A DNA stretch of 58,888 nt from Acetobacteraceae bacterium (GTDB lineage Bacteria > Pseudomonadota > Alphaproteobacteria > Acetobacterales > Acetobacteraceae): positions 1-58,888 of the forward strand of contig JASHOF010000108.1 of NCBI GenBank assembly GCA_030041255.1. Direction: 5' to 3'. Below, one piece after another: positions 1 to 58,888 of the stretch. Position numbers and translations under genes: made by a program. Every line of letters starts with the position of its first letter. Positions within the stretch are counted from its first letter, which is position 1. The notes beneath the pieces are model-generated. The model made no database searches. It saw only the letters and a program-made list of their open reading frames with translations, and had not been told where the DNA came from.

Positions 1-2119
1 GCTCAGTGCGCCGATGCATTGCGTGCGGCGGGCGGAGGGCGCGCTCGCCGGCCGGCGCGTTCAGCCCCAGATCCTCGGCTTCCAGCCTTCTGATCTCATC
101 GCGCAGCCGTGCTGCCTCCTCGAAGGCGAGATCCGCGGCAGCGGCGCGCATCTTCGCCTCCAGATCGCGAATCACCGCCTTCAGATCCTTGCCGACGAAG
201 TGATCGGCCTCGGCATCGATAGCGGGAGAAACCGTCACGTAGTCCTGCTCGAACACGCTCTCCAACACCTGGCCGATCGCCTTCTTCACCGATTGCGGCG
301 TGATGCCGTGCGCCTCGTTCCACGCCTGCTGCTTGGCACGCCGCCGCTCGGTCTCCGCCAGTGCCCGCTCGATGCTGTCGGTGCGCTGGTCGGCGTAGAG
401 GATGACGCGCCCGTCCACGTTGCGCGCCGCGCGTCCGATGGTCTGGACCAAGCTCGTCGTCGAGCGGAGGAAGCCCTCCTTGTCGGCATCGAGAATCGCG
501 ACCAGCACGCATTCGGGAATGTCGAGCCCTTCCCGCAACAGATTGATGCCGACCAGCACGTCGAACACGCCAAGACGGAGGTCCCGAATGATCTCCACGC
601 GCTCGAGCGTCTCGATATCCGAGTGCAGATATCGGACCTTGACGCCGTTCTCGGTCAGGTACTCGGTCAGTTCCTCGGCCATTCGCTTGGTGAGCGTCGT
701 CACCAGCACGCGGCCACCGGCGAGCGCCGCCGCGTGGCACTCGGCGAAGAGGTCGTCCACCTGCCGCTCCACCGGGCGGACCTCGACTGCCGGATCGACC
801 AGCCCGGTCGGGCGGATTACCTGCTCGGCAAACACGCCACCCGTGCGCGCCAGCTCCCATGGCCCGGGAGTGGCGGAGACGAACAGGCTCGGCGGGCGGA
901 AACGCTCCCATTCCTCGAATTTCAGCGGCCGGTTGTCGACGCACGAAGGCAGGCGGAAGCCGAATTCAGCGAGCACGGACTTGCGGTTGAAATCCCCGCG
1001 ATACATGCCGCCGAGTTGCGGCACTGTGACGTGGCTCTCATCGACGATCAGGAGCGCATTCTCCGGCAGATACTCGAAGAGGGTCGGCGGCGGCTCGCCC
1101 GGGTTACGCCCGGTCAGATAGCGCGAGTAGTTCTCGATCCCTTTGCAAGAGCCGGTGATCTCAAGCATCTCGAGATCGTAGGTGGTGCGCTGTTGCAGCC
1201 GCTCCGCCTCCAGGAGCTTGCCGGCCGCATCGAGCTCGTCCAGCCGCTCGCGAAGCTCGACCTTGATCTGGCTGATCGCCTGGGTCAGCGTCGGCCGCGG
1301 CGTCACATAGTGGCTGTTCGCGTAGACCGTCACCTCTTCGAGCCGCGCCGTCTTCTCGCCGGTCAGCGGGTCGAATTCGCCGATCTCCTCGATCTCGTCG
1401 CCGAACAGGTTGACCCGCCAGGCGCGGTCCTCGTAGTGGCTCGGGAAAATATCCACCGTCTCGCCGCGCACGCGGAACGATCCGCGCTGGAACGCGGCAT
1501 CGTTGCGCCGGTACTGCAGCTCGACCAGCGCACGTGTCAGCCGGTCACGCTCGATGCGTCCGCCGACGACCAGCCTGACCACCATGCGCTGATAGGTCTC
1601 CACCGAACCGATGCCGTAGATGCACGAGACCGAGGCGACGATGATGCAATCGTTTCGCTCCAGCAGCGCCTGCGTCGCGGCATGGCGCATGCGGTCGATC
1701 TGTTCGTTGATCTGCGCGTCTTTCTCGATATAGGTGTCCGTGCGCGGCACGTAGGCTTCGGGCTGATAGTAGTCGTAGTAGCTCACGAAGTATTCGACCG
1801 CGTTCCCGGGAAAGAAGGATTTCATCTCTCCGTAAAGCTGGGCGGCCAGGGTCTTATTGGGAGCCAGGATCAGGGTCGGGCGCTGCACCGCCTCGATCAC
1901 CTTGGCCATGGTGAAGGTCTTGCCCGAGCCGGTGACGCCGAGCAGAACCTGGTCCCGCTCTTCCCGCGCGAGGCCGGCGACGAGATCGCGGATCGCACCT
2001 GGCTGATCGCCGCTCGGTTCGTAGGAAGAGACCACGGCGAGCGGCTTGCCCGCCGGCCTCGCGGGCAGCTTCTGCGGCATGAAGAGCGGGGGCGCGGGCC
2101 GGGCAAGGGTCTCTGACAT
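1..2119 (-). CDS. uvrB: UvrABC excinuclease subunit B, 3' end cut by window
   Basis: DNA-damage recognition helicase-like subunit of nucleotide excision repair; UvrA loads it at lesions and it then recruits UvrC. The reverse-strand reading frame shows SYEPSGDQP, a Walker A GVTGSGKT at about residues 61-68, the beta-hairpin region [12 protein letters not shown], the helicase motifs [10 protein letters not shown] and [29 protein letters not shown], and a C-terminal UVR motif ([15 protein letters not shown]). About 706 codons are visible and the frame is still open at base 1, so the stop lies outside. The ATG at 2117-2119 was chosen because the protein then begins about 30 residues before the conserved [10 protein letters not shown] competing 700-codon plus-strand frame over the same bases is a high-GC shadow. 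Family assignment is certain; the exact start is not. Confidence 0.97.
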
Positions 2120-2188
2120 CGGGCCTCCGCGAACGAAAATGGGGCTGGGCGTCAGGGCTGTCGAGAGCGGCCGCGGCCGGCGGACGAA

Positions 2189-2521
2189 TCAGACCGAAAT
2201 GCTTTCCGCCGCCCTCGTCGGCGCCGGCACCCGCGGCCACATCGTGTTGATCATCTCCTGATGCAATCTCAGCGCCTCTTCCGGCGTATGCGGCCTGCCG
2301 CGGGAGGCCATGATGCCGGCGGCGAGAATGGCGGCGGTGTTGCGGTTCATCGCATCGAGTATGCGCTGGCTGAGCTCGCGCAACAGCGGCTCGATATCGG
2401 GACCGGATGCGCCGGGGCCCGGCGTCGGCACGGGCGCCGGCACGGGCTCTGGTGGCAGTGCCGGCTCCGGCTCTGGTTCCGGCTCCAGCTCCGGCATGAC
2501 CCTCGTTCGCTTTCTCGCCAT
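2189..2521 (-). CDS. Small Pro/Glu-rich hypothetical protein
   Basis: A 110-residue protein of unknown function. After a basic start (MARKRTR) comes a low-complexity stretch of alternating Glu-Pro and Pro-Ala/Val (about residues 10-38). A predicted helical part follows (PLLRELSQRILDAMNRNTAAILAAG) and ends with EEALRLHQEMINTMWP. No signal peptide or membrane segment is visible. A good ribosome site (GGAAGGG, about 7 bases upstream) supports the ATG at 2521. It lies 69 bases upstream of uvrB on the same strand and is divergent from the flavoenzyme gene on its other side. The C-terminal half looks like small alphaproteobacterial proteins that I cannot name. The low-complexity linker suggests a flexible tether, but that is inference. 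Confidence 0.65.
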   Translation of the reverse strand: MARKRTRVMPELEPEPEPEPALPPEPVPAPVPTPGPGASGPDIEPLLRELSQRILDAMNRNTAAILAAGIMASRGRPHTPEEALRLHQEMINTMWPRVPAPTRAAESISV

Positions 2522-2661
2522 TTGCCATCCCTTCCAAAGAAAACGCTCGCCAATTCTGGCGGGCGGTCAGGGCCTGGGCAACAGGCTTTTCGCACTTCTG
2601 CCCCTGCCCGATGCCGGCTCCCTCCATCGCCTTTTGCCGGCAGCGGAGGCATGCTGCCCGG

Positions 2662-4014
2662 ATGCCCCAGGGCGCGCCATTGCATCCCGATTTCCGACCG
2701 CTGCCCTACTGGTGGGAGGCCTGGCAGCCGCAGGAGGGCGAACGGCAGGAGCTGCCGCGCCGCACCCGCGTCGCCGTGATCGGCGCCGGCTACGCCGGCC
2801 TTTCGGCGGCTCTGGAGCTTGTCCGGGCCGGGATCGAGGTCGCGGTCATCGAGGCCGGCCTGCCCGGCAGTGGGGCCAGCACGCGCAACGGCGGAGCGGT
2901 GAGCGGGGGGGTGAATGTCGGCAAGAGCTTTAGCGGGCGGCGGAACGCGCTTTCGGGCACGCGGCGTGCTGCCCTCCTGGGCGGAGCTGCGGAGGCATTC
3001 GGCCTTGTCGAGACGCTGATCGCGCGCGAGGAGATCGCCTGCTTCTGGGAGAAGCGCGGGCGCTTCGTCGGCGCCTTCACGCCGGCCCACTATCGTGGCC
3101 TCGAGACGCGCCTGGCGGAGCTGAACAAGGAGGCAAACTCCGCGGCCCGCATGCTGCCGCGCGCCCGCCAGCGGGAGGAAATCGGCAGCGACTATTATTA
3201 TGGTGGAATGATCCTGGAGCGGGCCGGCAAGCTTCATCCGGCGCTCTACTACAAAGGCCTGCTCGATGCCTGCCGGCGATGGAAAGTGCCGGTGCTGGCC
3301 GAGGCTCCTGTCCTCGGCATGCGCCACGACCCGGCGCTCCCGGCCGACCGCACCTGGCAACTCAAGACCGCGCGCGGCACGATCGAGGCGGCCGAGGTCG
3401 TCGTCGCGACCAACGGCTACACCGGCGATCTTACGCCGAGGCTCAAGCGCCGCGTCGTGCCGATCGCGAGCCACATCATCGCCACCGAGGAACTGCCGGC
3501 GGATCTCGCGCGGTCCCTGATCCCGAACGGCCGCACCATCTCCGATACTCCGCGCGTGCTGACCTACTACCGGATGTCACCCGACGGCAGGCGGATGATC
3601 TTCGGCGGCCGCGCCCGTTTCACGGCCGTCGACGCCACGGTGAGCGCGCCCATCCTGCACCGCTTCATGACCGCCCGCTTCCCCGCGCTCCGCGCTGCGC
3701 GGATCACCCACGCCTGGAACGGCAACGTCGCTTTCACCTTCGACGCCTTGCCGCACATGGGCATCGAGGAGGGGATTCACTTCTGCCTCGGCTGCAACGG
3801 CAGCGGCATCGCGATGATGACGTTTCTCGGCTGGCAGACGGCGCGCAAGATCATCAGTGGCGGCAGTCGCGACTGCGCCTTCGATCAGGACGATTTTCCG
3901 ACCTTCCCCCTCTATCGCGGCAATCCCTGGTTCCTGCCCCTGCTCGGCACCTGGTTCCGGCTCCGCGACGGGCTCGATCGCCGGGGCGCCACGGCCGACG
4001 GAGGCGGAAGATGA
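2662..4014 (+). CDS. FAD-dependent amine oxidase-type oxidoreductase (DAO/PuuB-like)
   Basis: A flavoprotein of the D-amino-acid oxidase fold, nearest in layout to gamma-glutamylputrescine oxidase and related OrdL-type enzymes that oxidise amines or N-alkyl amino acids. The N-terminus has PYWWEA, then the FAD-binding Rossmann motif VIGAGYAGLSAALEL and an acidic turn (VIEAG). GSGASTRNGG is the usual flavin-contact segment. Near the C-terminus HAWNGNVAFTFDALPHMG and CNGSGIAMMTFLG match the family's closing FAD motif. The ATG at 2662 is preferred to one at 2611 because a GGAGG lies upstream and the extra 17 residues look non-conserved. It overlaps the next gene by ATGA, so the two are probably translated as a pair. 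The substrate cannot be read from sequence. Confidence 0.86.
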   Translation: MPQGAPLHPDFRPLPYWWEAWQPQEGERQELPRRTRVAVIGAGYAGLSAALELVRAGIEVAVIEAGLPGSGASTRNGGAVSGGVNVGKSFSGRRNALSGTRRAALLGGAAEAFGLVETLIAREEIACFWEKRGRFVGAFTPAHYRGLETRLAELNKEANSAARMLPRARQREEIGSDYYYGGMILERAGKLHPALYYKGLLDACRRWKVPVLAEAPVLGMRHDPALPADRTWQLKTARGTIEAAEVVVATNGYTGDLTPRLKRRVVPIASHIIATEELPADLARSLIPNGRTISDTPRVLTYYRMSPDGRRMIFGGRARFTAVDATVSAPILHRFMTARFPALRAARITHAWNGNVAFTFDALPHMGIEEGIHFCLGCNGSGIAMMTFLGWQTARKIISGGSRDCAFDQDDFPTFPLYRGNPWFLPLLGTWFRLRDGLDRRGATADGGGR

Positions 4015-5591
4015 CAAGGCTGCGGAAATTCTATGGCTGGGGCTTCGAGGGCGAGGGGATGACCGCGGCGGAGGAGGAAGCCTGGCTCGGCAATTTCCGC
4101 CGCCTGTTCGCGGTCGATCGGTTCGAGGAACGGCACGTCCCGTCGCTCTCGGAAATCAGCCTGCCCGTGCCTCGCGTTACACCCCCCGCTCTCCTCGAGG
4201 CGATCTGCTCGGTCGGGCCGTACGAGCGGGCGCTGCACAGCTTCGGCAAGTCCTATCCCGATACCGTGCGCGGCTGGCACGGAAACTATGCCGCGGCACC
4301 TGACATCGTGGCTTATCCACGCACCGGGAGCGAGGTCGCGGAGGTGATCGACTGGGCCGGCAGCCTGCCTCTCTCCGTCATTCCGTTCGGTGGCGGCAGT
4401 TCCGTGGTCGGCGGGGTCAATCCGGCGCCCGGGCGCGGAGCCAAGGGCAGCATCAGCCTGGATCTCTCGCGCATGAACCGGGTGCTCGAGGTCGATCGGA
4501 CCTCCCGCGCCGCGCGCATCGAAGGCGGCATCTTCGGCCCCGCGCTCGAGGCCGACCTCAGGCCGCACGGGCTGACCCTCCGGCATTTCCCGCAGAGCTT
4601 CGAGCATTCCACTCTCGGCGGCTGGATCGCTACCCGCTCCGGCGGGCATTATGCAACCTTGCGCACGCATATCGACGATTTCGTCGAAAGCCTCCGCGTC
4701 GTCACCCCGCGCGGCGCGCTCGAAACGCGCCGCCTGCCGGCTTCCGGCGCCGGCCCGAATCCCGCTTCGCTCTTCATCGGCTCGGAGGGAACGCTCGGGG
4801 TGATCACCGAGGCCTGGATGCGTCTCACGCCGCGCCCGCGCCATCGTTCTGGCGCCGCCGTCTGGTTTGCCGATTTCTTCCAGGCAGCCGCCGCCCTGCG
4901 CGCCCTGCTGCAGGCCGGGCTCACACCGGCGAATTGCCGCCTCCTCGATCCCGAGGAAGTGCGCAACACCGCCTCCGGAGACGGAAGCTCGGCGCTGATG
5001 GTGCTTGGCTTCGAGGGCTGGGACCGTCCGCTCGACGATCTTCTCTCCCGCGCCCTGGCATTGGCCGCGGATCACGGCGGCCGCGCCGAGCGCGCCGAGG
5101 CGGGCCAAGGGGCGGCCGAGAAGTGGCGCACCGCCTTCATCCGCATGCCTTATGCGCGGGAACGGATGGTGCCGCGGGCGATCATTTCCGACACCTTCGA
5201 AACCGCCATCACCTGGGAGCGATTCGAGTCGCTGCACGCGGCGGTGACCAGGGCAACGCTCGGCGCCATCCGCGATGCCACCGGCCGGCCTGGCCAGATC
5301 ACCTGCCGCATCACGCATGTCTATCCCGATGGGCCGGCACCCTACTTTTCGTTCCACGCGCTCGGCCGCCATGGCACGCTGATCGAGCAATGGCAGGCCA
5401 TCAAGAACGCGGCCAGCGAGGCCTTGATCGCCGCCGGCGGCACGATCACCCATCACCACGCGGTCGGCCGCGATCATCGGCCGTGGTACGACAAGGAGCG
5501 CCCGGATCTCTTCGCTGCTGCATTCGCCGCCGCCAAATCGGCCCTCGACCCGGGCTCTCTCTTCAACCCGGGCGTGCTGATCGATCCGTAA
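4011..5591 (+). CDS. FAD-binding oxidase, alkyldihydroxyacetonephosphate synthase-like
   Basis: A 526-residue flavoprotein of the vanillyl-alcohol-oxidase/GlcD superfamily. The PP-loop IPFGGGSSVVGGV and the segment FEHSTLGGWIATRSGGHYA are those of alkylglycerone-phosphate synthase-type proteins. IGSEGTLGVITEAWMRLTP is the FAD-linked oxidase core motif. The C-terminus carries a His-rich GGTITHHHAVGRDH, close to the histidine-bearing segment of AGPS. Bacterial relatives are annotated as FAD-linked oxidases, and few are characterised. The start ATG at 4011 overlaps the stop of the upstream flavoenzyme (ATGA), with GGAGGCGGAAG in front as ribosome site. Coupling to an amine-oxidase-type gene suggests a two-step oxidation, but neither substrate is known. 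Confidence 0.85.
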   Translation: MTRLRKFYGWGFEGEGMTAAEEEAWLGNFRRLFAVDRFEERHVPSLSEISLPVPRVTPPALLEAICSVGPYERALHSFGKSYPDTVRGWHGNYAAAPDIVAYPRTGSEVAEVIDWAGSLPLSVIPFGGGSSVVGGVNPAPGRGAKGSISLDLSRMNRVLEVDRTSRAARIEGGIFGPALEADLRPHGLTLRHFPQSFEHSTLGGWIATRSGGHYATLRTHIDDFVESLRVVTPRGALETRRLPASGAGPNPASLFIGSEGTLGVITEAWMRLTPRPRHRSGAAVWFADFFQAAAALRALLQAGLTPANCRLLDPEEVRNTASGDGSSALMVLGFEGWDRPLDDLLSRALALAADHGGRAERAEAGQGAAEKWRTAFIRMPYARERMVPRAIISDTFETAITWERFESLHAAVTRATLGAIRDATGRPGQITCRITHVYPDGPAPYFSFHALGRHGTLIEQWQAIKNAASEALIAAGGTITHHHAVGRDHRPWYDKERPDLFAAAFAAAKSALDPGSLFNPGVLIDP

Positions 5592-5643
5592 CCTGCGACC
5601 GCACGAAGGCCGCATCTGGCAAGCGCGCTTCTCCTACCCGGTA

Positions 5644-5696
5644 TGTACAAACCGCATGCCAGAGCCGCGATGTATGTTGCAGACGCGTTCTGTACA
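5644..5696. promoter_or_regulatory. Pair of TGTACA palindromes upstream of methyltransferase-like gene
   Basis: Two copies of the 6-base palindrome TGTACA lie at 5644-5649 and 5691-5696 in the 135-base gap between the FAD-binding oxidase and the methyltransferase-like gene, with an ATGTATGTTG element between them. They could be operator half-sites. A 6-base palindrome can recur by chance, so this is only a suggestion. Confidence 0.2.
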
Positions 5697-5726
5697 TGTC
5701 GACCCCTGACGGTGCAGGATGGAACC

Positions 5727-6398
5727 ATGCAGATCGAGGGAAGCGTCGTGCGCCTGGAAGACCGGATCGACAATTACGTGCGCGAGACGAAATTCCCGCG
5801 CAGCCTGTTCGTCTCGGAGGATGGCCGGATCGTCGGCACCTGGATCATGGGCAACGATTATCGGGTGAAGTCCGCCTATTACGGCGGCTATCCGGCCGGC
5901 TATCTGCGGCGGGTGAAGGCGTTGTTCCCCGACAAGCGGCGAGTCCTGCATCTTTTCTCCGGCAAGGTGGAACTCGATGCCCTGCCGGGCGACACGGTCG
6001 ATATCAATCGCCGACTCAGGCCGACATTCGTTGACGATGCCCAAACCCTGGAACACGTGCCGCTGGAACGATACGACCTGATCCTGGCCGACCCTCCCTA
6101 CAGCGTCGAGGACGCGGAGCGCTACCGGACGACCATGATCAAGCGGAACGCGGTGATGCGGGCGCTGCGGCGGGCTGCGGAAGGAACGCACATCGTCTGG
6201 CTGGATCAGGTCCTGCCGATGTACCGCAAGGACGCCTTCGCCATCGAGGCGGTGATCGGCATGGTCAAGTCCACCAATCACCGCTTTCGCGTCGTCACGA
6301 TATTCCGCCGCCTGGGCAGAGCGACGAGCGAGGTGTCCCCTTCGAAGGCCGGGACGCGCGTTTCGCAGCGGTCCTCCGCGCCGGCCCCGTTGTCGTAA
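5727..6398 (+). CDS. Orphan DNA methyltransferase-like protein (DPPY motif)
   Basis: A 223-residue protein with the DPPY catalytic tetrapeptide of amino-methyltransferases at about residues 122-125 (LILADPPYSVED). A degenerate SAM-binding loop lies at about residues 73-80 (VLHLFSGK), where a canonical motif would read like LDLFAGSG. The N-terminal part (KFPRSLFVSEDGRIVGTWIMGNDYR) and the motif order resemble small phage or plasmid-type adenine methylases. No restriction endonuclease gene is adjacent. The ATG at 5727 has a GGA-rich leader (caggatggaacc). A longer frame reaches back to 5643, but its extra 28 residues are Cys/Ala-rich and look non-coding. The last roughly 25 residues are low complexity. 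Activity on DNA is inferred from DPPY only; an RNA or degenerate role remains possible. Confidence 0.65.
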   Translation: MQIEGSVVRLEDRIDNYVRETKFPRSLFVSEDGRIVGTWIMGNDYRVKSAYYGGYPAGYLRRVKALFPDKRRVLHLFSGKVELDALPGDTVDINRRLRPTFVDDAQTLEHVPLERYDLILADPPYSVEDAERYRTTMIKRNAVMRALRRAAEGTHIVWLDQVLPMYRKDAFAIEAVIGMVKSTNHRFRVVTIFRRLGRATSEVSPSKAGTRVSQRSSAPAPLS

Positions 6399-6502
6399 CC
6401 GGGCAACTTCTTTCCTCTCGCTCAACGCCGCGCCCGCCGAGGCTTTGGACAAGACATGACTCGGCTGCCAAACTCGACCCTGGCAGACCGAGGAATACGA
6501 AG

Positions 6503-7630
6503 ATGCCGCTTACGCAGGCAGTCTCGTCCGCTTCCCTGCTCGAAGAACTCGCAGGCTGGGTGCGCCTGGAAACCCCGACCAGCGACGCGGCAGCGGTCAA
6601 CCGTCTCATTGACCTGGCGGAGCAGGGCCTCGGTGCTGCCGGTGCCGTGCTGCGTCGTACACCAGGCCATGACGGCTTCGGCGATACGCTCCTTGCGCGC
6701 ACGCCGGGCCTTGCCGGCCGGTCCGTGTTGCTGCTCGGCCATCTCGACACGGTATGGAACCACGGCACGCTGGCAACGATGCCGTTCCGGATCGAGGGAG
6801 AGCGCGCACACGGCCCCGGCATCTACGACATGAAGGCCGGCAGCTTCCTCGGCTTTTACGTCCTCTGCTCGATCCTCCGCGAGCACATGCCGATCCCGCG
6901 CCCCGTCGCCCTGCTGCTGACGCCGGACGAGGAAGTGGGCAGCCCGACCAGCCGCACCCTGATCGAGGAAGCAGCGGCCCGTGCCGCCATGGTGCTGGTG
7001 CTGGAGCCGGCTGGCGCCGGCGGCGCCTGTGTCACCGCCCGCAAGGGCGTCGGCCGCTTCGTCCTGAGCATCACCGGTCGTGCCGCGCATGCCGGTGGTG
7101 CGTTCGAGGAAGGCGTCTCGGCGGTGGTGGAACTCGCCGAGCAGATCCGCCGCCTCTCCACGCTGGTCGATGTTCCTGCCGGCGTCACTCTCAATGTCGC
7201 GCCGATCTGGGGCGGCACACGACCCAACGTGGTTGCCGCCGAGGCCGGCGGCGAGATCGACCTCCGCGTGCCGGACGCCGCGGCCGGCCTCACGCTCGAG
7301 CGCACCATCCTTGGCCTCACCCCGGCAACGCGGGGTTGCATCGTCACCGTGCGCGGCGGGATGAACCGCCCGCCCTTCGCCGAAACACCAACCATTTCCC
7401 GCCTCTATGCGAAGGCGCGCAAAATTGCCGAGGACATCGGAATGGCACTTCCCAAGCAACATCGCGGCGGCGGCTCAGACGGCAATTTCACCGCCGCCAT
7501 GGGTGTGCCGACGCTGGATGGGCTCGGCTGCCCCGGCGGCGGCGCCCACGCCGATCATGAATACATCCTCTGGCAGGAACTTGCCCCGCGCGCGAGGCTC
7601 CTGGCCGGGCTGCTCGAAGCGGCGGAGTAA
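6503..7630 (+). CDS. M20 family metallopeptidase (carboxypeptidase G2-like)
   Basis: A 375-residue two-zinc hydrolase of the M20 family, closest in layout to glutamate carboxypeptidases (CPG2). Metal ligands are visible as GHLDTVW (His80, Asp82), GIYDMKAG (Asp109) and TPDEEVGS (Glu143/144). LVLEPAG supplies the next acidic ligand and HADHEY the last histidine near the C-terminus. The dimerisation 'lid' domain is recognised by GRAAHAGGAFEEGVSA. A ribosome site (GAGG about 8 bases upstream) supports the ATG at 6503. No signal peptide is seen, so it is probably cytoplasmic. It stops 8 bases short of the convergent ABC transporter cluster. The substrate is likely an N-acyl amino acid or short peptide, but is not determined. 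Confidence 0.9.
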   Translation: MPLTQAVSSASLLEELAGWVRLETPTSDAAAVNRLIDLAEQGLGAAGAVLRRTPGHDGFGDTLLARTPGLAGRSVLLLGHLDTVWNHGTLATMPFRIEGERAHGPGIYDMKAGSFLGFYVLCSILREHMPIPRPVALLLTPDEEVGSPTSRTLIEEAAARAAMVLVLEPAGAGGACVTARKGVGRFVLSITGRAAHAGGAFEEGVSAVVELAEQIRRLSTLVDVPAGVTLNVAPIWGGTRPNVVAAEAGGEIDLRVPDAAAGLTLERTILGLTPATRGCIVTVRGGMNRPPFAETPTISRLYAKARKIAEDIGMALPKQHRGGGSDGNFTAAMGVPTLDGLGCPGGGAHADHEYILWQELAPRARLLAGLLEAAE

Positions 7631-7638
7631 CGGCACCG

Positions 7639-8403
7639 CTATGACGGCTTCGGCGCATGGTGAGTATAGAGCCACTGGCTCACCAGCAGTTCCACATCCT
7701 CGCCGAATTCCGCCCGCTTCCCTTCCGTATAAAGCGAGCCGGTCCGCATCACATACACATAATCGGCGATGCCGAGCGCGCCCTTGATATTCTGATCGAC
7801 CAGCAGGATCGCCTTGCCCTGTTGCGCGAGCCCCTGGATCAATTCGTAAATCTGCGTGGCAATCCGGGGCTCGATGCTCGCGGTCGGTTCGTCGATCAGA
7901 TAGACATTGGGATCGAGCAGCAGGCTCCTCGCGAACTCGAGCTGGCGCTGCTGGCCACCGGAGAGAGTGCCCGCACTCTGGTGCCGCTTCTCGTACAGGG
8001 CCGGAAACTGGGCAAAAGCACGCTCGATCTTTTCGCGCACCAGCCCATGCCGGCTGCGCAACCGCCAGGCACCGAGACGAAGATTCACCTCCACCGAAAG
8101 GAACGGGAACACGCTTGGCCGCTGCGGCAGGTACACGATCCCGTAGCCGCCCATCTCGTGCGGAGCGGCGCCGGTGAGCACGCGCGAGCCGCTCTTGATT
8201 TCGCCGGCGCCGGGCTTGAGGAAACCGTAGAGAACCTTGAGCAGCGTCGATTTGCCGGTGCCGTTCGGTCCGAGCACGGCACGCACTTCGTACGGAAGCA
8301 CATCGACCGAAACCCCGTGCAGGATCTCGATGCCCGGCAGATAGCCGGCCACGAGATCACGTGCCGAGAGCGAGGGGGCGCCGCTTTGGTGTGCCGCCGC
8401 CAT
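7639..8403 (-). CDS. livF: Branched-chain amino acid-type ABC transporter ATPase (LivF-like)
   Basis: A 254-residue ABC ATPase, the second of two in the cluster. Walker A GPNGTGKST, signature SGGQQRQLEFARSLL and Walker B VYLIDEPTASIEP are intact, with the H-loop position occupied by VDQNIKGALG. The SVFPFLSVEVNLRLGAW stretch after the Q-loop is typical of LivF. It is the last gene of a minus-strand set (binding protein, two permeases, LivG, LivF) and starts directly next to the stop of livG. It would energise uptake with LivG. The C-terminus is convergent with the M20 peptidase gene, with only 8 bases between the stops. The transported solute is unknown; HAAT transporters also carry amides, urea and aromatic acids. 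Confidence 0.93.
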   Translation of the reverse strand: MAAAHQSGAPSLSARDLVAGYLPGIEILHGVSVDVLPYEVRAVLGPNGTGKSTLLKVLYGFLKPGAGEIKSGSRVLTGAAPHEMGGYGIVYLPQRPSVFPFLSVEVNLRLGAWRLRSRHGLVREKIERAFAQFPALYEKRHQSAGTLSGGQQRQLEFARSLLLDPNVYLIDEPTASIEPRIATQIYELIQGLAQQGKAILLVDQNIKGALGIADYVYVMRTGSLYTEGKRAEFGEDVELLVSQWLYTHHAPKPS

Positions 8404-9126
8404 TCACACCCCCGAATAGGCCGTGATCACGGCCGGGTTCGTGCGCACTTCCGCCAATGGTCCGTCGGCAATCTTCTTCCCCCGGGACATCACCACCAGG
8501 CGATGTACCAGCCGCTGGATGGCGTCGAGGTCATGATCCACGATCACGAAAGTCCGCCCCGCTTCATGCAACGTCTTCACGAAGCCAATGATCTCGTCCC
8601 GGAGATAGGGATTGACGCCGGCGAACGGCTCGTCGAGGAACAGGATTTCCGGCTTCAGCATCAGCGCGCGCCCGAGTTCGAGCAGTTTCTGCTGGCCACC
8701 TGACAGATTCTTCGCCTGCAGTGTCTCGAGACTGGCGAGCCCCAGGAACTCAAGGTGCTTGCGCGCCTCCCCGAGCACCACCCGCTTCTCGGCATGGGCG
8801 CGGGCGAGCCCCGGCACCAGCATGTTTTCGATCACCGACATCCGGCTGAAGAGTTGGGTGATCTGGAAGGTCCGCCCGACGCCGCGGGCAGCGAACACGC
8901 TCGCGGCGGCGCCATCGACGCGCTCGCCGCGCAGCCGCACTTGCCCGGCATCGATCTTGAGATGGCCGGTCAAGAGGTTGATGGTCGTCGTCTTGCCGGA
9001 GCCGTTGGGCCCGATCAGGCCGACCAGTTCGCCCGCATTCACCGCAAAATCCAGTCGATCGACCGCAAAGATGCCGCCGAAGTGCTTGCTCAGGCCGCGC
9101 GTCTCGATCAGCGCCGGCATCGCCAT
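8404..9126 (-). CDS. livG: Branched-chain amino acid-type ABC transporter ATPase (LivG-like)
   Basis: A 240-residue ABC ATPase with Walker A GPNGSGKTT, signature LSGGQQKLLELGRAL, Walker B LFLDEPFAGV and H-loop IVDHDLDAI. The insertion between Walker A and the signature (GVGRTFQITQLFSRMSVIENMLV) is the classic LivG pattern. The first possible ATG is at 9126; MPALIETRG two codons later is an alternative. It is separated from the permease stop by one base and abuts livF, so all are expected on one transcript. It pairs with LivF to hydrolyse ATP at the cytoplasmic face of the importer. Confidence 0.93.
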   Translation of the reverse strand: MAMPALIETRGLSKHFGGIFAVDRLDFAVNAGELVGLIGPNGSGKTTTINLLTGHLKIDAGQVRLRGERVDGAAASVFAARGVGRTFQITQLFSRMSVIENMLVPGLARAHAEKRVVLGEARKHLEFLGLASLETLQAKNLSGGQQKLLELGRALMLKPEILFLDEPFAGVNPYLRDEIIGFVKTLHEAGRTFVIVDHDLDAIQRLVHRLVVMSRGKKIADGPLAEVRTNPAVITAYSGV

Positions 9127-9127
9127 T

Positions 9128-10084
9128 CTAATCTGCCGTGCCCCTGATCAGGCGCTGTCCCTGCAACACGGCCAGGCGGCGAATCGCAAGCCATCCCGGC
9201 GCCAGGAGGCCGTTGCGGGCAAACCGCATGGTCAGCAGCAGCAACAGCCCGAACAGCACCAGGCGCCACTGACCGTAGCTGCGCAGCGCCTCGACCATGA
9301 ATTCGACGGCGATCGCGCCTGCGACAACCCCGGGAAGCGTCTCCACCCCGCCCACGATCGCCATCGCCACCACCAGCCCCATCTGGTCCTGCGAAGCGAC
9401 ATCGGGTGTCAGAATGCCGATATAGGGCGCATAGAATCCGCCGGCCAGGCCCGCCACGCCGCTCGCGATCGCGCAGGCGAGAATGCGGAATCGGGTCACC
9501 TTCACGCCCGCCGCCGCTGCTGCCTGCTCGTTCTCGCGGATGGCACGGAAGAAGAGGCCCCAGCGTGATGCCAGCACCAGCATCATCCCCACAACCGAAA
9601 CCACCAGCAGGGCCAGGATCAGGTAATAGTAGGGAAGATCGGTTTGGGCGTGAAAGAGTTGCGGCACATTGAGCCCGCCCGGCCCGCCGGTGATTTCGTT
9701 CTCGGTGACGATCGTGATGCGCAGAACTTCCGAGAATGCCATCGTAAAGATGGCAAGATAGGGCCCGCTCATGCGGAGGCAGGTCCAGCCCACTCCGGCA
9801 CCGATCAGCGCCGCTGCCACGATGCCCGCCAGCATGCCCAAAGGCAACGGAACATGCAGCGAAACAGCGAGTATGCCCGCCGTGTAGCCGCCGATGGCGA
9901 CGAACGCCACGTGCCCGAACGAGAACTGGCCGGCAAAACCCGCCAGCAACGACCAGCTTGCGGCGATGATCGCATAGATCATCCCGATGATCATGACATG
10001 CAGCCAGTAGGCATTGACGAGGAACGGAAAGGCCGCCGCCAGGCCCGCGAGCAACAGTGAGAGCAGGATATCGGGGGCGCGCAC
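9128..10084 (-). CDS. livM: Branched-chain amino acid-type ABC transporter permease (LivM-like)
   Basis: A 318-residue inner-membrane permease with roughly nine hydrophobic segments, including GMIYAIIAASWSLLAGFAGQFSFGHVAF, which is the LivM family signature, and the EAA-like loop RAIRENEQAAAAAGVKVTRF that contacts the ATPases. GGVETLPGVVAGAIAVEFM is the conserved C-terminal segment. The start appears to be GTG at 10084; the upstream permease ends 2 bases before it. It forms the translocation pore with the LivH-like protein. Confidence 0.92.
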   Translation of the reverse strand: MRAPDILLSLLLAGLAAAFPFLVNAYWLHVMIIGMIYAIIAASWSLLAGFAGQFSFGHVAFVAIGGYTAGILAVSLHVPLPLGMLAGIVAAALIGAGVGWTCLRMSGPYLAIFTMAFSEVLRITIVTENEITGGPGGLNVPQLFHAQTDLPYYYLILALLVVSVVGMMLVLASRWGLFFRAIRENEQAAAAAGVKVTRFRILACAIASGVAGLAGGFYAPYIGILTPDVASQDQMGLVVAMAIVGGVETLPGVVAGAIAVEFMVEALRSYGQWRLVLFGLLLLLTMRFARNGLLAPGWLAIRRLAVLQGQRLIRGTAD

Positions 10085-10086
10085 GC

Positions 10087-10989
10087 CTATTCCATCGCGG
10101 CGTGGTGGCGGCCGAAGATGCCGGTCGGGCGGAACAGCAGCACCAGCATCATGATGAAGAGGCCGAACGCATTGGCGTAGGAAGGCCCGCGATTGGGATC
10201 CGGCAGGAAGGCGATGAACAGATTCTCGGACAGGCCGAGCAGAATGCCGGCAATGATGCTCCCCGAGACCGAACCGAGACCGCCCAGGATGACGATCACG
10301 AACGCCTGCGTGTCGGGAACGAGGCCCATGGAGGGCGAGAGGGAATAGATGGGCGCCACCAGCGCGCCGGCGCCGCCGGCCAGCGCGCCACCGAGCCCGA
10401 AGGCAAACATGTACATGCGCTCGGAATTGATGCCGACGATCGAGGCCGATTCGCGTGACTGGCTGACGGCATTCAGCGCCTGGCCCCAGACGGTGCGATT
10501 GAGGAAGAAGATCAGCAGAACCAGGATCAGGAGTCCGCCGCCCGCGGCAACCAGCCGGTCATAGGAGATGATGAGACCGCCCAGGACCAGATCACCGTCG
10601 AAGAAGGAAGGCGGGCGCAGCGGAAAGGGTCCGAAGATGATGATGGCGATGTTGCGCAGGAAGACCGCAAGGCCGAACGTGATCAGGATCCCGTAATCGG
10701 ACTTGCGCTCCATCCCCGGGCTGTAGAGGGGGGTGAGCAGCCCGCGCTCGATCGCGACGGCAAAGGCAAAGCTGATCGCCATCGCCGCCACCACCGCCGG
10801 TAGCGGCGGCACCCCGGCCAGCGTGATGACATAGTATCCAAAGTAGCCGCCCATCATGTACAGCTCGCCATGCGCGAAATTCACGATCTTGAGCAAGGCG
10901 AAGATGATCGTGAGCCCGGTCGCGATCAGCGCGTAGATCACGCCGATGACGATTCCGTTGGCGGACTGAATCAGGAAATAGTCGAGCAT
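10087..10989 (-). CDS. livH: Branched-chain amino acid-type ABC transporter permease (LivH-like)
   Basis: A 300-residue membrane permease. GVIYALIATGLTIIFALLKIVNFAHGELYM is the standard LivH opening, and GGLGSVSGSIIAGILLGLSENLF is the closing motif. The cytoplasmic coupling loop includes GQALNAVSQSRESASIVGI. The ATG at 10989 has a GGAAGG ribosome site about 5 bases ahead. It lies 103 bases downstream of the binding-protein gene and is followed by livM after 2 bases. It forms a heterodimeric pore with LivM. Confidence 0.93.
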   Translation of the reverse strand: MLDYFLIQSANGIVIGVIYALIATGLTIIFALLKIVNFAHGELYMMGGYFGYYVITLAGVPPLPAVVAAMAISFAFAVAIERGLLTPLYSPGMERKSDYGILITFGLAVFLRNIAIIIFGPFPLRPPSFFDGDLVLGGLIISYDRLVAAGGGLLILVLLIFFLNRTVWGQALNAVSQSRESASIVGINSERMYMFAFGLGGALAGGAGALVAPIYSLSPSMGLVPDTQAFVIVILGGLGSVSGSIIAGILLGLSENLFIAFLPDPNRGPSYANAFGLFIMMLVLLFRPTGIFGRHHAAME

Positions 10990-11092
10990 GTCGGCCTTCC
11001 GGGCAGCAAGGCTTTGCTCGGCCGGTGCGGCTTGCGGAGCCGGGCTGTCACGGGGCAGAATGCACTGCCGCCGCGACAGCCCGCACTACGGT

Positions 11093-12379
11093 TCAGGCCG
11101 TGGGCTTCTTGTAGAGGTACGGGACAGTCGCGTATTTCTTCGGCCAGACGATCGGGGCATCGAACGAAGACTGGTCCTGCGCGTTGTACTGCAGGATCGA
11201 TTCCGGCGCATCCATGTACTGGTGATAGGCCCACGCGGGATCCTTGCTTGTCGAGTAGGTGTAGAGCCCGCGCGTGCCGACCCAGTGCAGGGTCTCGAGG
11301 CCGTGGATGATCGCTTCCGGGGCCGTGCTGCCACTATTCTTTATCGCCTCGGCAAGATTCCAGACCGCATCGTAGGCCTCCATCGCAGAGCCTGGCGGGT
11401 CGGTCTTGTACTTCGCGTTGAAGGCCGCAACGAATGCCTTGGTCTTGTCGTTCCAGGCGGATTTGGGCAGCCCGACATTCTCGCAGATCAGCCAGAGCCC
11501 GGCCTTGCCGACGTTCTTCCAGAAAGTCGGATCGACGGCCTCGCCGCCGGAAACGAAAAGTGCGGTGTTCGCCGTCGGCGCGAAGCCGAGCGAATGCGAC
11601 TCCCGTGTCATCGGATAGGCGCCGGCCTCGCCGTACAGCACCAGGAAAAGATCGAATGGCGGATTGTTGGCTTTAAGCCGCAGCACCTGCGCCGTGAAGT
11701 CTGTTGCCTGCGGGTCGGCCGTATAGAGCTGGAAGGGCGTCTTGTGCGCCGTCAGCACGTCCGCCACTCCTTTGCGCCAGGCAAGCCCGATATCGTCCTG
11801 CTCGCAAAGCAATGCCGCATTCTTGAACCCGGCGGCGACGATCCAGTCCCCGATCATCACATCGAGCAGCGGGAAGGTGATCGAATTGCGGAATACCTGC
11901 GGGTAGCCCTTCGCGGTGACCTCCTGCGACCAGACATCGCAGGCGAGGAACGGAACGTTGTATTTATGAACCACCTCCATCTCGGCCAGCGCCACCGAGC
12001 TGTGGAATTCGCCGAAGATGGCCGCCACCTTGTCCTGCACGCACAGCCGCTCCGCCGCCGCGGTGCCTTCGGCCGCCATGCCGCGCGTGTCCTGGTACAG
12101 GATCTCGATCGGACGGCCGAGCACGCCACCCTGCTTATTGATGTCATCCGCCGCCATCGCTGAGGCATATTTCATCAAGAGCCCCTCGGCGTAGCCGCCG
12201 GGCGGCGAAAGTGGCCCGACCCAGCCGAGCTTGACCGGCTCGGCGGCGCGCGCCGGCCGCCCGAAAACCGGCAGCGTTGCGGCCGCCCCGGCGGAGGCAA
12301 GTGCCAGCACATCGCGCCGTGGCAGTGCCCGCTTCCCGTTGATTCCGCTCGATCCTCGCTTTGTGTGCTCGCCGGTCAT
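11093..12379 (-). CDS. Periplasmic amino-acid-type ABC substrate-binding protein, Tat signal
   Basis: A 428-residue type I periplasmic binding protein (Peripla_BP_6/LivJ-like), the specificity component for the LivHMGF proteins encoded downstream. The N-terminus has a twin-arginine export signal (LPRRDVLALASAGAAATL) ending near ARAAE. The mature domain starts VKLGWVGPLSPPGGYAEG, and GRPIEILYQDTRG and AAIFGEFHSSVALA are lobe-1 signatures. The ATG at 12379 was chosen over a frame reaching 12553, because the upstream residues are Arg-rich and non-conserved while the Tat signal starts properly here. It follows prmA by 70 bases. The ligand is not predictable; relatives bind branched amino acids, amides or aromatic acids. 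Confidence 0.92.
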   Translation of the reverse strand: MTGEHTKRGSSGINGKRALPRRDVLALASAGAAATLPVFGRPARAAEPVKLGWVGPLSPPGGYAEGLLMKYASAMAADDINKQGGVLGRPIEILYQDTRGMAAEGTAAAERLCVQDKVAAIFGEFHSSVALAEMEVVHKYNVPFLACDVWSQEVTAKGYPQVFRNSITFPLLDVMIGDWIVAAGFKNAALLCEQDDIGLAWRKGVADVLTAHKTPFQLYTADPQATDFTAQVLRLKANNPPFDLFLVLYGEAGAYPMTRESHSLGFAPTANTALFVSGGEAVDPTFWKNVGKAGLWLICENVGLPKSAWNDKTKAFVAAFNAKYKTDPPGSAMEAYDAVWNLAEAIKNSGSTAPEAIIHGLETLHWVGTRGLYTYSTSKDPAWAYHQYMDAPESILQYNAQDQSSFDAPIVWPKKYATVPYLYKKPTA

Positions 12380-12449
12380 GGATGTTTCCTTCCTGGTCCC
12401 CTTGCATCGAAAGCCTGGCTTGCTGCCGGGCCCTCGGCGCCGTCGCGAT

Positions 12450-13466
12450 TCAGTACGGGAGACGCCGGCACTCCGCAAGATCCTGGGGCCCGGCATCGGC
12501 CGCTCCCTGCCCGGTCTCCGCCGGCATCCGCGCGCGCAATGCGAACGGCGCACGCAGGATCAGTGTCGTCCAGCCATCGAGCGTCATCCGTCGCACGAGC
12601 ACGATCCCGTCCCCCCGGTACGCGGCCAGAACCATCCGCGCCTGCCGCGCCAGCAGGCCAGACAACACTGCTCGCCCGCCCGGCGCCAGCCGCCGCGACA
12701 GTGGCCGCGCCATTGCCGCCAGCGGTCGCGCCAGTATGTTTGCGAGCACGAGATCGAAGCATCGCGCACAGCGGATCGCAGGGGCCTTCCACCCCTCGCC
12801 CGGCGCCCCCTGCACCAGCCGGCCGAGCCCATTGGCACGGATGTTGCGCCGCGCGGTTCGCACCGCGTCGGGATCGCTGTCGATCGCCAGCACCGGCCGG
12901 TGCCAGAGCCTTGCCGCCGCGAGGGCAAGAATACCGGAACCCGTTCCGAGATCGAGCACTCTTCCGGGCCGGCGCCACGCCAGCCGCTCGAGCGCCAGCA
13001 GGCAACCGCGCGTCGAAGCATGCTCGCCGGAACCGAAGGCCATCGCCGCATCGACCATCAGCTCAATCCTTCCCGCCGTCCGCTTCGTTCCAAGGTGGCT
13101 GCCTCGGATCACGAAGCGCCGTCCGATGCGCTGTTCCGGGAACGCTGTGCGCGCGTGCAAAAGCCAGCCGCCCGCTTCCGTCGGCGCGCGCTCGATCGGC
13201 ATGGCCGAGCCGCTCGCCGCCGCGGCGAGCGCAAGTGCCAGCTCGAGCGCCGCCTCGCCACTGCCCGCCTCGCGCACCGCTTCGACGAGGCACCGCCCGC
13301 CGCCGGCATCGAACCAGGCGACGCTCAGCGACTGCGGCTCCAGCGCCGCCCGATAGGCAGCGACCGCTTGTTCCGGAACCAGCAGACGAAGGGTCTCCAG
13401 CGGCCCTCCCTTGCGCCTCACGTGGAAGGCCCTTCCTTTCCAGTACTGGAATGAAGTTCCGGGCAT
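12450..13466 (-). CDS. prmA: Ribosomal protein L11 methyltransferase
   Basis: A SAM-dependent methyltransferase that trimethylates ribosomal protein L11. The C-terminal Rossmann domain shows the SAM loop VLDLGTGSGILALAAARL, the acidic end of strand 2 (AIDSDPDAVRTARRNI), and the catalytic-site VLANILARPL typical of PrmA. AMAFGSGEHASTRGCLLALE is the conserved substrate/SAM segment. The N-terminal part is the less conserved L11-recognition domain. Starting at the ATG 13464-13466 gives 338 residues, slightly longer than the usual 290-300. A frame open to 13745 adds unconserved residues. The tail after RAPFALRARMP is also extra. It is oriented toward the ABC importer cluster and may be co-transcribed with it. 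Confidence 0.9.
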   Translation of the reverse strand: MPGTSFQYWKGRAFHVRRKGGPLETLRLLVPEQAVAAYRAALEPQSLSVAWFDAGGGRCLVEAVREAGSGEAALELALALAAAASGSAMPIERAPTEAGGWLLHARTAFPEQRIGRRFVIRGSHLGTKRTAGRIELMVDAAMAFGSGEHASTRGCLLALERLAWRRPGRVLDLGTGSGILALAAARLWHRPVLAIDSDPDAVRTARRNIRANGLGRLVQGAPGEGWKAPAIRCARCFDLVLANILARPLAAMARPLSRRLAPGGRAVLSGLLARQARMVLAAYRGDGIVLVRRMTLDGWTTLILRAPFALRARMPAETGQGAADAGPQDLAECRRLPY

Positions 13467-13767
13467 TCCACAATGATGGCGCACGCCGCGCAAACATGCG
13501 ACGGACCCGGCAGCAAGCGAAAGGGGACGAAAGGCCCCTGAATATAGAGAGTAGTGTGCCGACCGCGACGGTGCATCCCGTGGTATCAAGCGTTGGAGTC
13601 GGCACACTAGCGCGCGCAGCGCCATCGTGACACCGCTCCATGAATCCGGGTATGAGGCTTCTGCCACCGGCATGTATTCTCCCCGCGACCGCGGGCGGAG
13701 CGAACAGTGGCGGAGGAGATTTTCCCGGCGCCAGCGCCGTGGCATGAGAGTGCAGGGAGGGATGGCG
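13467..13767. other. Divergent intergenic region between prmA and aldehyde dehydrogenase
   Basis: About 300 bases with no supported gene, between divergent prmA (minus) and aldehyde dehydrogenase (plus). It must hold both promoters. The only structure I see is a perfect 12-base inverted repeat, listed separately, and the GGGAGG ribosome site of the dehydrogenase at 13755-13760. Confidence 0.6.
13552..13609. promoter_or_regulatory. Perfect 12-base inverted repeat, candidate operator
   Basis: TAGTGTGCCGAC at 13552-13563 is matched by its exact reverse complement GTCGGCACACTA at 13598-13609, with 34 bases between. The arms sit in the middle of the prmA/aldehyde dehydrogenase divergent region. 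A centre-to-centre spacing of 46 bases could fit two operator half-sites on one face of the helix or a long-loop hairpin. The function is inferred from position only. Confidence 0.4.
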
Positions 13768-15252
13768 ATGGATTTGCAGCAATACGATCTCTATGTTGAC
13801 GGGCAGGCGCGCGTTGCCGCGACCAGCGAGCGATTCGAATCGTTCGATCCCTTTCGTGGCAAGCCGTGGGCGCTCCTCGGGCGTGGTGGTCCGGATGATG
13901 TGAATGCGGCGGTCGATGCCGCACACCGCGCCTTCCATGGCCCGGCCTGGCGCGGCATCAACGCAACGGGACGCGGGCGGCTGCTCAGCCGGCTTGGCGA
14001 TCTGATCGCGGAGAACGCCGAACGGCTCGGCCGCATCGAGACCAGGGACAACGGCAAGCTGCTCGCCGAGATGCTCGCCCAGGTCCGCTACATTCCGCAG
14101 TGGTTCTATTACTATGGCGGGCTCGCCGACAAGATCGAGGGTTCGGTCATCCCGGTCGACAAGCCCAAGATGTTCACCTTCACCCAGCACGAGCCGCTCG
14201 GCGTGGTCGCCATGATCACGCCCTGGAATTCGCCGCTGCTGCTCGCGGCGTGGAAGATGGCGCCGGCGCTGGCGGCGGGCAACACGATCGTCTGGAAGCC
14301 TTCGGAGTTCGCCTCCGTCTCGGCGCTGGAATTCGTTACCCTTGTTGAACGGGCCGGTTTCCCGCCGGGTGTGGTGAACGTGGTGACCGGCTTCGGCCCC
14401 GAAGTCGGCGAGACACTGGTGACCCATCCCAAGGTCGCCAAGATCGCCTTCACGGGCGGCGAGCGGACGGGCCAGCGGGTCTATGAACTGGCGGCGCGCG
14501 GGCTGAAACGGGTGACGCTCGAACTTGGAGGCAAATCGCCCAACATCGTGTTCGCGGATGCGAACCTCGACAATGCCGTCAAGGGCGTCATCTCCGGCAT
14601 CTTTGCCGCCAGCGGACAGACCTGCATCGCGGGCTCCCGCTTGCTGGTGCAGCGCTCGATTCACAACGAGTTCGTGGATCGTGTCGTGACATTCGCGGCG
14701 ACCGCGCGGATGGGCGATCCGAGCGATCTGGCAACCCAGGTCGGCCCCGTGACCACCCGGCCGCAATACGAACGGGTGCTCGACTTCATCGAGAGCGCCA
14801 AGCGGGAGGGCGCGCGCTGCCTTTTGGGCGGCGGTCCGGCAACGCGCCCGGAATGCGGGGAGGGCTGGTTCGTCGAGCCGACCATCTTCGGCGATGTCAC
14901 GCCCGCCATGCGCATCGCACGCGAGGAAGTCTTCGGCCCGGTCCTGGCGGTGCTGCCCTTCGACGACGATGACGACGCTGTCAGAATCGGCTGCGACATC
15001 CCCTATGGCCTCGCTGCGGGCGTCTGGACGGAGAATATCGGCCGCGCGCTCAGCATGGCGAAGCGGCTGGAAGCAGGCACGGTGTGGGTGAATACGTACC
15101 GCGCCGTCAGCTACATGGTGCCGTTCGGGGGTTACAAGCGCTCCGGCATCGGCCGCGAAAGCGGCAAAGACATGATCCACGAATATCTGCAAACGAAGAG
15201 CGTCTGGATCGACACCGGAAGCGAAGTCCCGAATCCGTTCGTGATGCGCTGA
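13768..15252 (+). CDS. NAD(P)-dependent aldehyde dehydrogenase
   Basis: A 494-residue member of the aldehyde dehydrogenase superfamily that oxidises an aldehyde to its carboxylic acid. It has the oxyanion-hole Asn (ITPWNSP, Asn154), the cofactor segment WKPSEFAS, the general-base Glu in LELGGKSPN (Glu252), the nucleophile GQTCIAGSR (Cys286), EEVFGPVL, and the C-terminal PFGGYKRSGIGRE. The frame is open to 13627, but ATG 13768 has GGGAGG seven bases upstream; ATG 13762 is too close to that site. The gene stands alone between prmA and pbpC and ends 12 bases before the convergent pbpC stop. Substrate is unknown; betaine-aldehyde or aromatic aldehydes are possible from family breadth. Confidence 0.93.
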   Translation: MDLQQYDLYVDGQARVAATSERFESFDPFRGKPWALLGRGGPDDVNAAVDAAHRAFHGPAWRGINATGRGRLLSRLGDLIAENAERLGRIETRDNGKLLAEMLAQVRYIPQWFYYYGGLADKIEGSVIPVDKPKMFTFTQHEPLGVVAMITPWNSPLLLAAWKMAPALAAGNTIVWKPSEFASVSALEFVTLVERAGFPPGVVNVVTGFGPEVGETLVTHPKVAKIAFTGGERTGQRVYELAARGLKRVTLELGGKSPNIVFADANLDNAVKGVISGIFAASGQTCIAGSRLLVQRSIHNEFVDRVVTFAATARMGDPSDLATQVGPVTTRPQYERVLDFIESAKREGARCLLGGGPATRPECGEGWFVEPTIFGDVTPAMRIAREEVFGPVLAVLPFDDDDDAVRIGCDIPYGLAAGVWTENIGRALSMAKRLEAGTVWVNTYRAVSYMVPFGGYKRSGIGRESGKDMIHEYLQTKSVWIDTGSEVPNPFVMR

Positions 15253-15264
15253 ACAAAAGAAACG

Positions 15265-17226
15265 TCATGGACTGTCCTCTACGCGGATGTCCGAACTCGC
15301 CGCTCTGCCGTCCGCGTCGAGCACCGTGATGCGATAGAAGCCGGGGCCGGGCGGCGTCCATCCGGCCGCGCGCAGCGCCGGCACCGAAGGAAGTTTTCGC
15401 CCGTCGACCAGGAAAGTGAGTGGCCGCAACCCACCCATCGCCCGCAAGCGAACCGGGTCGAGCCCCCACAACACGGCACCCGGCGGGGGAAACAACAGGC
15501 TGAGCGGTTCCGCACTCGGCGCCTTCGCCAGGGCCAGCGCGTCTTCCGCCGGCATGCTGCTCAGCGGCTCCGCCGGCAACAGGCCGAAAATGCGTGCCAG
15601 CAGCGGCAAGGCCAGATCCGCGCTCGGTCCCCCCGGCAGCGGCGTGCCGTCAGGCCGCCCGATCCAGACTCCGACCACCATTCGCCGGTCGAAGCCGATT
15701 GCCCAGCGGTCGCGATTGCCCCAACTCGTCCCCGTCTTCCAGGCGATTCCCTGCGGGCCGAAGAAGGGGGACGGGCGTGTCAGGATGCCGGCGACAGTTT
15801 CGGCCGCGCCCGGCGGCAAGAGGCGCCTTGTGCCGGAACGCGCCTCCGCCGCCAGGCGCAACGTGTGCACCGTCCCGTCAGTGGCGAGCGCCCCGTAAAG
15901 CGCCACCAGCCGCCGCAAGGTCACGCCGCCGCCGCCCAGCACGACCGAAAGCGAGGGCTGGGCACGATCCGGCAGCGTCACGGGCTCGCCGGCCGCCGAA
16001 AGATCGGCAACGAACGAAGCGGAGCCAAGCCGTGCCAGCAGCCATACGGCCGGCAAATTCAGTGACATTTGCAGCGCTTCGCTGGCCGTGACCCGGCCGG
16101 CAAACACATGATCGAAATCTTCCGGTGAATAGGCGCCGAATCGCCGCGGAATGTCGTCGACGAGGGTATCCGGCCCGGCAATCCCGTCGCCGAAGGCCAG
16201 CGCATAGACGAATGGTTTCAGTGTCGAACCGGGCGAACGCACGGCGCGCGTGAGATCGAGGAATCCCGCCCGCTCCGGATTCGCCCAGTCCCCGGGATAA
16301 ATCGCGCGAATCTTTCCTGTCGCCGCTTCGCTGATCACCACCGCAAGCGACATCCTGGGCCCGAGTGTCGCCAGCGTCGATCGCGCCAGGCGATCGAGCG
16401 CGTTCTCGAGGCCGCCATCCAGCGTCGTGCGCACGTCATCGCGCTTTGCCACCAGCGGCGCGAGTGCAGCCGGCGCCACTTCAGGCAGGGCAAGAAGATG
16501 CCTCGGCAGCGGTGCGAGGTTGGCCGCCGCCGCCTCTTGCGGGCTCAGAAGATGCCGTCGCACCGCCAGCGCCAGGAGCCGTGCCCGCGCCTTTTCTGCC
16601 GCCGCCGGATGTTCGTCTGGCCTGAGCGCCTCCGGCCGTTCCGGAAGTGCTACGAGAAGCGCGATCTCCGCGGGGTCGAGCGCGCCTGGCGGCTTGCCGA
16701 ACCACTTCCAGGAGGCCGCCCTGAGCCCGACGACGTTCGATCCGAACGGTGCCAAGTCGAGCCAAAGGCTGAGGACCCTTCGATGCGAAAAGTCCGCCGT
16801 GAGCTGCAGCGCGCGCAGCGCCTCGATGATCTTCGCCCTGATCGTGCGCGGCCTCGGATGCAGCAGCCTCGCCACCTGCATCGCCAGCGTCGAGGCGCCG
16901 GAGACCACGTGCCCTGCTGCCAGAAGCTGCACGCTGGCGCGCAGCACGGCGAACGGGTTGACCCCGGGATGGTCGTAGAAGTAGCGGTCTTCGGAGGCGA
17001 TCAGCAGGTGCCGGAAGAGCGGCGGCGCCGCGCTTTCGTCTATCGGCAGCATCCATTGCCGGCTCGGGCCGAGAAAGGCTGCAATGGGCACGCCATTCCG
17101 GTCGCGTACCAGGCGCGCGGGTGCAGGAAGCCTTCCGAGTTCCGGCGGATAAAGCCGGTCGAGAATGTAAGCGGTGCCGAAAAGCACCGCCGCCGTGGCA
17201 AGCCCGGCCAGCACCAGCCGCCGCAT
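15265..17226 (-). CDS. pbpC: Penicillin-binding protein 1C (glycosyltransferase/transpeptidase)
   Basis: A 653-residue bifunctional class A-type PBP anchored by an N-terminal transmembrane helix. The GT51 domain (about residues 50-220) has the catalytic ASEDRYFYDHPGVNP (Glu79) and SGASTLAMQVARLL. The transpeptidase domain has SxxK at SPGSTLKPF (Ser334-Lys337), SLN at 388-390 and KTG at 497-499. A C-terminal BiPBP_C domain follows (LLFPPPGAVLWG, then FLVDGRKL). The ATG at 17226 overlaps the stop of the upstream macroglobulin gene (TGATG); a GTG one codon earlier is possible. Translational coupling to an alpha-2-macroglobulin gene is a conserved bacterial arrangement, thought to couple peptidoglycan repair to periplasmic protease defence. 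Confidence 0.96.
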   Translation of the reverse strand: MRRLVLAGLATAAVLFGTAYILDRLYPPELGRLPAPARLVRDRNGVPIAAFLGPSRQWMLPIDESAAPPLFRHLLIASEDRYFYDHPGVNPFAVLRASVQLLAAGHVVSGASTLAMQVARLLHPRPRTIRAKIIEALRALQLTADFSHRRVLSLWLDLAPFGSNVVGLRAASWKWFGKPPGALDPAEIALLVALPERPEALRPDEHPAAAEKARARLLALAVRRHLLSPQEAAAANLAPLPRHLLALPEVAPAALAPLVAKRDDVRTTLDGGLENALDRLARSTLATLGPRMSLAVVISEAATGKIRAIYPGDWANPERAGFLDLTRAVRSPGSTLKPFVYALAFGDGIAGPDTLVDDIPRRFGAYSPEDFDHVFAGRVTASEALQMSLNLPAVWLLARLGSASFVADLSAAGEPVTLPDRAQPSLSVVLGGGGVTLRRLVALYGALATDGTVHTLRLAAEARSGTRRLLPPGAAETVAGILTRPSPFFGPQGIAWKTGTSWGNRDRWAIGFDRRMVVGVWIGRPDGTPLPGGPSADLALPLLARIFGLLPAEPLSSMPAEDALALAKAPSAEPLSLLFPPPGAVLWGLDPVRLRAMGGLRPLTFLVDGRKLPSVPALRAAGWTPPGPGFYRITVLDADGRAASSDIRVEDSP

Positions 17227-20200
17227 CACCGCCCCGGCGCGACCTCGGCGCGTCCGCCGGCCCCGCGCGCGAAGACGCCCGGGCGATACATATCGGCAAG
17301 CGAGAGGCCGGGAAGCTCGAAGTTCCCGACCGTCACCGCGCGCAGCATTACCGCCACGCGGAAATCGGGGCTGTCGGGGCCGAGATCGATCGCCGCCGCG
17401 AAACGATCGTCGCCGGCGAACTCAGCCGCCGTCTCCGAGAGCGAACCGAGCCACCCCATGCCGGGCACCTCGCCCTCGTGGAATCGGCCGGCGATTTCCC
17501 AGCCCGCCGGCAGGCCGGCAACCAGCATCGCGTGGTGGTCCTGCCCGTCCGTCTCGCTGCCTTCCACCAGCATCACGAACACGGTGTTCTGCGCGAGCTT
17601 TGCCGGATCGAGGGCGGCCCCCTCGAGCGTCAGGAACCGGCGCGAGACCGCCATCCCCTGGCTTGCCGGCGCTGGTTCCGCGGCCGGAACGCCGGTAATG
17701 GAAACGGTCTGCCAGACCGGCCGCGGTCCGAGATTCCGCGCCGTCGCCTCACCCCTCAGTGCGACACTGATCCTTCCTGCGCTCTTCAGCGTGCTGCCGT
17801 CGAAGGCAATCTCGGTTTCGCCCGCACCGTTGGCCAAGGCTGCCGCTGCGGCCAAGGCCCAGGCCTGCTCCTGCGTATTGAGCTGATCGGGCTGCAAATC
17901 GGCCCCCGGCAGCCGGCCGATCGCTTGCGGCAACTGTTGCGCCATCACCCCGCTGTCGGCGGCCAGCACCGTCGCCGCCAAGAGATCGCGCAGGGTTGAT
18001 CCATAATCCACCCTCCAGAACCGCCGTTTCGGTTCGGCCAATGCTTCGCCGAGGAGCGCCCTCGCCTCCTCCGGTTCCTCGAGCCGCGCCAGTGCCGCCC
18101 CCACCTCGGCGCGCGCGAGCGGCGTCGGCAACGCGTCCGGTCGCGCCGCCAGCACCCGGATCGCGCCTGCGGGCGGGCGCCCCGCCAGCGCCAGCACATA
18201 GACGGCATAGGCCTGAGCAGCGATATCCGCGGGCTCGCTCGCCTGTCTCTGTGCAAGACCGCCGAGATAGGAAAGCGCCGCGTTCAAAGCCGGCTCCGGC
18301 AGGAAGGCACCGTGCGCCCGCGCCCGCAGCAGAAAATCCGTTGCATACGCGGAAAGCCATGGCTGGGCCTCGTCTTCCGCGGACCACAGTCCGAAGCTTC
18401 CGTCATAGCGCTGATCGTCGAGCACGGCCTCTACCGTCTCTGCGAGTTTTCCCTGTGCTGCCCCATGGCCGCCCTCCGGGAACAAGAACGCGAAGCCGCG
18501 GCTGACCGTCTGCTCGAGGCAGCTCCACGGATAGTTCTCGAGCGCCTGCTGCAAGGCTCCCGCGTCGTAGCGCACGGCGCCGCCGAAGCTCACCGTCGCA
18601 GTCCAGGTCCCGGCCAGGAAATCCTGATCGGGCGGGGAAAATGTCGTCTCCTCCTCCGGCTCGAGCGCGGTCGCAGTCACCCTTGTCTCGGGTGGGCGCA
18701 CCGGATGCACGTTGATGGTCACGCGATGCGTGACCGAGAACCCGCCCGGCCCGTTTGCGCTCAGTTGCACCGTTCCGGTACCGACGCCGACTGCGCGCAC
18801 CTCGGAAAACGGCAGTACGCGCTCGCCGGGTGCGAGATCGCCCTCCAGCCTGTCCGGGCCTGCCAGCACGATCGCACCTCCCGCTTTCAGTTCGGCAACC
18901 ACGTGGCCCGCCGGCAGATCGAGATTTTGTAACAGCACGGCAAGCCGTGCCTCATCCCCCGGAGCGAGGAAGCGCGGCAACAGGGCTTCCGCAATCAGCT
19001 TGTCCCGCACGATTGTTTTTGCATCGGCCTCTCCGACCTGATCGCCGCGCCAGGCCACTGCCATCAACCGCAGCTGGCCGTTGAAGTCGGGCAATGCGAG
19101 CTTCACCCGGGCAACGCCATCCTTCCCCGCCTGCACGGGTGGAGAAAAGAGTGCAACCACCTGCTGCGGAATCTGAGGCGGCCCCGAGGCGCCGAAATTC
19201 TCGCCACCGCCCTGCTCGAGCGGCGCCACTGTTCCTTCGGCAGGCGGAATCAATCGCCCCCAGGCATCCAGGATGTCCACGCCGAGGCCCCTGCGGCCGA
19301 AGAAATGACTGAGCGGATCAGGCGACGCGAACCCGGTCAGTTGCAGAATTCCTTCGTCCACCGCGGCCAGCGTGACATAGGCGCCGGGTTCGGTTCTGAT
19401 CTCGATGGTCGCCGCCCGCCGTGGCCGATAGAGCTTCGCCGCCTCGATCGAAAGCTTCAGAACGCGCGCCGCGGGATCGACCTTGATCCAGGTGAGCCCG
19501 ATGGCGCGCCGCGGCAATCCGGGCACGCCCTTCTCGTCCGCCGACCGATACACATTGACCGCGACGTAGGCGCCAGGCCCCCAGTCCGCCCCGACCGGGA
19601 GGGTCTCATCCGTCCCGCCAGCGGCAACCATGATGTTGCGCTCGGAAATCACCCTGTCCGTCAGCACCAGGAGGGTCGCCGGGCCGGCGAACGGCGAATC
19701 GATGTGGATCTTCGCCTGGCTTCCCGGTGCATACTCGGGCCGATCCGACGTCACCGCGACTTTTTCCGGCACGTCCGGGCTGCCGCCCGTCCCCCACCCG
19801 GCCGAGAAATCGTACGAGGTCGCCGCCATCCCCGAATGCTGCACCAGCTCGATCCGGTATTCCCCGAAGTCGAGAGACTTCGAGAAGCGGTACGGCCGAT
19901 CTGCAGGAATCGCGATTTCCTGGCTGAAAACCGGCACTTCCCGCCAGGCGATCTCGTACTGGGCGGCACCGTCCTTCACCGCCAGCCGCCACTCCGCTTC
20001 TCTTCTGACGAGGCTCAGCCTCGCTGTCATGGCGATCCGCTTGCCCTCGGGGTCGAGGGCGATCACCTCGAAGGAGGCGGGCTGGCCGGGATCGACGGAG
20101 TCTTCCGCAAACAAGGGCTTGAGCCCGATCAGCGGGCCCGGGTTGGCAACCTCGATGCTGGTGTTGGCAGCGACCGCGCGGCCGGCCGGATCGTTGATCT

Positions 20201-22346
20201 CAACCGTCACCTTGGCCTTCAGCGGATGCGTCGAATCCGGAAGCTCGGGAACCTCGAGCGGAAGCGCCACATTTCCCTTGGCATCCGTTGCGGGCACGTC
20301 GAACAGGCTGGCGGAGGGATTGAATTGTTCCTCCGTCAAACCGAACTGGTAGTCCTTGAAGAGAGGGAAGGGCTCGGGGTCGGTTTCCAGCCGGAGCTCG
20401 GCCCGCCCGCTCAAATCCGATCCCGGTGCACCGTAGAGAAACCGCACGCTGATCGGCAGATCGAGCGTCTTTCCGGCGACGAGCTTTCCCGCCGGCTTGC
20501 CGATATCGACCGCGAGTCGCGGCGGCACGAAGGCTTCCACCTGGAAGGTCTCGCTCGCGACCGGCTTCGCGTCGGTTGCGGTCGCGACATCGATTTCCCA
20601 GACCCCGCTTGGCGCGCCCGCGCTCAGCGAGACGGGATCGTAGAGCGAATCATCGTCGCGGCGCGGCGGCACCCGATCGCTGAAAATCTGTCCGTTCGGA
20701 CGCCGCACGATCACGTGCACCGGCACATCGATCGGCCGCCCGGCGCCGTCTCTCAAAAGCGCCATGACCTGAACTGTTTCACCCGGGCGATAGATGCCGC
20801 GATCGAGCCAGATGAAGGCATCGAGCGGCCCCGGAGGCGGCGGACCTGAGGCGCCGCGATCGGAAAGATCGAACGCCGGGCGGTCGAGTTTCAGCAGCGT
20901 GAAATCCCCGCCCGGCGCCAGGAAATGCAATTCTTTGGGTGCGAGTCCGTGCCGGCCTTGCAGCAATGGCGCCGCGAACCTGGCCACGCCGTCCGCATCC
21001 GTCACCGCATGGGCCAGGATCTCGTTGTTCGCCGCCAGGAGATCGACGCCGACGCCGGCCCGCACCTTTGCGTGCGCGTAGCCGCGAACGGAAACCGTCA
21101 ACCCGTCCGTCCCGCGCCACACCGTCGGCGCGAGATCGGTGCGGATGATCAGTTGCAGTGCCGCCGGCTCTGCCCATTCACCTGCGAACGGCGTTCCATC
21201 GCCCGGCGTGGCGAGCAAGGCATAGAGCCCCGGTCCGCCGACGAACGCCTCCTCCGGCAATGCCAGCACCGAGTTCAGCAGTTCGTTCTTCCGGTAGCCT
21301 GGAATCGTCGCCTTGCCATGCCAGACGACAGGCCCGGCATTCCGCGCAATGTCTCCGGCATCGTAGAAATCGATGCTCGATCCGGGCGGATGGTCGCCGA
21401 GGAAATCCAGCACGTTGCGCTCGGAAACCCGCACCAGGCGCAGCGTGACCGCCGAGAGGTTGACGCTGGAGACCAGCAGTTCCGGTGCTTGCTCTCGCGG
21501 CAGCAGATAACGCTGGTTGTTGAAGGCGAGTGACGGCGAACGGTCGGGCAGGGAAACAGCGACGATCTCGCTCTTTTCGAGCGCGGCTCCGTCCGCGCCC
21601 GGCATGCCGGCACGGAACGTGACTTTCGTTGTCGCCCCGGCGGGAAGGCCGCTCAGGCAGATCTGCCCCGATTCCAGCGTCACTGCGAGATCGGCCGGAC
21701 GCGGCGATGCCGTCACCCAGTCGCCCGGCTGAAAGTCACGGCTGCCGCCGGCGGGGCTCGTGAAAGCGATGCAGGCCCGGGTCGGGAACACGTCGGCGTT
21801 CGTGTGCACGCGCCACACCAGGAGGCCGTATTCACGTTTCAGCGCCTTGAGCCGGGCCGCGACGCGCTGGTCCTTCGGTGCGCGCGCGGCCATCGCTTCC
21901 AGCACTTCGATGACGGTGAGCTTCTGCCCGAGCGCCTCCGCCGCCTTCTCCATGATCGCCAGGGCCGGAAGCTGAGCCTCTGGCCTGTCGGTGCGTTGAA
22001 AGGCAAGCCAGGCCGCATCCAGCGCCTCTGTCGCATCGGGCGGCGCGAGTTTCATCAGCGCATCCGCGAGGCCGAGCCACGCTGCCGCGTTGTCCGGCTG
22101 CACAGCGGCGAGCAATTTTCCGGCCGTAACGGCCCACGGCCAGTTCCCGCGCTCGCGCGCCTGCCGCCCGGCATCGATTGCCTGGCGTGCCACCGCTTCC
22201 GGCGCCCCCGCCGGGCGCGCCTGTTCGAGCGTGCGCTGGAAGCGGGACGCATCGCTGTCGAGCCCCGGCAGATCGAGCGACTGGGCCGAGGCGACCGCGA
22301 TCAGACCAAGCAAAACAAACGGAACGACGAGAAGGCGGTGCAGCAT
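17226..22346 (-). CDS. yfhM: Bacterial alpha-2-macroglobulin with thioester motif
   Basis: A 1706-residue periplasmic protease-trap protein. A Sec signal (LLVVPFVLLGLIAVASAQ) with an ASA-Q cleavage site opens the protein. No lipobox cysteine is present, unlike the lipoprotein YfhM of Escherichia coli. Many macroglobulin beta-sandwich domains follow, including an MG2-like segment AFIWLDRGIYRPGETVQVMALLRDGAG and a region AVDEGILQLTGFASPDPLSHFFGRRGLGVDILD. The thioester motif YPWSCLEQ puts the reactive Cys at about residue 1276, followed by the alpha-alpha toroid TED domain. The ATG at 22346 has GGGAGG seven bases upstream. It is translationally coupled to pbpC downstream. The family and motif are clear; the proteases trapped are unknown. 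Confidence 0.95.
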   Translation of the reverse strand: MLHRLLVVPFVLLGLIAVASAQSLDLPGLDSDASRFQRTLEQARPAGAPEAVARQAIDAGRQARERGNWPWAVTAGKLLAAVQPDNAAAWLGLADALMKLAPPDATEALDAAWLAFQRTDRPEAQLPALAIMEKAAEALGQKLTVIEVLEAMAARAPKDQRVAARLKALKREYGLLVWRVHTNADVFPTRACIAFTSPAGGSRDFQPGDWVTASPRPADLAVTLESGQICLSGLPAGATTKVTFRAGMPGADGAALEKSEIVAVSLPDRSPSLAFNNQRYLLPREQAPELLVSSVNLSAVTLRLVRVSERNVLDFLGDHPPGSSIDFYDAGDIARNAGPVVWHGKATIPGYRKNELLNSVLALPEEAFVGGPGLYALLATPGDGTPFAGEWAEPAALQLIIRTDLAPTVWRGTDGLTVSVRGYAHAKVRAGVGVDLLAANNEILAHAVTDADGVARFAAPLLQGRHGLAPKELHFLAPGGDFTLLKLDRPAFDLSDRGASGPPPPGPLDAFIWLDRGIYRPGETVQVMALLRDGAGRPIDVPVHVIVRRPNGQIFSDRVPPRRDDDSLYDPVSLSAGAPSGVWEIDVATATDAKPVASETFQVEAFVPPRLAVDIGKPAGKLVAGKTLDLPISVRFLYGAPGSDLSGRAELRLETDPEPFPLFKDYQFGLTEEQFNPSASLFDVPATDAKGNVALPLEVPELPDSTHPLKAKVTVEINDPAGRAVAANTSIEVANPGPLIGLKPLFAEDSVDPGQPASFEVIALDPEGKRIAMTARLSLVRREAEWRLAVKDGAAQYEIAWREVPVFSQEIAIPADRPYRFSKSLDFGEYRIELVQHSGMAATSYDFSAGWGTGGSPDVPEKVAVTSDRPEYAPGSQAKIHIDSPFAGPATLLVLTDRVISERNIMVAAGGTDETLPVGADWGPGAYVAVNVYRSADEKGVPGLPRRAIGLTWIKVDPAARVLKLSIEAAKLYRPRRAATIEIRTEPGAYVTLAAVDEGILQLTGFASPDPLSHFFGRRGLGVDILDAWGRLIPPAEGTVAPLEQGGGENFGASGPPQIPQQVVALFSPPVQAGKDGVARVKLALPDFNGQLRLMAVAWRGDQVGEADAKTIVRDKLIAEALLPRFLAPGDEARLAVLLQNLDLPAGHVVAELKAGGAIVLAGPDRLEGDLAPGERVLPFSEVRAVGVGTGTVQLSANGPGGFSVTHRVTINVHPVRPPETRVTATALEPEEETTFSPPDQDFLAGTWTATVSFGGAVRYDAGALQQALENYPWSCLEQTVSRGFAFLFPEGGHGAAQGKLAETVEAVLDDQRYDGSFGLWSAEDEAQPWLSAYATDFLLRARAHGAFLPEPALNAALSYLGGLAQRQASEPADIAAQAYAVYVLALAGRPPAGAIRVLAARPDALPTPLARAEVGAALARLEEPEEARALLGEALAEPKRRFWRVDYGSTLRDLLAATVLAADSGVMAQQLPQAIGRLPGADLQPDQLNTQEQAWALAAAAALANGAGETEIAFDGSTLKSAGRISVALRGEATARNLGPRPVWQTVSITGVPAAEPAPASQGMAVSRRFLTLEGAALDPAKLAQNTVFVMLVEGSETDGQDHHAMLVAGLPAGWEIAGRFHEGEVPGMGWLGSLSETAAEFAGDDRFAAAIDLGPDSPDFRVAVMLRAVTVGNFELPGLSLADMYRPGVFARGAGGRAEVAPGR

Positions 22347-22440
22347 GACGTCCCTCCCATGCCGAAGCGCCTATCTTAGGCAGCTTTCGTACTAACCAGC
22401 TATGAAAACCCGGATCGGGAAAGGACCGAGGTGAGCTTGC

Positions 22441-23292
22441 TCAGCCCTTGACCGCGCCGAAGGAAAGCCCGCGGGCCAGAAAGCGCTGCACGAAGAAGGA
22501 AAGGATCACCGGCGGAGCGATGGCAAGCAACGTGTTGACCGAAGCGGTATTGAAATCGACACCGCGCGTCGAGCGCGAGGCGAGAATGAAGGCAGGCATC
22601 GTGGCAGCGTGCTGCGAGGTGAGGGCGGAGGCGAACAGCGCTTCGTTCCAGGTGAAGGCGAACACGATCACAGCGGAGACGATCAGCCCATCCACCGCGA
22701 GCGGCAGCGCGATGAGCATGAAGATCTGCCAGGGATTGGCACCCTCAACCTTGGCCGACTCCTCGATCTCTATGCTGATACCGCGGAAAACGTCGCGCAT
22801 GATGACCACGCCGAAAGCAAGATTGAAGGTCGAATAGCAGAGGATCAGGCCGATCCAGGTATCGATCAGCCCGAGGGCGACCATCATCACGTAGAATGGA
22901 ATCAGTACCACCGCGGGCGGCAGCACGCGCTGGGAGAGAAACCAGAGCGTGATGTCGCGCGAGCGGCGCGGGAAGAAGCGTGCCAGTGCGTACGCCGCCG
23001 GCGTGCCAAGCACGAGCACGAATGCCATCGTGCCGAGGCTGACCAGCGTGCTGCTCAGTAGCGCCTGGCGCGATTGCGGGTCACCGAGCACGCTCCGCCA
23101 CGGAGCAAGCGTGGGATGAAACGTGAGGAAGGGGATCAGCGCGCCGGTGCGAAAGGTATCGGCGACGGTCTTGACCGAGTTCACGAGCGCCCAGAGCACG
23201 GGGAAAATGACCCAGAACGCGGCCAGCAGCAGCAGAACATAGGCGACATAGCGCGCAATGCGCGACGAGCCGGTCCAGAGAATATCGCCCAT
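22441..23292 (-). CDS. Carbohydrate ABC transporter permease (MalG-like)
   Basis: A 283-residue CUT1-type permease with six predicted membrane helices. The N-terminal helix YVAYVLLLLAAFWVIFPVLWALVNSVK is typical of MalG. The EAA loop that docks the ATPase is IEIEESAKVEGANPWQIFMLIALPL, and the C-terminus LARGLSFGAVKG is the classical MalG ending. It is the last gene of binding protein, MalF-like and MalG-like genes, with a 12-base gap to its partner. No ATPase gene accompanies them in this window, so it probably uses one encoded elsewhere. Confidence 0.93.
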   Translation of the reverse strand: MGDILWTGSSRIARYVAYVLLLLAAFWVIFPVLWALVNSVKTVADTFRTGALIPFLTFHPTLAPWRSVLGDPQSRQALLSSTLVSLGTMAFVLVLGTPAAYALARFFPRRSRDITLWFLSQRVLPPAVVLIPFYVMMVALGLIDTWIGLILCYSTFNLAFGVVIMRDVFRGISIEIEESAKVEGANPWQIFMLIALPLAVDGLIVSAVIVFAFTWNEALFASALTSQHAATMPAFILASRSTRGVDFNTASVNTLLAIAPPVILSFFVQRFLARGLSFGAVKG

Positions 23293-23304
23293 GCCGCCCT
23301 CCGG

Positions 23305-24195
23305 TCAGTCGATGTTCCGGCGCATCTGCCGGAAAAAGAAGGTGATGATGGCCGAGACAAGGATCAGGAACACGATCCCCATCGCCGATCCCTTTCCGAA
23401 ATCGAAGAACTGAATGGTGGTCAGGTAATCCGCGATGCTGAATACCTGGGTGCTGGTGCCGGGGCCGCCGCTGGTCAGCGCGAAGGGCAACCCGAACACC
23501 TTCAGCGCCTCGATCACCCTGAGCAGAATGGCAACCGTCATCACCGGCCACGCCAACGGCACGGCGAGCCGCAGCATGATCTGCCAGTGGCTTCCCGCAT
23601 CCAGCATCGCCGCCTCGTAGATCGAGGCGGGGATGCTGCCGATGGCGGCAAGAGCGATCAGGAAGATGAACGGCGTCCAGCGCCAGACATCGAGGATGAT
23701 GGCGGCCAGGATGCCGCCCCAGCCGGTCGAAAACCAGGGAATGTGAATGCCGAGCCAGGAGAGGACGCCCGTGATCGGTCCCCCCTGATCGGTGTAGAGG
23801 GTGACGCCGAGATAGCCGATCGCAACACCCATCGTGAACAGCGGCGCTCCGAGGATGCTGCGGAACACCCGGCTGCCCGGCGCGCCGAGGCTGACCAGCC
23901 AGGCAAGCAGAAATCCTGCCACCACTTCGAGCGGCACGGCGACGGCGACATAAGCCGCGGTGATCGCAATGCTGTGCCAGAATTCCCCTGATGTCAGAAC
24001 ATTGAAATAGTTCTGCAGCCCGACATAGCCGGTGATGCCCTGCCCCAGCACGTAGCTCGCGAAGCTGAAGTGGAGCACCGAGATGAGCGGGAAGAACGTG
24101 AAAGCAACGACCCAGGCCACCGCGGGCAGCAGCATCGCATACTTGAACCACCCGCCTTCGTCGCCGCCTCTCCTCCGTCCCGCTCGTCCGGCCAT
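23305..24195 (-). CDS. Carbohydrate ABC transporter permease (MalF-like)
   Basis: A 296-residue CUT1 permease. The membrane segments begin AMLLPAVAWVVAFTFFPLISVLHFSF, and the EAA loop is ASIYEAAMLDAGSHWQIMLRLAVPL. It pairs with the MalG-like protein to form the pore of a sugar or polyol importer. The ATG at 24195 has a GGAG about 10 bases upstream; a GTG at 24213 would add six residues. It lies 53 bases after the binding-protein gene. Confidence 0.92.
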   Translation of the reverse strand: MAGRAGRRRGGDEGGWFKYAMLLPAVAWVVAFTFFPLISVLHFSFASYVLGQGITGYVGLQNYFNVLTSGEFWHSIAITAAYVAVAVPLEVVAGFLLAWLVSLGAPGSRVFRSILGAPLFTMGVAIGYLGVTLYTDQGGPITGVLSWLGIHIPWFSTGWGGILAAIILDVWRWTPFIFLIALAAIGSIPASIYEAAMLDAGSHWQIMLRLAVPLAWPVMTVAILLRVIEALKVFGLPFALTSGGPGTSTQVFSIADYLTTIQFFDFGKGSAMGIVFLILVSAIITFFFRQMRRNID

Positions 24196-24248
24196 GGCAA
24201 CCCGGCTCCGCACCTGCGAGCGTGAGCCGGCCGGCCCCTATCCGTGGC

Positions 24249-25898
24249 TCAGGTGAACGACGCCTGGTAGAGCGCCTTCTGCCGCGGCCGCCCATAGCGG
24301 TCGGTCACCTTTTCCCAGGAATCCGCCGTGCGATCGAGTGCATCCTTGGGTTTGAGCTGGCCGGCCAGCACCGCGGAAATGTTGATGTCAAGCTCGTGCC
24401 AGTACTCGGCCGCACCCGGAATGCGCAGATACTCCTCCTGCAGCGGCATGGTCAGATTGGCGTAATAGGCATCGAGGTACTGGACGGTGTCGGCGGCGTC
24501 CCAGCCCTGCGCCTCCCACTCGGCGATCGTGCTCGTGCCGGCCGGCGGCAGATACTCCCACTTCATGCCAGGCTGCACCCCGGTCCAGCCCTGGGTGGAG
24601 TTGAAGAAGGCATTCTTGCGGTTGGCCATGAAGGCCATGAAGTCGTAGGTCGCCTCCTTCTTCTTCGAGAAGCGCGACAGCACCGGATGCCAGGTACCGC
24701 CGTTGACATTGCCGACCTGGTTGAATTCGTACTTCTTCCAGGCGCCGGCGATCGGGTTGAAGGCCTCGGTCGTGCCGGGAATCGGCGCCCCGCCCATTTT
24801 GCCCCGCACCTTCGATGCTTTCGGATCCTGCGCCAGCGTCGGCAGATCGCCCCAGGTCGGCTCCATCGCCGCATGCCCCTCGAGGAACAGGTTCCAGCCC
24901 TGGCCGAGCGTCCAGGCGATCTCCTCGCGCGGACCATTGGCCAGGAACTTCACATAGTCCTCGAGCGCGCGCAGATGGCCCTCGGAATTGATCAGCGGCT
25001 TCATCGTCTCCGGATTGAAATAGAAATACTTGTTTTCGGGCGAGATCACGTACGGCGCGGCGAGGGTCAGGAAATGGAAAAATCCCTGTTCGTTGACCTT
25101 GGCGTGCAGCGAGATGCCCCAGTCCTTGCCGCCGTCGCCGTTCCAGTCCCAGCCGGTGAAGAAACCGGCGAGATCATGCATCTGCTGCATCGTCTTCGGC
25201 GGTACCGGCAGGTCGTAGCCGGTCTTCTGCTTGAACTTCGCCTGCACGTCCTTGTTGGTGAACACATCGTTACGGAAATAGAGCGCCTGGCAATCGCCGT
25301 CGAACAGCGAGCCGTACACCTGCCCGTTCCACTCGTAGAGCTTCCGCATCGGTGCCAGCCAGTCGTCTGGATTCCAGTACGAATAGCGCGCATCCGCGAG
25401 GTATGGGGCGAGGGGGACGATATAAGGCTCCTTCGGCACGAAATAGTCGCCGTAGAACCAGCAGGCGGTCTGGTATGCGTCGTAGCGGCCGAGCCCGCTC
25501 GCAAGGTCGGCGAAAATCTGCGTATGCAGCGTCTCGATCGGCACTTCTGCCACATTGACGCGGCCGCCGGTCAGCTCCTCCCAGTGCGGCGCGTGATATT
25601 TGACGCAGTCGCCGACGGTTGCCTTCACGGCCATGAAGTTGATGGTGACGCCCTTGAAGGGCTTCGTCTTGAGAAACGCGACGCGCTGTTTCGTGATCGG
25701 CGCCTCATAGGGCGAGATCGGGTCGGATGGCAGGAGATCGGGGTTGGCCGCCTCGGCCGGACGGATCAGCCGCCCGAGCAGCGGGACCGAGAAGCCCGCA
25801 GCCCCGGCAAGAAGCAAGAAGCGACGGCGGTCGATCCGGCCGCGGAGGTAATCCTCGGCCAGGGTCTTGAGTTCCTCGTGATCACCATTCTTCGACAT
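24249..25898 (-). CDS. Extracellular solute-binding protein (family 1), Tat signal
   Basis: A 549-residue type II periplasmic binding protein for the downstream CUT1 permeases, larger than the typical 420-450. The N-terminus has a twin-arginine signal IDRRRFLLLAGAAGFSV after a charged leader (HEELKTLAEDYLRGR), ending near AEAANPD. The mature part contains VTINFMAVKATVGDCVKYHAPHWEELTGGRVNVAEV, the standard lobe-1 pattern of sugar-binding proteins, and TWHPVLSRFSKKKEATYDFMAFMANRKNAFFNSTQGW. A strong ribosome site (GGGGAG, about 8 bases) supports the ATG. The charged leader before the RR motif is seen in other alphaproteobacterial polyol-type binding proteins. The ligand is unknown. Confidence 0.92.
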   Translation of the reverse strand: MSKNGDHEELKTLAEDYLRGRIDRRRFLLLAGAAGFSVPLLGRLIRPAEAANPDLLPSDPISPYEAPITKQRVAFLKTKPFKGVTINFMAVKATVGDCVKYHAPHWEELTGGRVNVAEVPIETLHTQIFADLASGLGRYDAYQTACWFYGDYFVPKEPYIVPLAPYLADARYSYWNPDDWLAPMRKLYEWNGQVYGSLFDGDCQALYFRNDVFTNKDVQAKFKQKTGYDLPVPPKTMQQMHDLAGFFTGWDWNGDGGKDWGISLHAKVNEQGFFHFLTLAAPYVISPENKYFYFNPETMKPLINSEGHLRALEDYVKFLANGPREEIAWTLGQGWNLFLEGHAAMEPTWGDLPTLAQDPKASKVRGKMGGAPIPGTTEAFNPIAGAWKKYEFNQVGNVNGGTWHPVLSRFSKKKEATYDFMAFMANRKNAFFNSTQGWTGVQPGMKWEYLPPAGTSTIAEWEAQGWDAADTVQYLDAYYANLTMPLQEEYLRIPGAAEYWHELDINISAVLAGQLKPKDALDRTADSWEKVTDRYGRPRQKALYQASFT

Positions 25899-26042
25899 CT
25901 CGATCTCCCCTCTTCACGGCCTGCGTTCGGCGCCGACCAGCCACATGGGCGCAGCACCCTCACCTCCGGACCGGGCGCCGCATTCCGGTCCGGCAATCCA
26001 GCTTACAACTTCTGTGGACGGTGTCATCATCGCCGCCGGCAG

Positions 26043-27149
26043 CTATTGCGCGGCCCTTCGCCGCGCCTCCATGTGCTGGCGGAAGCGCGGCATCACCTGC
26101 TCGGCAAACAAGCGCATCGAGCGCCGGTGCACCTCCGGCCGGTCCCAGTCCTTGTGGGTCAAAAGAAGCGTGCCGAACCAGCCGATCTCGTCGACCATTC
26201 CCACCAGCCGCTCGAGCACCGAGGCGGGCGAACCGGCGATCACGATCCACTCCAGGCACTTGTCCACCGTCACCGCGTGATCCGGAATCGCCTGGTCGGG
26301 CTTGAAGATCTTCAGCAGTTTGAAGGTGGCGAGGTTGTCGCGCAGATAGGAGTAATACCAGCGATAGCTGCTCTTCTCGGTGGCCAGGTATGCACGCGCT
26401 TCAGCATCGCTTTCGGTGACGAGAATGGAGCGCGCAAGCCGCCACCTGGCGCGGTCCGCGTGTCGTCCCGCCGCTGCCGCCCCGGCGGAATATTGCTGCC
26501 AGTGCGTCTTCGCGCTTTCGACCGGCATGAAATTCGCCGACACCATGCCCCAGCCGCGTTCCCCGGCAAGGCGCGCGGTGGCGGAGGAAGGACTCATCGC
26601 CGAGACGGCCAGCGGCGGATACGGCTTCTGCAACGGCTTGCGCATCGGTCCCACGCCGAGATGCGGAATGCACGCCGCATCGACATCGATCGACCAATAT
26701 TTGCCATGGATGTGATAGGGAGGGTCGGAGGCCCAGATCCGATGGATGATGTCCACCGCTTCGACCATCATTTCCGAGCGGTTCTTGTCCGTCGTGCCGA
26801 ACAACTCGAAGTCCGAACCGAGCCCGCCGGGGCCCACGCCCATGATGAAGCGGCCGCCCGCCAGGTGGTCGAACAACGCGACATTGCCGGCAACCTGCGC
26901 CGGATGATGCTGCGGCAGGTTGAGCACTGCGGTAGCGAAACGGATCCCTTTCGTCTCAGAAATGAGCGTGGCCATGAACTGCAGGGGATCGGTGATCGGC
27001 TCGGTCGCCGCGGCATAGTGCTCGCCCACCCAGGCCTCGTCGAAGCCGAGCTTCTCGGCCAGCAATATCGCCTCCCGATCCTCCCGCAATACGCTCGTAA
27101 AGTCGCGGTCCGGGTCGTGCAGCGGCATCATGAACAAGCCGAGTTGCAT
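26043..27149 (-). CDS. LLM-class flavin-dependent oxidoreductase (luciferase-like)
   Basis: A 368-residue bacterial luciferase-fold monooxygenase that would use FMNH2 from a separate reductase. It has LGFMMPLHDPDR-type opening strands, LGFDEAWVGEHY at the flavin/substrate pocket, LISETKGIRFATAVLNLPQHHPAQVAGN, and the flavin-phosphate region GRFIMGVGPGGLGSDFELFG. HPLH-type motifs resemble limonene 1,2-monooxygenase and related alkane or alkyl-chain oxidisers. A strong GGAGGAAACC ribosome site precedes the ATG at 27149. The flavin reductase partner is not adjacent. It could be transcribed with the ABC cluster downstream (145-base gap), which would suggest oxidation of an imported compound, but this is weak inference. 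Confidence 0.9.
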   Translation of the reverse strand: MQLGLFMMPLHDPDRDFTSVLREDREAILLAEKLGFDEAWVGEHYAAATEPITDPLQFMATLISETKGIRFATAVLNLPQHHPAQVAGNVALFDHLAGGRFIMGVGPGGLGSDFELFGTTDKNRSEMMVEAVDIIHRIWASDPPYHIHGKYWSIDVDAACIPHLGVGPMRKPLQKPYPPLAVSAMSPSSATARLAGERGWGMVSANFMPVESAKTHWQQYSAGAAAAGRHADRARWRLARSILVTESDAEARAYLATEKSSYRWYYSYLRDNLATFKLLKIFKPDQAIPDHAVTVDKCLEWIVIAGSPASVLERLVGMVDEIGWFGTLLLTHKDWDRPEVHRRSMRLFAEQVMPRFRQHMEARRRAAQ

Positions 27150-27246
27150 GGTTTCCTCCGACGTTGCGCCCGCCCGCTGGTCTCAGCACATGGCCCGGCT
27201 CGCCAGGCTGCGGTCGCATAGTCGCGGCCCGGCTCCGCCCGGTCAA

Positions 27247-27270
27247 CCGGGCCTCCCAAAAGAGGCCCGG
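27247..27270. terminator. Perfect 9-base-pair hairpin in intergenic region
   Basis: CCGGGCCTC (27247-27255) and GAGGCCCGG (27262-27270) form a perfect stem with a 6-base loop, between the DUF2336 stop and the LLM gene start on the minus strand. There is no T-run directly after it, so it may be a weak or factor-assisted terminator, or only a structured leader. Confidence 0.45.
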
Positions 27271-27385
27271 GCGGCGGTTCGCGCGGCGGCCAGTTCCCGA
27301 TCCGGAGGCGACCGCAACGGCGCCGCGGTTTTTTTCGAGCCCGCGATTCACGCCCTCCGACGTTTCCGCCTCGGGCGATCGCGGG

Positions 27386-28636
27386 CTAACCCTGGTGGCT
27401 GCTGAGGAAATCCACCTGCCAGCGCATCTCTCCGATCGCCAGCGGGAAACTTCCGGCCGGCCCTGGCGAGAGCGTCGCATCCGGTGCGCAGCCGGTCAGC
27501 AGCGCCTGCACAGGTCCGGAAGCCCGCATGGAAAACCCGGCCTTCCACAGGAGGCTCACCAGCCCCTTGCCGCTCTTCAGCGCGACCGCCCGCTCGAGCA
27601 CCTCGAGCGGCACCCGCGCGGCGACCGCGAGCCGCGCGGCGACCAGCTCCGGATTGCCCAGCCGGACGGCATCCAGGAGCGCCTTTTCGTCGAGCGCACC
27701 GCGTGCCGCGAGTGCTTCTGCCTCGGCCACATAGGAGCCGGTGCCGGCCGGCTCGGCGGCGGGTTTCCTGCCCGGACTCTCGCCCAGGCGGCGCCCTAGC
27801 TCGGCCGCCAGCGTCGCCGGAAGATCGGCCCGGCGCGCAAGCACGCCGACGAGTTCGGTGCGCACGATCACCGCCAGCGCGCGCATCGCCGATTCGGAGA
27901 GCCGCGGCCGACGCACCAGCGGTGCGTGCCACTCCTCATGCTGCGAGGCGTGGACAATCAGCCCGTCAAGCGTCGCTTCGCGGATCGCCGCCGCCGCATT
28001 GCCGAGCAGAAGCCGGATCGCCGCGACATCCGCCGTCGCTGCGACCGCATCGCTGACCGCCTCGGGCAAATGCGGCCGCCGGGCCACCGCCTGCACCGTC
28101 GCGGGACTGGGCGCGCAATCGATCAGCACCAGCAAATCCGCCGTGGTCAGCAGGGGCGAGAGGCGAATCACCGGATCGAGGACATTGACCGCGGTGTCGC
28201 GGGCCAGCCTGAGAATCATTTCCCGCGGTGCTTCGGGCATGCTGGCAACCGCCTCGGCAATCGCGGCGCGTACCCGCTCGGCCTCGTCCTCGACCATCGC
28301 GGTGAGCGTTGCCAGCACATGGTCGCGCAGCTCTGCCTGCTCGGTAGCGGCAAGGCCGGGCAGCAATGTCGCGATCCGGCCCGCCAGCAGCGCACGCACC
28401 CGCTCGTCCTGATCGACCGAGAGCAAGCGGTCCGCCGAGATCGGGCTCGCCTTGTTCATCGCCACCGCCGCCCGCACGGTAATGGAGGAATCGCGGGCCA
28501 GAAACGTCAGCACTTCGGGCTCTGTCGCCCATGCGGCCAGCCGAACCCGATTGGCTTCGTCGGCGATGCCGATCGCACCGAGCACGCTCCCGCGCGCGCC
28601 GGTTGCTCCCGCCTCCAGCATTCCTGCCTCGCTCAT
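27386..28636 (-). CDS. DUF2336 (HEAT-like) protein
   Basis: A 416-residue, Ala/Leu-rich helical-repeat protein matching the DUF2336 family of alphaproteobacteria. The repeat pattern is visible as WATEPEVLTFLARDSSITVRAAVAMNK, LLSVDQDERVRALLAGRIATLLPGL and LARDTAVNVLDPVIRLSPLLTTADLLVLI. The family's function is unsettled; members often sit beside signal-transduction genes. No signal peptide is visible. Its ATG overlaps the stop of the GGDEF gene (ATGA), and a GGAGG lies about 9 bases upstream inside that gene. Tight coupling suggests the protein acts with, or on, the diguanylate cyclase pathway. That role is inference. Confidence 0.85.
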   Translation of the reverse strand: MSEAGMLEAGATGARGSVLGAIGIADEANRVRLAAWATEPEVLTFLARDSSITVRAAVAMNKASPISADRLLSVDQDERVRALLAGRIATLLPGLAATEQAELRDHVLATLTAMVEDEAERVRAAIAEAVASMPEAPREMILRLARDTAVNVLDPVIRLSPLLTTADLLVLIDCAPSPATVQAVARRPHLPEAVSDAVAATADVAAIRLLLGNAAAAIREATLDGLIVHASQHEEWHAPLVRRPRLSESAMRALAVIVRTELVGVLARRADLPATLAAELGRRLGESPGRKPAAEPAGTGSYVAEAEALAARGALDEKALLDAVRLGNPELVAARLAVAARVPLEVLERAVALKSGKGLVSLLWKAGFSMRASGPVQALLTGCAPDATLSPGPAGSFPLAIGEMRWQVDFLSSHQG

Positions 28637-30090
28637 GGCGAGCGCCCTCCTTCTCGCGCCGCCGCCGGGCCGTCACCAGGAGGCCGCCGATGCGCCACCC
28701 GCCAGTGGTTCCGCCCGCCACGCTTGACTGCATACATCGCAGCGTCCGCTCGTCGCATCAGTTCCTGCACGCTCTCGTTCGAATCCCGGGCAGCAATGCC
28801 GATGGAGACAGTGGGTTGGATACCGCTCCCCGCGGAGATCGGCCCCAGCCGCTCCGGAATCGCCCAGCGGATCTGCTCGGCCCGCTCGGCCGCCGCCAGG
28901 TGGTCGGCGCCGTCCAGCCAGAGGGCAAACTCGTCCCCGCCAAGCCGGGCGATCAGGTCGGTCGGCCGCACGATCTCACGCAGCAAGGCTGCGGTAATCA
29001 AAAGCGCGGCATCGCCGACTTCGTGGCCCAGAGCGTCGTTCAGCGCCTTGAAACAATCGAGATCGGCGAACATCAGCGTCCCGGGCAATCCCTCGTAGTC
29101 GAGCCGCTCGACGCGCCGCGCCAGTTCGTCAAGGAAAGCGCGACGGTTGAGCAGGCCGGTCAGCGGGTCCGTTTGCGCCTGGCGCGACATTTCGCTCTGC
29201 GCCGCGACATGCTCCAGCAGGACGCGCACGACACCCCCGGCGGAAGCGGCAAGCTGGTGATCGTCGGCATCCCAGGGGCGCGAGCCGGGCGTGCGCCACA
29301 AAATGAAGCCGGTCCGCCCGTCGAAGCGCGTGGCGGCGAGCATTGCCATCAGCATCCGCCCGTCAGGTCCGGTGGCGGAGACAGGTGCGGCGCCCGCCCG
29401 CGCCAGCATCTCCGCCGCCGCATCTTTGACCGCCGCCGTTCCGCCACCGGCCTGGTGCAGCACCAGGAGGTCCGGCTGGTTCAAATCCGAGGCTTCGCCC
29501 TTCAGGTCGAGCACGGCAACCCCTTCCGCCCCCATCGCCTGCATCAGCGATTCCAACACCGCTCGCATCATCTGCGGTGCCAGTACCTCCCGGCGCATCT
29601 CCCAAAGAATGTGATCGAGCAGCGCGCCGCGCCGAAGCGCTGCCGCCGTGGCTTGCTCCTTGCCATCCTGCTCGGTAACATCGCTCGCAACCCCGCGTGC
29701 GCCGGCCACCCGCCCGCTTTCGTCGAGCATCGGCGCGATGCTGAAAGCAAGGCAGGCCAGCGTTCCGTCGGCGCGGCGCACCCAGGCGCGGCGGCGCCGA
29801 CAGGTTGCAATCGGACGGAAGGGGTTGAAAATCTCCGCCGGCCTCTCGGCTGCCAGCACCAGTTCTGCCGCTTGCCCGAGCAGCGTGCCGGCGGGCCAGC
29901 CCAGCACGGTATCCGGCGAGAGAAAGGTGAATCGCCCGCATGCATCGATTTCGAAAGCAATGTCGGCGGCCAGGTGCACGAGGTCGCGCCAGCGCTGCCG
30001 GCTGTCCAACAAGGCATCGCACAGCGGCCCGCCGCCAGACGGTAGAAATCGCCCTGCCGCGCTCGAGCCGGTCGCATCGGTGTCAGCCAT
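28633..30090 (-). CDS. PAS-GGDEF diguanylate cyclase
   Basis: A 485-residue cytoplasmic signalling protein that would make cyclic di-GMP. A PAS-type sensor lies at about residues 35-140 ([21 protein letters not shown], then [12 protein letters not shown]). A GAF-like region covers about 150-300. The cyclase domain begins [17 protein letters not shown] and has an intact active site [11 protein letters not shown] (384-388). The product-inhibition I-site RPTD (375-378) is exactly five residues upstream, so the enzyme is probably active and feedback-inhibited. The ATG at 30090 has GGAGG six bases upstream; the open frame to 30441 is a shadow of dapD. No transmembrane segment is visible. It is divergent from dapD and translationally coupled to DUF2336. 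Confidence 0.92.
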
Positions 30091-30286
30091 CTTCCGCCTC
30101 CACGAACGGCGGATCTCAACGCCGTCGGGTAAAGATGGCGATAACGCCGCCCCGGCCGGCCGTATGAAGCCCGGAGCCTCGTTGACAGGCCGAGCCTCGG
30201 CCACGCATGGTCCGCCCGCCATCCGCCCGGCCATTCCGCGCCCGCGCGCAGGGCGGGCGGCAGCATCATGGCGGGAGTGGAACGGC

Positions 30287-31126
30287 ATGCAGGAGCAGGC
30301 GCTCCGCGCCGAGATCGAGGCGCTCTGGGAAATTCGCGAGACCCTCTCGCCCCGCTCCGGCAGCACCGTACGGGCCAGCGTCGGCGCCGCTCTCGACGCC
30401 CTCGATGCCGGCAAACTGCGCGTTGCCACACCGGGCGCCAACGGGTGGGTCGTGCATGAGTGGCTGAAGAAGGCGGTGCTGCTCTCCTTCCGGCTCAGCG
30501 ACTCCGTCCCACTTCCCGGCGCCGGCAGCGCTCCAGTCTACGACAAGGTGGCGATGAAATTCGCCGGCTGGGGTGCCAATCGCTTTGCCGAATCGGGCTT
30601 CCGCGCCGTCCCGGGCGCGGTGGTCCGCCATTCCGCCTATATCGCGCCCGGCACCGTGCTGATGCCCTGCTTCATCAATGTCGGCGCCCATGTCGGAAGC
30701 GGCACCATGATCGACACCTGGGCGACGGTGGGAAGCTGCGCCCAGGTCGGCGCGAACTGCCATATCAGCGGCGGCGTCGGGCTCGGCGGCGTGCTCGAGC
30801 CCTTGCAGGCGAGCCCGGTCATCATCGAGGATGACTGCTTCATCGGCGCTCGCTCCGAGGTCGCGGAAGGCGTCGTGGTCGAGCGCGGCAGCGTGCTCGC
30901 GATGGGCGTTTTTCTGGGCGCCTCGACCCGCATCGTCGATCGCGAGAGCGGCGAGATCTTCCTCGGTCGTGTGCCCGCCTTCTCGGTGGTGGTGCCGGGC
31001 AGCCTGCCCGGCCGCCCGCTTCCCGACGGCCGGCCCGGCCCCAACCTCGCCTGCGCGGTGATCGTCAAGCGGGTGGATGCAAAAACGCGGGCCAGGACTT
31101 CGATCAACGAGCTTCTGCGCGCGTGA
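30287..31126 (+). CDS. dapD: Tetrahydrodipicolinate N-succinyltransferase
   Basis: The 279-residue trimeric left-handed beta-helix acyltransferase that succinylates tetrahydrodipicolinate on the way to diaminopimelate and lysine. Hexapeptide repeats are visible ([39 protein letters not shown], then [14 protein letters not shown]). [29 protein letters not shown] and [14 protein letters not shown] close the helix. Length and motifs are standard. The ATG at 30287 has GGGAGTGG about 7 bases upstream; the long upstream frame to 29648 is a shadow of the GGDEF gene. It overlaps dapE by GTGA. Confidence 0.97.
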
Positions 31127-32244
31127 ACGGGACTGATCCGCTCGCTCTCGCCCAGGCGCTGATCCGCTGCCCGTCGGTAACCCCCGAGGACGCGGGTGCG
31201 CAGGAGGTGGTGGCCGCGGCGCTTGGCGCGCTCGGCTTCCGCGTCTTTCCCCTCACCTTCGGCGCCATCCGCAACACTTACGCGCGCCTCGGCGATGCCC
31301 CGCCTCTCTTCTGCTTCGCCGGCCATACCGACGTGGTGCCGCCGGGCGCCGCAGCCTGGAGCGTCGATCCGTTCGGGGCCGAAATCCGCAACGGCTGCCT
31401 CTACGGGCGGGGTGCCTGCGACATGAAAGGCGCGATTGCCGCCTTCGTTGCTGCCGCCGCTGCCCATCGCGCCGCGAGCAGAAAGGGCTCGATTTCCCTT
31501 CTTATCACCGGAGACGAGGAGGGCGCCGCCGAGGACGGCACCGCGAAGGTGCTCGAATGGATGGCGGAAAACGGAGAAAGGCCCGATTTCTGCCTGGTCG
31601 GCGAACCGACCAACCCAGAGCGCCTCGGCGAGGTGATCAAGATCGGCCGCCGCGGCAGCCTGAATGCGACCATCACCGTGCACGGACGGCAGGGCCACGT
31701 TGCCTATCCGGCGCGGGCCGACAACCCCGTGCATCGTCTGCTCGGAGCCCTCGCCTCCCTGATCGCCGCCCCACTCGATGCCGGAAGCGCCTGGTTCGAG
31801 CCCTCCTCGTTGCAGATCACCAGCATCGATGTTGGCAACCGGGCGAGCAATGTCATTCCGGCAACCGCCCGCGCTGCGCTCAATATCCGCTTCAATGATC
31901 TGCATCGCGGCGAGGATCTCGCAGCGTGGCTCAGCGCCGCGACAGGACGCCATGCCGGTTCCGCCGAACTCGACATCGCGATCGGCGGCGAGCCCTTCCT
32001 GACCGAACCCGGCCCGGAAATCGGGAAGCTCGCCGCTGCGATCGAGGCTGCGACCGGCATCGTTCCGCGCCTCGAGACCGGCGGCGGCACCTCGGATGCC
32101 CGGTTCATCAAGCGCCTCTGCCCGGTTGCCGAGTTCGGCCTCGTTAGCGCCAGCATGCACCAGGCGGATGAGCACGTGCCGCTCGGCGAGCTTGCGGCGC
32201 TCCGCGATATCTACCGCGCCGTCATCGGTGCCTTTCTCGGATGA
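31123..32244 (+). CDS. dapE: Succinyl-diaminopimelate desuccinylase
   Basis: A 373-residue M20 di-zinc hydrolase that removes succinate from N-succinyl-LL-diaminopimelate. Metal ligands are in [24 protein letters not shown] and [12 protein letters not shown], with [23 protein letters not shown] typical of DapE. The final histidine is in [13 protein letters not shown], and [11 protein letters not shown] marks the substrate site. It starts with GTG at 31123, overlapping the dapD stop, which indicates coupled synthesis of consecutive pathway enzymes. It overlaps the next gene by ATGA. Confidence 0.96.
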
Positions 32245-32813
32245 GCGGGTATCGCCAGCGCCGCGAGCCGCCGGCGATCCTGACCGGCCTCATTCTGCTG
32301 GCGCGCGGGCGGGCGGAAGGTTTCGCGCATTTCGGCAGTTCGCCGCAGGCGTTTTTCGCCAGCCTCGCCCCATTGGTTGCGTTTCCCCTGGTCGGTGGCC
32401 TCCTGGTTGCGCTCGGCGGTCATCCCGCCGAAGGCATCGTGAGCTTCCTTGAAACCATGTGCGTGCTGCTGGCGCAACCGGTGATCTCCGAAGCGCTGGC
32501 GGAACGGTGGGGACGGGGCGAGCAATGGTTGCGCTACGCCACCGCCTTCAACTGGTGCCAGTGGCTGATTCCGCTGCTGGCCGGTGTTCTGGTGGTACTG
32601 GGCGGACTTCTGCTGAGCTTCGGCATGCCGCCCGACTGGGCGGCACCGCTATTGCTCACGGGCATCGTCGGCTATGCGCTCTGGCTGCAGTGGTTTCTGG
32701 CACGGCGCGGTCTCGATATCTCCGCGCTGCGTGCGGTCGCACTGGTGGTGCTGGTCAATCTCGGCACCGCTGCCCTGCTGCTGTTTCCGCGCCTTCTCGC
32801 CGCCCTCGGCTAA
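32241..32813 (+). CDS. Hypothetical integral membrane protein coupled to dapE
   Basis: A 190-residue membrane protein of unknown function with about five hydrophobic stretches, including LAPLVAFPLVGGLLVALGG, WCQWLIPLLAGVLVVLGGLLLSFG, LLLTGIVGYALWLQWFL and ALVVLVNLGTAALLLFPRLL. It overlaps the dapE stop (ATGA), so it is likely translated with the dap genes. Its last four bases overlap the convergent truA stop. The coding frame is well supported by position and by the absence of a competing gene, and similar proteins are found beside dapE in some Rhodospirillales (recalled, not searched). Confidence 0.8.
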   Translation: MSGYRQRREPPAILTGLILLARGRAEGFAHFGSSPQAFFASLAPLVAFPLVGGLLVALGGHPAEGIVSFLETMCVLLAQPVISEALAERWGRGEQWLRYATAFNWCQWLIPLLAGVLVVLGGLLLSFGMPPDWAAPLLLTGIVGYALWLQWFLARRGLDISALRAVALVVLVNLGTAALLLFPRLLAALG

Positions 32814-33577
32814 ATCGAAGCCGGTGCGAAAGGATCGCGCGCATAACGCACTTCGAGCAGCGTCAGTCCTGCCGCCGGCGCCGTCGGGCCGGCGAGCCGC
32901 CGATCGGCGGCAGCAAGCACGGCGGCGACGCGCCCTGGCTCCCAGCGCCCCTCGCCGACAAGCTTGAGAGAGCCCGCCATATTGCGCACCTGGTGATAGA
33001 GAAAGCTCTTCGCCGCAGCGGTGATCTCGATGGCCTCCTCGGCCTGGGTCACGGTGAGCGAATCGAGGGTGCGGAGTGCGTTCTTCGCTTGGCAGCCGGC
33101 GGCGCGGAAGGAAGAGAAATCGTGCCGGCCAAGCAGCGGCCGCGCTGCCTCGGCCATCGCCGTCGCATCGAGTGGCTGCGGCACGTGCCAGACCCGCCCG
33201 GCAGCGAGCGCCGGCGGCGCCGGACGGTTCAGGATCACGTAGCGGTAGGTGCGCCGGACGGCCGAAAAACGCGGACTCCAGCCGGGCGGCGCCGGAGCCG
33301 CGCGCAGCACCGAAACCGGATGCGGCCGGAGGTGATAGTTGAGCGCCGCAGCAAGCTGCGCCGCCGGAAACGCCGCCGCAAGTTCCAGCGCCACCACCTG
33401 CCCTGCCGCATGCACCCCTGCATCCGTCCGCCCGGCGACCGCCGTCGCAACCGTGCCGCGCTTCAGCTTCGCGGCCGCCTCCTCCAGCACCTCCTGGACC
33501 GAGATTCCGCCCGCCTGCCGCTGCCAGCCGCGGAACGGAGTGCCCTCGTATTCGAGCAGCAGCGCATAGAAGGGCAT
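32810..33577 (-). CDS. truA: tRNA pseudouridine synthase A
   Basis: A 255-residue enzyme that makes pseudouridine at positions 38-40 of the tRNA anticodon stem-loop. The catalytic segment AGRTDAGVHAAGQVVA gives nucleophile Asp52. The opening YEGTPFRGWQRQ and the late motifs AKSFLYHQVRNMAGSL and LLEVRYA are standard. The ATG at 33577 follows the fmt stop as TGATG. The upstream frame to 33691 belongs to the shadow of fmt. It is the last gene of def-fmt-truA, ending convergent with the dapE-coupled membrane protein. Confidence 0.97.
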   Translation of the reverse strand: MPFYALLLEYEGTPFRGWQRQAGGISVQEVLEEAAAKLKRGTVATAVAGRTDAGVHAAGQVVALELAAAFPAAQLAAALNYHLRPHPVSVLRAAPAPPGWSPRFSAVRRTYRYVILNRPAPPALAAGRVWHVPQPLDATAMAEAARPLLGRHDFSSFRAAGCQAKNALRTLDSLTVTQAEEAIEITAAAKSFLYHQVRNMAGSLKLVGEGRWEPGRVAAVLAAADRRLAGPTAPAAGLTLLEVRYARDPFAPASI

Positions 33578-34482
33578 CAGGTCAGCCGGCTGCCAGGAGC
33601 CAGGCGGTGTCCGCGCAGGAAGGCAGCGCCATCCATCCTCGCCCTGCCCGCCGGCTGCACGGAGAGCAAGCGGAGCGCGCCCTCTCCGCATGCCACCGTG
33701 AATCGCGCATCGAGGAGAGCCCCGGCCGGCCCCGCCTCCGCTGCAACCTCGGCTTTCAGAACCTTCAGCGGGGTGTCGCCAATCTCGCAGAAGCTGCCGG
33801 GCCAGGGGTCGAACGCGCGGACCTGCCGTGCCAGCGCCACCGCCGGGAGGCTCCAGTCCAGCTTCCCGTCGGCACGCGAAAGCCTCGGCGCATGGGTCAC
33901 GCCACCGGCGGATTGCGGCCGGGCAGGTGGTTTTTCCTCGATGGCGCGCACGATCAGCCGTGCCCCCACCTCGGCGAGCACGACTGTCAGCGTGCCGCAG
34001 GTAACGTCGGGCGGAATCGACAATGCCTCTTGCAGGAGGATCGGCCCGGTATCGAGCCCTTCGTCCATCTGCATGATCGTGATGCCCGTCTCCTCGTCAC
34101 CGGCCAGGATCGCTGCCGCCACCGGCGCAGCACCGCGCCAACGCGGCAGCAGGCTGGCATGGATATTGAGGCATCCACGCTGCGGCGCATTTAGAATCTC
34201 GGGCGGCAGGATCAGCCCGTAGGCCGCGATCACCGCTGCATCGAGATCGAGGGCGGCAAAGCGCGCCCACTCCTCCCGGTTTCCCTTCAGGCGCGCTGGC
34301 GTTGCCAGCTTCAGTCCTCGCGCCATCGCGCGCTCGGCCACTGGTGGCGGCCTGAGCCGCGCTCCCCGGCCCGCCGGCCGCGGCGGCTGCGTATAGACCA
34401 TGGCGATATCATGGCCGGCTGCGAGCAGGGCATCGAGTGCAGGAACGGCGAATTCAGGGCTGCCCATGAAGGCGAGCCTCAT
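33577..34482 (-). CDS. fmt: Methionyl-tRNA formyltransferase
   Basis: A 301-residue enzyme that formylates initiator Met-tRNA using 10-formyl-tetrahydrofolate. It starts MRLAFMGSPEFAVPAL, has the catalytic segment NIHASLLPRWRGAAPV and DEETGITIMQMDEGLDTGPIL, and then the smaller C-terminal tRNA-binding domain (RAFDPWPGSF). The start ATG at 34482 overlaps the def stop by ATGA, and the stop overlaps truA by TGATG. With def this supplies and removes the formyl group of nascent proteins. Confidence 0.97.
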   Translation of the reverse strand: MRLAFMGSPEFAVPALDALLAAGHDIAMVYTQPPRPAGRGARLRPPPVAERAMARGLKLATPARLKGNREEWARFAALDLDAAVIAAYGLILPPEILNAPQRGCLNIHASLLPRWRGAAPVAAAILAGDEETGITIMQMDEGLDTGPILLQEALSIPPDVTCGTLTVVLAEVGARLIVRAIEEKPPARPQSAGGVTHAPRLSRADGKLDWSLPAVALARQVRAFDPWPGSFCEIGDTPLKVLKAEVAAEAGPAGALLDARFTVACGEGALRLLSVQPAGRARMDGAAFLRGHRLAPGSRLT

Positions 34483-34994
34483 GCGGGCTGGGTTTCCTTC
34501 TGGCGGCGTTCCTTGGCCAGCCGGCGCAGGATGATGTTCCGCTTCAGGGCTGAGAGATGATCGATGAAGAGCACCCCGTTCAGGTGGTCGATCTCGTGCT
34601 GCAGGCAGGCCGCAAGCAGGCCGTCTGCCTCGACCCGACGCTCTTCGCCCTCGAGGTCCTGGTAGCCGACCGTGACCTGCGCCGGGCGCGTGATCTCGGC
34701 GTACTGGCCAGGCAGCGAAAGGCATCCCTCCTCGCGGGTTGCGAGCTCGCTGCTGGCGGCCACGACCTTCGGGTTGATGAGGACGAGCGGCGCCGGCTTC
34801 TCGTTCGGCATCAGGTCGATCACCGTCACGGCAAGGCCCACGCCCACCTGCGGTGCCGCCAGCCCGATACCCGGCGCATGGTACATGGTCGCGAACAGGT
34901 GTGGAACGAGCGCCGCCACCTTCGCCCGATCCTCCGCCCCTACCCGCCGCGCCTTCGTCTTCAGGATGCGCGCCGGAGCCAGGACGATCGGCAT
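34479..34994 (-). CDS. def: Peptide deformylase
   Basis: A 171-residue metalloprotease that removes the N-formyl group from nascent peptides. All three signature motifs are present: GIGLAAPQVG, EGCLSLPGQ (metal ligand Cys91) and QHEIDHLNG (His133, Glu134, His137). The frame continues to 35111, but ATG 34994 gives the family's usual opening (PIVLAPARILK). An ATG at 35018 (MSGANGK) is the alternative. It is divergent from hsp20 and first in the def-fmt-truA operon. Confidence 0.96.
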   Translation of the reverse strand: MPIVLAPARILKTKARRVGAEDRAKVAALVPHLFATMYHAPGIGLAAPQVGVGLAVTVIDLMPNEKPAPLVLINPKVVAASSELATREEGCLSLPGQYAEITRPAQVTVGYQDLEGEERRVEADGLLAACLQHEIDHLNGVLFIDHLSALKRNIILRRLAKERRQKETQPA

Positions 34995-35158
34995 GATTTT
35001 CCCGTTTGCTCCGCTCATGCGGCGCATGTAGCGGTGCCCCTGCGCCCAATCAATCGGCGGCCCTTGCAAGCCCGCCCGGGGCTGCCAACATTCCGCACGA
35101 CGGGGTGCCACGATGGGCCCCGGCGGATGCTTCGCTCACAGGAGGGGGCCCGGAAGAA

Positions 35159-35617
35159 ATGACCACCCGGCTGTTCGGCTCGCCTTTATTCCTCGGCTTC
35201 GATCACCTCGAGCAGATGCTCGAGCGTGCCTCGAAAACCGCGAGCGATGGCTATCCGCCCTACAATATCGAGCAGACCGGTTCGAACGCGCTCAGGATCA
35301 CGCTCGCTGTGGCCGGCTTCAGCATGGAAGAGCTGCAGATCACGGAAGAGGAAAATCAGCTCGTCATCCGCGGCCGCCAGTCGGAAGAGGCAGCCGGCCG
35401 GATTTTCCTGCATCGGGGCATCGCCGCGCGGCAGTTCCAGCGCGCTTTCGTGCTTGCGGAAGGGATCACGGTGAAGAGCGCCTGGCTCGACAACGGACTC
35501 CTGCATATCGACTTGGTGCGGCCGGAAGCCGAGGCGCGGGTGCGGACGATTCGAATTGGCCGGAAGATCGAAGATGCGCAGCCTGGCGTGCTCGAAGGGG
35601 CGCCGGACCGCGGCTGA
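35159..35617 (+). CDS. Small heat-shock protein, Hsp20 family
   Basis: A 152-residue ATP-independent holdase with an alpha-crystallin domain. PPYNIEQTGSNALRITLAVAGFSMEELQITEEENQLVIRG and IFLHRGIAARQFQRAFVLAEGITVKSAWLDNGLLHIDL match IbpA-type proteins; LHIDL takes the place of the more usual GxL tail motif. The start ATG spans 35159-35161 with a GGAAG just ahead. The 164-base gap to def contains CCCTTGCAA, similar to a heat-shock -35 element, but I cannot see a convincing -10. It is followed by DUF1150, the standard alphaproteobacterial order. Confidence 0.93.
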   Translation: MTTRLFGSPLFLGFDHLEQMLERASKTASDGYPPYNIEQTGSNALRITLAVAGFSMEELQITEEENQLVIRGRQSEEAAGRIFLHRGIAARQFQRAFVLAEGITVKSAWLDNGLLHIDLVRPEAEARVRTIRIGRKIEDAQPGVLEGAPDRG

Positions 35618-35629
35618 GGAGAAAGAACG

Positions 35630-35890
35630 ATGGACACGAGCAGCAGCAGAGAGACGAGAGAAGAGAACGGTGTGGCCCCGGTCAGCGTCGATATCCGCCA
35701 TCTTACCGAGGGGCAGTTGGCCGCGCTTGGGGTGACGCAGCTTGCCTACGTCAAGCCGGTGGTGATCAACGGCGCGAAGGCGTTTGCGATCCATGCTGCG
35801 GATGGCTCGCCGATGGGCGTCGCGGCAGAGGAGAAAGTCGCGATCGCGGCGATCCGCCAGCACGGGCTGGAACCCGCCCTCGTTCATTAG
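35630..35890 (+). CDS. DUF1150 family protein
   Basis: An 86-residue protein matching the DUF1150 family, small proteins of alphaproteobacteria often found directly after hsp20. The core LTEGQLAALGVTQLAYVKPVVINGAKAFAIHAADGSPMGVA is characteristic. It has a GAGGAG ribosome site 8 bases upstream and a 12-base gap to hsp20, so it is probably heat-inducible with it. The function is unknown; a role in stress proteostasis is suggested only by context. It is followed by a REP-like hairpin. Confidence 0.9.
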   Translation: MDTSSSRETREENGVAPVSVDIRHLTEGQLAALGVTQLAYVKPVVINGAKAFAIHAADGSPMGVAAEEKVAIAAIRQHGLEPALVH

Positions 35891-35903
35891 GCTTCGAGAG
35901 GAT

Positions 35904-35930
35904 GGCGCGCGCAAGCGCGCCGGGTGAGGG
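35904..35930. repeat. REP-like hairpin with GGGTGAGGG tail
   Basis: GGCGCGC (35904-35910) and GCGCGCC (35915-35921) form a 7-base-pair stem with loop GCAA, followed by GGGTGAGGG. It lies between the convergent DUF1150 and BKACE stops and could act as a bidirectional terminator. The same stem sequence and a GGTGAGGG tail recur at 48337-48363, so it is one member of a dispersed family. Confidence 0.6.
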
Positions 35931-35942
35931 TCAGATCGGCAG

Positions 35943-36872
35943 TCAGAACCCCACGCGGTCGGCGCCTTTCAGCTTCAGCCTCTCCCGTGCTTCGGCCGGG
36001 CTTGCGATCTCGAGGCTGAGTTCCTCCAGGATGCGGCGGATTTTGCTCACCTGCTCGGCGTTCGAGCGGGCGAACTTGCCGCGCCCGATATAGAGGCTGT
36101 CCTCCAGCCCGACGCGCACGTTGCCGCCGAGGATGCCGGCCATCGTCGTGAAGGCCATCTGGTGGCGCCCGGCCGCCAGCACCGACCAGACATAGGCGTC
36201 GCCGAACAGCCTGTCGGCGGTCTCCTTCATGAAGAGCAGGTTGCGCGGCTCGGCGCCGATGCCGCCGAGGATGCCGAAGATCGTCTGCACGAACAGCGGC
36301 GGTTCGACGATCCGGCGCTCCAGGCAATAGGCCAGGTTGTAGAGATGGCCGACGTCGTAGCATTCGAATTCGAAGCGTGTGCCGTGGCCCTTGCCCATGA
36401 CCTCGACGATGCGGGCGATGTCGCGGAAGGTGTTGCGGAAGATGTGATCGTCCGTGCGGTCGAGATAGGGCTTTTCCCAGGCGTGTTTCCAGTGTTTCAC
36501 GCGATCCCCGGCGCGGGAAATGTTGAAGTTCATGCTGCCCATATTGAGGCTGCACATTTCCGGTTTGGCGCGCATCGGTGCGGCGAGCCGGTCGTCCACC
36601 GTCATGTTGAGGCCGCCGCCGGTGGTGATGTTGACCACGGCATCGGTCGATTGCTTGATCACCGGCAGAAAGCGCATGAACACGTCTGGGTCCGGGGTCG
36701 GTTCGCCGGTTTCCGGGTTGCGGGCGTGCAGATGGATGATGGCGGCGCCCGCTTCGGCCGCTTCGATGGCAGAGCGGGCGATTTGTTCAGGTGTCACCGG
36801 CAGCGCGTCCGACATGCTCGGCGTATGGATGGCGCCCGTGATCGCGCAGCAGACGATGACTTTTTCCGCCAT
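35943..36872 (-). CDS. Beta-keto acid cleavage enzyme (BKACE, DUF849)
   Basis: A 309-residue zinc enzyme of the 3-keto-5-aminohexanoate cleavage family, which transfers the acetyl part of a beta-keto acid to an acyl-CoA. It has AITGAIHTPSMSDALPVTPEQIA at the start, AGAAIIHLHARNPETGEPTPD (zinc His-x-His), NITTGGGLNMTVDDR, and VGLEDSLYIGRGKFARSNAEQV at the C-terminus. The ATG at 36872 has a GGGAG ribosome site about 9 bases upstream. It is convergent with DUF1150 and divergent from the tRNA. The substrate class (carnitine, lysine or beta-alanine side-chain type) cannot be fixed from sequence. Confidence 0.95.
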   Translation of the reverse strand: MAEKVIVCCAITGAIHTPSMSDALPVTPEQIARSAIEAAEAGAAIIHLHARNPETGEPTPDPDVFMRFLPVIKQSTDAVVNITTGGGLNMTVDDRLAAPMRAKPEMCSLNMGSMNFNISRAGDRVKHWKHAWEKPYLDRTDDHIFRNTFRDIARIVEVMGKGHGTRFEFECYDVGHLYNLAYCLERRIVEPPLFVQTIFGILGGIGAEPRNLLFMKETADRLFGDAYVWSVLAAGRHQMAFTTMAGILGGNVRVGLEDSLYIGRGKFARSNAEQVSKIRRILEELSLEIASPAEARERLKLKGADRVGF

Positions 36873-36968
36873 GGCCGTTTCTCCCTCGACCCGCCCACTC
36901 TGCCCGAGCGAGCCGCCTTCGGCCAGCCCGGCTGACGGCCGGCTTCTCCCCGGCTATAAGGGCCGAAC

Positions 36969-37045
36969 GTCCCCGTAGCTCAGCCGGATAGAGCACAGGA
37001 TTCCTAATCCTGGGGCCGTGGGTTCGAATCCCGCCGGGGACGCCA
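36969..37045 (+). tRNA. tRNA-Arg (anticodon CCT)
   Basis: A 77-base tRNA with encoded CCA. The acceptor arm GTCCCCG pairs with CGGGGAC. The D-arm is GCTC/GAGC. The anticodon stem CAGGA/TCCTG encloses TTCCTAA, so the anticodon is CCT at 37003-37005 and reads AGG. The T-arm GTGGG/CCCGC encloses TTCGAAT. Arg(CCT) tRNA 3' ends are common integration sites, and the next 2 kb hold broken and fragmentary genes. Confidence 0.97.
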
Positions 37046-37500
37046 GCGACCGACGCCTGCGCACCGCCAGGCTGCGGACGAGGACCTTGCCGCCATCAAC
37101 CACCGCGCGGCTGCGACGGCGAAGCAGCATGGTGACGGTGCCAAGGCCGCACCGCGAGCGGCAGGCCGGTCAGGTGATGCCCGCAGGATCGGCATGAGAG
37201 CGCCAGTGTAACGCGCGATCTTCCTCGTGTGTTGCACCGCCGATCGTGGCGGACATGGTGTGCGCATTTTCCTGCGAGCGGCGATCGAGGATGACGAGCG
37301 CCTTGACGGATGAAAGGTTGGCTCGCGATGCGAGCGGGCGACGAGCAGTCGGCCCGCCAACATTGATGTCCCGCCAAGGGTGGCGTGCGCAGAAATCAAG
37401 ATCAATGCCAATGCCGAACAAAATCCCACGCATTCGCTTCCTGCAATATCCGCCAGCAATCCGGTTCCTAAAAGCAGTCGAGCCGTGCTAGCATGGAGCC
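37046..37500. other. 455-base region without a recognisable gene, after tRNA-Arg
   Basis: No frame here gives a protein I recognise, and the minus-strand frames reading through the tRNA are artefacts. No copy of the tRNA 3' end was seen within the following few kilobases that would mark an att site. It may be decayed integrated DNA. Confidence 0.45.
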
Positions 37501-37707
37501 ATGGACAAGACCATCCGCCGTCACACCGATTTTGAGGAAATGAAGGCGGACGAATACCGCTATTGGCAAGGCCGGCCCGCCCACGAGCGGCTGGACGCGG
37601 TGGACGACATGATCGCAACAGCCTATGCGCTCAAGGGATGGAAAGTCGAACCTGATGAACCAAGACTACAAAGACCTTTTGTCCGTCTTCCAGTCCCATG
37701 GCGTTAG
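37501..37707 (+). CDS. Small protein upstream of nucleotidyltransferase (toxin-antitoxin-like pair)
   Basis: A 68-residue protein with a recognisable pattern FEEMKADEYRYWQGRPAHERLDAVDDMIATAYALKGW and a tail RLQRPFVRLPVPWR. I recall near-identical small proteins in many proteobacteria, always directly upstream of and overlapping a nucleotidyltransferase-fold gene, so it looks like the partner in a small two-gene module. The ATG has GGAG 2-3 bases ahead, so translation may be weak or nearly leaderless. It overlaps the start of the broken nucleotidyltransferase by 53 bases in another frame. The partner is inactivated here. The function is inferred only from association. Confidence 0.7.
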   Translation: MDKTIRRHTDFEEMKADEYRYWQGRPAHERLDAVDDMIATAYALKGWKVEPDEPRLQRPFVRLPVPWR

Positions 37708-38205
37708 GTATCTCGTTGTCGGCGGCTATGCGGTAATCTATCATGCGCAACCGCGCTTTACAAAGGACCTCGACCCTTTTCATACAAGCGGACCCGGCCA
37801 ACGCACGCGGCTTATGCGGCGCTTGCGGAATTCGGCGCCGCGCTCCAAGGCATGCGCCCGGAGGATTTCGCCGACCCCAACAGTTTTTTCCGGTTTGGCC
37901 GCGAGCCGAAAGGCTTCGACATTCTTTCGTCCATTCCCGGTGTGGATTTTGACGCGGCTTGGAAAAAGCGCATCGAAACCGTGATTGACCCGGCAACCGG
38001 CCTTAAGGCGAATTTCATTTCAGCCGAAGACCTCATAGCGGCCAAACTGGCAGCAGGGCGACCACAGGACATCGCGGATGTCGACGCGATCCGTAAAGCG
38101 GCGGCAGGTCAAGTGTCGCGTCCCGCAAAAAAACCACGGAACCAGATGACCCTAATCAGTGAGAGGCCACACTCCATTAATCAAGACTTTCGGCATTTCG
38201 GTTGA
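37655..38205 (+). pseudogene. Nucleotidyltransferase-fold protein, two frameshifts
   Basis: The intact ancestor would be a roughly 180-residue nucleotidyltransferase with the signature HGVRYLVVGGYAVIYH and TKDLD. The reading moves twice: in the TKDLDPF region (about 37772-37778), where one extra C breaks the frame before FIQADPANAR, and again near 37810, where one extra G follows GCACGC. Homology then resumes as YAALAEFGAALQG and continues through MRPEDFADPNSFFRFGREPKGFDILSSIPGVDFDAAWKKR and FISAEDLIAAKLAAGRPQDIADVDAIRKAA. No in-frame product is possible unless the insertions are sequencing or assembly errors. Start and end are those of the restored gene; its last residues are uncertain. Confidence 0.8.
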
Positions 38206-38264
38206 CCCAATGCCGTCAAGGAGTTACAAGATCCGCAAGATATCTCCGAAAAAATCCGCAAAAC

Positions 38265-38387
38265 CGCCGCCTCGGCTACGCCCGCGTCAGCACCTGCGGG
38301 CAGACGCTCGGCGCCCAGCTCGAGCAGCTACGCAAAGCGGGTTGTGCGAAGATTTACCGGGAGAAGGCGACCGGGGCGCGTTCCGAC
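38265..38387 (+). pseudogene. Serine recombinase (resolvase) N-terminal fragment
   Basis: About 40 residues (RRLGYARVSTCGQTLGAQLEQL, then YREKATGARSD) match the N-terminus of the resolvase/invertase family, where YARVST carries the catalytic Ser and the following region binds the DNA crossover. The homology stops abruptly at about 38387, after ARSD, where a real resolvase would continue. A remnant only, with no helix-turn-helix domain. Confidence 0.8.
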
Positions 38388-38388
38388 C

Positions 38389-38523
38389 TATGCCATCGAT
38401 TTCTGGGGCCTCGGTTTCGACATCGCCGAGCGCATGGGGATCGCCCCCGACATCGATCGCATCGGCTATCACGTTCGGGAGTTGCGCATCGAGGACGCAA
38501 GCGGTGCGCGTCAGGCCGGCGCG
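38389..38523 (+). pseudogene. Fragment of FAD-dependent monooxygenase
   Basis: In another frame immediately after the resolvase fragment, residues YAIDFWGLGFDIAERMGIAPDIDRIGYHVRELRIEDASG match a short internal segment of FAD-dependent aromatic-ring monooxygenases (substrate side of the first Rossmann region). Neither the GxGxxG cofactor loop before it nor a C-terminus after it is present. The identification rests on my recollection of the motif. Confidence 0.6.
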
Positions 38524-38561
38524 GCGGCGCCCAGGTCTCTACCCGAGGAGCTGCAAGCAAT

Positions 38562-38957
38562 ATGAAAAGGAACCCAACGGCCAGGCCCGAATCCGCTTCC
38601 CGGCTGATCGACGCGAGGATCGAGGAGCTGGACGACTGGAGAGGCAGGACGCTCTCCCATGTCCGCGCTCTCATCAAGGAGGCGGATCCAGAAGTGGTCG
38701 AGGAGTGGAAGTGGAGAGGCGTTCCGGTGTGGTCCCACGACGGGCTGATCTGCACCGGCGAGACGTACAGGAACGTCGTGAAGCTGACTTTCGCCAAGGG
38801 CGCCTCGCTCCAGGACCCTTCGGGCCTGTTCAACGCCAGCCTTGAAGGCAACGTCAGGCGCGCCATTGATCTCCGCGAGGGCGAGGAAATAGATGGGAAT
38901 GCCTTCAAGACGCTCATCCGTGCCGCTGTGGCCCTGAACAGGTCTTCAGCCCGATAA
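38562..38957 (+). CDS. DUF1801 family protein
   Basis: A 131-residue protein of the DUF1801 family. It has a YdhG-like core, with DWRGRTLSHVRALIKEADPEVVEEWKWRGVPVWSHDGLICTGETYRNVVKLTFAKGASL showing the conserved Trp-rich and Lys/Phe segments. The reading frame continues upstream through the resolvase fragment, but the ATG at 38562 (GAGGAG 12 bases before) restores the family's usual N-terminus. Function in the family is unknown. It may belong to the same imported patch as the fragments before it. Confidence 0.85.
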   Translation: MKRNPTARPESASRLIDARIEELDDWRGRTLSHVRALIKEADPEVVEEWKWRGVPVWSHDGLICTGETYRNVVKLTFAKGASLQDPSGLFNASLEGNVRRAIDLREGEEIDGNAFKTLIRAAVALNRSSAR

Positions 38958-38982
38958 TCGAACACGGTCGCCACAACACGCT

Positions 38983-39729
38983 TCAGCGAAACCTCGAGAC
39001 GCGTTTCGCGGTTTCCGGATCGAGGAAGCCGCGCACCGTTGCCTCGGTCTCCGCCGCCATCGCAGCCGCGAGCCCCGGCGCGGCAAGGATGCGCCGGAGC
39101 GCGCGGACAGGCTCGGCCGGCAGGGCGGCGATCCGGCGCGCCAGCGCCAGCGCCTCCTCCATCAGCGCCTCGTCTGCGACCACCTTCCAGACCAGTCCCC
39201 ATTCCTGCGCCGCCCGCGCATCGAAGCGTTCCCCGAGCATGATCAGTGCGCGCGCCCGCGCCAGCCCGACCAGGCGCGGCAGCAGCGCCGTGGCCGCGCC
39301 CGTTGAGAACATTCCCCACGCAATCTCGGGAAAGAAGAACCGCGCGCCCTCGGCCGCAACCGCGAAGTCGCAGTTCAGCATCCACTCGAGGCCACCGCCC
39401 ACGGCCCAGCCGCGCACCGCCGCCACAACCGGCACCCGCCCCAGCATGATCGCCCGCGTCACGTCCTGGATCCGCCCGACATAGGCCCGCGCCGTCGCCT
39501 CATCCCTCGACTGATCCGCGAATTCCTTGAGATCGTCGCCGGCGCAGAATGCGCGCCCGGCCCCGGTGAGAACGGCCGCACCAACCGCCGGATCGCGATC
39601 CGCCGCTTCGAGCGCCGCCATCAGGTCTTCGAGCAGCTCCGGCACGATCGCGTTCAGCCGCTGCGGGCGGTCGAGCGTGATGACGCGCACCCCACCCGTC
39701 GCGTCCTCGGTTCGAACCGTACCCGCCAT
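38983..39729 (-). CDS. Enoyl-CoA hydratase/isomerase family protein
   Basis: A 248-residue crotonase-fold enzyme. The oxyanion-hole motifs are FCAGDDLKEF (61-70) and GWAVGGGLEWMLNCDFAVA (107-125), and FPEIAWGMFSTG carries the acidic catalytic position. It hydrates or isomerises a CoA thioester. The ATG overlaps the stop of the upstream ligase gene (TGATG). It is last of a three-gene minus-strand operon with a PaaK-like ligase and a quinone oxidoreductase, and convergent with the DUF1801 gene. The acyl group is unknown. Confidence 0.92.
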   Translation of the reverse strand: MAGTVRTEDATGGVRVITLDRPQRLNAIVPELLEDLMAALEAADRDPAVGAAVLTGAGRAFCAGDDLKEFADQSRDEATARAYVGRIQDVTRAIMLGRVPVVAAVRGWAVGGGLEWMLNCDFAVAAEGARFFFPEIAWGMFSTGAATALLPRLVGLARARALIMLGERFDARAAQEWGLVWKVVADEALMEEALALARRIAALPAEPVRALRRILAAPGLAAAMAAETEATVRGFLDPETAKRVSRFR

Positions 39730-41036
39730 CACCTCCGCTCCCGCAACACGCGCCGGGCCTTGCCCTCGCTGCGCGGCAGGCTCGCGAAGGGCAACAGGCG
39801 GATGCGCGCCGTCAGGCCGAGTTCGCGCTTGAAGCTCCCGGCAAGGCTCTCCGCAAGCGCCGGCGGCGAGGCAGCGGAAAATGCCTCGGCCAGCTCGGCC
39901 TCCACCGGAAGGAAATCGTACGGGCCATTGCCCTCGAGCACGATCCGCCATTCGCCCGAAAGCGCCGCGTGCTGGTTGATGACGGCTGCGATCTGGGAAG
40001 GGAATGCATTGATGCCCCGCACGACCACCAGCTCGTCGCTCCGCCCGACGACGCGGAAGCGCGGCGCCGTGAGACCCCCCGCTGTGCGGTCAGTGCCGGT
40101 GAGCTGGATGATGTCGCCGGTGCGGAAGCGCACCAGCGGCTGGCATTCACGATCGAGATGGGTCAGTACCAGCTCTCCCCGCGCACCCGCACGCCAGGGA
40201 AGCGGTGCACCGCTCTCCGGTTCGATCAGCTCCGGATAGAGCGCATCGAGCGCGAGGAAGTGGAGGTCGTGGTCCTGCCCCGTCTCGGCGGCGAAATTGG
40301 AGAGCACGTCGGAGAGCCCGTAATTGGCGTTGCGCACCTCCATCCCCCACGTCTCTTCCAGCCGGGCGCGGAAAGAGGGATCGTCGAGCCCGGCCTCGCC
40401 ACCGAAGAGGCCGAGACGAAGCCCGAGATCGCGCGGGCGAAGGCCCGGAAAATCCTCCGCGATCACCCGCTCGAGCACCGCCGGGTAGGACGGCGTGCAG
40501 GAGATCGCGTCGATGCGAAGCTCCCGGATCGTGCGGACCAGGAGCCGCGTCTCCCCGACACCGAAAGGAACGACGCTCGCACCGGTGGCTTCGAGCGTGG
40601 TGTGATCGGTGAAACCGCCCAGCCAGAGCCGGTAGTTCAGGCAATGGACGACACGGTGCCCCGGCCCGAGTCCGGCCGCGGCATGAGCGCGGGCGCCGAT
40701 CAGCGCCGTCTCCTCGGCATCATGCGCGGAAAGGGCCAGGTTGATCGCCGTGCCGGTGGTACCCGAAGTGCGATGGATGCGGGCGATCCGCTCCGGCAGA
40801 GCGGCAAGATAATCACCGAACGGCGGCTCTCTTCGCTGGCTCTCGCGCAGCATTTCCTTGTCGATCAGCGGCAGCAGCGGCAGCTCTTCAAGGCGTCGCG
40901 GGGGCGTCTGTCCCGCCCACGCGCGGCGGTAGAGCGCGGAGTTCGCCATGACGTACTCGCGCTGGCGTTCCCACATGGCCTGCCGATGCCTGGCGAGCAG
41001 GGAAAGCTCGGTCCGTTCAGCCCCGTCGATCAGCAT
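39729..41036 (-). CDS. Phenylacetate-CoA ligase-like AMP-forming enzyme (PaaK family)
   Basis: A 435-residue adenylate-forming protein. It has the P-loop HRTSGTTGTAIN at about 88-99, the long C-terminal GELVLTHLDRECQPLVRFRTGDIIQL and FRVVGRSDELVVVRGINAFPSQIAAVI that define the PaaK/coenzyme F390-type family, and an end segment RIRLLPFASLPRSEGKARRVLRERR. The lysine that closes adenylation is probably in that final GKARR. ATG 41036 is the first in-frame start; its ribosome site is weak, and translation may be coupled to the upstream quinone oxidoreductase, whose stop is 24 bases away. It probably activates an aryl or acyl acid to its CoA ester for the hydratase. No monooxygenase of the phenylacetate pathway is nearby. 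Confidence 0.85.
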   Translation of the reverse strand: MLIDGAERTELSLLARHRQAMWERQREYVMANSALYRRAWAGQTPPRRLEELPLLPLIDKEMLRESQRREPPFGDYLAALPERIARIHRTSGTTGTAINLALSAHDAEETALIGARAHAAAGLGPGHRVVHCLNYRLWLGGFTDHTTLEATGASVVPFGVGETRLLVRTIRELRIDAISCTPSYPAVLERVIAEDFPGLRPRDLGLRLGLFGGEAGLDDPSFRARLEETWGMEVRNANYGLSDVLSNFAAETGQDHDLHFLALDALYPELIEPESGAPLPWRAGARGELVLTHLDRECQPLVRFRTGDIIQLTGTDRTAGGLTAPRFRVVGRSDELVVVRGINAFPSQIAAVINQHAALSGEWRIVLEGNGPYDFLPVEAELAEAFSAASPPALAESLAGSFKRELGLTARIRLLPFASLPRSEGKARRVLRERR

Positions 41037-41059
41037 GGCGAGCAGCGCCAGGCGCGCAT

Positions 41060-42058
41060 TCAGACCGTCAGCACGATCTTGCCGATATGCCCCCCCGATT
41101 CCATCAGCCGATGCGCCGCCGCTGCCTCGGCGAGCGGAAAGCTGGCATGAATCACGGGCGCGATCGTGCCTCTGGACAGGAGCGGCCAGACCGCAGCCTC
41201 GAGTTCGCCGGCAATCGCCCCTTTCTCGGCGGTGCTGCGCGGTCGCATGGTCGAGCCGGTGATGGTCAGCCGCCGCACCATCACCGGCAGGAAGTCGAAC
41301 TGCTCGACCTTGGAACCACCCTGGAAGGCGATCAGCACGAGCCTGCCGTCTCGCGCGAGGATGCGGATATTCTTCGCCATGTAGGGCGCGCCTACCATGT
41401 CGAGCACGACATCGACCCCGCGCTCGGAAGTCAGGCGCAGGATTTCGGCCACGAAATCCTGCGTCCGGTAATCGATGGCGGCGGCAGCGCCAAGGCGAAC
41501 GCAGGCAGCACATTTCTCCGCCGAGCCCGCCGTCGCGTACAGGGTGGCACCGCGCGCGCGGCCGAGCTGAATCGCGGTGGTGCCGATGCCGCCCGCCCCG
41601 CCATGCACCAGCGCGCTTTCCCCGGCCGCGAGGCGCCCGGCGCGGAACAGATTGGCCCACACCGTGAAGAACGTCTCCGGCAGCGCCGCCGCCCGTATGG
41701 CGTCGAAATCCGCCGGCCAGGGCAGGCACTGCGAGGCTGGAACGGCGCAGTATTCGGCGTAGGCTCCCCCATTGCAGAGCGCGGTGACACGATCGCCAAG
41801 CCGCCACGGCGACGCCAGGGCACCAACCTCGACAACTTCTCCCGCCGCTTCCAGGCCCAGGAGCGGGCTCGCCCCGGGCGGCGGCGGATAAAGGCCCTTG
41901 CGCTGCATGATGTCGGGCCGGTTCACGCCCGCCGCCGCAACCCTCAGCAGCACCTCGTCCGGTTGTGGCAGAGGCACCGGCACTTCTGCCTCCCGGAGCA
42001 CCTCGGGGCCGCCGGGCGCGGCGCAGACAATGGCGGTCATGTGGTCGGGCAAGGGCAT
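41060..42058 (-). CDS. NAD(P)H quinone oxidoreductase, PIG3/zinc-type alcohol dehydrogenase-like
   Basis: A 332-residue medium-chain reductase of the quinone oxidoreductase group, lacking catalytic zinc ligands. It opens TAIVCAAPGGPEVLREAEVPVP, has AAGVNRPDIMQRKGLYPPPPGASPLLGLEAAGEV, then the NADPH loop VHGGAGGIGTTAIQLGRARGA and RGVDVVLDMVGAPYMAKNIRILARDGRLVLIAF, all typical of the PIG3-like group. ATG 42058 is preferred; ATG 42040 is possible. It is first of the minus-strand operon with the PaaK-like ligase and hydratase. Divergent from the ABC binding protein gene across a 213-base region with a tandem repeat. Confidence 0.91.
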   Translation of the reverse strand: MPLPDHMTAIVCAAPGGPEVLREAEVPVPLPQPDEVLLRVAAAGVNRPDIMQRKGLYPPPPGASPLLGLEAAGEVVEVGALASPWRLGDRVTALCNGGAYAEYCAVPASQCLPWPADFDAIRAAALPETFFTVWANLFRAGRLAAGESALVHGGAGGIGTTAIQLGRARGATLYATAGSAEKCAACVRLGAAAAIDYRTQDFVAEILRLTSERGVDVVLDMVGAPYMAKNIRILARDGRLVLIAFQGGSKVEQFDFLPVMVRRLTITGSTMRPRSTAEKGAIAGELEAAVWPLLSRGTIAPVIHASFPLAEAAAAHRLMESGGHIGKIVLTV

Positions 42059-42070
42059 GGGAAGGCCGCT

Positions 42071-42114
42071 CCGGGCAGCGCCAGCACAAAAGCCGGGCAG
42101 CGCCAGCACAAAAG
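42071..42114. repeat. Two perfect tandem copies of a 22-base unit
   Basis: A 22-base unit starting CCGGGCAGCGCC and ending CACAAAAG occupies 42071-42092 and again 42093-42114 without mismatch. It lies in the divergent gap between the quinone oxidoreductase start and the binding-protein start. It could be a duplicated regulator site or a recent slippage duplication. Confidence 0.85.
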
Positions 42115-42271
42115 AATGCCGCCGCAGAACGGTCAAGCTGCGGTGCCTGACGCCAAGATTACACTTTCTTTTCGTTGCATTGACGGGGTTGCACAACCGC
42201 AAGACGCGCCGGAGAATCAGTGCCGGACCATCAAGGGGGGCGGCCGAGGCCCGCCGCTTCGGGGGAAGGCG

Positions 42272-43540
42272 ATGCGCATCACACGCCGCATTCTGCTGGC
42301 GGGAGCCGCCCCGTTCGGGCTCGGGGCGGCTCCCGTGCGGCCGCCCGCCCCGGTCCCCGGCCCGCCGCTCGTGTTGGGCGCCCTCTTCCCGCTCTCCGGC
42401 GAGGCCGCCCTGCTCGGCGATGAGGGATTCCGGGGCTTGGCCCTCGCTGTCGAGGCATTGAATGCTGCCGGCGGGCTCGGCCGGCGCAAGGTTGCTCTCA
42501 AGCGGTCGGACGCGCGCGATCCGTCGATCGCAGCCAGCGCTGCGAACACTCTGATCCAGAAGGAAAAGGTCGCAGCAATCTTCGGCACCGGCGCAACCCC
42601 GATGGCGCTTTCGGCCTCCGCCGCTTCCGCCCTCGCCGACATTCCCTATTTCGAGCTGACGGCAACCGGCGCCGCCGTGACTGGCCGCCGCTTGCCGGGT
42701 ATTTTCCGCTCCTGCCCCCAGGCCGACGCGCTCGGCGCCCTGGCGGTCTCGGCGCTCGCCGACGTTCTGGCGCCCCTCTGGCATCGCCCGGCCGCATCAA
42801 TCCGCGTCGCGGTGCTGGCCAGCAGCGACGAACACGGCCAAGCGGTCTCGGCGGCTCAGGTCGCTGCCTGCAAAAGCCGCCGCCTCGCGCTTGTGCAGAC
42901 GCTTGCCTACCCGACCGGAACGGTGGACTTCATGCCTCTGATCCGGGCCCTGAAGCTGGCGCGCATCGAAGTCGTGTTGCACACCGGATTCTCGAACGAC
43001 ATCGTGCTCTTCTACCGCAGCATGACCGAGGCGCACTGGCAACCGGGAATGGTGATCGGCAGCGGCCCCTCCTACCCCATGGCCGATACCCGCTCCGCCG
43101 TGGGCCCGGCGCTGGACGGCACACTGCTCGCCGACTTCCCTCCCTACGCGATCGATCCGCATGCCGCGCCCGGCGTGGCAGTGGTGGAAAGCGCCTATCA
43201 AAGACGCTACGGCGCCCAGCCGCGCTCGGGCGCGAGCCTGGCGGCCTATGTCGGCGCAGGGTTTTTCTTTGCCGCCATCGCCAAGGCGGGCGGCACCGAC
43301 CAGGTGAAGCTGCGCGCCGCAGTCCTGGCAAGCAATGTCGCGAACCAGACCACCGCCAACGGCTGGGGCGCCGATTTCGACGCCAGCGGGCAGAATCTCC
43401 GCGCCCGCCCCGTGCTGGCGCAATGGCAGAACGGGCGTGCCGTCACGGTCGCGCCAATCGAATTCGCAGTCGCGCTGACGGAACCGAGGCTCCGCGCGCT
43501 GCCGGCGCCCGCCTCTCCGCCGCCGAAAGAGGATCCGTGA
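42272..43540 (+). CDS. ABC-type branched-chain amino acid-like substrate-binding protein, Tat signal
   Basis: A 422-residue type I periplasmic binding protein. The N-terminus MRITRRILLAGAAPFGLG carries a twin arginine and a hydrophobic core. Mature signatures are LVLGALFPLSGEAALLGDEGFRGLALAVEALNAAGG, VAAIFGTGATPMALSASAAS, and ANGWGADFDASGQNLRARPVLAQWQNG, as in LivJ-type proteins. A GGGGGAAGG ribosome site lies about 3 bases before the ATG. No permease or ATPase gene is adjacent. It overlaps the hydantoinase B gene by GTGA, so it is coupled to catabolic enzymes rather than to a transporter. The ligand may be the hydantoinase/oxoprolinase substrate, which is inference. Confidence 0.88.
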   Translation: MRITRRILLAGAAPFGLGAAPVRPPAPVPGPPLVLGALFPLSGEAALLGDEGFRGLALAVEALNAAGGLGRRKVALKRSDARDPSIAASAANTLIQKEKVAAIFGTGATPMALSASAASALADIPYFELTATGAAVTGRRLPGIFRSCPQADALGALAVSALADVLAPLWHRPAASIRVAVLASSDEHGQAVSAAQVAACKSRRLALVQTLAYPTGTVDFMPLIRALKLARIEVVLHTGFSNDIVLFYRSMTEAHWQPGMVIGSGPSYPMADTRSAVGPALDGTLLADFPPYAIDPHAAPGVAVVESAYQRRYGAQPRSGASLAAYVGAGFFFAAIAKAGGTDQVKLRAAVLASNVANQTTANGWGADFDASGQNLRARPVLAQWQNGRAVTVAPIEFAVALTEPRLRALPAPASPPPKEDP

Positions 43541-45309
43541 CGGAACTCCGTCCCGACCGCGAATCCCCCGCTGCCGGCGCGATCGAGGAAGAGCTGTTCC
43601 GCGCTCAGCTTGCCGCCCTGGGCGATGAGATGGCGCTCACGATCTACCGCTCTTCCTATTCGGGAGTGCTCAAGAACATCATGGATTACAGCGCCGCTCT
43701 CTGCGACGCCGAAGGCCGGCTCGCCGCCCAGGGCCTCTCCGTGCCGGGGCATCTCTGCTCGATCCCGATCGCACTCGCGGCCGCACGGCGCGCCTACGAG
43801 GGCCGGATCCGGCCCGGCGATGTGCTGGCCATGAACGATCCTTACGAAGGCGGCATGCATCTGCCCGACATCTTCGTCTTCCGCCCGATCTTTGCCGCCG
43901 GCGAGCTGATCGCCTGGGCGGCGACGATCTGCCATCACACCGATGTCGGCGGCCGGGTTCCCGGCTCGAACGCCTCCGACAGTACCGAGATTTACGCCGA
44001 AGGGCTCCGCATCCCGCCGCTCAAGCTCTACCGCGAGGGCGTGGCGGACGAGAGCCTGTTCCGCATCATCGAAAAGAACGTGCGCCTGCCCGCCCGCGTG
44101 CTCGGCGATCTCCGCTCCCAGTTCGCCGCCTGCGAGATCGCCGAGCGCGGCATGACCGGGCTCATCGCGCGCCATGGAGCGATGTCGGTCAGGCGGCTGA
44201 TCGCCGCGACCATGGACTACAGCGAACGGCTGACGCGGCTCTCCCTCGCCGCCCTGCCCGACGGTGAAGCCTCCTTCACGGATTGGATCGATGACGACCA
44301 GATCGACACCGGAAGGCCGATCCCCCTCTGCTGCACGGTCCGCAAACAGGGCGAGCAGATGGAAATCGACTGGACGGGATCGAGCCCGCAGGTAAAAGGC
44401 GCCATCAACAACACCTGGTCCTATACCGCGGCGGCGAGCTTCACCGCCGTGAAGTCCGTGCTGGCAGCCGAGATGCCGAACAATGACGGCGTCTTCCGCG
44501 CCATCCGCGTCATCGCCCCGCCCGGGACGATCGCCAACGCATTGCCGCCGGCCGCCTGCGCGGCGCGCGGGCTCACCGGCTTCAGGATGCTCGATTGCTG
44601 CCTGGGCGCGCTCGCCGCCCTTTACCCCGACCGCGTGCCCGCCGCCTCCGAGGGCGGCAATACCGGCATCACCATCGGCGGCTACGACAGCGAGCGCCGG
44701 CCCTTCATCTATGTCGATTTCCTCTCCGGCTCCTGGGGCGGACGGCCCTGGGCGGACGGCCTCGAGGGCAACACCAACATGTTCGCCAACATGGCAAGCT
44801 TCCCGATCGAGGTCATCGAGGCCGATAACCCGCTCGAAGTGCTGGCCTGGCGGATCGTTCCGGACAGCGGCGGAGCCGGCCAGTACCGGGGCGGCATGGC
44901 ACTCGAACGCACCTGGCGCATGCTGGCCGAAGAGGGCATCCTGCAGGTGCGCTCGGACCGCGCGACGCACCGGCCCTACGGGCTGCAGGGCGGCGCGCCC
45001 GGCACCCCGAGCGAGAACCTGCTCGATCCGGGAACGGAACGGGAGCGCCGCCTTCCCGCCAAGCTCACCATCACCTTGCGCCAGGGCGAGGTGTTTCGCC
45101 ACCGCCTTGCCGGCGCCGGCGGCTGGGGCGATCCGCTGGCGCGGGAATTTTCCCAGATCGCACGGGATTTGGCCGCAGGGCTGCTCAGCGTCGAAGCCGC
45201 CGCGCGTGACTATGGCGTGATCGCTCGCGGCGATCCGCCAACGCTCGACCTGGCGGCCAGCGAAGCCTTGCGCCGGCGCCTCCGCGCCGCGCGGGGATTT
45301 GCGGCGTGA
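43537..45309 (+). CDS. Hydantoinase B / oxoprolinase beta-type subunit
   Basis: A 590-residue subunit of the ATP-dependent hydantoinase/5-oxoprolinase family (HyuB). Hallmarks are MALTIYRSSYSGVLKNIMDYSAALCDAEGRLAAQG near the N-terminus, AMNDPYEGGMHLPDIFVFRPIF, ATICHHTDVGGRVPGSNASDSTEIYAEGLRIPPLKLY, and SEGGNTGITIGGYD. The start is GTG at 43537, overlapping the binding-protein stop. It overlaps HyuA by GTGA, so the two subunits should be made in equal amounts. The exact ring substrate (hydantoin, oxoproline, caprolactam, acetophenone-type carboxylation) cannot be read from sequence; the family is functionally mixed. Confidence 0.94.
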   Translation: MTELRPDRESPAAGAIEEELFRAQLAALGDEMALTIYRSSYSGVLKNIMDYSAALCDAEGRLAAQGLSVPGHLCSIPIALAAARRAYEGRIRPGDVLAMNDPYEGGMHLPDIFVFRPIFAAGELIAWAATICHHTDVGGRVPGSNASDSTEIYAEGLRIPPLKLYREGVADESLFRIIEKNVRLPARVLGDLRSQFAACEIAERGMTGLIARHGAMSVRRLIAATMDYSERLTRLSLAALPDGEASFTDWIDDDQIDTGRPIPLCCTVRKQGEQMEIDWTGSSPQVKGAINNTWSYTAAASFTAVKSVLAAEMPNNDGVFRAIRVIAPPGTIANALPPAACAARGLTGFRMLDCCLGALAALYPDRVPAASEGGNTGITIGGYDSERRPFIYVDFLSGSWGGRPWADGLEGNTNMFANMASFPIEVIEADNPLEVLAWRIVPDSGGAGQYRGGMALERTWRMLAEEGILQVRSDRATHRPYGLQGGAPGTPSENLLDPGTERERRLPAKLTITLRQGEVFRHRLAGAGGWGDPLAREFSQIARDLAAGLLSVEAAARDYGVIARGDPPTLDLAASEALRRRLRAARGFAA

Positions 45310-47384
45310 GCCTTCGCATCGGCGTCGATATCGGCGGCACCTTCACCGACCTCATTTCGATCGACGCCACCGGAAGGATCGCGGTCGAAAAGATCGCCTC
45401 GACACGAGCCGACTACACGCTGGGAATCGTCGTCGGCCTCTCGCGGCTCCTCTCCCATGCCGGCGCCGTGGGAAAAGTTGCCGAGGTCCTGCACGCCAGC
45501 ACCATCGCATCGAACGCACTGCTCGAAGGCAAGGGCGCGAAGACCGCCCTGATCACGACCGCCGGATTCCGCGACGTGCTCGAGATCCGCGATCTCCGCA
45601 TGCCGCGGCTTTACGATTTCACCTGGACCAAGCCGCCGCCGCTGGTGCCGCGGCGGCTGAGATTCGAAGTCCTCGAGCGGATCCGCCCTGACGGCAGCAT
45701 TGCCCGCCCGCTCGACCAGGCGAGCCTCGCCGAGACGATCGCACGGCTCGGCGCCGACAGCGTCGAGAGTGTCGCCATCGCGCTCCTCAACAGCTACGCC
45801 AATCCGGCGCACGAACAGGCCGTCGCCGAGGCCGTCCATGCCGCCCTGCCTCACCTTGCGATCTCGGAAAGTGCCGCCATCCTGCGCGAGATCAAGGAAT
45901 ATCCCCGCACTTCGACCGCGGTGATCAACGCCTCTCTGCAGCCGCTCGTCGCCGATTATCTCGAACGGCTGGAGCGCAGCCTCCGCGAACTCGGAATCGC
46001 CACCCCGCTCCGGCTTCTGCAATCGAATGGCGGGTTGGCCACGCCCGCATTCGCCGCCCGCTTTCCCGCCCACATGGTCGAAAGCGGCCCCGCCGCCGGT
46101 GTGGTGGGCGCCGCTCAGCTTGCGCGCCGCCTCGGCGAGGCACGGCTGATCAGCTTCGACATGGGCGGCACCACCGCCAAGGCCGGCCTCGTCGAAGCCG
46201 GCGAAGTGCTGCGCGCGGAAGCCATGGAGGTCGGCGGCGGCGTGCTTTCCGGCGCCCGCCTCCTCAAGGGCGCCGGCTACCTCCTCAAGCTGCCTTCGAT
46301 CGATCTCGCCGAGGTGGGCGCCGGCGGCGGCTCGATCTGCCGGCTCGACGCCGCAGGCGCCCCGAAGGTCGGTCCCGAAAGCGCCGGCGCCGAGCCCGGG
46401 CCCGTCTGTTACGGCCGCGGCGGCACGCAGCCCACCATCACCGATTGCAACCTCGTGCTCGGCTATCTCGATGAGAAGGGGCTCGCGGGCGGCGCCGTGG
46501 CGCTCGACCGGGCCGCGGCGGCACGCTCGCTCGACGAAAGAATTGCCGCCCCGCTCGGGCTTTCCCTCGAGGCGGCGGCGCACGGCATGCTCCGCCTCGC
46601 CACCGCCGGCATGATGCGCGCCGTCCGCGCCGTGACGGTGGAGCGCGGCCGGGACCCGCGCGATTTCTCGCTGCTCGCCTTCGGCGGCAACGGGCCGCTC
46701 TTTGCCGCCTCGCTCGCCGCGGAACTCGGTATCGAACGCGTGCTGATCCCACCCCATCCCGGCCTCTTCTCGGCCTTCGGGCTCCTCGTTGCCGACACCG
46801 AATATCACCTCGCACGCACCGTGCGTGCCCGCCTCGATCGTTCCGCCGAAGTGGCGGCAACGCTCTCTACCGCGATGGCGGAACTCAGGGCCGAGGGCGC
46901 CGCCCGCCTCGCCGGAGAGGGCGTTCCGCCGGAACGCCACGAATTTCGCGCCGCCGCACTCGCCCGTTACGTCGGGCAATCGAGCGAGCTTTCGGTTCCC
47001 GTCGAGCGAGCTGACGGCATCGGCGCCGATATCGCCGAACGTTTCGCAGCCGAACATTACCGGACCTACGGCTTCGCCGCCCCGCCCGACGAGCCCGTCG
47101 AGGTGATCGGCCTGGCCCTGATCGCCCGTGCCGTGCCTCTCTCGCCGCGTCTTCCCGAACGCATGGCGCCCGCCGGCGGCGAGACCTTGCCCCGGCCAGG
47201 CCGCACCTGCTGGTTCCCGCCCCAGGGCTGGCTCGAAACCCCGGTGCTCGGGCGGGCCGCGCTCGGCCGCTCGGAACGCGCAGGCCCGCTGATCATTGCG
47301 GAATACGACGCCACCACCCTGGTGCCGCCCGGGGCCTCGGCAGCTTGCGACGATTTCGGCATGATCCGCATCCGGCTGCGCTGA
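45306..47384 (+). CDS. Hydantoinase A / oxoprolinase alpha-type subunit
   Basis: A 692-residue ATPase subunit of the same family (HyuA). It opens IGVDIGGTFTDLISID, the acetate/sugar-kinase-like phosphate motif, and contains HASTIASNALLEGKGAKTALITTAGFRDVLEI. ESGPAAGVVGAAQLARR, SFDMGGTTAKAGLVE, VGAGGGSICRLDAAGAPKVGPESAGAEPGPVCYGRGG and FGGNGPLFAASLAAELGIERVLIPPHPGLFSAFGLL are the following domain motifs. It starts with GTG overlapping the HyuB stop. The SDR gene follows across REP-like repeats, which may limit transcription into it. Confidence 0.95.
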   Translation: MSLRIGVDIGGTFTDLISIDATGRIAVEKIASTRADYTLGIVVGLSRLLSHAGAVGKVAEVLHASTIASNALLEGKGAKTALITTAGFRDVLEIRDLRMPRLYDFTWTKPPPLVPRRLRFEVLERIRPDGSIARPLDQASLAETIARLGADSVESVAIALLNSYANPAHEQAVAEAVHAALPHLAISESAAILREIKEYPRTSTAVINASLQPLVADYLERLERSLRELGIATPLRLLQSNGGLATPAFAARFPAHMVESGPAAGVVGAAQLARRLGEARLISFDMGGTTAKAGLVEAGEVLRAEAMEVGGGVLSGARLLKGAGYLLKLPSIDLAEVGAGGGSICRLDAAGAPKVGPESAGAEPGPVCYGRGGTQPTITDCNLVLGYLDEKGLAGGAVALDRAAAARSLDERIAAPLGLSLEAAAHGMLRLATAGMMRAVRAVTVERGRDPRDFSLLAFGGNGPLFAASLAAELGIERVLIPPHPGLFSAFGLLVADTEYHLARTVRARLDRSAEVAATLSTAMAELRAEGAARLAGEGVPPERHEFRAAALARYVGQSSELSVPVERADGIGADIAERFAAEHYRTYGFAAPPDEPVEVIGLALIARAVPLSPRLPERMAPAGGETLPRPGRTCWFPPQGWLETPVLGRAALGRSERAGPLIIAEYDATTLVPPGASAACDDFGMIRIRLR

Positions 47385-47406
47385 AGGGACAGATCCCTCC
47401 GGGAGC

Positions 47407-47510
47407 GGGGTCTCTTCTCTACTCCCCTCTCCCTCTGGGAGAGGGGTCTCTTCTTTACTCCCCTCTCCCTCTGGGAGAGGGGTCGGGGGTGAGGGCTGGG
47501 GGTGAGGGAA
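47407..47510. repeat. Tandem REP-like palindromes with GGGTGAGGG tail
   Basis: Two near-identical 36-base units (47407-47442 and 47443-47478, one mismatch at the C/T after CTT) each contain the palindrome CCCCTCTCCC-TCT-GGGAGAGGGG. After them comes GGGGTCGGGGGTGAGGGCTGG and a second GGGTGAGGG near 47500-47508. The elements sit between hyuA and the SDR gene. The final GTGAGGG is seven bases before the SDR ATG and doubles as its ribosome site. Confidence 0.8.
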
Positions 47511-47515
47511 AACAC

Positions 47516-48262
<747 letters not shown>

Positions 48263-48278
48263 CCACACCCCAATAATT

Positions 48279-48390
48279 CCCTCTCCCCCTGGCGGGTCCC
48301 CATCGCGCAAGCGCGATGGGAGTCCCGCGAGAGGGCGGCGCGCGTCAGCGCGCCTGGTGAGGGTCTCAAGAGGCTGCCGCGCCGGGTGAG
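48279..48390. repeat. Nested REP-like palindromes
   Basis: The block has three parts. First a long nested hairpin: CCCTCTC (48279-48285) with GAGAGGG (48329-48335), GCGGG/CCCGC inside, and a perfect 9-base-pair CCCATCGCG/CGCGATGGG core with loop CAAG (48299-48320). Second, GGCGCGC-GTCA-GCGCGCC (48337-48354) with a TGGTGAGGG tail. Third, a partial GCCGGGTGAGGG at 48381-48392. It lies between convergent SDR and DUF2059 genes. The second hairpin is the same as the one after DUF1150, so these are copies of one dispersed family. Confidence 0.75.
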
Positions 48391-48419
48391 GGCGCATCAG
48401 CCATCGACGAAACCCGGTT

Positions 48420-49034
48420 CTATATCTTCACGCCGTTCGCTTTCAGCTCCTCCTGCTTCTCCCGCAGGATCTCCGGCACCACGCGCTTGCCCCAATCCAG
48501 GCCCAGTTGGGCGCTTTCCGCGGCCAGGCGCGGGGCCATCGTCGCCAGCTTCTGGCCCAGCGGGGTGGCGGCAAACCGGGCCAGTTGGTGCAGCTCATCG
48601 GCCGTGAAACTGGTGGCGTAAATGCGCGTGACACCGTCAAGCAGATAGGGAAGGTCCTTTTCCATGGCAGGCATCACGATCCGGTCGAAAATGGGCGCCA
48701 CTTCGGCCGCTGATTTCTGGCTGGCCTGGGCTATGACGGCGATCAGTTGGCTGCGTATCGCCATCAAAACCGCGCGGGCCTGCTGCTCGCCGCCGTTCAG
48801 CTTGATGAGTTCCTTGGCCGCCCGCCACGCTTCCGCGGAGACCCCGGCCGGCGGCTGATCGGCGGGATTGGCGGTTGTCGAATCGCCGGCCAGCAACACC
48901 CCTTGCCAGGCCCCGGACTGCGCCGTGCCGACCGCCGGTCCGCCGCCGCCCGCAAGCGCCGGGAGAGGGAGAGAGAGCAAAATCGTGCCCGCGAACAGGA
49001 ACCCGGCGAGCAAACCGCGCTGTGGGCGAGCCAT
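48420..49034 (-). CDS. Secreted DUF2059 domain protein
   Basis: A 204-residue protein with a Sec signal (GLLAGFLFAGTILLSLPLPALAGG). After a Gly/Ala/Pro-rich linker comes a DUF2059-like domain: AKELIKLNGGEQQARAVLMAIRSQLIAVI, then IVMPAMEKDLPYLLDGVTRIYATSFTADELHQLARFAATPLGQKLATMAPRLAAESAQLG. That helical-bundle family occurs in periplasmic proteins of unknown function. ATG 49034 has GGGAG seven bases ahead; an ATG at 49061 adds nine residues. It follows the hydrogenase-like cluster on the same strand. Confidence 0.82.
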   Translation of the reverse strand: MARPQRGLLAGFLFAGTILLSLPLPALAGGGGPAVGTAQSGAWQGVLLAGDSTTANPADQPPAGVSAEAWRAAKELIKLNGGEQQARAVLMAIRSQLIAVIAQASQKSAAEVAPIFDRIVMPAMEKDLPYLLDGVTRIYATSFTADELHQLARFAATPLGQKLATMAPRLAAESAQLGLDWGKRVVPEILREKQEELKANGVKI

Positions 49035-49162
49035 CGCAATCTCCCGCACGAAAGCTGCCATTCTCGATTCACCATAGCGCCGGCCAGTGCCGGCGGGCAG
49101 GGCAACCCGTTCACGATGCTGCGACGCTCCCGCCGCGCGCCCGCGCGGCGCACCACCCGCCA

Positions 49163-51145
49163 TTACCTGACGAGGCTGAGCCCGAGAATGACCACGAGCA
49201 GAAACCCGATCAGACCGAGATAGAAATGAAGCCGGCCCGACTGCAGCGCTCGCAGCCATTCCGAAAGCGCACCCATCAGCCTGATCGTCGGAGCAAAAAG
49301 CCAGGGTCCGAACAGCGGCGCCACGTCATGGCTGAAGACCAGCCTCGTCACGAAATACTCGCGCCCCTCCGTCTCCCGCGTCGTCTCCGCAGTCGGGCGA
49401 TAGATGAAACTGTAGAAGGTGCGCAGCGCATTCGAGAAGGTGAGCGCCGTGGTCGCGGTGCGCGCCATCTCGGGCGCCGTGCCGCCATACCATACCGGCG
49501 CCCGGCGCACCTGCCGCCCTCTGTGCGATGCGACGAGAAGTCCGGCCGGAATGAGCGCCAGCAACGGCATGACGATCACGAGCAGGCTCGGCGAGATGAA
49601 GGCGAAGCTCGCCGTGAGCGGCACCAGGATCGGACCCGCATGCATCAGGGCCGGTGAAGCCGCGCCGAACAGGCCAAGCGCGGCAGCGGCCAGCACCCGG
49701 AGCCACACCGGCATGCCGACCGCAAGCGCCAGCACGAGTGCCCCGAGCACCGCCACCGCAGCGACGGTTCCCGTCCTCACCCTGCCCGGCACACGATTCC
49801 CGGCGCCGAGTATCCCGATGCCGAACAGCTTGACGAAGGTCGCGAAGGCAACCGCCGCGGTCAGCGCCAGTCCCGCACCGGCCAGCGCCAGCACCAGCCG
49901 CCCGCCCATGCCGGCAAGGTGGAAACCCTGGAAAAGCGTCTGAAACACGAACCATTCGCTGACGAAGCCCGCCTGCGGCGGCATCGCGGCGAGACTCATC
50001 ACCGCAAACAGCGCCCCCACCCCGAACACCAGGGCGGTGCGCCTGGCAAAGGCCGAATGGCGGATGTCATAGCCGCCGGTTGCCGCGAAGACGCCATCCG
50101 CGGTGAGGAAGAGCGTGCCTTTCGCCAGGGCATGGCCGGCAAGATGCAGAAGCGAAACGGTCCAGGCAAGCCCGGCCAGCGCGCCCAAGCCGTCCGCACG
50201 GAACATCAGGCTCGCGCCGAGCGTCGTCACCGCGATCGCCGCGTTCTCGGCCGATGAGAAGCCGAGAAGGCCACGCCAGTCATCCTGCTGGAAGGCGTAG
50301 AGTGTCGCCAGGATCGCGCTCAACACGCCGACGATGACAACGAAAATGCCGAGCCCGTACCCGCCGGGCGCCGGCAGCCACTCGATGAGGCCGCGCGCAA
50401 GCCCGAAATAGGCGGCATTGAGCACCACCCCCGAGAGGATCGCCCCGCTCGCCCCGCTGCCCGCGCCATAGGCTGCCGGAAACCATTCATAAAACGGCAG
50501 GAGCCCGAGCTTGGCACCAAAGCCGGCCACCAGCGCCACGCCGATGGCGGCGGCAAGCGTGCCCGCAATCAACCCGCCGGCATGCGCAAACCCGGCAAAG
50601 TCGAGGCTCCCGGAGTTGGTGGCAAGCCCGAGCAAGGCCAGCAGCAGCGCCACCGTCCCGACTTCCAGAAGCCCCAGCATGAACAGCACCGGCTCACCCG
50701 GAGCGAGCGCGGCCTGCTCCCAGAGAATCATCACGGCGCCGCCGAGGCTCATCACTTCCCAGGCGATCAGGAACCCGCCGGCATTCTGCAACCCGAACAC
50801 GCCGAGTGCACCCAGGAGGCTCGCCGCGGCGCCGAACAGCCAGCCTCCGCGTCCCGCCACCACTGGCGAGGCGAGCCAGGTCGCACAAGCGGCCGGAGCA
50901 AGCCCGAACCCCATCAGCCACAGTGCCGCCGGGGAAATCCGGAACCCGAACCTTTCCCCCGCCATGCTGAGCGGAAGCGTGACCTCGGCGGTGCCGCCGG
51001 GCAGCGCCATGATCGCCGCCACGATCGCCGCGACAGCGCCAAGCCCCAGCGCCGCACGCACCAACCCGAGCGCGCGCCCGGTCAGCGCCAGCGCACCGCC
51101 CGCTGCCCAGAGAATGGCCGCCAGTGCCAGCAGTTCATTCGCCAT
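49163..51145 (-). CDS. Hydrogenase-4 subunit B-like proton-translocating membrane subunit (HyfB/NuoL-like)
   Basis: A 660-residue antiporter-like membrane protein with about 14-16 hydrophobic helices. Recognisable are GLLPFYEWFPAAYGAGSGASGAILSGVVLNAAYFGLARGL, LYAFQQDDWRGLLGFSSAENAAIAV and LHLAGHALAKGTLFLTADGVFAATG. These include the Glu/Lys/His residues of the proton path (SSAEN, GHALAKGTLF). The C-terminal amphipathic part ends REYFVTRLVFSHDVAP. It is the last gene of the complex and overlaps the ferredoxin-small-subunit gene by 11 bases. It would supply ion pumping to the complex. Confidence 0.9.
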   Translation of the reverse strand: MANELLALAAILWAAGGALALTGRALGLVRAALGLGAVAAIVAAIMALPGGTAEVTLPLSMAGERFGFRISPAALWLMGFGLAPAACATWLASPVVAGRGGWLFGAAASLLGALGVFGLQNAGGFLIAWEVMSLGGAVMILWEQAALAPGEPVLFMLGLLEVGTVALLLALLGLATNSGSLDFAGFAHAGGLIAGTLAAAIGVALVAGFGAKLGLLPFYEWFPAAYGAGSGASGAILSGVVLNAAYFGLARGLIEWLPAPGGYGLGIFVVIVGVLSAILATLYAFQQDDWRGLLGFSSAENAAIAVTTLGASLMFRADGLGALAGLAWTVSLLHLAGHALAKGTLFLTADGVFAATGGYDIRHSAFARRTALVFGVGALFAVMSLAAMPPQAGFVSEWFVFQTLFQGFHLAGMGGRLVLALAGAGLALTAAVAFATFVKLFGIGILGAGNRVPGRVRTGTVAAVAVLGALVLALAVGMPVWLRVLAAAALGLFGAASPALMHAGPILVPLTASFAFISPSLLVIVMPLLALIPAGLLVASHRGRQVRRAPVWYGGTAPEMARTATTALTFSNALRTFYSFIYRPTAETTRETEGREYFVTRLVFSHDVAPLFGPWLFAPTIRLMGALSEWLRALQSGRLHFYLGLIGFLLVVILGLSLVR

Positions 51146-51929
51146 GACGGTCTCTCGCCATGCGCTCGGGCATCCGCCCCTGGAGCGCGAGCAACGCCAT
51201 GATGATCGCCGACGGATTGGGCGGGCAGCCGGGCAGGTAGAGATCGATCGGCAACACGCCCTCGAGCCCGCTCCCGCAGGCGTAACCGCCCCTGGCAATT
51301 CCGCCCGAGACCGCGCACGTGCCGGCGGCCATCACGAAACGCGGCTCGGGCATCGCCTCCCAGGTCGCGCGGAGCGGCGCGAGCATCGCGTGCGTGACCG
51401 TCCCCGTCACCAGCAAGAGATCGGCGAAGCGCGGCGAGGCGGTGAAGAAGATGCCGAGCCGATGCAGATTGTAGAAGGGATTGTTGAGCGCCTGCAGTTC
51501 CGATTCGCAGCCGTTGCACGAGCCCGCATCCACGTGGCGGATATGCAGGCTGCGGCGAAAAGCGCGCGGTACCGCACCATCCTTGCGTGCCGGTTGCGCG
51601 GTCGGGGACCACAGCAGATCTTCGCGCCGGCGCACCCCGAAGGCCCAGTCTTGCGACGGGCTCAGCGCGCCGCTCGGACAGGCCTCCGTGCAGAGCTGGC
51701 AGACGACGCAGCTTCCATAATCCAGCGTAATCCCGCCCGGCGCTCCGGGCGCGACCGCGATCGCCCCGCTCGGGCAGACCGCCGCACATTCGCTGCATCC
51801 GGCCTCGCAGAGTTCGGGGGCGTAGCGCGGCATTCCCAGCACGCCTTGCTGGCCGTCTTCGCTGCCGCGACCCGGCCACGCCGTGGTCGCCTTGCCCTCG
51901 GAAAGCCCGAACCATGTCCAGAACGCCAT
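51135..51929 (-). CDS. Fused ferredoxin-small subunit (HyfH/HyfI-like, NuoB-type)
   Basis: A 264-residue fusion of an N-terminal two-[4Fe-4S] ferredoxin domain and a NuoB/HyfI-type small subunit. Ferredoxin cysteines are CEAGCSECAAVCP (41, 45, 48, 52; first spacing one longer than usual) and CVVCQLCTEACP (74, 77, 80, 84). The small-subunit N2-like cluster is CNGCES (138, 141), GTCAVSGG (205) and PGCPP (235). In E. coli Hyf/Hyc, HyfH and HyfI are separate proteins. All cluster ligands are kept, so electron entry from a reduced ferredoxin-like donor is possible. It lies between the large subunit and the HyfB-like gene. Confidence 0.88.
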   Translation of the reverse strand: MAFWTWFGLSEGKATTAWPGRGSEDGQQGVLGMPRYAPELCEAGCSECAAVCPSGAIAVAPGAPGGITLDYGSCVVCQLCTEACPSGALSPSQDWAFGVRRREDLLWSPTAQPARKDGAVPRAFRRSLHIRHVDAGSCNGCESELQALNNPFYNLHRLGIFFTASPRFADLLLVTGTVTHAMLAPLRATWEAMPEPRFVMAAGTCAVSGGIARGGYACGSGLEGVLPIDLYLPGCPPNPSAIIMALLALQGRMPERMARDRHGE

Positions 51930-51940
51930 CGCCGCCTGCC

Positions 51941-53422
51941 CTACCGCGCGCAGCCGGCGATCGTGAGGCCGAAGCTCGCCTCGTTGATGGCGTAGTCCAT
52001 CATGTTCGTCTCGTGCACCGTGAAGGGGAAAACCCGCCAGTTCGAGAACGACGGCGATTTGATCTTCACCCGCTTGAGGTGTCCATCGGCCCCGAAATGA
52101 ACGGCATAGAAAAGTGTCCCGCGCGGTGATTCGGCCCAGCCGAGACCTTCCGCCCCGGGCACCGCCGACAGGGCTTCATGCACCGTGCCTTCCTCGAGCT
52201 TCATCAGCACCCGCTCGATGAGGGCGAAGGATGCCTCGATCTCGGCCGCCCGCACCAGCGCTCGGGCATAGGCATCGCCCTCCTCGCGCACCGCTACCGT
52301 GAGCGGCAACTCGGCATAGGCGGCATAAGGATGATCGCGGCGCAGATCGCGATCGATGCCGGAGGCGCGCTGCACCGGCCCGGTCGCGCCTTGATCGAGC
52401 GCAACCGGCCGCGAAAGCCGCCCCGTGGTGATCAGCCGGTCGCGATGGCTGTCGGAGTGCTCCAGGAGATCGACGAAGCGCGCCGCCTCCGCCCTGAGCC
52501 CCACGAGCGCGTCGGCAAGCCAGCGTTCGGGCGCCAGGTCGCGCCGGAGCCCGCCCGGCGTGATGATGCCGCGCAGGAAGCGGCTGCCGGTCAACCGCGC
52601 ATTGAGCTGCTTGACACGCTCTTCGAGCAGCTTGCCCTGGGCCTCGGCCACCTTGAGCGTGGTCGTGCTGGCGAGATGGCCGAGATAATGCAGGTGGTTG
52701 TAAAGCCGTTCCAGTTCCGCAAGGAGCGCGCGCAGGTAGAGCGCGCGCCGCGGCACCTCGCAGGAGAGCGCCGCCTCGATCGCCTGGCAGTAGGCCAGCA
52801 CGTGCGCCACGCTGCCGACGCCGGAAACCCGCTCGGCCATCACCGCGCCTGCCGTGGGCGTGAGCCCGGCGAAGCGCTGCTCCATGCCGCGATGCTTGAA
52901 GAAAAGATGCGGATGATAGTGGAGAATCCGCTCCCCGACATAGAAAAAAGTGAACTCGGCGGATTCCAGCACGTCCGCGCGCACCGGACCGAACGGCAGC
53001 AGTTGCACATCCGGCTGATCCAGCTCGGGAAGCCCGCGCGGCACATCCGCTCCGCGCCGTTCCACCCCCTCCGCCGCGCCGCGCGCCGCCCGGAACGGCG
53101 GCGCGATATCGTCGCCAAGGATCAGCCGGTTCGGCTCGGGATGGTCGCGGAAGCCAAGACCGAACAGGTCCATGACCTCCCGCTCGTACCACCCCATCGC
53201 GGGCCAGATCGCAGCCAGGCTCGGTGCCTCCCCATCCGGCCGGCAGCGCCACATCAGGAACCTTCTGCTCTCGGCCGGCGAGGCCAGATAGCGGAGCTCG
53301 GCCACACCCTCTTCCGGCTGCCAGGCATAGACCATCTGCATGCGTCCGCCGGTGGCGAACAGCGCGCGCGCAATCTCCGGCATGTCCTCGCCCGCGACCG
53401 TGGCGCCCTCGGTGCCCTTCAT
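51941..53422 (-). CDS. Hydrogenase-4-type large subunit (HyfG/NuoCD-like) without NiFe-binding cysteines
   Basis: A 493-residue NuoC-NuoD-type protein. The NuoC part ends WYEREVMDLFGLGFRDHPEP. The NuoD/hydrogenase part has HYHPHLFFKHRGME and YNHLHYLGHLASTTTLKVAEA, then GATGPVQRASGIDRDLRRDHPYAAY, a group-4 hydrogenase and complex I hallmark. In group 4 hydrogenases ERVCGICS and a C-terminal CxxC carry the nickel-iron ligands. Here the first is ERVSGVGS (Ser200, Gly203) and the end reads FGLTIAGCAR, so neither CxxC motif exists. The start ATG 53422 overlaps the HyfF-like stop (ATGA); a frame to 53557 is shadow. It is therefore not a normal hydrogenase, but probably an Ehr-type subunit. Confidence 0.9.
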   Translation of the reverse strand: MKGTEGATVAGEDMPEIARALFATGGRMQMVYAWQPEEGVAELRYLASPAESRRFLMWRCRPDGEAPSLAAIWPAMGWYEREVMDLFGLGFRDHPEPNRLILGDDIAPPFRAARGAAEGVERRGADVPRGLPELDQPDVQLLPFGPVRADVLESAEFTFFYVGERILHYHPHLFFKHRGMEQRFAGLTPTAGAVMAERVSGVGSVAHVLAYCQAIEAALSCEVPRRALYLRALLAELERLYNHLHYLGHLASTTTLKVAEAQGKLLEERVKQLNARLTGSRFLRGIITPGGLRRDLAPERWLADALVGLRAEAARFVDLLEHSDSHRDRLITTGRLSRPVALDQGATGPVQRASGIDRDLRRDHPYAAYAELPLTVAVREEGDAYARALVRAAEIEASFALIERVLMKLEEGTVHEALSAVPGAEGLGWAESPRGTLFYAVHFGADGHLKRVKIKSPSFSNWRVFPFTVHETNMMDYAINEASFGLTIAGCAR

Positions 53423-54897
53423 CGCAACGCCACCTCTGCGGGACCAGGGACGAGCCCGTGCGCGATGACCCCGAAATAATGCCAGATCGCCTCCGGCCAC
53501 CAGAGCCCGAGCACGAGCACGGGAATGAAAGCCAGCCACATCGGCGCCGCGCACCACGCACTCACCCTTCCTTGCGGTGCCGTCTCCGATTCCGGCGCCA
53601 CGAAATACATGATGCGGAAATGATTGAGAAAGCCGATGAAGATGACGATCAGCAGGATCGCCATCAGGATCGCCGCCCAGGCATTTATCCCGCTGAGCCC
53701 CGCGCGCAGGATCGTCAGTTCGGATGCGAACAGGCCGAACGGCGGCGCGCCGGTGATGGCAACCGCCCCGGCAAGCCAGAGCCCGCCCACCACCGGAAAA
53801 TACCGGCCCACTCTGCGGATCAGGGTGATCTCCTTGGTCCCGAATGTCCGCATCATGCTGCCGGCGCCGAAGAACATCAGGGACTTGTTCAGCGTGTGGT
53901 TCAGCATGTGATAGAGCGCACCGGCCACGCCGAACGGGCCGCCGAACCCGAAGCCGAGCGCCATCACCCCCATGTGCTCGACGCTCGAATAGGCCATCAG
54001 CCGCTTGATGCCGCTCTGGCGGACAATGAACAATGCAGCGATGAACAGTGAGAAGGCGCCGAGCACCACCAGCACCGCGCGCGGCAGTGGCCCGGCATGC
54101 GCCGCCTCGGCGATCGAGAGATAGCGTATGACCCCGATCATCGCCGCATTCAGCAGCGCACCGGACAGCAGTGCCGAGACCGGCGCCGGCCCCTCGCTAT
54201 GCGCATCCGGCAGCCAGGTGTGCATCGGCGCCAGCCCCACCTTGGTGCCGTAGCCGACCAGCACCAGCAGGAACGCCAGCGCGATCAGGGTCGGGTTCAT
54301 ATGCGGCGCGGCGGCACCGAGAACCGCCCAGGTCATCGCATAGCTCGGGCCGAGCACGAACGTCCCGGCCCAGTAGAATAGAACGGTGCCGAACAGCGCC
54401 AGGCTGATCCCGCCGGAGACGACGATGATGTATTTCCAGGCCGCCTCGATGCTTTCCGGCGCCCGCTCGAACGCAACCAGGAAGGTGCTGACCAGCGTCG
54501 TCAGCTCGATCGCGATCCAGTAGAGCCCCGCGTTGTTCATCATCGGGGCGACCATGGTGGTCAGGCCGAATCCCGCGAACAGCGCATAGAAGCGCGCCAG
54601 TCGTGCCTCCTCGTCGAGCATGCGCATGTAGCCGATGCCGTAGATCGAGGCCAGGAAATAGACGATCGCCGCGCACAGGATGACCCAGGCGCCGAACGGA
54701 TCGGCAATCACGTACTGATCGAGGAAGACATGCGCCCCGCCCAGGCTCGCCCCGGGAAGCAGCAGCGCCGCACCAAAAGAGACCGCGCTTGCCGCCAGGT
54801 TGAGCCGCTCTGCCAGGCGCGGGCGCCGGGTGAGCAGAATGACCACGATCGCCGCCACCGGGGCAAGCACGATCAGGAGCAGCAGCACGCCCGCCAT
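53419..54897 (-). CDS. Hydrogenase-4 subunit F-like proton-translocating subunit (HyfF/NuoN-like)
   Basis: A 492-residue polytopic membrane protein with about 13 helices. It carries the antiporter-like motif GYGTKVGLAPMHTWLPDAHSEGPAPVSALLSGALLNAAMIGVIRY, KRLMAYSSVEHMGVMALGFGFGG, and ALYHMLNHTLNKSLMFFGAGSMMRTFGT. It also has the early NNAGLYWIAIELTTLVSTFLV segment, all typical of HyfF/NuoN-type. It overlaps the large-subunit start by ATGA and follows the HyfE-like gene by 3 bases. With HyfB-like it gives the complex two antiporter-like pumping modules. Confidence 0.92.
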   Translation of the reverse strand: MAGVLLLLIVLAPVAAIVVILLTRRPRLAERLNLAASAVSFGAALLLPGASLGGAHVFLDQYVIADPFGAWVILCAAIVYFLASIYGIGYMRMLDEEARLARFYALFAGFGLTTMVAPMMNNAGLYWIAIELTTLVSTFLVAFERAPESIEAAWKYIIVVSGGISLALFGTVLFYWAGTFVLGPSYAMTWAVLGAAAPHMNPTLIALAFLLVLVGYGTKVGLAPMHTWLPDAHSEGPAPVSALLSGALLNAAMIGVIRYLSIAEAAHAGPLPRAVLVVLGAFSLFIAALFIVRQSGIKRLMAYSSVEHMGVMALGFGFGGPFGVAGALYHMLNHTLNKSLMFFGAGSMMRTFGTKEITLIRRVGRYFPVVGGLWLAGAVAITGAPPFGLFASELTILRAGLSGINAWAAILMAILLIVIFIGFLNHFRIMYFVAPESETAPQGRVSAWCAAPMWLAFIPVLVLGLWWPEAIWHYFGVIAHGLVPGPAEVALR

Positions 54898-54900
54898 GGC

Positions 54901-55581
54901 TCAGCCCACCAGCCGGTTGAGCGAGAGCGCGCTGGTGCTGCCGACATGGCTCGACAGATAGCGCACCAGGATGCCGAAGCAGACGACGACGATCAGGAGG
55001 TCGAACAGGATGACGATCTCGATCAGAAGCGGCATCCCGGGAACCAGGATCTGCGCCCCGAGGAAGATGCCGTTCTCCAGCACCAGGAGGCCCAGCACCT
55101 GGCTCACCGCCTCATGGCGCACCGTCAGCATCAGAAAGCCGATCAGCTTCAGCGACAGCATCACCGTCAGCGCCAGCACGGCAACCGTCCCGGCAAGCCC
55201 GAGACCGACGCTGAGATGGCTGGCGACGACAAGCGCGAAGATGACGGCGAAGGCGCCGGCGACGAGCGAGGAGCTGGGTTGAAGACCCACATCCACTTCG
55301 CGGGCGACGTCGAGGGGACGGACGATGCGGAGAATGAGATAGGGCAGGATGCAGCCGCGGAAGAGCACCGTGAGGACTGCAATGACATAGAGTTCGGGAA
55401 AGCCTCCGTAGAAGCCGACCGCCGCCGAAAGCACGGCAATCAGCCAGGATTCTGCGGCAAAGGCATAGATGTAGTGACGCAACCAGCGCGAGCCGAGCAT
55501 CACGAAGGCAAGCAGCAGGCTCGCTATCGCGATCAGGCTGAACAGCGAAGCGGCGAGTGGGGGAAAGGTCGTGACGATCAC
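54901..55581 (-). CDS. Hydrogenase-4 component E-like membrane protein (HyfE/NuoK-like)
   Basis: A 226-residue protein with about six hydrophobic segments, matching HyfE. It has SLLLAFVMLGSRWLRHYIYAFAAESWLIAVLSAAVGFYGGFPELYVIAVLTVLFRGCILPYLILRIVRPL, and the NuoK-like tail RHEAVSQVLGLLVLENGIFLGAQIL with the buried glutamate of the ion path. The start is GTG at 55581; no in-frame ATG is close. It lies 5 bases downstream of the HyfC-like gene. Confidence 0.88.
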   Translation of the reverse strand: MIVTTFPPLAASLFSLIAIASLLLAFVMLGSRWLRHYIYAFAAESWLIAVLSAAVGFYGGFPELYVIAVLTVLFRGCILPYLILRIVRPLDVAREVDVGLQPSSSLVAGAFAVIFALVVASHLSVGLGLAGTVAVLALTVMLSLKLIGFLMLTVRHEAVSQVLGLLVLENGIFLGAQILVPGMPLLIEIVILFDLLIVVVCFGILVRYLSSHVGSTSALSLNRLVG

Positions 55582-55585
55582 GGCA

Positions 55586-56530
55586 TCAGCCCAACTGGGT
55601 GCCGATGATCGAGAGCACCGCCAGCAGGAACGAGGCGGCGAGCGGTTCCTGGTAGCGATAGAAGCGGAGCCTCGACTGCGTCGTGTCCACGACGACGACA
55701 GCCAGGGCGACCAGCGTGAACTTTGCCATCAGCGCCACCGCCGCGCCGAGCGCCCCCGGTGCCGTGCCGCGGATGGAAAGCGCCCAGGGAAGCAGCAGCA
55801 CGTTGCAGAAGATCGTATAGAGGATGAACTGCTTCATCATCGAGGCCCAGCGCACCAGCGCCAGCAGCGGGCCGGAATATTCCAGGATCCGCGCCTCCTC
55901 GATCATGTAGACCTCGATATGGGTCGGCGAATGGATCGGCAGCCGGTCGGTCTCGACCAGCAGCAGGATGAAGAAGGCGGCGACCAGGAACAGATGCGCC
56001 GGGTTCCAGTACACCGCCGGCTCCGCCACCAGGAGGTGGTTCACCACGAACGGCAGCATCGATTTGGCGAGCAGCGTGATGCCGACGAAGACCAGGATCA
56101 GCGTCGGCTCGGCGAGAATCGTCACCATCGCCACGCGCGAGGAGCCGATACCGCCATAGGCGCTGCCGCTGTCGAGCCCCGCGAGCGTGATCATGAAGCC
56201 GCCCAGCGTCAGGATCAGCCCGCCACCCAGGATATCGCCCATGTCCGACAGCGGCAGCGGGAAGTTGGTCAGCACCGGAATGAGGATCGGCACCGTCAGC
56301 ATGGCCGTAAAGGCGACGATCGGCGCCATCCAGAACAGCCAGGACGCCGTCTCCGGCACCACGATCTGCTTGCTGAACAGTTTGCGGAGATCGCGGTAGG
56401 GCTGGAAGATGCCCGGCCCCCGGGCGCGCTGTACCCGCTCCTCGAACTGCACGATGATCCCTTGCAGCAGCGGCGCCAGCACCAGCACCGCCACCACCTG
56501 GGCGATCTGCAGCAGGATGTCGCGGGTCAT
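55586..56530 (-). CDS. Hydrogenase-4 subunit C-like membrane anchor (HyfC/NuoH-like)
   Basis: A 314-residue membrane protein with eight or so hydrophobic segments, the NuoH homologue. The hallmarks are VQFEERVQRARGPGIFQPYRDLRKLFSKQIV and the loop LVETDRLPIHSPTHIEVYMIEEARILEYSGPLLALVRWASMMKQFI, which contacts the large subunit near the quinone/active-site interface. The ATG at 56530 has a GAGG ribosome site 4-5 bases ahead; the frame to 56557 adds nine unlikely residues. It is the first gene of the complex, so its promoter should lie in 56531-56806. Confidence 0.93.
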   Translation of the reverse strand: MTRDILLQIAQVVAVLVLAPLLQGIIVQFEERVQRARGPGIFQPYRDLRKLFSKQIVVPETASWLFWMAPIVAFTAMLTVPILIPVLTNFPLPLSDMGDILGGGLILTLGGFMITLAGLDSGSAYGGIGSSRVAMVTILAEPTLILVFVGITLLAKSMLPFVVNHLLVAEPAVYWNPAHLFLVAAFFILLLVETDRLPIHSPTHIEVYMIEEARILEYSGPLLALVRWASMMKQFILYTIFCNVLLLPWALSIRGTAPGALGAAVALMAKFTLVALAVVVVDTTQSRLRFYRYQEPLAASFLLAVLSIIGTQLG

Positions 56531-56792
56531 GCGTCCTCGCCGCGCAAAGCTGCGCAAACCATCATCCGCACCTGGAACTCCCCCTTCATCCGATCCGATC
56601 TAGGGAGGAGTCATCAGCCCCCAGGAAATCACCTCGGGACGGTCAAGGGCGAACTCCATCGCCGCAACGGGTTGGCGCATAAAGCGGGCTTCGTCGATCC
56701 TGTCAAGCCGCCCCATGCCGCGACATCAGGCAGTACCGGGGTGCGCTTATCGAGGGCGGCAGGACCGCGGCGCTCTCTGTTATCGCCGCCCG

Positions 56793-56816
56793 GGTCACAT
56801 GAGCGGTCACATGAGC
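56793..56816. repeat. 12-base tandem duplication across the selD stop codon
   Basis: GGTCACATGAGC is repeated exactly, at 56793-56804 and 56805-56816. On the minus strand the right-hand copy contains the terminal Met codon and the TGA of selD, and the left-hand copy lies downstream. It shows a local duplication; any function is unknown. Confidence 0.7.
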
Positions 56817-58888
56817 CTGAGCAGCGGCGCTCCTTCGCTCGCCGGGAAAACCTCGCCGATGGCGGCGGCAATCAGCCCCGCCGCGGCCAGATCCGAAAGC
56901 AAATCCCTGCTCGCCTCGGCACCGACGCCCGCCAGCAGCCCGCCGGAAGTCTCTGGATCGACGAGCAGCGCAACCGCCCGATGAGCCAGTGGCGGCCCAC
57001 CGAGCGCCGTTTCCAGCACCGCACGGTTCGCCGGCGCAAGCGAGCTCTCGATTCCGCTCTCCGCAAGCTGAAGCGCGCCGGAAAGGGCCGGAATCGCCGC
57101 CAGGTCGAGCCGGGCGGCAACGTTCGATGCGCGCACCATCTCGATCAGGTGCCCGGCCAGCCCGAAGCCCGTCACATCGGTCACGGCACGAATGCCGTAG
57201 CAGCGAAAGACAGCGGCCGCGGCGGCATTGCTCTGCCGCATCACTCCGATTGCGGCGCCGAGATCCGCCGCGCCAAGCCGCCCGCGCGCCAGCGCCGCCA
57301 GCAGGATGCCGACACCGAGCGGCTTGGTCAGCACCAGCCGATCCCCGGCCCGAAGCGCCGATTTGCTGAAGAGCGCCCCCGGCTCGGCAAGCCCGGTGAC
57401 AGAAAAGCCAAGCCCAAGCTCGGCCGCTTCCCCCGAATGCCCCCCGGTCAGAACAGAGCCCGCCGCCGACAGAGCCCGCGCCGCTCCTGCCATCAGGACA
57501 GCGAGCTCTTCGGCCATCTTCGCCCCGCGCATGTACGGCACGCCGGCAATCGCCAGCGCCGTCCACGGCTCGGCACCCATCGCGTAGAGATCCGAAAGCG
57601 CGTGCACCGCGGCGATCTCGCCGAACAGAAACGGGTCGTCGATAAACGCGCGCAGGTAATCGACGCTCTGCACAAGCACCAGGCCCGGCGGCGGCGCGCT
57701 CACCGCGGCATCCTCGGCCGCGGCAAGCCCGGCCAGGATGTCCGGGCGGGCCGGCTCTGCAAGCGGCGCCAGCGCCTCGACCAGCGCGTCGGCTCCGAGC
57801 TTCCCCCCGCACCCGGCGCAGCGCATCGGTTCTTCCGCTGCCATCGCTCCCATCGCGCCGGGCGCGTACATCGCCATCCAGCGCGCGTCGATGCGCTCCT
57901 TCCAGCGCGCCACCCAACGGCCCGACAAACAGAAGCGCGCGCCGCGCCAGGCAAGCGCGCGGCCCTCGCCGAGCCCAAGTATCGCCAGCGCCTCGCGCTG
58001 CGGGCGCCAGGATCTCAGCTTCCTTCCCGCCGCCGCCGCGCGCAGATTCTCCGCCAGCACCGGCCCCGCCCGCACCGCGAAAACGCCTGCCCTGGGCCGC
58101 GGAAATCCCTCCATCGCGGCACAATCTCCGGCCGCAAAAACGTGCGCATGGCTCAGGCTTTCGAGCGTCGGCGCAACCTTGACGAAACCCGCCTCGTCGC
58201 ACGCCAGCCCGGCATCGGCAAGGAATGGCGGGCCGACCACGGCAGTGGCCCAGATCGCCGCATCGGCCGCCACCGTCTCTCCATCGCCGAGACCAACAAC
58301 GCCACAGGAAAAACCCGTCGCGGGAACTCCGAGGGCGAGGCTGACGCCGGCGCGGGCAAGCGCAACGCGGGCAATGCGGCGCGCCCCAGGCGGAGCATCG
58401 AAAAGAATCTCGGGACGGTCGGATACGAGCACGAGCGCAAAACGGCCGGCAAAGCGGCGTGCCAGCGCGAGGGCAAGCTCCACACCCCCTGCCCCGCCGC
58501 CCACCACCGCAATCCGTCCGCCGCGGGAAAGCCCGGACTCGATTTCCGCAAGCCGGGCCAGGAATCGGCTGATCGGCTTGACCGCAATCGCGCCCTCGGG
58601 CGCCGATGGCGCCGCTCCGACATCGATCGAAAGAAGATCGAACGAGAGGGAAGCGCGCTCCGCGAACAGCACGCGGCGCGATGCGAGATCGAGGCCCTCC
58701 GCCTCGGCCATGATCAGCCTTGCGCGCGACCTCGCCGCCAGCCGGGCAAGGTCGATATGCGCCTCTGCCGGGAAAATCTCCCCGCGGATGACCGCCGGCA
58801 GGAGGCCGGAATACGGGGTGAGCGGCTCGCGCGCCACCAGAGTGACACGCAGGCCAGGAACCGGGCGCTGCCCGAGCCGCCGCAGCAC
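56807..58888 (-). CDS. selD: FAD/NAD oxidoreductase-selenide, water dikinase fusion, 5' end cut by window
   Basis: A fusion of two proteins, 693 residues visible. Residues 1 to about 340 are a pyridine-nucleotide disulfide/NDH-2-like flavoprotein (NAD motif VVGGGAGGVELALALARRF, FAD motif HVFAAGDCAAME). The rest is selenophosphate synthetase, which makes selenophosphate for selenoproteins or selenouridine tRNA from selenide and ATP. The SelD part opens MRCAGCGGKLGADAL (Cys357/Cys360, Lys363 aligned to E. coli Cys17/Lys20), then SVDYLRAFIDDPFLFGEIAAVHALSDLYAMGA, LTGGHSGEAAELGLG and VTDVTGFGLAGHLIEM. The first residues seen start inside the Rossmann domain (about 10-15 N-terminal residues missing), so the gene runs off the right end. 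No tRNA-Sec is visible nearby. Confidence 0.93.
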   Translation of the reverse strand: MLRRLGQRPVPGLRVTLVAREPLTPYSGLLPAVIRGEIFPAEAHIDLARLAARSRARLIMAEAEGLDLASRRVLFAERASLSFDLLSIDVGAAPSAPEGAIAVKPISRFLARLAEIESGLSRGGRIAVVGGGAGGVELALALARRFAGRFALVLVSDRPEILFDAPPGARRIARVALARAGVSLALGVPATGFSCGVVGLGDGETVAADAAIWATAVVGPPFLADAGLACDEAGFVKVAPTLESLSHAHVFAAGDCAAMEGFPRPRAGVFAVRAGPVLAENLRAAAAGRKLRSWRPQREALAILGLGEGRALAWRGARFCLSGRWVARWKERIDARWMAMYAPGAMGAMAAEEPMRCAGCGGKLGADALVEALAPLAEPARPDILAGLAAAEDAAVSAPPPGLVLVQSVDYLRAFIDDPFLFGEIAAVHALSDLYAMGAEPWTALAIAGVPYMRGAKMAEELAVLMAGAARALSAAGSVLTGGHSGEAAELGLGFSVTGLAEPGALFSKSALRAGDRLVLTKPLGVGILLAALARGRLGAADLGAAIGVMRQSNAAAAAVFRCYGIRAVTDVTGFGLAGHLIEMVRASNVAARLDLAAIPALSGALQLAESGIESSLAPANRAVLETALGGPPLAHRAVALLVDPETSGGLLAGVGAEASRDLLSDLAAAGLIAAAIGEVFPASEGAPLLRLM

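Follow-up and report, generated by a model that had tools for sequence, protein, structure and literature searches.

The window analyzed here, a 58,888-nucleotide stretch of an Acetobacteraceae genome, carries six minus-strand ORFs arranged head to tail at 56530-49163 (-), encoding homologs of HyfC, HyfE, HyfF, HyfG, a HyfH-HyfI fusion, and HyfB. The six-gene operon described in the original prediction is borne out by the ORFs and by Pfam and NCBIfam profiles, which back the HyfC/NuoH, HyfF, NuoC-NuoD/HyfG, ferredoxin plus NuoB, and HyfB assignments, and more weakly that of HyfE. The first gene (55586..56530; all coordinates in this paragraph are on the minus strand) encodes a HyfC-like (NuoH-like) membrane subunit of 314 aa (PF00146, E 1.6e-34). 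The HyfE-like membrane subunit that follows (226 aa; 54901..55581) has no match in the Pfam search of the operon proteins, and its match to NF008556, hydrogenase 4 membrane subunit, is weak (46 bits, cut-off 136). Next come a HyfF-like antiporter-type pump subunit of 492 aa (53419..54897; PF00361, E 2.2e-49) and a HyfG-like large subunit of the NuoC-NuoD type, 493 aa long and without NiFe ligands (51941..53422; PF00346, PF00329). The HyfH-HyfI fusion (264 aa; 51135..51929; PF01058, E 1.4e-28, plus Fer4 matches) contains two [4Fe-4S] ferredoxin motifs and a NuoB-like small subunit. The operon's last gene encodes a second antiporter-type pump subunit, HyfB-like (49163..51145; PF00361, E 7.4e-25), whose match to NF005086 (hydrogenase 4 subunit B) reaches 274.8 bits, under the cut-off of 667.

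Directly upstream of hyfC, in the 276-nt gap between that gene and an upstream SelD-fusion gene, lies a fluoride riboswitch aptamer (crcB motif, RF01734; 56598..56672, minus strand). Its Rfam score of 38.9 bits is above the gathering score of 34 (E 2.7e-7), a feature shared with the fluoride riboswitch regulon, and a whole-genome RF01734 search recovers it at the identical place; a custom model, R1, scores it at 72.6 bits, although R1 was partly built from the window sequence. The 3' strand of the aptamer pseudoknot, read from the sequence as GACTCCTCC (56604..56612, minus strand), can pair in an alternative fold with a purine-rich, SD-like stretch, GGGGGAGTT (56576..56584, minus strand). The resulting 9-bp stem (56604-56612 with 56576-56584) also appears in the minimum-energy fold, the fold energy of the leader itself being unremarkable (z -0.98), and the SD-like stretch is a candidate expression platform; such an alternative-stem platform was seen in only 26 of 54 leaders. 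An intrinsic terminator was rejected as a general platform, as just 5 of 54 leaders show a T-rich tail behind that stem. In 28 leaders, 13 of 21 out-of-frame ORFs end in a stop that overlaps the start of hyfC; such a small leader ORF is not claimed here because 19 of 42 non-hyfC frames show the same overlap. Covariation in the thin sample of ten leaders amounts to 2 of 13 pairs that change on both sides.

The large subunit lacks the residues of a nickel–iron site. In an alignment to E. coli HycE and HyfG, Ser200, Gly203, Thr487, and Gly490 occupy the columns of the four ligand cysteines, and the lone cysteine of the C-terminal AGCAR falls one column away from a ligand position; the loss of both NiFe CxxC motifs, as first proposed for this subunit, is thus confirmed at zero of four cysteines. 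All 54 window-type rows (53 for the C-terminal pair) lack the ligands too, as do 8 of 8 rows of a second type of complex, whereas all four are present in E. coli HycE and HyfG and in loci L127, L131, and L143. A sequencing error, which had been raised as an alternative, is unlikely because a sister genome (G069), 96% identical, carries the identical replacements and because dN/dS for the six operon genes is 0.04-0.30. The structure model of the HyfG-like protein (pLDDT 87.6) is closest to HycE (7z0s_E; Z 45.0, rmsd 2.7, 480 aligned), and the next-closest solved structures are complex I large subunits, some with bound quinone. The column of the quinone-site tyrosine contains no tyrosine in the 54 window-type rows (leucine in 43; Met195 in the window), and that of the GPxH histidine is arginine in 53 of 54 window-type rows (Arg148 in the window) and phenylalanine or tyrosine in 8 of 8 second-type rows. 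These NiFe and quinone counts leave out L053, L113, L136, and L079, each partial or a duplicate genome of another row. We take the two positions to be the quinone-headgroup residues of the complex I 49-kDa subunit; because both are replaced, complex-I-type quinone chemistry is weakened, and with it the quinone-coupled pump offered as one option in the original prediction.

The modules for electron transfer and ion translocation are intact. All 12 Fe-S cysteines of the HyfH-HyfI fusion are present, and they are invariant in 51 of 51 rows. In the HyfF-like subunit K155, K219, K298, K338, and E393 are invariant in 47 rows, and in the HyfB-like subunit, numbered from a GTG one residue before the start given above, E131, K213, K343, and E398 are invariant in 47-48 rows. 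The complete Fe-S cysteines and retained antiporter-like pumps expected at the outset are therefore upheld, while these invariant residues and purifying selection contradict the accompanying suggestion that the complex could be inactive.

The riboswitch is strongly linked to the operon. Of the distinct window-type loci whose leader can be read, 56 of 56 carry an aptamer directly upstream of hyfC, including 9 of 9 by Rfam in the first loci examined and including L078, whose aptamer was seen by R1 alone, below Rfam detection. This count leaves out L067 (the same as L045), L076, L080, L087, L090, L099, L109, and L115; the riboswitch match at L080 belongs to a second complex and is not counted for the window type. 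At L086 the aptamer escaped R1 but was found by Rfam; the tree labels this locus as without. Among relatives in which HyfB comes first, R1 finds no aptamer in 24 of 24 loci, and Rfam agrees, with none in 20 of these loci and none anywhere in the genomes of the remaining four. For second-type complexes the link is weaker: their eight readable leaders comprise four aptamers above the Rfam cut-off, one below it (L041), two seen by the custom model alone (L133, L135), and one leader with none (L139). In the tree, which leaves out L053, L113, L136, L079, L078, L090, and L096, the fluoride-linked large subunits form one clade (SH-aLRT 100; 59 rows) with zero HyfB-first members and none with a NiFe site. 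NiFe-less relatives from Nitrospira and Methanoperedens adjoin this clade in a tree built without the published EhrL references (Geobacter, Mbx), and E. coli HycE and HyfG fall elsewhere in the tree. The aptamer is kept in Alpha-, Beta-, and Gammaproteobacteria, Acidithiobacillus, and Acidobacteriota. RF01734 occurs, under stricter filters, in 137 of 299 genomes of the window's order, that is, in 11 of 11 with a window-type complex and 126 of the other 288; because the motif is so common there, genome-level co-occurrence means little, and it is position that counts. Ten hand-picked control genomes (RF01734 in 2 of 10) overstated the contrast relative to this wider draw. Several carriers are Acidithiobacillus, Acidiphilium, Rhodopila, and Acidobacteriaceae, names of acid-dwelling groups; this would fit HF entry at low pH, and was left out of the evidence tally.

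In 30 of 63 loci, hyfB is followed within 450 bases by a same-strand fluoride exporter gene (crcB in 24, CLC in 6); no adjacent exporter was seen in the other 33, the window's own operon among them, and 7 of the 33 lack hyfB or break off before the position behind it. No exporter lies behind hyfB in 24 HyfB-first loci or in 8 second-type loci, of which the L120 and L133 stretches end before that place. Genes for eno, ppa, mutS, dynamin, and DUF190 occur near many window-type loci. A search of the genome for two hydrogenase maturation genes, hypD (PF01924) and hypC (PF01455), found neither, whereas the controls, E. coli and three further genomes, were positive. No formate dehydrogenase is encoded in the operon (ORFs, Pfam), as had been noted; the genome does contain one, on another contig, where a second complex, 39% identical, has its large subunit about 4 kb downstream, and in the window's genus a sub-threshold riboswitch lies between the dehydrogenase and the hyfC of this second-type complex. 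A tblastn search with the genome's own dehydrogenase places such a gene, among the Ehr loci searched, beside second-type L041 and L058/L136 only; the stretches examined around window-type loci contain no formate dehydrogenase of that kind. A role as general partner is therefore unsupported, as the enzyme adjoins only the second-type complex of the window's genus. A separate complex I-type NuoB is encoded in the genome on contig C133.

Ehr complexes combine a group-4 hydrogenase/NuoD-type large subunit that is without the two CxxC motifs with Mrp/antiporter-like membrane subunits and a NuoB-like small subunit in one operon, and the window operon does likewise. The original Ehr-type reading, a pump with electron input and no NiFe site, is sustained by residues, tree, and fold; it missed the decisive feature, the fluoride riboswitch. 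Relative to the Ehr complexes of Nitrospira, Margulisbacteria, and Geobacter, the window clade is set apart by HyfB in last position, the HyfH-HyfI fusion, the histidine-to-arginine replacement, and the riboswitch; the examined stretches of Nitrospira, Methanoperedens, and other HyfB-first relatives contain no riboswitch. E. coli hydrogenase-4/formate hydrogenlyase (HyfG, HycE; PDB 7z0s) is alike in subunit set and fold, but the window operon is without the NiFe ligands, HyfA, HyfD, HyfJ, a separate HyfH, and a formate dehydrogenase gene. Respiratory complex I (NuoB, C, D, H, I, L, M, N, K) is alike in its electron-transfer and pump cores, but the NADH module NuoE, F, G is missing from the operon, as are NuoA and NuoJ. 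The presence of NuoB- and NuoD-like subunits speaks against a plain Mrp system.

Passages in the literature describe Ehr complexes as missing the NiFe-binding motifs and as unproven in function (PMC6349859, PMC10284858), and the role of Ehr in Geobacter as never investigated (PMC7894505). Weinberg 2010 (PMC2864571) noted "formate hydrogen lyase" genes preceded by crcB RNAs, and the name is repeated for fluoride riboswitches elsewhere (PMC11139923, PMC8752731, PMC8004769); the accessible portions of these four papers contain no statement of a missing NiFe site or of an Ehr identity. In the open-licence PMC literature searched, likewise as portions of text, no paper was found that joins Ehr complexes to fluoride, and CrcB is merely named, in a table, in the portion available of PMC6315756. 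The name "formate hydrogen lyase" is wrong for the fluoride-riboswitch clade; because the complex so named is without every nickel-iron ligand, a fermentation reading does not follow.

The riboswitch, the gene set, the NiFe loss, the intact clusters and pump residues, and the exporter linkage in about half of relatives together suggest, with a probability that we put at roughly 60%, that the complex is a fluoride-induced, redox-driven Ehr-type ion pump that would re-establish both pH and the proton-motive force upon HF entry. Rising fluoride would act on the riboswitch leader to switch on hyfC-E-F-G-HI-B. A soluble low-potential donor, possibly ferredoxin or a dehydrogenase, would then pass electrons into the ferredoxin domain, from which they would travel through the NuoB-like cluster and the NuoD-like subunit to an acceptor, and the energy released would drive H+ (or Na+) outward through the HyfB and HyfF pumps. 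Such pumping may remove the protons carried in by HF and rebuild the gradient used by the CrcB and CLC fluoride exporters. A redox pump requires both an electron donor and an electron acceptor; here we infer both, as we do fluoride induction, the pumping and its direction, and the benefit. According to a 2024 review (PMC11139923), the cytosol is acidified as HF comes in, fluoride export relies on proton-motive force, and Na+/H+ antiporter genes rank next in frequency among those associated with the riboswitch.

Other functions are conceivable for the same gene set. A fluoride-induced quinone reductase, that is, a short complex I feeding extra electrons to the respiratory chain and pumping likewise, would suit the intact electron path up to the NuoB-like cluster and the quinone-bound complex I subunits among the nearest folds after HycE; given that both presumed headgroup positions are lost in window-type rows, and the histidine in second-type rows as well, we consider it unlikely. 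The complex might itself be a primary redox-driven exporter of fluoride or HF, the first of its kind, standing in for the usual exporter in the window's species and using the former catalytic and quinone cavity, with its conserved positive residues, together with the HyfB/HyfF channels. Searches found no CrcB in either the window's genome or that of its sister, although 19 of 19 other genomes compared have one; the contigs of the window genome's three CLC genes show no riboswitch match; and the large-subunit residues Arg148, Lys257, and Lys271 are nearly invariant within the clade (53, 52, and 52 of 54) but rare elsewhere. However, antiporter-like subunits of the HyfB/HyfF fold are known for H+ and Na+, a dedicated exporter adjoins the operon in about half of relatives, and one of the three CLC genes is of uncertain type, so that this function seems quite improbable.

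Operation in reverse, with proton-motive force spent to make low-potential reductant for repair under fluoride stress, would account for the kept ferredoxin-type input domain, and related complexes are reversible. Fluoride stress already drains proton-motive force, according to the portion available of PMC11139923; because further spending is therefore unlikely to be useful, we give reverse operation a slightly slimmer chance again. A true formate hydrogenlyase, serving fermentation or detoxification under fluoride, has in its favor the name used in fluoride reviews and introductions and the dehydrogenase beside the second complex of the window's genus. Against it stand the zero NiFe ligands in 62 fluoride-clade rows, the missing hypD and hypC, and the absence of a dehydrogenase of that kind from the stretches examined around window-type loci, which make it hardly credible; a real hydrogenase is rejected on the four replaced ligand positions and the two missing maturation genes. 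A decaying relic without function would explain why the catalytic metal site is gone, but it is highly improbable in view of the low dN/dS, the invariant cysteines and pump residues, and a riboswitch kept from Proteobacteria to Acidobacteriota.

The findings bear on both the fluoride and the Ehr literature. For one clade, they correct a label, since the "formate hydrogen lyase" of fluoride riboswitches is there a NiFe-less complex. For the Ehr family, which is described as widespread, a clade wired to a fluoride riboswitch and often found beside fluoride exporters provides a concrete physiological setting in which the function of these complexes may be tested.

The fluoride riboswitch upstream of hyfC was overlooked by the original prediction, which read the operon itself correctly: the six hydrogenase-4-like genes (hyfC, hyfE, hyfF, hyfG, a hyfH-hyfI fusion and hyfB) follow one another in tandem on the minus strand, 56530-49163, exactly where it had placed them. 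The aptamer (RF01734; 56672-56598, same strand; Rfam score 38.9 bits, gathering threshold 34, E 2.7e-7) ends 67 bases before the hyfC start, within a 276-base gap behind the upstream gene. That gene (56807-58888, minus strand) encodes a fusion of a pyridine nucleotide-disulphide oxidoreductase with a SelD-like domain (TIGR03169 exceeds its cut-off at 314.5 bits; TIGR04369 stays below its own). The 3' strand of the aptamer is able to pair with a downstream stretch in 26 of 54 leaders including the window's, where the stretch is purine-rich and Shine-Dalgarno-like; this alternative pairing suggests possible translational control.

To gather relatives, 299 genomes of this order were used, together with 80 loci taken from named genomes and with three plasmids (out of 195 plasmid records with a match); many of the loci are metagenome bins. 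The window sequence seeded the sampling, and the 80 loci are the best from a pool of at least 563, so fluoride-controlled enzymes with a true NiFe site may exist beyond this set. Among 64 distinct window-type loci (large subunit at least 50% identical to that of the window; window included), all 56 readable hyfC leaders carry the aptamer. Our own model, R1, accounts for 46 of these after removal of one duplicate and of L080, two of the positives (L066, L079) being sequences from which R1 was built; L086 was detected by Rfam alone, and the window, seven further leaders and L052 by Rfam. Six R1 cases, mostly weak, were rechecked with Rfam, which confirmed five and not L078; for matches near the R1 limit, position weighs as much as score. 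The aptamer is common at the genome level (137 of 299), and it is therefore its position that counts. R1 matches numbered 127 in 975 kb across 56 window-type rows (one contig counted twice), and none in 443 kb across the 24 loci of relatives in which hyfB comes first. Since R1 is able to miss aptamers, 20 of the 24 hyfB-first loci were rechecked with Rfam, none of them giving a match, nor did the whole genomes of the remaining four.

A second type of complex, also with hyfB last and with a large subunit 35-41% identical, carries the aptamer in seven of eight readable leaders. Four pass the Rfam cut-off (L058, the second hyfC of L080, L120 and L141), L041 falls under it, L133 and L135 were found by R1 only, and the L139 leader has none. 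In an unrooted, quick-method tree of 87 large subunits, all fluoride-linked sequences form one 59-row clade (SH-aLRT 100) with no hyfB-first row inside. L041 (2556-15153 of contig C135), a second Ehr-type (energy-converting hydrogenase-related) complex in the window's own genome with a large subunit 39% identical to the window's, lies downstream of genes for a NuoE-NuoF fusion and formate dehydrogenase; the genome, unlike the window as originally described, does contain a formate dehydrogenase. The L041 riboswitch, between formate dehydrogenase and hyfC, is the weakest genomic match (31.1 bits, sub-cut-off), and the same-genus genome G239 has a 55.7-bit aptamer about 3.7 kb upstream of a matching large subunit. 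In L080 (468-6605) a window-type operon is followed directly by a second-type hyfC-hyfE pair with its own riboswitch (Rfam 43.7 bits).

Alignment with HycE and HyfG upheld the proposed loss of the NiFe site, the four ligand positions being Ser, Gly, Thr and Gly, and no cysteine occupies them in any of 62 window-type and second-type rows (one without its C-terminus). Neither hypD nor hypC, the two maturation genes searched for, was found in the genome, as in the window. E. coli HycE is the top solved-structure match by sequence (E 8e-51) and the top fold match (7z0s_E; Z 45.0, rmsd 2.7, 480 residues aligned) of the predicted large subunit (pLDDT 87.6). In the window's clade the GPxH histidine is replaced, by Arg in 53 of the 54 window-type rows and by Phe or Tyr in all eight of the second type; the three E. 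coli references keep it, as do the three NiFe-bearing rows and all 22 other NiFe-less rows (21 hyfB-first and L123). H245, Y246, K257, K271 and several C-terminal NMMDYAINEASFG residues are near invariant and clade-specific. The large subunit of the fluoride-linked clade has, on alignment, been refitted. The complex seems intact as far as its sequence tells: the Fe-S cysteines, predicted to be all retained, are invariant (12 cysteines, three [4Fe-4S] clusters, 51 rows), as are the lysines and glutamates of the two pumps, HyfF (47 rows) and HyfB (47-48 rows), and dN/dS against the sister genome G069 is 0.04 to 0.30 across the six genes.

In 30 of 63 window-type loci, hyfB is followed within 450 bases, on its own strand, by a fluoride exporter gene (crcB in 24, CLC in 6; window left out, seven of the 63 ending early or without hyfB). 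By the same test no such gene follows the last gene in any of the 24 hyfB-first loci, or hyfB in any of eight second-type loci, two of them cut short before that point. Genes for enolase, pyrophosphatase, MutS, dynamin and DUF190 recur around window-type loci; none was found around hyfB-first loci. G239 has three window-type operons (L043-L045, on contigs C45, C102 and C166), and a crcB match stands behind every one of them, a short one in the case of L044. CrcB, often just behind hyfB in other carriers searched, was present by Pfam in all 19 other genomes compared and absent from the window's genome and G069, which have seven fluoride riboswitch matches each. Three CLC genes occur in the window's genome, none sharing a contig with a riboswitch match, and two of them read GKEGP or GAEGP, against GREGT in a Burkholderia CLC, letters that presumably tell chloride from fluoride CLCs. 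Of the seven genomic matches at E <= 0.001, five are over the cut-off. The five apart from the two complexes adjoin MutS-like, dynamin-like, NUDIX, HEAT-repeat and MoxR/DUF4129 genes; on C20 and C161 (L153, L154) these are dynamin-like GTPases, MutS domain V proteins, a NUDIX hydrolase, a HEAT-repeat protein and a MoxR/DUF58/DUF4129 set. These sites appear to constitute a wide fluoride regulon, with no exporter seen among its genes. Elsewhere in the window, two near-identical CT-rich palindromic repeats (ctcccctctccctctgggagagggg; 47390-47490) precede a short-chain dehydrogenase gene, and a Hydantoinase/oxoprolinase B and A pair (43423-47384, plus strand) adjoins the operon only in G069 among 19 loci compared.

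Weinberg reported in 2010 that crcB RNAs precede 'formate hydrogen lyase' genes (PMC2864571); a 2024 review lists this association among the commonest and places it beside a shift to fermentation (PMC11139923), and another paper counts the genes as detoxifying (PMC8752731). Papers on Ehr (energy-converting hydrogenase-related) complexes describe NiFe-less assemblies of unproven function, with no mention of fluoride found in the portions consulted (PMC6349859, PMC10284858, PMC7894505), and no Ehr-fluoride link was found in the open-licence PMC literature searched. The window operon therefore reads as an Ehr-type complex, NiFe-less like those known, of a clade distinguished by apparent fluoride control, for which we found no description in that literature.

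Fluoride comes into the cell as HF, which is correlated with cytosolic acidification, and proton-motive force is needed to export it (PMC11139923). The favoured reading is that fluoride turns on an extra pump here. The complex has what this would take: a point where electrons enter, a path leading them to the NuoD-like subunit, and a pair of antiporter-like pumps. So switched, it would remove HF-borne protons and pay for fluoride export.
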